From Burkholderiaceae bacterium (GTDB lineage: Bacteria > Pseudomonadota > Gammaproteobacteria > Burkholderiales > Burkholderiaceae_C), in assembly GCA_016936875.1 (NCBI GenBank), contig JAFGXB010000134.1, positions 1 to 35,141 on the forward strand: 35,141 bases of DNA, given 5' to 3'. Below the pieces are notes generated by a model that saw nothing but the letters and a program-made list of their open reading frames with translations, did no database searches and had not been told where the DNA came from. The stretch's first letter is position 1; every line of letters starts with the position of its first letter. Made by a program: the position numbers and the translations under genes. Below, piece by piece: positions 1 to 35,141 of this stretch.

Positions 1-276
1 GAACCCGCACTGGCGCTCACCGGGCACCGGCCCAGCGCGGATGGTTTGCGCGACATCCGTCATATCGTCGCGCAAGCCGGCAATTTTTTGCGCGACACGG
101 GCTGGCTGCTGCTGGAGCATGGTTTCGACCAGGCGGGCGCCGTGCGCGCCCTGCTGCAGGCGCACGGCTGGCGCGACGTGTTCAATGCGCGAGACCTGGC
201 CGGAATCGAGCGTGTCAGCGGAGGGCGTTGTCCCCTCCCGCAGCAAATGCAAAGCCCCCCTTATAAAATGACTTGA
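1..276 (+). CDS. prmC: PrmC, peptide chain release factor N5-glutamine methyltransferase (3' end only)
   Basis: C-terminal fragment of about 91 residues, open from the window edge. It opens with EPALAL, the conserved stretch that follows the NPPY catalytic region in PrmC/HemK, continues through DGL.. and LLLEHG, and ends with a GWRDVFNARDLAGIER segment typical of the family's last strand and helix. The family uses S-adenosylmethionine to methylate the glutamine of the GGQ motif in release factors RF1 and RF2. The methyltransferase core with the SAM-binding motif lies outside the window. It is followed 25 bases later by grxD, an order that with prfA upstream is common in betaproteobacteria. 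Identification is firm for a fragment. Confidence 0.9.
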   Translation, partial: EPALALTGHRPSADGLRDIRHIVAQAGNFLRDTGWLLLEHGFDQAGAVRALLQAHGWRDVFNARDLAGIERVSGGRCPLPQQMQSPPYKMT

Positions 277-301
277 TCGACATCAAACAGGAAACGCAAC
301 C

Positions 302-619
302 ATGTCCAGCGTGCAGGAACAGATTGATCAAATCGTCAAGAACAACGACGTCGTGCTGTTCATGAAGGGGTCTCCGCAGTTTCCCATGTGCGGGTTTTCG
401 GGCCGTGCGGTGCAATTACTCAAGTCTTGCGGCGTCAGCCAGATCAAGGCGGTTGACGTGCTGCAGGACGAGGGCATTCGCCAAGGCATCAAGGAATACG
501 CCAACTGGCCGACCATCCCGCAGCTCTACGTCAAAGGCGAGTTCGTCGGTGGCTCGGACATCATGACCGAGATGGCGCAGAGCGGCGAGCTGCAGACACT
601 GCTGGCCAGCCTCAAGTAA
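302..619 (+). CDS. grxD: Monothiol glutaredoxin, Grx4/GrxD type
   Basis: 105 residues, the usual length of single-domain Grx4 proteins. The CGFS active site sits near residues 30-33, preceded by the VVLFMKG strand and followed by the WPTIPQLYV strand and the GGSDI glutathione-binding turn. Members of this family bind a [2Fe-2S] cluster across a dimer with glutathione and pass clusters to targets, often with BolA; they have little disulfide-reductase activity. A purine-rich AGGAAA lies about 8 bases before the ATG. The gene follows prmC closely and is read with it, and ubiX follows 18 bases after its stop, so the three are probably one transcript. Confidence 0.96.
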   Translation: MSSVQEQIDQIVKNNDVVLFMKGSPQFPMCGFSGRAVQLLKSCGVSQIKAVDVLQDEGIRQGIKEYANWPTIPQLYVKGEFVGGSDIMTEMAQSGELQTLLASLK

Positions 620-637
620 ACCCACCCGGCCGCGCGC

Positions 638-1237
638 TTGAATTCCCCCGCTGCCACCAACGCCCGGCCCCGGCTCATCGTCGCGCTGACCGGCGCCACA
701 GGCATTGTTTACGGCGTGCGGCTGCTGCAACACCTGCGCCGACTGGGTACGGTGGAAACGCATCTGCTCATTTCCGCCGCCGGCATCCTCAACCTGAAGG
801 TGGAAATGGATCTCGACCGCAAGTCGGTCGAAGCGCTTGCCGATGTCACCCACCCGGTAGGCGATATTGGCGCAAACCTTGCCAGCGGGTCGTTCTCCAC
901 GCTGGGCATGGTGGTGGCGCCGTGCTCCATGCGCACGCTGGCCTCCATCGCCCACGGGTTTTGCGACAACCTCATCACCCGCGCGGCAGACGTTTGCCTG
1001 AAGGAACGGCGCAAACTGGTTTTACTGCCGCGTGAAGCACCACTCAACCTCGCGCATCTGCGCAATATGACCGCGGTGACGGAAATGGGCGGCATCATCT
1101 TCCCGCCGCTACCCGCGTTTTATCTGCGTCCCAGCAGCATTGAGGCCATGGTCGATGCCAGTCTGGCCCGCGTGCTCGACCAGTTCGGCATCGGCCATGA
1201 TCTTGGCGTGGAATGGGCGGGGATCAAATCAACGTAA
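638..1237 (+). CDS. ubiX: UbiX flavin prenyltransferase
   Basis: 199 residues, normal for the family. Visible signatures are the N-terminal LTGATGIVYG nucleotide-binding loop, the PCSMRTLASIA segment, and the LPREAPLN..HLRNM stretch that lines the flavin and dimethylallyl-phosphate site. UbiX attaches a dimethylallyl group to FMN to make prenylated FMN, the cofactor of UbiD-type decarboxylases in ubiquinone synthesis. The start is TTG at 638: the frame is closed by the grxD stop 18 bases upstream, and no ATG or GTG precedes the conserved N-terminal loop. No clear Shine-Dalgarno is seen, so translation may depend on coupling to grxD. No ubiD is in the window. Confidence 0.95.
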   Translation: MNSPAATNARPRLIVALTGATGIVYGVRLLQHLRRLGTVETHLLISAAGILNLKVEMDLDRKSVEALADVTHPVGDIGANLASGSFSTLGMVVAPCSMRTLASIAHGFCDNLITRAADVCLKERRKLVLLPREAPLNLAHLRNMTAVTEMGGIIFPPLPAFYLRPSSIEAMVDASLARVLDQFGIGHDLGVEWAGIKST

Positions 1238-1273
1238 ATTCAGCATGGCGGCATGGCGGTTTGTCCAATGTCA

Positions 1274-1303
1274 TTGTGAGCTCATGTAACTCGGGCCTAT
1301 AAA
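1274..1303 (+). promoter_or_regulatory. Candidate sigma-70 promoter for ppk2
   Basis: TTGTGA at 1274-1279 and TATAAA at 1298-1303, spaced by 18 bases, in the gap between ubiX and the polyphosphate kinase gene. Transcription would start near 1310, giving a leader of under 20 bases that carries the CAGGAG ribosome site at 1315-1320. Match to consensus is good at the -10 and moderate at the -35. Confidence 0.5.
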
Positions 1304-1326
1304 GACAGATTCATCAGGAGTCTGCC

Positions 1327-2508
1327 ATGAACAAGCCTTCCGCCGCGCGCACAACCAGCCCGCACCCTGCAGCAAAAAAAGTTGCCGCCAAGCCCCCTGC
1401 TCGGCGACGCACCGTGGCGCATGACAAGGTCGCCCAAGGGGATATCCCCCCACATCTCACCCAGTCCGGTGTGCGCGACTTTGTTCTTGAACAATCGCAG
1501 GAGGCTGCCCAGCTCGCCGAGCTGTCCGCGCTGGACTCCATCCTCAAAAGCGCCACCGCGGAAGGGGACGCCAATGCGGGCGTTCAGGCCATCCTCGAAG
1601 GCGACGCCCCGGACGATGCCCAAGCCATGCGCGCCGCTTTAGGCTTGCCCGCAACCGAGGCCGTGCCGCACCACACCAGTGACGAACTGGCGCCAGACTG
1701 GCGCAAGGGCGGCTATCCGTACAAATTCAAAATGCTGCGCCGCGACTACGAGCGCGAAAAATTTGTCTTGCAGACGGAATTGCTCAAACTGCAGGCGTGG
1801 GTCAAGGAGACTCAGCAGCGGGTGGTCATCCTGTTCGAGGGCCGCGACGCCGCGGGCAAGGGCGGCACCATCAAACGGGTGATGGAGCACCTCAACCCGC
1901 GTGGCGCGCGTGTGGTGGCGCTGGAAAAACCCAGTGAGGTCGAACGTGGGCAGTGGTACTTCCAGCGCTATGTGCAGCATCTGCCCACAGCAGGAGAGAT
2001 CGTGCTGTTCGACCGCAGTTGGTACAACCGTGCCGGAGTCGAGCGGGTGATGGGCTTTTGCACGCCGGCGGAATACACCGAGTTCCTGCGACAGGCGCCC
2101 GAATTCGAGCGCAACCTGGTGCGCAGCGGCATTCATCTCATCAAGTTCTGGTTTTCGGTCAGCCAGGAAGAGCAGCGGCGGCGCTTCAAGGAGCGCCAGG
2201 TGCATCCGCTCAAACAGTGGAAACTCTCCCCGATCGACATGGCCTCACTCGACAAATGGGACGACTACACCCGCGCCAAAGAGGCCATGTTCTTTCACAC
2301 CGACACCGCAGATTCCCCCTGGACGGTGGTGAAATCCAACGACAAGAAACGCGCACGCCTCAATGCCATGCGCTACCTGCTGCATTCCATGCCCTACACC
2401 GGCAAGGACGTGGCGCGCATCGGTGAAGTGGACAACCTGATCGTGGGCCGCGCCAACTTCATCCACGAACGCGGCGAGCACGATTTGAGCAAGGGCGAAT
2501 ACGTCTGA
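1327..2508 (+). CDS. ppk2: Polyphosphate kinase 2 (PPK2 family)
   Basis: 393 residues. The PPK2 domain runs from about residue 120 to 375: Walker A GRDAAGKGGT near 176-185, the FDRSWYNRAG Walker B region near 230, and the QWKLSPIDMASLDKWDDYTRAK stretch (about 297-318) that forms the lid module. PPK2 enzymes move phosphate between inorganic polyphosphate and nucleoside di- or monophosphates; the class, and so the preferred nucleotide, cannot be read from here. The first ~110 residues are an extension; its first 35 are rich in Lys, Ala, Pro and Arg and look disordered. A clear CAGGAG precedes the ATG. The gene has its own candidate promoter and converges on the HIT gene. Confidence 0.93.
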   Translation: MNKPSAARTTSPHPAAKKVAAKPPARRRTVAHDKVAQGDIPPHLTQSGVRDFVLEQSQEAAQLAELSALDSILKSATAEGDANAGVQAILEGDAPDDAQAMRAALGLPATEAVPHHTSDELAPDWRKGGYPYKFKMLRRDYEREKFVLQTELLKLQAWVKETQQRVVILFEGRDAAGKGGTIKRVMEHLNPRGARVVALEKPSEVERGQWYFQRYVQHLPTAGEIVLFDRSWYNRAGVERVMGFCTPAEYTEFLRQAPEFERNLVRSGIHLIKFWFSVSQEEQRRRFKERQVHPLKQWKLSPIDMASLDKWDDYTRAKEAMFFHTDTADSPWTVVKSNDKKRARLNAMRYLLHSMPYTGKDVARIGEVDNLIVGRANFIHERGEHDLSKGEYV

Positions 2509-2521
2509 CGCCCGCCTGCCC

Positions 2522-3052
2522 CTATGGCTCCCAAGGAAACGCAGGGCCGGCCCAAGTGTCCTTGACCCCCACGGGGGGCGGATCGGCAAGCCGACCCTGG
2601 GGGCGCTCAGGAGAACGAAAGCGCGCCGTGAATGCGCTTTGCAGCGCGGCGTCCAGTGCGGGCAGCCGCGCGCGCAGTTCGCTCAATTGTGGTGCCTCCG
2701 CGCTGCGCTGCGGCGCCGACCAGGCGGACTGCGGCCAGTACGCATCCCAGCGCCAGCGGGCGATCACATGCCAGTGCAGATGCGGCACGACATTGCCCAG
2801 GCTGGCGAGGTTGATCTTTTCGGGCTGCAACTGGGCGCGCATGGTCTGCTCGGTCAGCGCCACGGCATCCATGCAGCTCAGCCGCTGCAAGGCGCTCAGG
2901 TCGCTGAACTCGGCCACATGCCCGGCCCAGACCACACGGTAAAACGCGGGCAGCAAGGCGTCCTCGGCGCGGATCAGCCGAAAGTCTGCGCCGCGCCAGA
3001 CCACGACGCCGCCGTCCGTCTGGCAAAGTGGGCAAGCCATTTGACTTGACAT
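2522..3052 (-). CDS. HIT family protein with repeat-derived C-terminus
   Basis: 176 residues. The N-terminus MACPLCQ gives a Cys pair as in many HIT hydrolases, and the histidine triad reads HLHWHV near residue 101, the nucleophile region of nucleotide phosphoramidases and Ap4A-type hydrolases. The substrate is not predictable. Start 3052 lies six bases after the anti-sigma stop; the internal ATG at 3040 would also keep the domain. The last ~28 residues (Pro- and Gly-rich) are encoded inside a dispersed intergenic repeat (2532-2609), so the native protein probably once ended earlier. It is the last gene of the sigma/anti-sigma run; a functional link to these genes is not evident. Confidence 0.85.
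   Translation of the reverse strand: MSSQMACPLCQTDGGVVVWRGADFRLIRAEDALLPAFYRVVWAGHVAEFSDLSALQRLSCMDAVALTEQTMRAQLQPEKINLASLGNVVPHLHWHVIARWRWDAYWPQSAWSAPQRSAEAPQLSELRARLPALDAALQSAFTARFRSPERPQGRLADPPPVGVKDTWAGPAFPWEP
2532..2609. repeat. Dispersed hairpin-rich intergenic repeat, copy A
   Basis: Shares with 35059-35139 the blocks GGGCCG, CCCAAGTGT, CCCCC.CGGGGGGC and TGGGGGCGCTC in the same order and spacing. The left part forms a stem, CAAGGAAAC (2532-2540) with GTGTCCTTG (2556-2564), one mismatch. A second small hairpin is CCCCC-ACG-GGGGG (2566-2577) and a third is TCGGC-AA-GCCGA (2583-2594). It lies in the convergent gap after ppk2 and runs into the 3' end of the HIT gene. Repeats with this core are common between genes in Burkholderiales; the function is unknown, possibly mRNA 3'-end protection or termination. 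Confidence 0.75.
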
Positions 3053-3057
3053 GTCGC

Positions 3058-3780
3058 TCACGCCCGCTGCGCCGTGCCCACCATGATCACCGGGCCTGTC
3101 GGCAAGCCGGTGGGCGAGCCACCTTGCGGTTCCACGCTCACGGCAAACGCCTTGGCCTGCGCCAGATGCGCCAGCGCTGCAGCGGGAATGGCGTACCGCG
3201 TCTGCCCTGCGACGACCACCCCGAGCGACACCGGCGCGCCCTGCGCGGGCAGCAGCCAGAGCTGATAACTCTTGCCGCTGGGTGCCGACATGGCGCCCAC
3301 CGCAGTCAGGGTGAGGGCGCCGTTGTGCACCGTCACCACGGCAGACTGCCCGCCTTTGCCGTGCATCAATGCAGCCATCTGCACCGAGGCGATGGCACTG
3401 CCAGGCGGATTCGGGCGTTGCACCAGAAGCACCACGGAGAACACCACAGCCGCCACCGCCACACCGCCAAGCAGCAGGGAAAGACGTCGCCATACCCGCG
3501 CGCCCCAGCCCGTCTCAGGCGGCACGGCGCGGCGCGGCGCATCAATCCGCGCGGCGATGCCTTGCCAAATGGCGTCAGCAGGCTGGCCGTATTCCGGTCT
3601 GCGGAGCAATGCGGCATCCAGCTGTTCGCGCCAGTGCTGCACCGCGCTGGCAAACGCCGGGCTCTGTTCCAGCAAACGCTGCGCACGGCGCTGCGCGGCC
3701 GGGCTGAGGCCACCAGTGAGCCAGTCAGCGGCCAGACGGTCGAGCAGATCGGCGTTACGGTAGCGCGCTGGCAGGCTCAT
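3058..3780 (-). CDS. Anti-sigma factor, RskA-type, single membrane span
   Basis: 240 residues. A cytoplasmic N-terminal part (1-90) has the LAADWLTGGLSPAAQRRAQ.. pattern of anti-sigma domains but no His-Cys-Cys zinc motif. One hydrophobic span lies at about 96-117, followed by a periplasmic anti-sigma-K-like domain (YQLWLLPAQG, PTGLPTGPVIMVG). Such proteins hold an ECF sigma factor at the membrane until regulated proteolysis or a signal frees it. The ATG overlaps the TGA of the sigma gene (ATGA at 3777-3780), so the two are translationally coupled, which supports the pairing. The inducing signal is not visible. Confidence 0.9.
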   Translation of the reverse strand: MSLPARYRNADLLDRLAADWLTGGLSPAAQRRAQRLLEQSPAFASAVQHWREQLDAALLRRPEYGQPADAIWQGIAARIDAPRRAVPPETGWGARVWRRLSLLLGGVAVAAVVFSVVLLVQRPNPPGSAIASVQMAALMHGKGGQSAVVTVHNGALTLTAVGAMSAPSGKSYQLWLLPAQGAPVSLGVVVAGQTRYAIPAAALAHLAQAKAFAVSVEPQGGSPTGLPTGPVIMVGTAQRA

Positions 3781-4340
3781 CGTGCGCCCTCGCCGAGGCA
3801 ATCGCGCAGCAGCAACACGGCGCGACGAATCAATGTCTTGACCGTACCCAGCGGCAGGGCACGCTCACGCGCCACCTCGGCATGGGTTTGCCCCAGCACA
3901 TAGGCCGCCGCGAGTACGTCACGCTGGCGGGGTGGCAACTGGCCCAGACAGTCCTCCATGTGTTGCCCCTGGAAGCCGGCTTCGAGCAGGGCTTCAGGCG
4001 TGCGGTGATCCGCAATTTCTGGCGGATTGTCATCCGCGTCAAGCTGCATGGGAACCAAAAACTGTGCCTCGCGTTTACTGGCACGCAGCCGGTCGAGGCA
4101 GGTATTGCGTACCAGGGCGGACAGCCACGCTTCGGGGCTGCCCAGATGCGGCCGGTAACTCGCCGCCTGGCCCCAGATTTTCACGTAGGCATCCTGCATG
4201 GCTTCTTCCGCCGCTGAGGTGTCGCGCAGCAGACGCAGGCAAATCGCCCAGGCCCGGCTCCGTGTGGCCGCATACAACTGGCTGAACGCATCGCGATCAG
4301 CCAGCGCGGTGTAGGCCAGCAAGGACTGCAAATCGGGCAT
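3777..4340 (-). CDS. ECF RNA polymerase sigma factor
   Basis: 187 residues, typical for group IV sigma factors. Region 2 spans about residues 17-70 (AFSQLYAATRSRAWAIC, then AEEAMQDAYVKIW, then ASYRP). Region 4 covers about 125-180 with the helix-turn-helix TPEAL..LGQLPPRQRDVL and HAEVARERALPLGTVKT. A short variable linker joins the two; regions 1 and 3 are absent. It would direct polymerase to promoters released by loss of the downstream anti-sigma factor. A ferritin-like gene lies 129 bases upstream on the same strand and is a candidate regulon member. The ribosome site is weak; an AGGAG lies about 29 bases upstream, too far for this ATG. Confidence 0.93.
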   Translation of the reverse strand: MPDLQSLLAYTALADRDAFSQLYAATRSRAWAICLRLLRDTSAAEEAMQDAYVKIWGQAASYRPHLGSPEAWLSALVRNTCLDRLRASKREAQFLVPMQLDADDNPPEIADHRTPEALLEAGFQGQHMEDCLGQLPPRQRDVLAAAYVLGQTHAEVARERALPLGTVKTLIRRAVLLLRDCLGEGAR

Positions 4341-4410
4341 GTGCTCTGGGGCGTGTGAGTGTTTGTCTCCTGTCGCGCAGCCGCACCGCAGCTTGCGAAT
4401 TTACAGGAGG

Positions 4411-4455
4411 ACGCGCGGCGCATGTTACCGAGAATGCTGCGCATCCGCCGCGCGT
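4411..4455 (-). other. Inverted repeat between ferritin-like and sigma genes
   Basis: ACGCGCGGCG (4411-4420) pairs perfectly with CGCCGCGCGT (4446-4455), a 10-bp G+C stem with a 25-base loop. It lies 15 bases after the stop of the ferritin-like gene and about 70 bases before the sigma start. No T-run follows on the minus strand, so it is not a standard intrinsic terminator. It could lower read-through into the sigma gene or stabilise the upstream message. Confidence 0.4.
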
Positions 4456-4469
4456 GCAAGCCCTGTCGA

Positions 4470-5072
4470 TCAGGCGATAAACGCGGCTGGCACCGGGTCT
4501 TTGCCCAACGCGTTGCGCAAAATGGCCCAGTGCATGGTTTCGTCGCCCATGATGCTGGCCGCCGCCTTGGCCAGGTCTTTGTTATGAAACTGCGGCACCG
4601 CACCCAGATAGGCGCTGGCCGCGCCCTTTTCCAGACCGGCGGCGAACTCCAGCACATCGGCCTGCGATTTGAGCGACGCGGTGGGAAAGCCATAGTCCGC
4701 CGGTTTCTTCGCCATGACCGGCGTGCCGCCGAGTTTGCTGATGGTGGACGACAACACCTCGGCATGCGCCTTGTGCTGGCCCTGGAATTTCACGGCAACC
4801 GCCAGCACGGGCTTTTCCAGCAGCCCGGACTCCGCGCCCACCTGATAGGCGGCGATGGCCTGGTATTCCAGCCCCAGCGCGGTGTTGAGTATGGCGATGT
4901 CGTCGGAGGTCGATGCGGACATCGTCCCGGCCCAGCTCGTCACCGGCGCCAGGGCGCTGGACGCCGCGAGGCCTGCGGCGAACAGTCCGCCGACGCGGAA
5001 AAACTGCCGACGATCGGCGCCTTGCGCGTCTGCGCCCTGGGGGTTTGAAGCGGTGTCTTGTGTGCGTTGCAT
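4470..5072 (-). CDS. TAT-exported ferritin-like protein
   Basis: 200 residues. A twin-arginine signal is evident: ADRRQFFRVG at about 20-29, a hydrophobic AAGLAASSALA stretch, and a likely cut near TSWAG (~49). The mature part is a four-helix ferritin-like bundle, with candidate metal ligands in GLEYQAIAAYQ, KAHAEVL, LEKGAASAYLG and GDETMHWAIL. Exported members of this Ferritin_2-like group are poorly characterised; a diiron or stress role is possible. The start at 5072 is preferred because AGGAG sits 8 bases before it. It heads the minus-strand block with the ECF sigma and anti-sigma genes, and is divergent from the octaheme cytochrome gene. Confidence 0.85.
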   Translation of the reverse strand: MQRTQDTASNPQGADAQGADRRQFFRVGGLFAAGLAASSALAPVTSWAGTMSASTSDDIAILNTALGLEYQAIAAYQVGAESGLLEKPVLAVAVKFQGQHKAHAEVLSSTISKLGGTPVMAKKPADYGFPTASLKSQADVLEFAAGLEKGAASAYLGAVPQFHNKDLAKAAASIMGDETMHWAILRNALGKDPVPAAFIA

Positions 5073-5326
5073 GATGCATTCTCCTGGGGGATCAAAGCGG
5101 ATCACAGCGCGCCCAACGCGGCTGTTGCAGGAATTACGCCGCGCCGCGGCAATTGGATTCAAGCCAGGATGCGAGTCACCGCATTCCTTTATCCCAGATC
5201 AAAAGATTGCAATTCCGGCATATCGGATTTCAGAGTTTTTGCGTCTTGTCACATTTGAAACAAGCTGTGTCCGTGATGATGCGCGCCTCGACCAAATTGT
5301 TTCGCACACCGCCTGGAGTGTCCGTC

Positions 5327-7078
5327 ATGCCGTTTTCCCGCCGTTTCGCGCCCACCGCCCGCGCCCGCATTGCCTACTGGCTTCGCCTGGTCTCGGTGTG
5401 CGCCGTCGCCATCAGCGCCCCGCCCGTTTTGGCCAATCCGTCGTCGGCGCCGATGTCGGCGCAAGCCGAGGTGGACATTCACTCGCCCTACCGCGTGGTG
5501 CCCAAAATGCCCACCGGGTCAAAAGCCACCGCGGATCACAGCAAGTTCAAGGAACTGCAGGGCCCGTTCAAAAGCGGCCCGGAAGTCACCGCGGCCTGCC
5601 TGAGCTGCCACACCGAGGCGGCCAAGCAGATCAAGGGCACCATTCACTGGAAGTGGGAAGAGGTGGAGCAGGACTCCAAGCGCATCGTCGGCAAGAACAA
5701 GGTGATGAACAACTTCTGCGTGTCCACACCGAGCAACCAGCAGTTCTGCACCGGCTGCCATGTGGGTTATGGCGATGCGAAGTCTGGGGAATTCGTCTCA
5801 TTCAGCAAGCGCCCGGACACCGATGTGGACTGTCTGGTCTGCCATGACCAGACCGGTAAATACACCAAGGCGCCCTATCAGTCAGGCAACCCGCCGACCA
5901 CCCGCATTGAAATGCCGCCAGGATCGGGCAAGTTCATCGAGCCGATTGATCTCGCCGTGATCGCCCAGCATGTGGGCGAACCCTCGCGCGCCAACTGCGG
6001 CACATGCCACTTCAACGGCGGCGGCGGCGACGGGGTGAAGCATGGCGACCTCGACAGCTCGCTGATCAATCCGCCCAAATCCGTCGACGTGCATATGGCC
6101 AAGGACGGCCTGAACTTCCAGTGCCAGACCTGTCACGCCACCGGCGGACATGAGGTGAGCGGCAGCCACTACAAGCTCGACGCCAAGCATGAAGGCGGCC
6201 AGTATGTGCGCGGCAGTCAACACAATATGGGCAGCGCCGCAAGCTGCCAGTCCTGCCACGGCGACACGCCGCACAAGGGCAGTCTGGCGCAGGATCTGAA
6301 CATGCACACCCGCAACATCGCCTGCCAGACCTGCCACATCCCCGAATTCGCGCGCGGCGGCGTGCCGACCAAGATGGAGTGGGACTATTCCAAGGCCGGT
6401 CAGCGCGGCCCGGACGGCAAGCCGCTGGTCCTCAAGGATGAACATGGCCATCCCACTTATCTGGGCATCAAGGGCCAGTTCAAGCTGGGCGAAGACGTGG
6501 TGCCCGACTACACCTGGTTCAACGGCGCGGTGAAGTGGATGAATATTGGCGAGAACGCCGTGCCGAACAAGGACGGAGTGATCGCCATCAACGAGTATGG
6601 CGGCAGCCCGACCGATGGCAAGTCACGCATCTGGCCGGTGAAAACCATGAAAGGCACACAGCCTTACGACCCGGAACTGCACCGCCTGCTCGCCATCCAC
6701 AACGCGGGCTTCGACGATGCGGCTTACTGGCACACCATGGACTGGCAAAAATCCATCGCCGCCGGCATGAAGGAGGCCGGTTTGCAATGGTCGGGCAAGT
6801 ATGAATTCGTCAAGACCACCACCACCTGGCCAATCACCCATATGGTCGCGCCAAAAGACAAGGCGCTGAGCTGCGCGCAGTGCCACACCAACAACGGTCG
6901 GCTGGAGAAGATCGACGGCATCTACATCCCGGGACGCAGCAAGGATCACCAGACCTGGATCGAAACCATCGGCCTGGGCATCGCCGGTCTGAGTCTGGCC
7001 GGGGTCATGGTGCATGGCGGCATCCGCAGTGTCATGTGGCTGCGCCGCCGCAACAAACCCGGCAGCAAGAGCCACTGA
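5327..7078 (+). CDS. Octaheme c-type cytochrome, tetrathionate reductase (OTR) family
   Basis: 583 residues from the ATG at 5327, chosen because GGAG sits 8 bases upstream and a clean Sec signal follows (Arg-rich start, hydrophobic core, VLANP cleavage region near 36). An earlier in-frame ATG at 5276 lacks a ribosome site. Eight CXXCH motifs are present: CLSCH (from residue 91), CTGCH, CLVCH, CGTCH, CQTCH, CQSCH, CQTCH and CAQCH. Spacing and the HIPEFARGG region fit the octaheme tetrathionate reductase family known from Shewanella; related octahemes also reduce nitrite or hydroxylamine in vitro. A C-terminal hydrophobic span (about 545-568) followed by basic residues would anchor it in the inner membrane facing the periplasm. 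The next gene encodes a cytochrome b partner. Confidence 0.88.
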   Translation: MPFSRRFAPTARARIAYWLRLVSVCAVAISAPPVLANPSSAPMSAQAEVDIHSPYRVVPKMPTGSKATADHSKFKELQGPFKSGPEVTAACLSCHTEAAKQIKGTIHWKWEEVEQDSKRIVGKNKVMNNFCVSTPSNQQFCTGCHVGYGDAKSGEFVSFSKRPDTDVDCLVCHDQTGKYTKAPYQSGNPPTTRIEMPPGSGKFIEPIDLAVIAQHVGEPSRANCGTCHFNGGGGDGVKHGDLDSSLINPPKSVDVHMAKDGLNFQCQTCHATGGHEVSGSHYKLDAKHEGGQYVRGSQHNMGSAASCQSCHGDTPHKGSLAQDLNMHTRNIACQTCHIPEFARGGVPTKMEWDYSKAGQRGPDGKPLVLKDEHGHPTYLGIKGQFKLGEDVVPDYTWFNGAVKWMNIGENAVPNKDGVIAINEYGGSPTDGKSRIWPVKTMKGTQPYDPELHRLLAIHNAGFDDAAYWHTMDWQKSIAAGMKEAGLQWSGKYEFVKTTTTWPITHMVAPKDKALSCAQCHTNNGRLEKIDGIYIPGRSKDHQTWIETIGLGIAGLSLAGVMVHGGIRSVMWLRRRNKPGSKSH

Positions 7079-7114
7079 TCCGCCCCGCATCGCAGGCACT
7101 TCGAGGAATTCGTC

Positions 7115-7780
7115 ATGTCACACAAAAAACACGTCATTCTGTTCAAGCGTTTCGAGCGCTTCTGGCACTGGAGCCAGGCCGGACTCATCATCCTGCTGAT
7201 GCTCTCTGGCTTTCGCATCCACGGCCTGTATGACCTCGGCGTGCAGTTCCAGACCGCGCTGCGCGTCCATACGGTGGCGGCCTGGACACTGGTGGTGCTG
7301 TGGGTCTTCGCCATCTTCTGGCACTTCACCACGGGGGAATGGAAGCAGTACATCCCGACCTTCGACAAGATTTTTCTGGTTGCCCGGCATTACGCCTGGG
7401 GCATGTTCCGCGGTGAAGAACACCCCTATCAGCAAAGCGTTGCGCGCAAACACAATCCGCTGCAACGTCTGGCCTATCTGTGGGTCAAGCTGATGATCAA
7501 CCCCATCATCTGGATCAGCGGCATCTGGCTGCTGTTCTTTGCCGACTGGGGCGCCTGGCCCGTCTGGCAGCAATGGGGCATCAGCCTGCAGACTGTGGCC
7601 TGGGCGCACACCATTGGCGCCTACATGATGCTGATCTTTTTCATCATCCACGTCTATCTCACCACCACCGGCCACACCCCGATGGCGCACATCAAGGCCA
7701 TGATCCGCGGCTATGAGGACGAACCTGTGCACCACCATCCGCGCACCAAGGCGGCGCAGAAATCGGCAGAAAACGCCTGA
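7115..7780 (+). CDS. Membrane cytochrome b (cytochrome b561/thiosulfate reductase gamma type)
   Basis: 221 residues with four predicted membrane helices at about 18-36, 52-74, 130-150 and 170-190. Histidines placed to bind two b hemes are seen in RFWHWSQAG, RVHTVAAW, FWHFTTG, WAHTIGAY and FIIHVYLT. Proteins of this class pass electrons between the quinone pool and a periplasmic redox partner. GAGG lies 9 bases before the start, and the gene is 36 bases after the octaheme cytochrome, so the pair most likely forms a quinol-to-octaheme (or reverse) complex. The His-rich tail (VHHHP) is not a known heme motif. Confidence 0.9.
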   Translation: MSHKKHVILFKRFERFWHWSQAGLIILLMLSGFRIHGLYDLGVQFQTALRVHTVAAWTLVVLWVFAIFWHFTTGEWKQYIPTFDKIFLVARHYAWGMFRGEEHPYQQSVARKHNPLQRLAYLWVKLMINPIIWISGIWLLFFADWGAWPVWQQWGISLQTVAWAHTIGAYMMLIFFIIHVYLTTTGHTPMAHIKAMIRGYEDEPVHHHPRTKAAQKSAENA

Positions 7781-7801
7781 CTTCGGTTTCGGCGAAGCTC
7801 T

Positions 7802-7838
7802 GCGGCCGGACGCTGGCTATTCGCCCGCGCCCGGCCGC
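7802..7838. terminator. Inverted repeat in the convergent gap, possible terminator
   Basis: GCGGCCGG (7802-7809) pairs with CCGGCCGC (7831-7838) between two convergent gene ends. Just before it, CTTCG..CGAAG forms a smaller hairpin. There is no T-run on either side, so termination would be weak or factor-assisted. Confidence 0.3.
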
Positions 7839-7840
7839 CT

Positions 7841-10800
7841 TCACACCAGAACGCGCTCGATTCCGCCGTTGTTCGCCGCCTTGACGTACTCGGTCATCCA
7901 GTCTTCACCGATGAGGTGACGCGCCATTTCGATGACGATGTAGTCGGCCTCGAGCAAGCCGTGCTGCAGATCGTTGCCATAGCGTGTGAGCCCCTGCAGG
8001 CAGGACGGGCAGGAGGTGAGGATTTTGATGTCGCCGGAGAAACCGTCGGCGCGCAGCGCCAGTTCGTTCTTGCGCAGCTCCTCTTCCTTGCGGAAACGCA
8101 CTTGCGTGGCGATGTCCGGGCGCGAGATGCCGAAAGTGCCGCTCTCGCCACAGCAGCGCTCGCTCTTGCGCACGTCGTCGCCGAGCAGCGCCTTCACCGT
8201 CTTCATCGGCTCCTGCGTTTTCATCGGGCTGTGACAAGGGTCGTGATACAGATACTTGACCGCGCCAGAAGCTCCGCCCGGCGTGAGGCTGTAGCCCTTC
8301 TCCAGCAGGAATTCGTGGATGTCGATGATGCGGCAGCCCGGAAAGATTTTCTCGAATTCGTAGCCCTGCAACTGGTCGTAGCAGGTGCCGCAGCTCACCA
8401 CCACGGTCTTGATGTCGAGATAGTTGAGGGTGTTGGCCACGCGGTGGAACAGCACCCGGTTGTCGGTGATGATTTTCTCGGCCTTGTCGAACTGGCCCGA
8501 GCCCCGCTGCGGATAGCCGCAGCACAGATAGCCCGGTGGCAGCACCGTCTGCACCCCGGCGTGCCACAGCATGGCCTGCGTCGCCAGCCCCACCTGGCTG
8601 AATAGCCGCTCCGACCCGCAACCGGGGAAATAGAACACCGCCTCGCTGTCCACCGAGGTGCCACGCGGGTTGCGGATGATGGGCACGAAGTCCTTGTCTT
8701 CGATGTCGAGCAGCGCGCGCGCGGTTTTTTTGGGCAGCCCGCCGGGCATGGGCTTGTTGATGAAGTGAATGACCTGCTCACGCATCGGCGGTTTGCCGAC
8801 GGTGAGCGCCGGGTGCGCCGTCTGCGCCCTGGCCACCGGCTTGAGCAGACGCGTGGCCAGCCGCTGTGCCTTGAAGCCCACGCCCACCATGGCGCTGCGC
8901 ACCAGCTTGATGGTCTGCGGCTTGGAGGCGTTGAGAAAGAACATGGCCGCCGCGTTGCCGGGCTTGAAACTCTTTTTGCCCATCTTGCGCAGCAGGTTGC
9001 GCATATTCATGGTCACATCGCCGAAGTCGATGTCCACCGGGCAGGGGGTCACGCATTTGTGACACACGGTGCAATGGTCGGCCACGTCCTCGAACTCTTC
9101 CCAGTGGCGGATGCTCACGCCGCGCCGGGTCTGCTCCTCGTAGAGAAACGCCTCGATCAGCAGCGAGGTGGCCAGAATTTTGTCGCGCGGCGAATACAGC
9201 AGATTGGCGCGCGGCACATGGGTGGCGCAGACGCTTTTGCACTTGCCGCAGCGCAGGCAGTCTTTTACCGACGCGCTGATGGCGCCGATGTCGCTTTGCT
9301 GCATGATGAGCGATTCAAAACCCATCAGGTTGAAGCTGGGCGTGTAGGCGTTGCGCAGATCGGCGGGATGCGCCGGATCGTCGAGCAATTTTCCTTTGTT
9401 GAAACGCCCCTCGGGATCGACCTCGCGCTTGTAAGCGCGGAACGCGCCAATCTCGTCGTCGGTGAGGAACTCCAGCTTGGTGATGCCGATGCCGTGCTCG
9501 CCCGAGATCACTCCACCCAGACTGCGCGCCAGGGCCATGATGCGGGCCACGGCGTCGTGCGCCTGCTGCAGCATGGCGTAGTCGTCGGAATTGACCGGGA
9601 TGTTGGTATGCACATTGCCGTCGCCCGCATGCATATGCAGCGCCACCCAGGCGCGGCTCTTGAGCACGCGCTGGTGAATGGCATCAATCTCGCGGCGCAA
9701 GGGTTCGAACAAGCCGCCGGAGAACACCGCGGCCAAGGGTTTGCGCAACTCGGCCTTCCACGAGGCGCGCAGCGCGTGATCTTGCAGCAGATGGAACAAG
9801 GTGCGATCTTCGCTCCCCCCAGCCGGCAGCGCCAGCAGGGCAGGCGACAGGGCGCGCTGCGCATCGGTCAGCGCCACCAAAGGCATGTCGAGCTGATCGA
9901 GGTAGAACGACCAGCGCGCATGCACTGCGGCAAGCAGTTCCAGCGCCTGGGCGCGCTTGGCCTCCAGGTCTTCCCTGGACAGCGCAGGCTCGCCATCGGC
10001 CAGCTCTTCGTTGCGCGCCAAAGGCAGCGGGCCGCGCAACACGCGATCAATCTCGGCCACCAGCGCCAGCTTGTTCTTCAGCGACAGCTCGACATTGATG
10101 TGTTCGATCCCGTCGACGTACTCGCCCATGCGCGGCAGCGGAATGACCACGTCTTCATTGATCTTGAAGGCGTTGGTGTGACGGGCGATGGCCGCAGTGC
10201 GCTTGCGGTCGAGCCAGAATTTTTTGCGTGACTCGGCACTCACCGCGATGAAGCCTTCGCCCACGCGCGCATTGGCCATACGCACCACTTCGGAAGCGGC
10301 GCGGGCCACGGCGGCTTCATCCTCGCCAACGATATCGCCAAACAGCACCATTTTTGGCAGCGTGCCACGCGCGCTCTTGGTGGCATAGCCCACGGCTTTC
10401 AGGTAGCGGTCGTCCAGATGTTCCAGGCCCGCCAGAATGGCGCCGCCCGGCCGGTCATCGAGAAAGGTCTTGATCTCGACAATGCTGGGAATGGCCTCAC
10501 GCGCCTGGCCGAAAAACTCCAGGCAAACGGTGCGCACATGCGGCGGCATGCGGTGCAAAATCCAGCGGGCGCTGGTGATGATGCCGTCGCAGCCTTCTTT
10601 CTGCACGCCAGGCAGACCGGCGAGGAATTTGTCGGTCACGTCCTTGCCCAACCCTTCCTTGCGGAACTGCGCGCCGGGAATTTCCAGCAGACGGGTGTCG
10701 AGCGGCGTTTTGCCATCGGCGGCGAGGGTGCGAATTTCAAACCGCGCCACGGCCACATCGTGAATCTTGCCCAGGTTGTGATCGAGCCGCTCCACTTCCA

Positions 10801-11818
10801 CCCAGCGACCCTGCGGATCGACCATGCGCCAGGAGGCGAGATTGTCGATGGCCGTCCCCCACAGCACGGCCTTTTTGCCACCGGCGTTCATGGCCACGTT
10901 GCCGCCCACGCAGGAAGCATCGGCCGAGGTCGGATCGACCGCGAACACCAGACCGGCGGCCTCCGCCGCATCGGCCACGCGCTGCGTCACCACGCCGGCC
11001 GGGGTCTGGATGGTGGGCACGGGGTGGGACAAGCCGGGCAACTCCAGATACTCCACCGCGCCGATGCGGTCGAGCTTTTCGGTGTTGATCACCGCGCTCT
11101 TCCACACCAGCGGGATGGCGCCGCCGGTATAGCCGGTGCCGCCTCCGCGGGGGATGATGGTCAGACCGAGTTCGATACAGCCCTGCACCAGCCCGGCAAT
11201 CTCGTCTTCGCTGTCGGGGCAGAGCACGACAAAGGGATATTCCACCCGCCAGTCTGTGGCGTCCGTGACGTGACTCACTCGCGCCATGCCGTCGAAGCGG
11301 ATGGCGCCTTGCGCGCTGTGCCGCCCCAGCACCTTGCGGGTGCGCTGACGCAGCGCCGCAGCCTCGTCGAACCAGGCGGCGAAGGCGGCCACCGCAGCGC
11401 GGGCGCGTTCGAGCAATTGCCGCACCAGGGCGTCGCGCTGGGCTTGCGCGTGGTCGCTGTGCGCGCTGCTGTCGCGGCGGCGATCGATTTCGCGCAGGCG
11501 GTGCTCCAACGCACCAATCAGCGCGGCACGGCGTTTGCGGCTCTGCAGCAAATCGTCCTGAAGGAAAGGATTGCGCTGGACCACCCAGATGTCGCCCAGC
11601 ACCTCGTACAACATGCGTGCCGAACGTCCGGTACGTCGCTCCTGCCGCAACTGGTTGAGCCAGCCCCAGGCCTCGCTGCCGAGCAAGCGCATCACCACCT
11701 CGCGGTCGGAAAACGAGGTGTAGTTGTAAGGAATTTCGCGCAGGCGTGGGGCGGTATCGACCAAATCATGGCCCAGCGCAGGGAGCAAATCAGGAGCGTG
11801 TGAAGCGGGGGCGTTCAT
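7841..11818 (-). CDS. Giant FAD-linked dehydrogenase with Fe-S and CCG domains (DUF3683 type)
   Basis: 1325 residues. In order: a DUF3683-like N-terminal domain ([16 protein letters not shown] near 30-45); an FAD-binding 4 domain with [11 protein letters not shown] near 223; an FAD-oxidase C-terminal domain ending around 800 ([23 protein letters not shown]); two 4Fe-4S motifs, [11 protein letters not shown] near 852 and [12 protein letters not shown] near 914; then two CCG domains (CCGYP near 1098, CCGESG near 1221) as in heterodisulfide reductase and glycolate oxidase GlcF. It resembles GlcD plus GlcF fused, so it probably oxidises a 2-hydroxy acid and feeds electrons to a quinone or flavoprotein; the substrate is unknown. 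ATG 11818 is chosen since residues before it lack family similarity. Confidence 0.9.
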
Positions 11819-11989
11819 CGGAACGGCGTCCGGCAGGGGGACGGGGCAGATAAAACGCCATTGTAGGGAGCCCGGTATTTCCGTATGACAAGCACGCCAG
11901 CCGCGCATTCGTGAGAAGAATCACGCAAATCCGAGCCGCATGCGGCAGTGCAACAAGTAAGGGTAATCCCGTGCTTTTAAGCTGCGCGC

Positions 11990-13345
11990 ATGAATGAACT
12001 CAAACTTGCCGAGTTGATGAGCGCGCTCAGTCATGCGCTCGACATGACCGAGGGACAGCCCGAAGGCCACTGCGTGCGCTGTGCCTGGATCGGCATGTCA
12101 GTGGGACGAGCAATCGGCCTGCCCGACCCGCAGCAATGGGAGCTGTACTACACCCTGCTGCTCAAGGACCTGGGCTGCAGCAGCAATGCCGCGCGCATTT
12201 GCGAGCTCTACCTCACCGACGATCTGCAGTTCAAGCGCGACTTCAAGTTGCTCGACGGCAGCCTGCCGCACGTGTTGCGCTTCGTTCTTGACCACACCGG
12301 CCTGCGCAGCGGTCTGGCCGAGCGCTTTCAGGCCACGCTCAATATCTTTCGCAACGGCAAGGACATCGCGCAGGAACTCATCCAGACCCGCTGCCTGCGC
12401 GGTGCCAACATCGCGCGGCAACTGCGCTTTCCCGAAAATGTGGCACGCGGCATCCACGGCCTCGACGAACATTGGGACGGCAGCGGCAAGCCCGAGGGGC
12501 TGGCGGGTGAGCACATTCCGCTCTACGCCCGGCTGGCCCTGCTGTCGCAGGTGGTCGACGTGTTTTTCACCGCCAGCGGCCCGGCCGAGGCGCGCGACGA
12601 AGTGCGTCGGCGTCGCGGCGGCTGGTTCGACCCCGAACTGGCCGACGCCTTCCTCAACCTCTCCGAGCAGGACGCCTTCTGGCAAACGCTGCGCGATCCC
12701 GATCTCGGCACCCAGGTGCTCGCCCTGGAGCCCGCGCAATGTTGCGTACCGCTGGATGAAGACTACCTCGACGAAATCGCCGCCGCCTTCGGTCAGATCG
12801 TCGATGCCAAGAGCCCCTACACCGCCGGGCACAGCGCCCGTGTGGCGCTTTACGCCGACCACATCGCCACCCAGCTCGACGTTGCGCCCGAGCGCCGCCG
12901 CTGGCTATACCGCGGCGCCCTGCTGCACGACGTGGGCAAACTCGGTGTGAGCAATGCCGTGCTCGACAAGGCCGGCAAACTCGACGCGGCGGAGTGGGAG
13001 GCGGTGCAATTGCACGCCACCTACACCGAGCGCATTCTGGGGCGGATCAGCGCGTTTTCCGAGCTGGCCCGCGTGTCCGGCGCGCACCACGAGCGCCTCG
13101 ACGGCACAGGCTATCCGCGCCAGCTCACTGCCGAGCACATCGCCCTGGAAACCCGCATCATCACCACGGCAGACATCTTCGACGCCATTTCGGCCGACCG
13201 CCCCTACCGCGGCGCCGTGCCTATCCCCGAGACGCTGCAGATCATGGCCAAGACCGTCGGCATCGCGCTCGATCCGCGCTGCTTCGATGCGCTCTGCCGT
13301 AGCGTGGAACAGCTCGATGCGCCACCGCCGCCTCTCGCCGCCTGA
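11990..13345 (+). CDS. Tandem HD-GYP protein, C-terminal domain intact
   Basis: 451 residues. The C-terminal half (about 255-440) is a full HD-GYP domain: HDVGK near 312, HHERLDGTGYP near 366, and the following ADIFDAISADRPYR helix. HD-GYP enzymes hydrolyse cyclic di-GMP. The N-terminal half has the same layout but with changed residues: KDLGC where HDxGK is expected and DEHWDGSGKPEGL where HHExxDGxGYP is expected, so it probably has no catalysis and may dimerise or sense. No receiver, PAS or membrane segment is seen, so control would act through the degenerate domain. It is divergent from the DUF3683 gene; the start is the first ATG, without a strong ribosome site. Confidence 0.9.
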   Translation: MNELKLAELMSALSHALDMTEGQPEGHCVRCAWIGMSVGRAIGLPDPQQWELYYTLLLKDLGCSSNAARICELYLTDDLQFKRDFKLLDGSLPHVLRFVLDHTGLRSGLAERFQATLNIFRNGKDIAQELIQTRCLRGANIARQLRFPENVARGIHGLDEHWDGSGKPEGLAGEHIPLYARLALLSQVVDVFFTASGPAEARDEVRRRRGGWFDPELADAFLNLSEQDAFWQTLRDPDLGTQVLALEPAQCCVPLDEDYLDEIAAAFGQIVDAKSPYTAGHSARVALYADHIATQLDVAPERRRWLYRGALLHDVGKLGVSNAVLDKAGKLDAAEWEAVQLHATYTERILGRISAFSELARVSGAHHERLDGTGYPRQLTAEHIALETRIITTADIFDAISADRPYRGAVPIPETLQIMAKTVGIALDPRCFDALCRSVEQLDAPPPPLAA

Positions 13346-13471
13346 GCACAGGCAGCCGCTGCAAAATCAAGTTTTACAGTTCGTCGCCTGCTGCCAGCCC
13401 ATCGTGGATCACTTCGACGCAGAGCGCCGCCGCACTGACGCGGCACCGAATTCAGCCTCTCAGCGACTCGC

Positions 13472-14149
13472 TCAACCGTTTGCCGGTGGCATGGCGACAT
13501 AAATCTCCACCCGGCGATTGGCGGCGCGCCCTTCTGCCGTGGCGTTGCTCGCCACCGGGTTTTGCGGGCCGAGGCCCTGGGTGGAAATACGCTGCGCCGC
13601 CACCCCGCGCGAGACGAGGAAATTCTTCACCGTCAGCGCCCGGTTCTCGGACAGCGGATAGTTGATGGCATCGGTTCCGGTGCTGTCGGTGAAGCCGAAG
13701 ACCTGCACGGATTCAGACGGATTCTGATTCAGCCCGGTCGCCAGGCTTTCCAGAATGGGGTACATGCGCGCATTGATCTGCGCGCTGCCCGTGGCAAAAC
13801 CAGCATCGGCCGGCACATTCATTTTCAGCCGGTTGTCCTGCGTCTGCGTTACCTGCACGCCGGTTCCTGCGGAAGCCGCCTGCAAATCCTGCTTCTGCTT
13901 CTCCAGATGCTGGTTCCACAAATAGCCGCCCAGTGCGCCCACTGCCGCGCCCGCCACAGCCCCGGTCGCCGCGCTCTTGCCCTTGTTTCCACCGGCAGTC
14001 AGCAAGCCGACCAATGCACCGGCAGCAGCGCCAGCGCCCGCTCCCGTCGCCGTGGTCTTCTGGGATTCGTTCATGCTCGCACAACCGCCCAGGGACAGCG
14101 CAACCAGGCTGGCGGACAGGGCAATAGCGATCGATTTCGGGTACATCAT
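13472..14149 (-). CDS. OmpA-family lipoprotein with glycine-zipper segment
   Basis: 225 residues. The signal peptide ends in the lipobox SLGGC with the acylated Cys at 23. A Gly/Ala-rich glycine-zipper stretch at about 35-78 (GAGAGAAAGALVG, GAVAGAAVGALGG) follows. The OmpA peptidoglycan-binding domain occupies about 105-222, with FATGSAQIN, VFGFTDSTG and the SENRALTVKNFL..RG and NRRVEIYV signatures. Such proteins sit in the outer membrane and hold the peptidoglycan; this arrangement is like the YiaD group. AGGAG stands 6 bases before the ATG at 14149; a second ATG follows at once. It is convergent with the HD-GYP gene and divergent from the next ferritin-like gene. Confidence 0.93.
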   Translation of the reverse strand: MMYPKSIAIALSASLVALSLGGCASMNESQKTTATGAGAGAAAGALVGLLTAGGNKGKSAATGAVAGAAVGALGGYLWNQHLEKQKQDLQAASAGTGVQVTQTQDNRLKMNVPADAGFATGSAQINARMYPILESLATGLNQNPSESVQVFGFTDSTGTDAINYPLSENRALTVKNFLVSRGVAAQRISTQGLGPQNPVASNATAEGRAANRRVEIYVAMPPANG

Positions 14150-14281
14150 GGCAATCTCCTTGTTGAAAAATGGGGGTCACATCCTGTCACGAGTTTAGGC
14201 GCATCCAGACCTGAAACAGGAACCGTGAGACCGAATTTGCAGTCTATTCTGCAAGCCATGACACTGCCGTCCAGAAGCATC

Positions 14282-15169
14282 ATGAATCAGCTCGCCGTCC
14301 CTCCCGGCCGCACACGGCCCCCAGCCCAGCCCGGCATCCGCCGGACGCAGCCCCGGTTGCAGGCGCCGCACTGGACACTGGACTGGATTGATTTTTCGCA
14401 GATCCAGATCGATGCCGTGCATGACAACGATGATCTGTTCTACCTGCTGGCCAGCGCCTCATTCGTAGAGTCCGGCTCGGGCACCTACACCCGCAATCTG
14501 GTGGAACATTTCGACGCCCACCCGTCGATCGCGGACTGGCTGCAGCACCAATGGGAGCCCGAGGAACTGCAACATGGCCTCGCCCTCAAGACCTATGTGC
14601 AGACGGTCTGGCCCGCATTCGACTGGGAGGCTGCCTACGTCGCGTTCTTCGACGAATACTCCCGCCTGTGCACAGTCGAGGAGCTGGAGGAAGACCGGGC
14701 GCTGGAGCTCGTTGCCCGCTGCGTGGTGGAAACCGGCACCGCCACCTACTACCAGGCGCTGCGCGATTTCACCGCGGAGCCGGTGCTGGCGGACCTGGCC
14801 GAGCGCATCCGCATGGATGAAGTGCAGCATTACAAACACTTCTACCGCGATTTCAAGCAACTCAACGCCGCGCGCAATCTGCCCCGCACGCGCATTCTGG
14901 GTGCGCTCAAACGCCGCCTGCTTGAACTGCGCACCAGCGACTCGGACATCGCGCTGCGCCATGTCTGGGCCTTCCGGCATGCGCCTGGCGACGCCGATGA
15001 GGTGCCGTTCGAACAAGTGTGCCAGCGGCTCTACAACCGCATGGGCGCGCTGTTGCCGATGGAGCAGGCCGTGAAAATGCTGCTCAAGCCGCTGACCTTG
15101 CCGCATCGCATGGAGCACATCATCGAACGGCCGCTGGCGCGCATCGCCCGGCGCGTGATGTCGACCTGA
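14282..15169 (+). CDS. Cytosolic ferritin-like diiron protein
   Basis: 295 residues, no signal peptide. The predicted four-helix core has two E..ExxH sets: FVESGSGTY then EPEELQHG in the first half, and CVVETGTATYY then RMDEVQHYKHFY in the second. This is the ligand pattern of diiron ferritin-like enzymes such as acyl-ACP desaturases and rubrerythrin-like proteins. Similar proteins occur widely in betaproteobacteria as uncharacterised ferritin-like domain proteins. The C-terminus is basic. An alternative in-frame ATG at 14258 adds eight residues; neither start has a good ribosome site. It stands alone, divergent from the OmpA-like gene and 210 bases before the aldehyde oxidoreductase operon. 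Confidence 0.82.
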   Translation: MNQLAVPPGRTRPPAQPGIRRTQPRLQAPHWTLDWIDFSQIQIDAVHDNDDLFYLLASASFVESGSGTYTRNLVEHFDAHPSIADWLQHQWEPEELQHGLALKTYVQTVWPAFDWEAAYVAFFDEYSRLCTVEELEEDRALELVARCVVETGTATYYQALRDFTAEPVLADLAERIRMDEVQHYKHFYRDFKQLNAARNLPRTRILGALKRRLLELRTSDSDIALRHVWAFRHAPGDADEVPFEQVCQRLYNRMGALLPMEQAVKMLLKPLTLPHRMEHIIERPLARIARRVMST

Positions 15170-15379
15170 ACGTCGGCAGCCTTCTGCGCGTTGAACAACA
15201 AGTGGATAGCGCCGCCCGGCATACCCGACAGCGTTACTCAAGCAATGAAATTCCGCGCCTTCCTCCCTGCGGCACCTCGGCCTATATTGCTCTGGTCAAG
15301 ACGGTGTCGGCCTCTGATTGTTCTGGGGTGAAGGCGCGGTCAGTTGGCCACAGGCTTTACAACAATCGAGGAGATGCAA
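15170..15379. other. Leader region of the aldehyde oxidoreductase operon
   Basis: 210 bases without a gene. A TATATT at 15283-15288 could serve as a -10 box, but the hexamer 17 bases upstream (TTCCTC) is a poor -35, so an activator may be needed. No clear sigma-54 -24/-12 pair (GG-N10-GC) was found here. The end holds GAGGAG at 15368-15373, the ribosome site of the first gene. No convincing riboswitch fold was identified by eye. Confidence 0.3.
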
Positions 15380-15856
15380 ATGCAAAAGTCCCTGCATATC
15401 GACCCGGACAAGTGCACGGGTTGCCTGCAATGCGAGATGGCGTGCTCGTATGAGAATTACGGAATTTTCAACACCGCCAAAAGCCGCATCAAGGTGTTCG
15501 ACTTTCACGAAACCGGGCGCAAGGTGCCCTACACCTGCACCCAGTGCGACGAAGCCTGGTGCCTGCACGCCTGCCCGGTTGAAGCCATCAAGCTCGACGC
15601 CGCTACGGGCGCCAAGATCGTGCTTGAAGACGTGTGCGTGGGCTGCAAGGTCTGCACCATTGCCTGCCCGTTCGGCACGGTGAACTACGTCGCCGATAGC
15701 GGCAAGGTACAGAAGTGCGACCTCTGCGGCGGCGAACCCGCCTGCGCCGAGGCCTGCCCCACCGGCGCCATCACCTATGTGGACGCAAGCTGGACCGGGC
15801 TGTCGCGCATGCAGCAGTGGGCCGACAAGCTGGGCAACCAGAACGCGGCAGCCTGA
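15380..15856 (+). CDS. aorA: Four-cluster ferredoxin subunit of aldehyde oxidoreductase (AorA-like)
   Basis: 158 residues with four Cys groups for [4Fe-4S] clusters: CTGCLQCEMAC (from residue 12), CTQCDEAWCLHACP, CVGCKVCTIACP and CDLCGGEPACAEACP. This DmsB/HycB-like layout moves electrons between a molybdenum or tungsten catalytic subunit and a partner. The catalytic and FAD subunits follow directly, giving the composition of the three-subunit AOR of Aromatoleum aromaticum, from which the symbol is taken. The ATG at 15380 is preferred over 15374 because GAGGAG (15368-15373) would abut the earlier one. No signal peptide is seen, so the complex is cytoplasmic. Confidence 0.88.
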   Translation: MQKSLHIDPDKCTGCLQCEMACSYENYGIFNTAKSRIKVFDFHETGRKVPYTCTQCDEAWCLHACPVEAIKLDAATGAKIVLEDVCVGCKVCTIACPFGTVNYVADSGKVQKCDLCGGEPACAEACPTGAITYVDASWTGLSRMQQWADKLGNQNAAA

Positions 15857-15912
15857 ATCTGCGCCATGCAACGCGCGCCATCCAGCGCGCCACACAACAC
15901 AAGGAGACGATC

Positions 15913-17760
15913 ATGACCTGGGCCGGAAAAATTCTGCGCGTGAATCTCACGCAAGGCACCATCAAGAGCGAGCCGCTGAACATGCAGTGGGCGCGCGAGT
16001 ACATCGGCCAGCGCGGGCTGGCCACCAAGTATTTTGTCGAAGAGGTGGACGCCAAGGTCGATCCGCTCTCGCCCGACAACAAACTCATCTACGCCACCGG
16101 GCCGCTCACGGGCACCATGGTGTCCACCGGCGGGCGGTATTCAGTCATCACCAAGGGTGCGCTCACCGGGGCCATTGCCTGCTCCAACTCGGGCGGCTAT
16201 TTCGGCGCCGAGCTGAAGATGGCCGGCTGGGACATGATCATCGTCGAAGGCAAATCGGCCAAGCCGGTCTATCTCTACATCGAGAACGACAAGGCCGAGC
16301 TGCGCGACGCCTCGCCGATCTGGGGCAAGACCGTGTGGGAAACCGAGCCCTGGATCAAGAACCATCACCAAGACCCGCTGATCCGCGTCAACTCCATTGG
16401 CCGCGCGGGGGAGAACGGCGTGATGTACGCCGCAGTCGTCAACGACCTGCACCGCGCCGCCGGGCGCAGCGGCGTGGGCACGGTGATGGGCAGCAAGAAC
16501 CTCAAGGCCATCGCGGTGCGCGGCACCATAGGCGTGGGCAATGTGCGCGATCCCAAAGCCTTCTTCCAGGCAGTAAACGCAGGCAAGAAGGTGCTGCACG
16601 ACAACGCCGTGACCGGCCAGGGCCTGCCGAAGTACGGCACGCAGGTGCTGATGAACGTGATCAATGAAATTGGCGCCATGCCCACGCGCAACCACCGCGA
16701 TGTGCAGTTCGACGGCGCCAAAGACATTTCCGGCGAAGCCATGCACGAGCCACGCAAGAGCGACGGCAAACCCAATCTGGTCACCAACCAGGCCTGCTTT
16801 GGCTGCACCATCGCCTGCGGCCGCATCAGCAAGATCGACGAAAAACATTTCAGCGTGGAGAACAAGCCGCAGTACTGGGGCGCGTCGGGCGGGCTGGAAT
16901 ATGAAGCGGCCTGGGCGCTGGGCTCGGCCAATGGGGTGAACGATCTGGAGGCCCTCACCTACGCCAACTTCATCTGCAACGAAGACGGCATGGACCCCAT
17001 CACCTTCGGCGCCACAGTGGGCGCGGTGATGGAGCTGTACGACATGGGCCTGCTGACCAAGGAGCAGCTCGGCGTGGACGCCCCCTTCGGCTCGGCCAAG
17101 GCGCTGACCTACTTCGCCGAAATCACCGCGCGGGGCGAAGGCTTCGGCAAGGAACTGGCGCTGGGCAGCAAACGTCTCACGGCCAAATACGGCCATCCTG
17201 AACTGAGCATGAGCGTGAAAGGCCAGGAGTTCCCCGCCTACGACTCGCGCGGCATCCAGGGCATGGGCCTGGCGTATGCCACCAGCAACCGCGGCGCCTG
17301 CCATCTGCGCGGCTACACCGTGGCTTCCGAAGTGCTGGGCATTCCGGTCAAGACCGATCCGCTGGTGGCGGACGGCAAGCCCGAACTGGTGAAGGCCTTT
17401 CAGGACGCTACCGCGGTGTTCGACTCGGCGGGCATCTGCATTTTCACCAGCTTCGCCTGGACGCTGGCTGACGTGCAGCCGCAGCTCGCGGCCGCCTGCC
17501 TCGAAGAATTCACCATGGATGAACTCAACACCATCGGCGAGCGCATCTGGAATATGGAGCGCGACTACAACAACCGCGCCGGCTTCACCGCCAAAGACGA
17601 CACCCTGCCGCCGCGCCTGCTGAAAGAGCCGGCTAAAACCGGCCCGGCCAAAGGGCTGGTGAACAAGCTGCCGGAGATGCTGCCCAGGTACTACGAACTG
17701 CGCGGCTGGACGGCGGAAGGCACGCTCAAGCCGGAAACCCGGGTGCGACTGGGCCTTTGA
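15913..17760 (+). CDS. aorB: Tungsten-type aldehyde:ferredoxin oxidoreductase catalytic subunit (AorB-like)
   Basis: 615 residues, full length for the AOR family. The N-terminal domain has the GKILRVNLTQGTIKSE start and YIGQRGLATKY; pterin-contact segments are NSIGRAGENGVMYAAVVND and YDSRGIQGMGLAYATSNRG. The [4Fe-4S] ligands are CxxCxxxC at 295, 298 and 302 with the fourth at 509 in DSAGICIF, the spacing expected from the Pyrococcus enzyme. A Glu in GGLEYEAAWALG and a His in NRGACHLRG fit the conserved active-site positions. The family oxidises aldehydes to acids at a bis-pterin tungsten centre; whether this one holds W or Mo cannot be read from sequence. AAGGAG precedes the ATG. It is the second gene of the operon. 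Confidence 0.93.
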   Translation: MTWAGKILRVNLTQGTIKSEPLNMQWAREYIGQRGLATKYFVEEVDAKVDPLSPDNKLIYATGPLTGTMVSTGGRYSVITKGALTGAIACSNSGGYFGAELKMAGWDMIIVEGKSAKPVYLYIENDKAELRDASPIWGKTVWETEPWIKNHHQDPLIRVNSIGRAGENGVMYAAVVNDLHRAAGRSGVGTVMGSKNLKAIAVRGTIGVGNVRDPKAFFQAVNAGKKVLHDNAVTGQGLPKYGTQVLMNVINEIGAMPTRNHRDVQFDGAKDISGEAMHEPRKSDGKPNLVTNQACFGCTIACGRISKIDEKHFSVENKPQYWGASGGLEYEAAWALGSANGVNDLEALTYANFICNEDGMDPITFGATVGAVMELYDMGLLTKEQLGVDAPFGSAKALTYFAEITARGEGFGKELALGSKRLTAKYGHPELSMSVKGQEFPAYDSRGIQGMGLAYATSNRGACHLRGYTVASEVLGIPVKTDPLVADGKPELVKAFQDATAVFDSAGICIFTSFAWTLADVQPQLAAACLEEFTMDELNTIGERIWNMERDYNNRAGFTAKDDTLPPRLLKEPAKTGPAKGLVNKLPEMLPRYYELRGWTAEGTLKPETRVRLGL

Positions 17761-17771
17761 ACCGATGCACC

Positions 17772-17805
17772 GTTCCCGCGTGGCACAACGCTGCGACGCG
17801 GGAAC
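17772..17805 (+). other. Perfect hairpin between aorB and aorC
   Basis: GTTCCCGCGT (17772-17781) pairs with ACGCGGGAAC (17796-17805), a 10-bp perfect stem with a 14-base loop that can add a GCA/TGC pairing inside. It begins 12 bases after the aorB stop, and its 3' arm directly precedes the AGGAG ribosome site of aorC. No T-run follows, so it is not an intrinsic terminator. It could set the ratio of subunits by mRNA processing, 3'-end protection of aorAB, or modest attenuation. Confidence 0.6.
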
Positions 17806-17815
17806 AGGAGTTCCC

Positions 17816-19102
17816 ATGAAACACCACGTCATCATCGGCAACGGCCCTGCGGGCGTCGTTGCGGCCGAAACCCTGCGCAAAAACAGTCCGGCAGAAGACC
17901 GCATCACTCTGATTGGTGATGAAGACTCGCCGCCCTATTCGCGCATGGCCATTCCCTACCTCTTGCATGGCGACATCACCGAGCGTGGCACCTGGCTGCG
18001 CAAGGACGCGCAGCACTGGAAGCATCTGGGCATCACCCTGCGCCACGACCGGGTGAAATCGCTCGACACCGCAGCCAAATCGCTCACACTCGCCTCCGGC
18101 GACACCCAACCCTTCGACACCCTGCTGATCGCCACCGGCTCCAGCCCGGCGCTGCCGCCCATACCCGGCATTCACGCCCAGCGCGTGCACACCTGCTGGA
18201 CGCTGGATGACGCCCGCGCCATTGCGCAATTCGCCGTGCCGGGTGCGCGCGTCATCCAGTTGGGCGCGGGCTTCATCGGCTGCATCATCATGGAAAGCCT
18301 GGTGCGCCGCCGGGTGCAGCTCACCGTGGTGGAAATGGGCGACCGCATGGTGCCGCGCATGATGGGCGAGACGGCTGGCGGCATGATCCGCGACTGGGTG
18401 CAGGCCAAGGGCGTGGCGGTGCACACCGGCACGCGCATCGAGGCCATCGAATCCAACCCCTCTGATCTCGCCGCGCCGCTGGCCGTGCGCCTGTCCACGG
18501 GAGAGCGCCTCCCGGCCGATCTGGTGATTTCCGCCGCCGGAGTGAAACCCAATATCGGCTTTCTCGAACACTCGGGCGTGCACTGCCTGCAGGGCGTGCT
18601 CACGGACGAGCGCATGCAGACCAATGTGCCCGGCATTTACGCCGCGGGCGACTGCGCCGAGGCCTTCGACGCGCTGTATGGCAAGCCCATCGTCAGCGCC
18701 ATTCAGCCCAATGCGGTCGATCAGGCTTACGTCGCGGCCATGAATATGGCGGGCAAGCACGCCAAGCTGCACGGCGTGACGCAGATCAACGTGCTTGACA
18801 CCCTGGGCCTCATCTCCTGCAGCTTCGGCCAGTGGCAGGGCACGCCCGGCGGCCAGAGCGTGGAGCTGACCGACCGCGCGGCCGGCAAGCATCTCAGCCT
18901 GCAGTTCCTGGGAGATGTGATGGTGGGCAGCAACAGCATTGGCACCACGGCGCATATCGGCGTGCTGCGCGGCCTGGTGGAAGGGCGGGTGAAACTCGGC
19001 GGCTGGAAAGACAAACTGCTGGCCGACCCGACGCGGCTGATGGAGGCCTATCTCGCCAGCGCCCAGGCGCAGGACCGGCGCGGCGATACCGTGCAGCATT
19101 GA
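17816..19102 (+). CDS. aorC: FAD-dependent pyridine nucleotide oxidoreductase subunit (AorC-like)
   Basis: 428 residues. An FAD Rossmann motif IIGNGPAGVVAAETLR opens the protein, a second dinucleotide motif QLGAGFIGCIIMESLVRR sits near 160, and the flavin-closing GIYAAGDCAE lies near 285. The fold is that of NADH-dependent ferredoxin, rubredoxin and nitrite reductase flavoproteins. In the AOR complex of Aromatoleum the FAD subunit lets NAD+ accept electrons from the iron-sulfur chain; the same role is inferred here. ACAGGAG stands 5 bases before ATG 17816, and the in-frame ATG at 17765 lacks a site and family similarity. No redox disulfide is evident. Confidence 0.9.
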   Translation: MKHHVIIGNGPAGVVAAETLRKNSPAEDRITLIGDEDSPPYSRMAIPYLLHGDITERGTWLRKDAQHWKHLGITLRHDRVKSLDTAAKSLTLASGDTQPFDTLLIATGSSPALPPIPGIHAQRVHTCWTLDDARAIAQFAVPGARVIQLGAGFIGCIIMESLVRRRVQLTVVEMGDRMVPRMMGETAGGMIRDWVQAKGVAVHTGTRIEAIESNPSDLAAPLAVRLSTGERLPADLVISAAGVKPNIGFLEHSGVHCLQGVLTDERMQTNVPGIYAAGDCAEAFDALYGKPIVSAIQPNAVDQAYVAAMNMAGKHAKLHGVTQINVLDTLGLISCSFGQWQGTPGGQSVELTDRAAGKHLSLQFLGDVMVGSNSIGTTAHIGVLRGLVEGRVKLGGWKDKLLADPTRLMEAYLASAQAQDRRGDTVQH

Positions 19103-19126
19103 GCGCGTGAACCGATCTTCCGCCGC

Positions 19127-19432
19127 ATGGACACTCCCGCATCCCCAGGCACAACAGCATGCGCAGCGCCGCAGGCGACAGTGCGCATCACCCTCAAGCT
19201 GATGGTCACGCTCACCGACTATCTGCCGCAGCCGCGCCAGGGCCACCAGATGGCGCTGGACATCGCCCCGGGCACCACCATCCAGGACGTGGTGGATCGG
19301 TTTCGCCTGCCGTGGAAACTGGTCCACCTTGTGCTGGTGGACGGCGTTTACATCAACCCCGACCAGCGTGACAGCCGCGTCCTCCTGGAGGGGGAGACTC
19401 TGGCGATCTGGCCGCCCGTGGCGGGAGGATGA
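19127..19432 (+). CDS. aorD: MoaD/ThiS-like beta-grasp protein of the AOR operon (AorD-like)
   Basis: 101 residues, with a beta-grasp pattern in the second half (APGTTIQDVVDRF, VLVDGVYINPDQ, LLEGETLAIWPPVAGG) and the C-terminal Gly-Gly that MoaD needs for thiocarboxylation. MoaD supplies sulfur for the pterin dithiolene. Dedicated MoaD-like proteins accompany many tungsten AORs, probably to make the W-pterin, so this one likely serves AorB. The first ~20 residues have no match to the fold and the ribosome site is weak; a GTG at 19181 is a possible true start. The stop overlaps the next gene's ATG (ATGA at 19429-19432). Confidence 0.82.
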   Translation: MDTPASPGTTACAAPQATVRITLKLMVTLTDYLPQPRQGHQMALDIAPGTTIQDVVDRFRLPWKLVHLVLVDGVYINPDQRDSRVLLEGETLAIWPPVAGG

Positions 19433-19731
19433 TGTTTGGCGATCAGGCTCCCGCCAGCGCCAGGCTGGACATGGCCATCACCCGCAGCGAATTCGTGCGC
19501 CAGCTCAAGACAGCGTTTCCTGCCCTGCAAGAGCCGGCGCCGGACGAATTTTCAGGCGAGGATCTTGGCTGTCAGTGGTCGATCCGGCTGCAGCCCACAG
19601 CCCCCACGCGGCTGGGCCTGATCGTGCTGGAACGCTGGCTGGCCGAGATTGCCGTGCAGGCGAAGACGCCGACGCAGCGGCAGCTCTGGTGGCAACGCTT
19701 CAGTGCCCATTTTCAGAAAGGTGGCGGGTAA
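19429..19731 (+). CDS. Small unrecognised protein, last gene of the AOR operon
   Basis: 100 residues, not recognised. GGGAGG lies just before the ATG and the start overlaps the aorD stop by four bases, so it is translated with the operon. It is soluble-looking, has one Cys (LGCQW), a Trp-rich stretch near the end (QLWWQRF) and finishes in Gly-Gly-Gly. The first ~15 residues may be dispensable, as MAITRSEF offers a second start. Its place suggests a role in AOR maturation or cofactor delivery; that is inference. The last 32 bases overlap the 3' end of the facing glycosyltransferase gene. Confidence 0.7.
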   Translation: MMFGDQAPASARLDMAITRSEFVRQLKTAFPALQEPAPDEFSGEDLGCQWSIRLQPTAPTRLGLIVLERWLAEIAVQAKTPTQRQLWWQRFSAHFQKGGG

Positions 19732-20878
19732 GCCGCGCACTGGCCTGCGGATCAACGCCATCGGCGTGCCGCAGAACGCCGTCAAGTATTTGCGGCACCT
19801 CGAACACCGCACGGTTCGGGTGCGCCGCAACCCTGGCGCGAAACGCCGGAAGATCGGCCAGGAAGGTCGGCAGATCGGCCGCAATGGCACGGAAACTCGG
19901 CAGCACCAGGCCATAGCCGTTATCGCGCACCCAGTCGGTGTTGTAGCGCTCCTGCGGCATGGTCCAGGCATTGCGCGCGACGATGACCGGCAGGCCCAGA
20001 TGCAGCGCCTCGCTCAACGAGCCGGGACCGGGTTTGCCGATGAAAAAATCGCCCAGCCGCATCACCTCGGCCACCTCGCTGGTGAAGCCCATCACATGGC
20101 GCGGCTCTGCGGCAGGCAAGGCGCGCAGCTTCGCGGCCAGTTTGGCATTGTGGCCACACATGAAAATGAGCTGCGTGTCGGGCAGGCGCTCGGCAATGGC
20201 CAACATGCTGCGCGAACCATGACCGCCGAACATCACCACGCCAACCGGGCGTTGCGGGTCGAAGCCCATCGCCTGCAGGCGCGCGGCGCGATCGAAGTCT
20301 TGCGGCGCGCGGTAAAAATCCGGGCGGATCATCATGCCGGAAGTGGCATGCACTTTTTCCGGCGCAAAGCCCGCGTCCAGCGCCTGCTGCACAGCGCGCG
20401 GCGAGCCGCAGATGAGATGCTGATCCTGCCCCTGCTCCATCCAGAAATGCGGCGGAAAATCGGCCAGATCGGTCAATAGCGTGACATAGGGCACGCCGGG
20501 CAGGGTGGCCGTCAGGCTGTCAAACAGCGCGCGATTGAAGTTGGGGATGAGCGACACCGCCAGATCGGGTTCGGTGCGCAACCAGTGCAACTTGAGAATC
20601 TTGAGCAGGGTGGGATGCAGCAGACGCAGCGCGCCCTGCAAAAGCTTGAGTTCGTGCCGCAAACCGAGGGTCAGGCCCCGGGCGAGGCGAGCGTTGTAAT
20701 AGTCTTCGGGCGAAAAGGTGTATTTGCGCAGCGTGCCTTGCGGATCGAGCACATCGGTCAGGTTGACCAGGCGCACCTGCCAGGGCAGGCCGGATTGCGC
20801 AATGCTTTGCTGCAGCGCCAGGGCCGATGCCCGGTGGCCCCCGCCAGCGTTGAAATAAATCAAATCGACAGTTTTCAT
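19700..20878 (-). CDS. MGDG-synthase-like glycolipid glycosyltransferase (GT28)
   Basis: 392 residues. The acceptor-side domain begins YFNAGGGHRASALAL, the glycine-rich loop of monogalactosyldiacylglycerol synthases and MurG-like enzymes; the donor side shows MFGGHGSRSM near 220 and FFIGKPGPGSLSEAL near 292, the nucleotide-sugar binding motif. Family members transfer galactose, glucose or glucuronic acid from a UDP-sugar to diacylglycerol. The sugar and lipid here are not predictable. No membrane span is seen; binding would be peripheral. Start 20878 is the ATG next to the conserved strand; an ATG at 20896 adds six residues and neither has a clear ribosome site. Confidence 0.86.
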   Translation of the reverse strand: MKTVDLIYFNAGGGHRASALALQQSIAQSGLPWQVRLVNLTDVLDPQGTLRKYTFSPEDYYNARLARGLTLGLRHELKLLQGALRLLHPTLLKILKLHWLRTEPDLAVSLIPNFNRALFDSLTATLPGVPYVTLLTDLADFPPHFWMEQGQDQHLICGSPRAVQQALDAGFAPEKVHATSGMMIRPDFYRAPQDFDRAARLQAMGFDPQRPVGVVMFGGHGSRSMLAIAERLPDTQLIFMCGHNAKLAAKLRALPAAEPRHVMGFTSEVAEVMRLGDFFIGKPGPGSLSEALHLGLPVIVARNAWTMPQERYNTDWVRDNGYGLVLPSFRAIAADLPTFLADLPAFRARVAAHPNRAVFEVPQILDGVLRHADGVDPQASARLTRHLSENGH

Positions 20879-20949
20879 TGGCTGAATGTTGAACATGACA
20901 GTGCACGACACACCTGTGATGTGACGAAATTACCACGTCATGGTTTCAT

Positions 20950-20978
20950 GGAACTTCGGGAATTATGTAAATTTCACG
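20950..20978 (+). promoter_or_regulatory. Possible sigma-E-like (ECF) promoter before the Ala-rich lipoprotein
   Basis: GGAACTT at 20950-20956 equals the consensus -35 of RpoE-type promoters; TTCACG follows after 16 bases and only loosely resembles an ECF -10. It points at the lipoprotein gene about 100 bases downstream, in the 199-base gap shared with the divergent glycosyltransferase gene. An envelope-stress sigma would suit a lipoprotein, but the -10 is weak. Confidence 0.25.
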
Positions 20979-21077
20979 CGGCATGGATTGAGAAAATACA
21001 CAAAATCATGTCCTATTCAGTCTGATGACGGTCAATATCCGTTGCTTACCCCCCACCAAACTGAACTTGGAGTTGTC

Positions 21078-21524
21078 ATGAAATTCAAACTTGCCCTGAT
21101 CGCCGCCGCCGTGCTTTCGCTTGCGGCCTGCCAAAAAGCCGAACAAGCCGCTAGCGGCGCGGCGAGCGCCGCCCAATCGGCCGCCAGCTCTGCCGTCGCT
21201 GCAGGTGCCAGCGCCGCGGGCGCAACCGCCAGCGCCGCACACGGTGCCGTTGCGGGTGCGGCGAGCGCGGCAGGTGGTGTGGTGGATCATGCGGCGAGCG
21301 CCGCGCAAGGTGCGGCAAGTGCCGCCGGCCACGCCGTGGGCGGCGCAGCCAGCGCGGCGGCGGGTGCTGCCAGCGCCGCGGTCCATTCGGGCGCCAATGC
21401 GGTGTCCGACGCTGCCGGCAAAGCGAAAAACGCTGCAGCGGGTGCCGTCGACACGCTGAAGGAAAAGGCCACGGATGCAGCCCATGGCGCGATGGACAAG
21501 GCCTCGCAAGCCGTCAAGCCCTGA
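21078..21524 (+). CDS. Alanine-rich low-complexity lipoprotein
   Basis: 148 residues. Signal peptide MKFKLALIAAAVLSLAAC has a lipobox ending at Cys18, so a lipid-anchored protein is expected. The rest is about 45 % Ala by hand count, with many GAASAA or AASAA units and scattered Gly, Ser, His and Val; the last 40 residues carry Lys and Asp/Glu (KAKNAAAGAV, LKEKATDAAHGAMDKA) like an amphipathic helix. It resembles small uncharacterised Ala-rich lipoproteins and, loosely, LEA-like or Lpp-like helical proteins. GGAG precedes the ATG by 7 bases, and a strong terminator follows. Function is unknown. Confidence 0.75.
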   Translation: MKFKLALIAAAVLSLAACQKAEQAASGAASAAQSAASSAVAAGASAAGATASAAHGAVAGAASAAGGVVDHAASAAQGAASAAGHAVGGAASAAAGAASAAVHSGANAVSDAAGKAKNAAAGAVDTLKEKATDAAHGAMDKASQAVKP

Positions 21525-21537
21525 TCTGCGGCAGCAG

Positions 21538-21567
21538 AAAAACGGCGAACTTCGGTTCGCCGTTTTT
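21538..21567. terminator. Strong bidirectional intrinsic terminator
   Basis: Stem AACGGCGAAC (21541-21550) and GTTCGCCGTT (21555-21564) around a TTCG tetraloop, with an A-run before and a T-run after, so it works on both strands. It ends the lipoprotein message on the plus strand and lies at the end of the ABC ATPase gene on the minus strand. Confidence 0.93.
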
Positions 21568-22922
21568 TATTCGTCCGCCTCGGGGTTGTCGAGGCTGAAG
21601 ACTTCGGCGTTGTCGTCGTAGGCGTACACCTCGGCGTAACGGCCCCAATCGATAGCGGTGTCGAGCACTCGGCGGGCTTCTTCCTCGCTGAGATGGTCTT
21701 CGAGTTCGGTGAGAAAGCGCGAGTCGGGCGCACGATGGTTGAAGCGCTCGTCGAGCACTGCGCGGATGCGCGCCACCAGCGGCACGCGCTCGGTCAGGTG
21801 ACGGGCGAACAACTGCTTGCGCTCCTGCAGGCTGCCGTCGACAAAGGTTCGCCCGGCGGGCAGCAGCATGATGTCGCCATCTTCCACCTGGGCGAACCCA
21901 AGCAGTTCCACGCCTTCGATCAGCGGAAACAGGTCGTCCACCGAAAAATGCATGTCCTCGGCCAGATCGGGCAGGCCGATGCGGGTATTGGCATTGCTTT
22001 TCTCCAGCGCGTCCAGCTCTTCGAGCAAGCCAGCCAGCGCGTTGACCGAGAGCGATGGCAGTCGCAGGCCGATGCCCGGCGCCTGTTTGCGCACGGCATC
22101 GCGCCCGGTCGGGCGGGCGGTCATGGCGCCGTAGATGCCTTCGACCAGATCGCGGAACTGCTGCGATTCGCGCTCGCGCGGATGCGGCAGATCGATGTGC
22201 ATTTCGCTGATCACCCGTCCAGGGTTGGAGCCGAGGATGACGATGCGGTCGGCCATCAGCACGGCTTCCTCGATGTTGTGCGACACCAGCAGGATGCCGC
22301 GCGTGGGAATCTTGCGCTCGGCCCACAGGTCGAGCAGATCGGTGCGCAGGGTTTCGGCGGTGAGCACGTCGAGTGCGGAGAACGGTTCGTCCATCAGCAG
22401 CACGTCGGGGTTGATCACCAGGGCGCGGGCGAAGCCCACGCGCTGGCGCATGCCGCCGGACAGCTCGCGCGGATAGGCCGACTCGAAACCGTCCAGCCCG
22501 ATGAGGTCGATGGCCGCCAGCGCACGGGCGCGGCGCTCGGTCGGCGGCACCTTGAGCGCTTCCAGCCCGAGTTCCACGTTCTGCAGCACCGTCAGCCAGG
22601 GAAACAGCGCAAAGCTCTGGAACACCATGGCCAGCCCCGGCACCGGGCCGTCGATCGGCTCGCCGCGGTGCAGCGCGGTGCCGCTGGTGGCGGGCACCAG
22701 CCCGGCCAGGGTGCGCAACAGGGTGGACTTGCCCGAACCGGATCGCCCCAGCAGCACCAGAATTTCGCCATCGCGCAAATCGAGATCAACGCCGTCGAGA
22801 ATGACCAGCTCCCCGCCCTCGGGCGTGCGGTACGCCTTGCGCACTCCGGCCAGATGGAAGATGGGCTGCGCCGCGCCCGCATCCTGTGCGCCGGGCGGTT
22901 CCTGAGAGGCAATGGCTTGCAT
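21567..22922 (-). CDS. NitT/TauT-type ABC transporter ATPase with AAA-associated C-terminal domain
   Basis: 451 residues. The ATPase part (about 20-265) has Walker A GRSGSGKST, the signature ELSGGMRQRVGFARAL, Walker B VLLMDEPFSALD and the switch His in LVSHNIEEA. After it lies a ~150-residue domain (about 300-440: LAEDMHFSVDDLFPLIE, LFARHLTERVPL) of the AAA-associated C-terminal type, which ends in an acidic tail. The ATPase part is closest to nitrate, sulfonate and taurine importers. AAGGAA precedes ATG 22922, 23 bases after the permease stop. No substrate-binding protein gene adjoins, so the transported compound and even direction are open. Confidence 0.88.
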   Translation of the reverse strand: MQAIASQEPPGAQDAGAAQPIFHLAGVRKAYRTPEGGELVILDGVDLDLRDGEILVLLGRSGSGKSTLLRTLAGLVPATSGTALHRGEPIDGPVPGLAMVFQSFALFPWLTVLQNVELGLEALKVPPTERRARALAAIDLIGLDGFESAYPRELSGGMRQRVGFARALVINPDVLLMDEPFSALDVLTAETLRTDLLDLWAERKIPTRGILLVSHNIEEAVLMADRIVILGSNPGRVISEMHIDLPHPRERESQQFRDLVEGIYGAMTARPTGRDAVRKQAPGIGLRLPSLSVNALAGLLEELDALEKSNANTRIGLPDLAEDMHFSVDDLFPLIEGVELLGFAQVEDGDIMLLPAGRTFVDGSLQERKQLFARHLTERVPLVARIRAVLDERFNHRAPDSRFLTELEDHLSEEEARRVLDTAIDWGRYAEVYAYDDNAEVFSLDNPEADE

Positions 22923-22945
22923 GCGAATTCCTTGAGAAGCAACAA

Positions 22946-24658
22946 TCAGTCGAGCCGCACGCGCGAGGCGGCAATTTTGTAGAGGCGGTGCCAGACCAGC
23001 CGGTTGATGGCAATCACATACAACGCCATCACACCCACGCCCAGGCCGACCTTCAGCGTCTGCCCCTGCTGGGTGGCCTCGGTGATGTAGGCGCCCAGGC
23101 CCGTGGCGACCAGGGTGTGACTGCCCCAGCTCACCACTTCGGCCACGATGCTGGCATTCCACGCGCCGCCGGATGCGGTGAGCGCCCCGGTGACAAAGCC
23201 CGGGAACACGGCGGGCAGGTAGAGCTTGCGCCACAACAGCCAGCCACGCAGGCCGAGGTTGCGTCCGGCCTCGCGCAGATCGCTGGGAATGGCGGAGGCC
23301 GCGCCAATGACCGAGAACAGGATGTACCACTGGCTGCCCAGAATCATCAGCGGCGCGGTGAACACATTGACATTCAGATGCCAGTGGACGATGGCCACGA
23401 CCACCAGCGGGAACAGCAGATTGGCGGGGAAGGCGGCGAGAAACTGCGCCACCGGCTGCGCCACCGCCGCCCAGCGCGGACGCAGCCCGATCCAGACGCC
23501 CACCGGCACCCAGATCAGTGTGGAAATCGCCACCAGCACGAACACCTTGAACGCGGTGAACGCCCCGAGCAGCAGCACATGCCCCACCTCCGGCCAGCCG
23601 AAGTCGCGCGGCAACACCAGGAACAGCGCCACGATCAGGCCCAGGGTGAACAGCACCATGCAGGCGATGAACACCCGGTCGCCCCAGACGGAAGGTGCGC
23701 GTGGCGCCGATTTGTGCAAGGGCACAGACGGCAGCAGACGCACGCTGGCTTCCCACAGCACGGCGGGCAGCCGCGCCAGCCGCTGGGTGAGGCGGGTGCG
23801 GCGCAGGAAGTCGAGCACCACCGAGCGCGGCGCGTCCACGCTGACGGTGTTGTCCAGGCGGAACTTGTCGGCCCAGGCAACGATGGGGCGGAACAAGAGG
23901 AAGTCGTAGGACACAATGACCACGACCATGGCGAGAATCGCCCAGCCGATGGCCCCGAGATTTTTGGCACCGATGGCCGCGGCGATATACGAGCCAATGC
24001 CCGGCACCGAGACCTGCTGCCCGGCCACGGTGAGCGCCTCGGCAGCGACGACGAAGAACCAACCGCCCGACATGGACATCATCGCGTTCCACAGCAGGCC
24101 CGGCGCGGCATAGGGAAGTTCGAGCTTCCAGAACCGCTGCCAGGCGTTGAGCCGGTAGAGCGTGGCGGCCTCGCCCAGATCGCGCGGCACGGTCTTGAGC
24201 GATTGGTACAGGCTGAACGTCATGTTCCACACCTGCGAAGTCCATACCGCGAAAATCACCGCGAACTGCAGCCCCAGCATGCTGCCCGGAAACAGGGCGA
24301 TGAAGCCGGTCACGGTGATCGACAAATAACCCAGGATGGGCACCGACTGCAGCACGTCGAGCAGCGGCACCATCACTTTTTCGGCATAGCGATTGTTGGC
24401 CGCGATCCAGGCGTAGATCAGGGTGAACACGGTGCTCGCGGCCAGCGCAGCCAGCATGCGCAGCACCGTGTAAAGCGCATATTCAGGCAGATAGCCCGGA
24501 TCGAGCGAGAGCGTGAGGTGTTCGCCCAGATGGAACGGCACCGCCATCTGTCGGCTGGCATGGCCGATGATGAGCAACATGCCGAGGACCAGCGGCAGCG
24601 CGATGAGGTCGCGGCGGTTGGGCAGCGGCAGCGCCAGCGGACGGAAGTTGAGTGCCAT
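22946..24658 (-). CDS. ABC transporter permease, two fused permease domains
   Basis: 570 residues, twice the usual ~260 for this family. Two BPD-type permease units follow each other, each with an EAA cytoplasmic loop: GEAATLYRLNAWQRFWKLEL near 180 and REAGRNLGLRGWLLWRKLYL near 470. About 12 hydrophobic spans are expected. The fusion gives both halves of the channel in one chain, pairing with a dimer of the downstream ATPase. ATG 24658 is taken because MALNFRP begins the conserved part; a TTG at 24691 would add 11 residues. The ribosome site is poor. The gene is divergent from the cation efflux gene. Confidence 0.88.
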   Translation of the reverse strand: MALNFRPLALPLPNRRDLIALPLVLGMLLIIGHASRQMAVPFHLGEHLTLSLDPGYLPEYALYTVLRMLAALAASTVFTLIYAWIAANNRYAEKVMVPLLDVLQSVPILGYLSITVTGFIALFPGSMLGLQFAVIFAVWTSQVWNMTFSLYQSLKTVPRDLGEAATLYRLNAWQRFWKLELPYAAPGLLWNAMMSMSGGWFFVVAAEALTVAGQQVSVPGIGSYIAAAIGAKNLGAIGWAILAMVVVIVSYDFLLFRPIVAWADKFRLDNTVSVDAPRSVVLDFLRRTRLTQRLARLPAVLWEASVRLLPSVPLHKSAPRAPSVWGDRVFIACMVLFTLGLIVALFLVLPRDFGWPEVGHVLLLGAFTAFKVFVLVAISTLIWVPVGVWIGLRPRWAAVAQPVAQFLAAFPANLLFPLVVVAIVHWHLNVNVFTAPLMILGSQWYILFSVIGAASAIPSDLREAGRNLGLRGWLLWRKLYLPAVFPGFVTGALTASGGAWNASIVAEVVSWGSHTLVATGLGAYITEATQQGQTLKVGLGVGVMALYVIAINRLVWHRLYKIAASRVRLD

Positions 24659-24815
24659 GAAAACAGACGCGGTCGGGAATGGAAATTGCAAGAAAGACAG
24701 CCGCCAAGTCTACCGAGCCCGCCGTGAAATTTCGATCTTCTGCCCGTGACAGGCCGCACAGAGAAGTATCCGGGCGTTTCTCGCTCCGATCACAAAGGCC
24801 ATGCACAATTGACGC

Positions 24816-25736
24816 ATGCAAGCCAGAACCTACCTCCGCGCCTCGCTGTTCGCCGCGATTGTCGTCATCAGTCTCAAGCTCCTCGCCTGGAAAGTCACGG
24901 GCTCGGTGGGCTTTTTGTCCGACGCGATGGAATCCATCGTCAACGTCGCGGCGGCGGCATTCGCCCTGTTCATCGTGCGCATTGCCGAAGCGCCGCCAGA
25001 CGCCGACCATCCCTTTGGTCATACAAAGGCGGAATATTTCTCCAGCGGGGTCGAAGGCCTGCTGATTGGCGTCGCCGCAGTGCTCATCCTGGTGGAAGCC
25101 GGGCAACGCCTTACCCAGCCCGAGCCCATCAGCGCCGTGCCGCTGGGTGCGGCCATTTCCGCGCTGGCGACCGCAATCAATCTGGGCGTGGCGCTGTGGA
25201 TGCTGCGCGGTGCCAAGCGGCTGCGCTCCATCGTCATCGAAGCCGATGCCCGCCATCTGATGACCGATGTGTGGACGTCGGTCGGCGTGATCATCGGTGT
25301 GCTGCTGGTGCCTGTCACCGGCTGGCTCTGGCTCGACCCGGTCATCGGCATCATCGTGGCGCTGCACATCCTGCGCGAAGCGTTCTCGCTGGTGAAACGC
25401 TCGGTGGACGGCTTGATGGACAAGTCGATGACCGACGCCGACCTGGCCGCGCTACAGACCGTGCTCGACCGCTTTCGCTCGCAAGACATGCGCTTCGACC
25501 ATGTCCGCACCCGCGTGGCCGGCACCCGGCGCTTTGTGTCCATGCACCTGCACATGCCCGGGCAGTGGTCGCTGCAGCGCGCGGCCAACTGCCGCTACGC
25601 CGTGGAAAAGGCCCTGATCGACGCCCACCCCGGCATGGCGGTCACCATTGAAATGCTCACTGCCGGTCAGGAAAGTCTGCAGGAGGAAAATGAGCAGTCG
25701 CACCACAGCCACGACACGGGCCATTGCCCACCCTGA
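24816..25736 (+). CDS. Cation diffusion facilitator (FieF-like)
   Basis: 306 residues with about six membrane helices in the first 200. Metal-site residues are in FLSDAMESIVN (Asp36 and neighbours on helix 2) and DARHLMTDVWTS on helix 5, with HPFGHTKAEY in the loop, all family hallmarks. The cytoplasmic C-terminal domain (about 205-290) holds the SMHLHMPG strand, and the tail is His-rich (HHSHDTGH). The family exchanges Zn2+, Fe2+, Cd2+, Co2+ or Ni2+ for protons; the DxxxD-type site suits Zn/Fe but does not settle the metal. It is followed 19 bases later by the PEBP gene, probably in one transcript. Confidence 0.93.
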   Translation: MQARTYLRASLFAAIVVISLKLLAWKVTGSVGFLSDAMESIVNVAAAAFALFIVRIAEAPPDADHPFGHTKAEYFSSGVEGLLIGVAAVLILVEAGQRLTQPEPISAVPLGAAISALATAINLGVALWMLRGAKRLRSIVIEADARHLMTDVWTSVGVIIGVLLVPVTGWLWLDPVIGIIVALHILREAFSLVKRSVDGLMDKSMTDADLAALQTVLDRFRSQDMRFDHVRTRVAGTRRFVSMHLHMPGQWSLQRAANCRYAVEKALIDAHPGMAVTIEMLTAGQESLQEENEQSHHSHDTGHCPP

Positions 25737-25755
25737 TTGCCACTTGGAGACCTCC

Positions 25756-26382
25756 ATGCAACTCACCAGCCCTGCTTTTGCCGATGGCCAGCCCATCCCG
25801 CCGCAATACGCGTTCTGCAAGCCTGCCGTCGTTGGACATGTGGCGCTATCGCAAAACCTCAATCCGCCGCTGGCCTGGTCTGACGTGCCCGCAGGCACGC
25901 AAAGCCTGGTGCTGATCTGCCACGATCCGGACGTTCCCAGCCGCGCGGACGATGTCAACCTCGACGGCCACTCCGTGCCCGCAGACCTGCCGCGAGTGGA
26001 CTTCTATCACTGGCTGTTGGTCGATATTCCCGCATCGCGCACGCAGATCGCCGAAAAAGAATTCAGCCATGAAGTGAGCGCGCGCGGCAAACCTGGACCG
26101 GCTTGTACCGAAGGCATGCGCCACGGCGTGAACGATTACACCGCCTGGTTCGCCGGGGATCAGGACATGGCCGGGCAATACTTCGGCTACGACGGCCCCT
26201 GCCCGCCGTGGAACGACACCCTGCTGCACCACTACATCTTCACCCTCTACGCGCTCGACGTGGCGCGCTGCCCGGTGGACGGCGCGTTCAGCGGTGCGCA
26301 ACTGCGCGCCGCCATCGCCCCGCATGTGCTCGCACAAGCCCGCCTCACCGGCACCTACACCCTCAACCCCGCCCTGCGCTGA
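25756..26382 (+). CDS. YbhB/YbcL family protein (PEBP, Raf-kinase-inhibitor-like)
   Basis: 208 residues, one PEBP domain. Visible motifs are the DPDVPSR and HWLLVDIPA strands and the ligand-pocket regions GPACTEGMRHGVNDYT and YFGYDGPCPPWND, then HHYIFTLYAL. Bacterial members have no settled function. No signal peptide is present. The ATG at 25756 has TTGGAG upstream. It is sandwiched between the CDF gene and a small membrane protein gene that starts three bases after its stop. Confidence 0.9.
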   Translation: MQLTSPAFADGQPIPPQYAFCKPAVVGHVALSQNLNPPLAWSDVPAGTQSLVLICHDPDVPSRADDVNLDGHSVPADLPRVDFYHWLLVDIPASRTQIAEKEFSHEVSARGKPGPACTEGMRHGVNDYTAWFAGDQDMAGQYFGYDGPCPPWNDTLLHHYIFTLYALDVARCPVDGAFSGAQLRAAIAPHVLAQARLTGTYTLNPALR

Positions 26383-26385
26383 GTC

Positions 26386-26679
26386 ATGCCCGACATCCCG
26401 CAAACTCCCACCCCTACGCCGCCGAAGAAAAAAAGCGGCTGGGGCGTCCAGCTCAGCGGCTTGCTGGGCATCCTCATCGGCATCGCGGTGCTGGTGGGCA
26501 TTTTCAGCCTGTTGCGCGACCGGCTGGTGAACAGCCCGGTGGACGCGCCGCAACTGCAACTCGCCAATGACAGTCCGTGCATGAACGACGGCCTCAAGGC
26601 CCTGGCCGCCAGCGGCAAACCCATTACCTATGGCCAGCTCGGCACCCTGAAAACACAATGCGGGGAAGACGGTGAGTAA
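26386..26679 (+). CDS. Small single-span membrane protein, unrecognised
   Basis: 97 residues, unknown. A Pro/Thr-rich N-terminus with a KKK cluster (PKKKSGWG) precedes one hydrophobic helix at about 24-43 (LLGILIGIAVLVGIFSLL). The rest, about 54 residues, has two Cys (SPCMND and KTQCGED) that could form a disulfide if periplasmic; the KKK-in topology favours that. It starts three bases after the PEBP stop and is probably co-translated. No known family was recognised. Confidence 0.65.
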   Translation: MPDIPQTPTPTPPKKKSGWGVQLSGLLGILIGIAVLVGIFSLLRDRLVNSPVDAPQLQLANDSPCMNDGLKALAASGKPITYGQLGTLKTQCGEDGE

Positions 26680-26686
26680 ACCCCGC

Positions 26687-26721
26687 TGAACACCCCAGGC
26701 CGCTTCAGCCTGGGGTGTTCA
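26687..26721. terminator. Long hairpin at convergent gene ends
   Basis: TGAACACCCCAGGC (26687-26700) pairs perfectly with GCCTGGGGTGTTCA (26708-26721), 14 bp with a 7-base loop. It lies seven bases after the small membrane protein's stop and overlaps the sensor kinase stop codon. There is no T-run on either strand, yet stem strength and location suggest a shared terminator or 3'-end block. Confidence 0.65.
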
Positions 26722-28215
26722 CGCTCTTGCAAACTGCACCTGCACCCTGAGCCCGCGGCCCGGCGTGTGTAGTGGCAAGTCGCTCAGTGTGATCTCGGCG
26801 TCGTGCTGGCGGGCAATTTCGCGCACGATGGCCAGGCCCAGGCCGCTGCCTTCGCTGCCGTTGTCGAGAATGCGATAGAACGGCTCGAACACCAGTGCGC
26901 GCTCGGCCTCGGGAATGCCGGGGCCGCTATCGTCCACCTGCAATTGCACCACGACTCTGGCACCCGGGCCGTCGGCCACGGCACTGCGCAAACGCAGGGT
27001 CACGCTGCCGCCGGGCGGGGTGTAGGTGATGGCGTTGTGCAGCAGGTTCTTGATCAGCTCGTGCAGCAGCAGGGCGTTGCCGCGCATGGGAAGTTTTGTG
27101 GGCGGGCTGTCGAACTCCAGGTCCAGGCCTTTGTCGAGAGCGAGCATGGCCAGCTCCTGCATGGCCTCGGCGGCGGGCTGGCGCAGATCAATCGTTTCAA
27201 ATACCGCGCGGGCCGCACCGCCCTGATTTTCGGCGCGGGTCAAGGCAAGGAGCTGGTTGACTAGGCGGGTGGTGCGCTCCACGCTGCGACCGATCTGCCG
27301 CAGGCTGGCGCGCAGTTCCTCGGGATCGGTTTCGCGCTGCGCCAGTTCGGCCTGCATACGCAGACCGGCCAGCGGCGTCTTGATCTGGTGGGCCGCGTCG
27401 GCGATGAAGCGTTTCTGCGTCTGCAAAGACTGCTGCAGGCGGGCGAACAGACTGTTGATCGAATCGACCAGCGGCGCAATTTCTTCCGGCGCCTCCCGCT
27501 CGTCGATCGGGCTGATGTCGTCGGCGCGGCGGCGGCGGATGCGCGCCTGCAGTTCGTTGAGCGGCGCGATGCCCTGCCCCAGTCCGAACCAGACCAGCAG
27601 GATGAAGATGGGCACGACGACAAACTGCGGCAGGATGACGCCCTGCACAATGTCGCGCGCCAGCCGTGTGCGCGCATCCATGCTCTGCGCCACCTGCACC
27701 AGCACCGGCACCGCCCGAGGCGCCCCGGCCGCAACGGGAGGCCACGCCCAGGCGGCGGCCAGCCGCACGCTGTGGTCGCCCATCTCGCCATCGCGCCACG
27801 ACACCGCCAACGGCCCCGAGGCGGCGTGGCTGGGCGGCAGCATCGCCGGTGACGGCAAACCCGCCGCCCCGGCCAGCAGCGCGCCGGACACGCTGCGCAC
27901 CTGATAGCCCAGAATGCCACCGGCCGGCGGCTGCCGCAGGGTCTGCTGCCACAAGGCCGACTGCACAGCGTCCTGCGCGCCCTGCGTCTGCACCTGCGCG
28001 GCGAGCTGCCTCAAGGTGTGTTCCAGCGCGGCGTCGTAAGGCCGTGCGGCAATGGCCTGCGCCACGAGGTAGGTGATGCCGATGGACAGCGGCCACAGCA
28101 GCAACATCGGCGCGAGCATCCAGTCGAGAATTTCGCCGAACAGCGAGCGCGGATGGCGTCTGCCGCCCCGCGCAGGTTCGCCTGCAACGCCCGGTTGCGG
28201 CGGCAGATCAGACAT
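26719..28215 (-). CDS. Sensor histidine kinase, TctE/QseC-like
   Basis: 498 residues. The N-terminus has a first span at about 30-52, a periplasmic domain to about 180 (2CSK_N-like), and a second span near 190-212. HAMP, then HisKA with phospho-acceptor His276 in DAAHQIKTPLAGLR, then the HATPase with HELIKNLLHNAI (N box), VDDSGPGIP, and GSGLGLAIVREI follow. It phosphorylates the response regulator encoded just upstream, whose stop it overlaps by eight bases. This kinase class responds to tricarboxylates, adrenergic-like signals or metals; the ligand is unknown here. The location behind the osmolyte genes hints at an osmotic or envelope cue, as inference. Confidence 0.93.
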   Translation of the reverse strand: MSDLPPQPGVAGEPARGGRRHPRSLFGEILDWMLAPMLLLWPLSIGITYLVAQAIAARPYDAALEHTLRQLAAQVQTQGAQDAVQSALWQQTLRQPPAGGILGYQVRSVSGALLAGAAGLPSPAMLPPSHAASGPLAVSWRDGEMGDHSVRLAAAWAWPPVAAGAPRAVPVLVQVAQSMDARTRLARDIVQGVILPQFVVVPIFILLVWFGLGQGIAPLNELQARIRRRRADDISPIDEREAPEEIAPLVDSINSLFARLQQSLQTQKRFIADAAHQIKTPLAGLRMQAELAQRETDPEELRASLRQIGRSVERTTRLVNQLLALTRAENQGGAARAVFETIDLRQPAAEAMQELAMLALDKGLDLEFDSPPTKLPMRGNALLLHELIKNLLHNAITYTPPGGSVTLRLRSAVADGPGARVVVQLQVDDSGPGIPEAERALVFEPFYRILDNGSEGSGLGLAIVREIARQHDAEITLSDLPLHTPGRGLRVQVQFARA

Positions 28216-28918
28216 CGGGCTTGACGGCCTCGCTGGTCGGCGTGGGGGCAGGAACAATTTTTTCCAGGCAGTAACCCAGGCCGCGCACCGTGGCGATGCG
28301 CACCGGTCCCACCTCGATCTTCTTGCGCAGCCGGTGCACATAGACCTCGATGGCGTTGGTGCTCACCTCTTCCCCCCAGACGCACAGATGCTCGACGAGC
28401 TGGTCTTTGCTCACCAAGCGGCCCGCGCGCTGTAACAGCACTTCGAGCAGGGTGAGTTCGCGCGCCGAGAGTTCCACCACATGGCCGTCGAGCGTGACCA
28501 CGCGGCCGGTGATGTCGTAGTGCAAAGGGCCGTGCTGGATGATGGCGCTGGCCCCGCCCATGCCCCGGCGCGACAGCGCCCGAACCCGCGCCTCAAGCTC
28601 CTGCAGGGCGAAAGGTTTGGCCATGTAGTCGTCGGCGCCCAAATCGAGGCCGCGCACCTTGTCTTCCACACTGTCGGCGGCGGTGAGGATGAGCACCGGC
28701 ACGGTGGTGCCGCGCGCGCGCAGTTTGCGCAGCACGTCAAAGCCCGACAGCCGCGGCAGCCCCAGATCGAGAATCAGCAGATCGAAGGAGTTGGATTGCA
28801 GCGCCGCATCGGCGCTGTTGCCATCGGCCACCTGATCGACGGCGTAGCCCAGCGCGCGCAGGGAACGCAGCAGCCCATCGGCCAGAACCCGGTCATCTTC
28901 GGCAATCAGAATCCGCAT
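28208..28918 (-). CDS. OmpR/PhoB-family response regulator
   Basis: 236 residues. The receiver domain has the acidic pair EDD (7-9), phosphorylated Asp51 in LILDLGLPRLSG, and Lys101 in MAKPF. A winged-helix DNA-binding domain fills about 125-225 (ELSARELTLLEVLL, VSTNAIEVYVHRLRKKI, TVRGLGYCLEK). It would control transcription when phosphorylated by the downstream kinase. GGAGACAAGC stands before ATG 28918. The gene is 58 bases after the MscS gene on the same strand, so it may belong to the long operon or have its own promoter in that gap. Confidence 0.94.
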   Translation of the reverse strand: MRILIAEDDRVLADGLLRSLRALGYAVDQVADGNSADAALQSNSFDLLILDLGLPRLSGFDVLRKLRARGTTVPVLILTAADSVEDKVRGLDLGADDYMAKPFALQELEARVRALSRRGMGGASAIIQHGPLHYDITGRVVTLDGHVVELSARELTLLEVLLQRAGRLVSKDQLVEHLCVWGEEVSTNAIEVYVHRLRKKIEVGPVRIATVRGLGYCLEKIVPAPTPTSEAVKPDV

Positions 28919-28976
28919 GCTTGTCTCCGCGATGAACCGACTGCGCTGCCGTTGCGCTTCGGCGTTTCTGGGGATT

Positions 28977-30074
28977 TTAGGCCGCAGCCGCCTCGCGCCG
29001 CTGCAGCGAAACCGGCAGCGCCCCGGCGAGCTGCATCTGCAGGGTGCGCGTGGGGAAGGCAAACGCGACGCCGTGCCGGGCCAGCACGCGCATCAGGCCG
29101 AGATTGATGGCTTGCTGGGTGTTCATATACGCGGTGTAGTCGGACGTGTTCATCCAGTACACCACCTCGAAGTTCAGGCTGGAATCGCCGAAATCCTTGA
29201 AATGCGCGCGGTCGAAGCGGGCGTCGGGCTGCTGATCGACGATGGCTTTGACCATGGCCGGGATCTGCTCCATGGTGTCTGCCGGGGTGTCATACGTCAC
29301 GCCGAAGGCGAACAGGATGCGCCGCTCCTGCATGAATTTGTAGTTGCGCAGCCGCGCCTTGGTCAGATCGGTGTTGGAGAACACCACGATCTCCCCGCTG
29401 ATGGAGCGGATGCGCGTGGTCTTCAGGCCGATGTTTTCCACCGTTCCGGAGAAGTTGTCCACCACGACGAAGTGCCCGATCTGAAAGGGTTTGTCGAGCA
29501 CGATGGACAGGCTGGAGAACAGATCGCCCAGAATGTTCTGCAGCGCCAGGCCCACGGCAATGCCGCCCACGCCCAGACCGGCCAGCAGGGTGGTGACGTT
29601 GAAGCCGAGGTTATCGAGCAGCAACAGGAACACCAGCGACCACAGCACCAGCCGGGCGATGAAGCTCATCGCGGCCAGGCCGGTGGCGGTTTCGGGGTCG
29701 TGCGCGACGGCACGCTCGCGTGACACGCGAATCCAGAAGTCAAGAAAGCGCGAGACCCACAGGCCAATCTGCAAAAACAGGCCGACCGCCGCCAGCCCGA
29801 TCAGCCACTTCGCAGTGGTGGCGGGTAACACCAGACTCTGCGTCGCCGGGTACAGACCGATAAGAGCGGCCAACGGCAACCGCGTACCTTGCAAGGCACT
29901 CACCAAGGCGTCATCCCAACGATTGCTGGTGCGCGCGGCAAACGCCGCCAGCCACGCGATCAGAATCGGCTTGAGAATGGACACCGCAACCACCACAAAA
30001 ACGAGCCAGCCCAGTGCGATGAGCCCGTTTTGCAGGGAGTTGCCAAGGAACGTCAGGGAGAGCCATGCGGTCAT
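28977..30074 (-). CDS. MscS-family mechanosensitive channel, first
   Basis: 365 residues with about five hydrophobic spans. The pore helix has the Gly/Ala pattern TLLAGLGVGGIAVGLALQNILGDLFSS near 180-205, followed by the beta domain (DKPFQIGHFVVV, GTVENIGLKTTRIR) and VFSNTDLTKARLRNY. The C-terminal domain follows to the end. MscS channels open on membrane tension and release ions and small solutes after hypo-osmotic shock. It lies 31 bases after the second MscS gene in the osmolyte run; AAAGG precedes ATG 30074. The number of helices is a by-eye estimate. Confidence 0.93.
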   Translation of the reverse strand: MTAWLSLTFLGNSLQNGLIALGWLVFVVVAVSILKPILIAWLAAFAARTSNRWDDALVSALQGTRLPLAALIGLYPATQSLVLPATTAKWLIGLAAVGLFLQIGLWVSRFLDFWIRVSRERAVAHDPETATGLAAMSFIARLVLWSLVFLLLLDNLGFNVTTLLAGLGVGGIAVGLALQNILGDLFSSLSIVLDKPFQIGHFVVVDNFSGTVENIGLKTTRIRSISGEIVVFSNTDLTKARLRNYKFMQERRILFAFGVTYDTPADTMEQIPAMVKAIVDQQPDARFDRAHFKDFGDSSLNFEVVYWMNTSDYTAYMNTQQAINLGLMRVLARHGVAFAFPTRTLQMQLAGALPVSLQRREAAAA

Positions 30075-30105
30075 TGCGCAGCCTTTCACAAGAGAAATAA
30101 GGGGA

Positions 30106-31248
30106 TCAGGGGGTAAACGGCGGCATGTTCCGGGATGCCTCGCCAGTCGCGGTCGCCGCGTCATGCCACTGCATGCGACGACGGGGCAGATGCTGCGGCT
30201 GGGCGCGCTGCATGTAGGCAATCATGCCTTCGCGGATGCGGCAGCGCAGCTCCCAGGCGCGCGCCGAGTTGGCCGCGCTGACCAGAAAGCGCACCTGCAC
30301 CGCAGTTTCGGTGGCGTCGGTCACATGCACCAGAGCCAGACGGCCGTCCCAGTCGGGGTCGGCTGCGCACAGTCGCTTGAGTTCATCGCGCAGACACTCC
30401 ACCGGGGTGGCGTAGTCCACCCACAGAAACACCGTGCCCAGCAGACTGGCGCTGGTGCGCGTCCAGTTCTGGAACGGGTGTTCGATGAACCATTGCAGCG
30501 GCAGAATCAGGCGCCGGTCGTCCCATACACGGAAGACCACATAAGTGCCCGTGATCTCCTCCACCCGCCCCCACTCGCCCTCAACGATGAGCACATCGTT
30601 GATGCGGATCGGCTCGGTCATCGCGATCTGCAAACCCGCCAGCAGATTGCTCAGCACCGGGCGTGCGGCGAAACCCACCACCAGCCCGGCGATGCCCGCC
30701 GACGCCAGCAGGCTGGCGCCGATCTGCCGCACATCGGGAATGCTCATCAGCGCCACGGCCAGCCCGACGAGCAGAATCAGGAAGCTCAAGACGCGGGTGA
30801 GCACCCGGGCCCGAGTGAGCAGGCCACGCACGGCGAGATTGGCGTCGAGCAGGTTGGGATCGTCGGGCAGTTGCAGACCGCCGCGTCGCAGCACCACGAG
30901 ATCGCCGCCCGCGCGGACCAGACGCATGGCCAGCCAGGTCAAGGCGGCGATCAGCAACAGGTGCAGCGGGTGGATCGTCCAGGACGCGCTGCCCAACGCC
31001 GGCTTGAGCAGCGCCGCATCGATGCGCAGCACCAGCAACAGCCACGCCAGCCGCAGCGGGTTGCGCAGGCGAAGGTACAGAAACTGCCCGTTGCCCTCGG
31101 GCCCGCTCGCCCTCAGCAGCAGGCGCGCCGCCAGCATGAACAGGGGCGCCGCCAGCAGCGTGAGCATGAGCGCCTGCGCCTGGGCCGGATGGGTCGGCAC
31201 CCAGTGCCACAGCATCGTCCAGTTCACGTTCAGATCGCCTGCCATCAT
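30106..31248 (-). CDS. MscS-family mechanosensitive channel, second
   Basis: 380 residues. Spans occur at about 22-42, 65-80, 92-108, 145-165 and the pore helix near 175-200 (ASLLASAGIAGLVVGFAARPVLSNLLAG). The MscS beta domain shows MTEPIRINDVLIVEGEWGRV and WDDRRLILPLQWFIEHPF, then a C-terminal domain. Sequence is clearly different from the neighbouring MscS, so it is not a recent tandem copy. The double ATG (31248 and 31245) lies 17 bases after the ggpS stop with GGAGCC before it. Close spacing to ggpS suggests joint expression with osmolyte synthesis. Confidence 0.92.
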   Translation of the reverse strand: MMAGDLNVNWTMLWHWVPTHPAQAQALMLTLLAAPLFMLAARLLLRASGPEGNGQFLYLRLRNPLRLAWLLLVLRIDAALLKPALGSASWTIHPLHLLLIAALTWLAMRLVRAGGDLVVLRRGGLQLPDDPNLLDANLAVRGLLTRARVLTRVLSFLILLVGLAVALMSIPDVRQIGASLLASAGIAGLVVGFAARPVLSNLLAGLQIAMTEPIRINDVLIVEGEWGRVEEITGTYVVFRVWDDRRLILPLQWFIEHPFQNWTRTSASLLGTVFLWVDYATPVECLRDELKRLCAADPDWDGRLALVHVTDATETAVQVRFLVSAANSARAWELRCRIREGMIAYMQRAQPQHLPRRRMQWHDAATATGEASRNMPPFTP

Positions 31249-31265
31249 CGGCTCCGCCCGGCCGC

Positions 31266-32747
31266 TCACTGCGCCCGCAACTGCGCGAACAGTTCGAGCA
31301 CGTGGCGGGTCCAGTGGGTGATGTCGTAACGGCTGATGAGCGCATCCATGCGCTGCATGCGCTCGCACTGTTCCTGGCGCGGCATGTCCAGCGCCCGGTC
31401 GATGGCGTCGTCCATCTGGCTGAGGCTGTAGGGGTTGACGAGCACGGCATCCTGCAGCTCCACGGCCGCGCCGGCGAACTCCGAGAGCACCAGCACGCCG
31501 CTCTCGTTCACATGCGCGGCGATGAATTCCTTGGCCACGAGGTTCAGGCCGTCGCGCAGCGGGGTGATCCAGCAGATGTCGGCGGCACGGTAATAGCTCA
31601 GCGTCTCCTCGAAAGGCATGGGCGTGGTCGAAAGCAGGATGGGCGTCCAGGTGAGCGATCCGTGATGGCCGTTGATGCGCCCGACGAGCTGCTCGATGTT
31701 CTGCTGCGCCCGCTTGTAGACCCGCATGCCGTCGGCCGCGGCCACCGCCGTCACCAGCAGCCGGACTCGGCCGTGCAACTCGGGACGGCGCACCAGCAGG
31801 CGCTCGAAGGCCAGCAGCATTTCGCGCGTGCCCTTGGCATAGTCCACCCGGCCGATCGACACGATGATGGTCTGCTCGGCCATTTCGCGGCGGATATGGG
31901 CCACCCGCGCCAGGTTGTCGGGCTTCTGCACCGTGCTGCGGATGAGGTCGGCGTGGGTGCCGATGGGAAAGGCGTCGATGCGCACCCGGCGCCCGCCCAC
32001 GGTGACCGACACCGGCGTGACCGGCTCGGACAGCGCGGTGCCGGTGGCCTGCAGTTCCGGATAAACCTTGCGCTCGACCAACCCGTCGACCTTGCACAGC
32101 GACTGCACCAGCGCGGCAAAGTTGCGGGCGTAGCGCGGCACGTGAAAGCCCACCAGATCGCAATCGAGCAACGAGGCCAGGATTTCGTCGCGCCAAGGCA
32201 GGATGTTGAACACGTCGGGCGCGGGAAACGGCGTGTGGTGGAAAAAGGCGATCTTCACATCCGGGCGCATCTGCCGCACGAAACCCGGCACCAGCCACAG
32301 GTTGTAGTCGTGCACCCAGATCACCGCCCCCGGCGCGGCCTCGGCACAAGCCGCCTCGGCAAACAGGCGGTTGACCTCACGGAACACGGCCCACTGGCAG
32401 TTCTCCGTGGAGTAGAGGGAGGGAAAGCTGTTGAGCACGGGCCACAGCGCTTCTTTCGAGACGACGTGATAGAACTGGCTGATCTGCTCGGGCGTGAGGG
32501 GTAGCCGCACCACCTCGTAGCTGCCATAACTGTCGTTCACCGTGATGCGGCGCTCGAACTTCACCGGCTTGCCCGCGGGCGATTTTTTCCACGCCACCCA
32601 GCTCGCCCGGTCCACCTGGCCAATGAAACCCTTGAGCGCTGGCACGATGCCGTTGGGACTCTTGTTTTCCTTCAGGACGATCTGGCCGTCCTCGCTGTGT
32701 TCCTCATACGGTTGTCTGTGATAGACGATGACCAGAGATGAAGCCAT
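31266..32747 (-). CDS. ggpS: Glucosylglycerol-phosphate synthase (GgpS-like, GT20)
   Basis: 493 residues. Key segments match cyanobacterial GgpS: N-terminal [79 protein letters not shown] and [15 protein letters not shown]. OtsA instead begins with a RLVVVSNR motif, absent here. The enzyme joins ADP-glucose and glycerol-3-phosphate into glucosylglycerol-phosphate in the cytoplasm. Neighbours supply the logic: GpsA makes the acceptor and the HAD protein can remove the phosphate. GGGGG precedes ATG 32747, inside the end of the phosphatase gene (44-base overlap). Trehalose-6-phosphate synthesis remains a less likely alternative. Confidence 0.87.
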
Positions 32748-33474
32748 TGAAATCCCCCTGTTGATGAAATCGCGTCAGCGCGTCGAGCACTCCGGCGGCA
32801 CCCGGTTGCGCGCTGCGGTAAACGTTGTCGTGCGGTGTGATGGCATGCTCCAGCCCCGCTTCGCGGTTGCTCACGGCCACGCCGGTCAGCCCGGTCTGGA
32901 ACATCGACAGATCGTTGAGCGTGTCACCAGCCACCAGGGTGCGGTGTTCGGGCAGGCCCAGCGCCGCCAGAGTGCGCAGCAGAGTCGCGCCCTTCTGCAC
33001 CCCGCGCGGCAACACGTCGAAATACTGGTTATCCGACATCAGGGTGTCGAAACCCAGACGTCGCAGCTCGCTCGCCGCCACTTGCGCTGCCTCGGCACAG
33101 TCGTAGAAATAGGAACGCCTGCGCCCGCTGTAAAGCGGCTGAGGCTGCAACGTCGGATGCTGGCGGACGATGGCTTCGATCTGATACGGCGCGTCGCTGG
33201 GCCAGGCGGCGTCGAGCCAGTGGTCGAGCGCCGGAATGGAGGCGAAGTCGACGCCGGTCGCCACGCTGGTGCCGACATCGCCGATCACATGGTCGGGCTG
33301 CACCGGCAACTCACTCGCAAGTTGCCGCATGAAATCGAGCCCGCGTCCGCTCACAAAAATCAGCACAATCTCGCCGCGGCGCTGCGCGATCCAGTCATAC
33401 AGCGCCGCCCGCTGCGCCGCGCTCCCTCCCAGAAACGTGCCGTCGAGATCGGTGGCCAGAATGGTCTGTGGCAT
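32704..33474 (-). CDS. ggpP: HAD phosphatase, sucrose-phosphatase-like, probable glucosylglycerol-phosphate phosphatase
   Basis: 256 residues. Motif I is DLDGTFLGG (8-16), motif II FVSGRG, and motif IV GDTLNDLSMF near 190, the layout of sucrose-6-phosphate phosphatase-like HAD enzymes with a C2 cap. Fused GgpP-GgpS proteins of Azotobacter and Stenotrophomonas carry an N-terminal phosphatase of the HAD class, so this gene next to ggpS is the expected dephosphorylating partner; the exact substrate is inferred. AAAGGCGGAG precedes ATG 33474. An ATG at 33489 overlaps the gpsA stop as ATGA and would add five residues, also plausible. Confidence 0.82.
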   Translation of the reverse strand: MPQTILATDLDGTFLGGSAAQRAALYDWIAQRRGEIVLIFVSGRGLDFMRQLASELPVQPDHVIGDVGTSVATGVDFASIPALDHWLDAAWPSDAPYQIEAIVRQHPTLQPQPLYSGRRRSYFYDCAEAAQVAASELRRLGFDTLMSDNQYFDVLPRGVQKGATLLRTLAALGLPEHRTLVAGDTLNDLSMFQTGLTGVAVSNREAGLEHAITPHDNVYRSAQPGAAGVLDALTRFHQQGDFNGFISGHRLSQTTV

Positions 33475-33485
33475 CGCTCCGCCTT

Positions 33486-34658
33486 TCATTGCGCCTGCCG
33501 CGTCGTCGCGCGGGACAAAGAAGAACGCATGCCCTGCGCATCGCGCAGCGGCCGGTGCGCATGCACGCCAGAAGTCACGGGCAGGCCCAGGCCGTCGTCC
33601 TGACGCAGCGGCGCGTTCAACAAGTGTTCCAAGGCCACCGCCGCCGTCTGCCGCTGCCCCAGCACCTCGCGCACCGCAGCAGCCACATGAAGACACAAAC
33701 CCAGCCTGCGCTCCAGGCTTTGCACCGACTGGCAGCTCACCGCGCCCTCGGCCAGCTCGTCGCCCTGCCCCGCCAGCTCGCCCCGCCCCAACCGCATGCC
33801 CAGCCGGGTGTTGCGTGACTGCGCCGATGACGCGGTGAGAAACAGATCACCCGCACCCGCGCTGGACAGCAGGGTTTCGGGCCGCCCGCCCAGCGCCAGT
33901 GTGAGGGCGCGCATGTCCTGCAGGCCGCGGGTGAGAATGGCGGCACGTGCGTTCTCGCCCAGATCGCCGCTCATGGCCATACCGCAGGCGATGGCAATCA
34001 TGTTCTTCAACGCTCCGCCCACCTGCACGCCGATGGCGTCGTCCGTCACGTCGAGCTGCACCCCGCCGGCGGCAAAAGCCGCGCGCAGCCCGTCCGTCAT
34101 GCGCTGCGCAAGGCGCTGCACGTCCACCGCGTTGCGCAAGCGCAGTGCGGGCAGGCCGACGGTCAACGCGGCAGGCTGCCCGCGCACCACTTCCTGCGCG
34201 AAGCTCGGCCCACCGATGGCGCCGATCAGCGCGTCGGATCGCAGCTCCTGCTGCAGCACCTGCGACATCAGCGCGCCGCTGTCGCGCTCGATGCCCTTGC
34301 AGGCAGCCAGCACCACGGCGCGCCGCTGCAGCAAGGGCGCGGCGGCCCGCGCCACCTCGCGCAGCGCGGCCGACGGCACCGCCATGAAAACGGCATCGGC
34401 ACCGTCGAGCACCTCGGCCATCTGGCTGCTCGCCTGCAGCCCCGGGGCCAGTGCCAGATCCGGCAGATGCCGCGGATTGCGCGCCTGGGTGGCGATGGCG
34501 TGGGTGAGATCGGGGCGCCGCGCCCACAGGCGCACCTCAAGCCCGCCGCGCCGCAAGGCGCAGGCCAGGGCTGTACCCCACGCGCCGGCACCGAGAATTG
34601 CAACGGTAGAAGGCCGAATCGGCGTTCCGGCGATGAATGAAGAAGCAGAGTTCTGCAT
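33486..34658 (-). CDS. gpsA: NAD(P)-dependent glycerol-3-phosphate dehydrogenase
   Basis: 390 residues, about 50 longer than typical GpsA. Motifs: ILGAGAWGTALACALRRGG (dinucleotide binding, near 21-39), AVPSAALREV, ACKGIERDSG, GGPSFAQEVVRGQPAAL, the catalytic GGALKNMIAIACGM with Lys, and AGAGDLFLTASSAQSRN. It reduces dihydroxyacetone phosphate to glycerol-3-phosphate. The final ~50 residues after HLLNAPLR have no family match. Leading the osmolyte run, it would feed ggpS and may be a dedicated copy besides a housekeeping gpsA elsewhere. GGGAG is five bases before ATG 34658. The stop overlaps a possible start of the phosphatase. Confidence 0.93.
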   Translation of the reverse strand: MQNSASSFIAGTPIRPSTVAILGAGAWGTALACALRRGGLEVRLWARRPDLTHAIATQARNPRHLPDLALAPGLQASSQMAEVLDGADAVFMAVPSAALREVARAAAPLLQRRAVVLAACKGIERDSGALMSQVLQQELRSDALIGAIGGPSFAQEVVRGQPAALTVGLPALRLRNAVDVQRLAQRMTDGLRAAFAAGGVQLDVTDDAIGVQVGGALKNMIAIACGMAMSGDLGENARAAILTRGLQDMRALTLALGGRPETLLSSAGAGDLFLTASSAQSRNTRLGMRLGRGELAGQGDELAEGAVSCQSVQSLERRLGLCLHVAAAVREVLGQRQTAAVALEHLLNAPLRQDDGLGLPVTSGVHAHRPLRDAQGMRSSLSRATTRQAQ

Positions 34659-34839
34659 GGACTCTCCCAAGGTCGTGAACAAGCTCGCGCTTGTCCGATG
34701 GCAGGACGCCCAGCAAGGGTGGACGTGGCGACTGGGGGCCGCGCGTGCAGACGCGACCAAAGGACATTCAGCATGAATGCCGTGAAACTCGGGGCCATTT
34801 GAAGCCCGCACGCCGCCCATGTGCCGGGCAGCAAATCCG

Positions 34840-34857
34840 CTGGCCTGCGCAGGCCAG
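34840..34857. repeat. 18-bp perfect palindrome upstream of gpsA
   Basis: CTGGCCTGCGCAGGCCAG reads the same on both strands. It lies 182 bases before the gpsA start, next to a terminator-like hairpin. It could be a protein-binding site or part of a structured leader; no regulator is identifiable. Confidence 0.6.
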
Positions 34858-34860
34858 CTA

Positions 34861-34896
34861 CCGCAAGTAGAACTCGCTACTTACGGCATGTTTTTT
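34861..34896 (+). terminator. Terminator-like hairpin with T-run
   Basis: CCGCAAGTAG (34861-34870) and CTACTTACGG (34877-34886) pair with one mismatch around AACTCG, followed by CATG and six T at 34891-34896. On the plus strand it looks like an intrinsic terminator, but no plus-strand gene ends nearby. On the minus strand it would be a plain hairpin in the gpsA leader. Confidence 0.45.
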
Positions 34897-34929
34897 GGTG
34901 ACTCGTTGATCCAAAAAGTTAATGGATAG

Positions 34930-34958
34930 ATTGTAAAGCAAATTGACGATAATTTGAA
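34930..34958 (-). promoter_or_regulatory. Candidate sigma-70 promoter for the osmolyte operon
   Basis: Read on the minus strand: TTCAAA (34958-34953), 17 bases, TACAAT (34935-34930). The -10 matches 5 of 6 and the -35 4 of 6 consensus bases. Transcription would start near 34922, leaving a leader of about 265 bases with two foldable elements before gpsA. Confidence 0.45.
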
Positions 34959-34968
34959 TTTCATTATC
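34948..34968. promoter_or_regulatory. Candidate operator, inverted repeat over the -35 box
   Basis: GATAAT (34948-34953) and ATTATC (34963-34968) form an inverted repeat across 21 bases. It overlaps the -35 hexamer of the candidate promoter, a usual place for a repressor. It resembles a Fur box in its half-sites, but the spacing is two bases longer than the 19-bp consensus, so Fur is only one possibility. Confidence 0.35.
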
Positions 34969-35058
34969 ACTAAATTACTTGCAACTTTTGGGACGATTCG
35001 AGGTTGATCGCCGCAGCACCCGACGATCTGCCTAATCTGCTTGCGCGCACACGTCTCA

Positions 35059-35139
35059 TGAGAAACACGCCGGGCCGCCCCAAGTGTTTCTCACCCCCTC
35101 GGGGGGCTGACGCGCAGCGGCAGGTCTGGGGGCGCTCTC
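35059..35139. repeat. Dispersed hairpin-rich intergenic repeat, copy B
   Basis: Second copy of the element at 2532-2609, same orientation. Its left stem TGAGAAACAC (35059-35068) pairs perfectly with GTGTTTCTCA (35084-35093), whereas copy A has CAAGGAAAC with GTGTCCTTG. Paired bases differ together, which shows that the fold is conserved. The CCCCCTCGGGGGG hairpin and the TGGGGGCGCTC end are also kept. It lies at the window edge. Confidence 0.75.
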
Positions 35140-35141
35140 AA

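Follow-up and report, generated by a model that had tools for sequence, protein, structure and literature searches.

The textbook octaheme tetrathionate reductase (OTR) is the soluble enzyme of Shewanella, in which Mowat et al. 2004 are said to have identified Lys153 as the distal ligand of the catalytic heme. The relative BOGUAY_2386 from the orange Guaymas Beggiatoaceae has been produced as a recombinant protein that reduces both tetrathionate and nitrite, with a tetrathionate activity (93 U/mg) higher than that with nitrite (PMC6449678). It has N- and C-terminal helices and a cytochrome b gene downstream, and its neighbors include thiosulfate/polysulfide reductase subunits (PMC6449678). For TDIS_1882/1883 of Thermosulfurimonas dismutans, a 2016 paper proposes a periplasmic OTR that is linked to the membrane via a nearby cytochrome b (PMC4911364).

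The window, which is the whole 35,141-nucleotide stretch of DNA analyzed here, belongs to a Thiomonas genome; the loci closest to its OTR are those of Thiomonas, with up to 94% identity over the whole protein. It contains the following features:

3058-5081, - strand: Ferritin_2 ferritin-like protein, ECF sigma factor and RskA-type anti-sigma factor, upstream of and divergent from OTR
5327..7078, + strand: octaheme cytochrome c of the OTR family, 583 aa from ATG 5327 (TIGR04315 and 1SP3 matches)
5327..5434, + strand: putative Sec signal peptide, residues 17-52, ending in ...PPVLA/N (judged by eye)
5597..6886, + strand: heme core with eight CXXCH motifs, codons at 5597, 5747, 5831, 5996, 6122, 6245, 6323 and 6872
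6038..6040, + strand: Lys254, the equivalent of Lys153 in 1SP3 by alignment, in 125/125 sequences
6953..7054, + strand: C-terminal transmembrane anchor helix, residues 559-592, a single helix in the AlphaFold model that includes His579 and Arg583
7115..7780, + strand: four-helix diheme-type cytochrome b, PF01292 (E = 2.8e-22), 221 aa
7841-11908, - strand: 1355-aa fusion of an FAD-linked oxidase and an Fe-S/CCG-type protein (judged from sequence), downstream and convergent

The octaheme reading frame is open from 5153 to 7078 on the + strand, and an alternative start at ATG 5279 gives a protein of 599 aa; residues are numbered here so that ATG 5327 is residue 17. This ATG plausibly opens a signal peptide, judging by eye from an Arg-rich n-region, a hydrophobic core and an AxA-type site, VLA/N. 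The eight CXXCH motifs (residues 107, 157, 185, 240, 282, 323, 349 and 532) are invariant or nearly so among relatives, and all of them align with those of the Shewanella oneidensis enzyme (PDB 1SP3). A scan of the locus for promoters and terminators yielded nothing above chance.

The octaheme protein is unambiguously a member of the OTR family. It matches TIGR04315 (tetrathionate reductase family octaheme cytochrome) with 618.6 bits, where the cut-off is 375 bits, over positions 1-440 of the 440-position profile. In a phmmer search of all PDB sequences, the sole strong match is 1SP3 (E = 3e-98), and the only other matches to cytochromes are a 19-bit stretch of cytochrome c554 and a 12-bit stretch of NrfA. 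1SP3 is also the sole significant Foldseek match (E = 4e-37) of the AlphaFold model, which, like that of the cytochrome b, is a single-chain prediction and has low pLDDT in the heme core. The initial annotation had named HAO, ONR and MccA beside OTR as families for a phylogeny; none of these three is found among the PDB sequence matches with E<1, and a placement with them is rejected by profile, sequence and fold alike. Not only Lys254, but also Cys147 (Cys64 in 1SP3) and Asn144 (Asn61), are conserved in all 125 sequences, and the catalytic heme is proposed to be Lys-ligated and OTR-type, with Lys254 as its predicted ligand. The Thiomonas protein thus shares with 1SP3 its family, eight hemes, fold and the positions of Lys153, Cys64 and Asn61, but the Shewanella enzyme is soluble and lacks an anchor, whereas the Thiomonas OTR is anchored.

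The anchor is formed by one hydrophobic span past the last heme (residues 560-578, Kyte-Doolittle 1.65), which is followed by the sequence RRRNK. By the positive-inside rule, this orients the helix N-out/C-in. The cytochrome b gene starts 36 bp past the octaheme gene. Its product is a PF01292 diheme cytochrome b of the HyaC/FdnI type and is modeled as a four-helix bundle with a pLDDT of 87. Its putative heme-ligand histidines are conserved among 112 homologues (H18 and H52 in 100%, H165 in 97% and H179 in 96%). It can be aligned to HyaC, and the nearest fold found by Foldseek is that of the E. coli hydrogenase-1 cytochrome b, 4gd3/6g94 (probability 1.00, E ~0.006). Both parts of the architecture given by the initial annotation, an octaheme protein with a C-terminal span and a four-helix diheme-type cytochrome b next to it, are thereby confirmed.

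The pairing of the two genes is general among related loci. Among 80 loci retrieved from bacterial genomes with peptides of the window, a cytochrome b lies directly downstream of OTR in 75/75 of those with room on the contig. Since one of these peptides came from the tail, an even sample was added, in which 399 Pseudomonadota genomes were searched with the family profile; 45 had a match over the cut-off and 29 loci were inspected. Here, the helix-bearing OTRs all adjoin a cytochrome b (25/25), while the helix-less ones never do (0/4). The dedicated partnership put forward in the initial annotation is thus invariable at these 75 loci and at the anchored loci of the even sample. The anchored OTR is the common form, and the soluble Shewanella form is in the minority among the inspected loci. 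In a tree made without the tails, a single branch (SH-aLRT 96-100) splits the soluble OTRs, including 1SP3, from the anchored ones, which rules out repeated evolution of the two forms. That helix and cytochrome b occur together therefore reflects one event on the tree; this supports a functional coupling of the tail with the cytochrome b but does not amount to a series of independent cases. Such a clean, family-wide split was not found described in the literature searched, most of it outside subscription journals.

Loci of the Shewanella type have a cytochrome c and a DUF3373 porin upstream and are without a cytochrome b. A soluble OTR without cytochrome b was also seen at L136, which was fetched separately and comes from a genome that has an anchored OTR as well. 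In G243, the soluble OTR is followed by a gene for a 7-heme protein (L148:7145-9418), which suggests that this lineage uses another electron partner. A weak multiheme match lies about 1 kb from the soluble OTR of G246.

The window pair is mostly an ordinary case of this arrangement, and the pairing of OTR with cytochrome b is already published (PMC4911364, PMC6449678). By its described architecture, BOGUAY_2386 with its cytochrome b resembles the Thiomonas pair, which, however, stands alone, apart from the reductase subunits that neighbor the Beggiatoaceae gene (PMC6449678). TDIS_1882/1883 come from another phylum, and the architecture and reading proposed for them are the same (PMC4911364).

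The gene pair is intact at every Thiomonas locus examined, so the arrangement is not due to chance. The flanking sigma block and FAD/Fe-S oxidase are common to most Thiomonas loci, and the conserved ferritin-like/ECF sigma/anti-sigma block is possibly a stress regulon. Next to the OTR-cytochrome b pair at L009, no sigma block was found; the functional unit is therefore the pair itself, and the ferritin-like, ECF sigma and anti-sigma genes are ruled out as a required part. No sulfur gene adjoins the pair in the window. Most Thiomonas genomes also carry a second OTR, which has diverged to about 57% identity with that of the window, is likewise anchored and has its own cytochrome b (G000:C20:1-1692 at L002, with relatives at L123-L130, L132 and L134); in the genome of the window, this copy is cut by a contig end. 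The second copy lies near a sulfide:quinone-reductase-like (SQR-like) flavoprotein. A secreted protein of ~260 aa with no Pfam or NCBIfam match is also found near it.

At other loci, several kinds of genes recur near OTR. A multi-rhodanese protein is found near about 20 anchored loci; it is a secreted three-rhodanese protein (for example, L062:8825-9988), often accompanied by a monoheme cytochrome c. At about 34 distinct loci, the gene directly upstream of OTR encodes a DUF302 protein that has an N-terminal helix. These loci, among L013-L082 (for example, L058:5236-5790), belong mainly to sulfur and iron oxidizers, and the DUF302 protein was not seen at the Thiomonas OTR loci. The DUF3373 porin (L056:2351-4144 and L143:7756-9516 are examples), which is upstream of the soluble Shewanella-type OTR, is downstream of the anchored OTR at 15 loci and is a candidate for an outer-membrane route for tetrathionate. 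In lucinid symbionts, SoxYZ adjoins OTR (PMC11237559).

On balance, we consider it probable that the pair forms a two-subunit inner-membrane enzyme that reduces tetrathionate to thiosulfate at the expense of quinol, in a bacterium that would cycle thiosulfate and tetrathionate. The octaheme subunit would be exported by Sec and face the periplasm, tethered by its one C-terminal helix, while the cytochrome b would take electrons from ubiquinol by way of two membrane-embedded b hemes and pass them to the octaheme core and on to tetrathionate. Reduction of nitrite or hydroxylamine is a probable side activity of the complex. It is the architecture that points to the pair acting as a quinol oxidase, and the quinone-linked version of OTR suggested by the initial annotation can be inferred with good support from the OTR placement and the constant cytochrome b neighbor. 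Ubiquinone has a midpoint of about +100 mV, and, in a search directed at the MenD route alone, MenD was not found over the cut-off in Thiomonas. Since the tetrathionate/thiosulfate midpoint of +198 mV (PMC5146829) lies above that of ubiquinone, quinol-driven reduction would be downhill.

Several substrates are reduced in vitro by members of the family, so homology is not enough to fix the one used by the Thiomonas OTR. Thiomonas lives mostly by thiosulfate oxidation, and this lifestyle counts against a tetrathionate reductase in the genus, as does the lack of a neighboring sulfur gene in the window. All 13 Thiomonas genomes encode OTR and, taken together, SoxA/TsdA-type cytochromes; 11/13 have SoxB and 7/13 have NarG, which is absent from G000 and from the near-closed G401 (2 contigs, with completeness rated at 100%). 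NrfA was not found in any of the 13, and nor was DoxD, which eliminates a DoxDA-type thiosulfate:quinone link in the genus. Nitrate respiration as a necessary partner is weakened by the genomes that have OTR but lack NarG.

The alternative that survives best, although we regard it as unlikely, is a quinol:nitrite/hydroxylamine reductase that makes ammonium or detoxifies N-oxides and for which tetrathionate is incidental. It would supply the nitrite-to-ammonia step that Thiomonas, with NrfA missing, would otherwise not have, and both the Shewanella and the Beggiatoaceae OTR do reduce nitrite in vitro (PMC6449678), but the latter is more active with tetrathionate (PMC6449678). The presence of OTR in 13/13 genomes against 7/13 for NarG is also difficult to reconcile with such a role, as are the sulfur-type neighbors elsewhere, namely the rhodanese, the SQR-like protein and, in lucinid symbionts, SoxYZ (PMC11237559). 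The neighbors, the distribution in the genus and the assayed Beggiatoaceae relative lead us to favor a sulfur substrate as the more probable one.

The initial annotation had further raised an oxidative direction, for which there is no support here; reduction is the better guess. A thiosulfate:quinone oxidoreductase that makes tetrathionate and feeds the quinone pool is quite improbable: every OTR activity found in the literature searched is reductive, electron transfer from the +198 mV tetrathionate/thiosulfate couple to ubiquinone is uphill under standard conditions (PMC5146829), and SoxA/TsdA-type cytochromes are available for oxidation in the whole genus. What speaks for it is that Thiomonas, with SoxB in most genomes, oxidizes sulfur compounds, that the absence of DoxD, part of the known thiosulfate:quinone enzyme, leaves this role vacant, and that reversibility is known for related diheme TsdA enzymes (PMC5146829). 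Finally, we regard it as very improbable that tetrathionate is just a surrogate and that the complex either reduces another sulfur species (polysulfide, sulfite or an organic disulfide) or serves as a general outlet for electrons in the periplasm. The rhodanese, DUF302 and DUF3373 porin neighbors at subsets of loci speak for it, and the two 57% identical copies in most Thiomonas genomes suggest different substrates, but the active-site residues are the same in both clades and no activity with such substrates was found in the literature searched.

The anchor itself has features that bear on the proposed quinol-dependent tetrathionate reductase. His579 (7013-7015) is present in 116/116 anchored tails and Arg583 (7025-7027) in 114/116, in a set with 114 distinct tails and a mean pairwise identity of 44%. 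Both residues are close to the inner helix end, and their conservation exceeds the needs of a simple tether. In the literature searched, mostly outside subscription journals, no description of this invariant His/Arg was found. The electron-carrying subunit of hydrogenase-1 has a C-terminal helix, and FdnH/FdnI and HyaA/HyaC resemble the OTR pair in combining a periplasmic electron-carrying subunit and its C-terminal helix with a four-helix diheme cytochrome b. In these systems, however, the relay is made of iron-sulfur clusters instead of heme c, and formate dehydrogenase-N and hydrogenase-1 oxidize their substrates and reduce quinone, the reverse of the direction proposed for the OTR pair. 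His579 resembles His275 within the C-terminal helix of FdnH (1kqf_B), which presumably lines the quinone site of formate dehydrogenase-N; a literature search on the FdnH quinone pocket found nothing to support this role of His275, and the anchor helix by itself, searched against the PDB, gave chance matches only. His579 and Arg583 might sit against the cytochrome b, close to a heme b or to the quinone site, much like the C-terminal helix of FdnH. It is a tentative suggestion, held with somewhat less than even confidence, that anchored OTR and cytochrome b form a quinol-linked respiratory complex distinct from the soluble Shewanella-type OTR, with His579/Arg583 in a shared quinone pocket or heme b site, convergent with FdnH His275.

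With most of the inspected Pseudomonadota members of the family anchored and paired with their own cytochrome b, the usual annotation obscures what is probably a quinol-linked respiratory complex of many sulfur and iron bacteria. In the anchor, the invariant histidine offers a single-residue handle on how a multiheme enzyme is coupled to the quinone pool, and the presence of OTR in 13/13 Thiomonas genomes raises the question of why a thiosulfate-oxidizing genus keeps a tetrathionate reductase.
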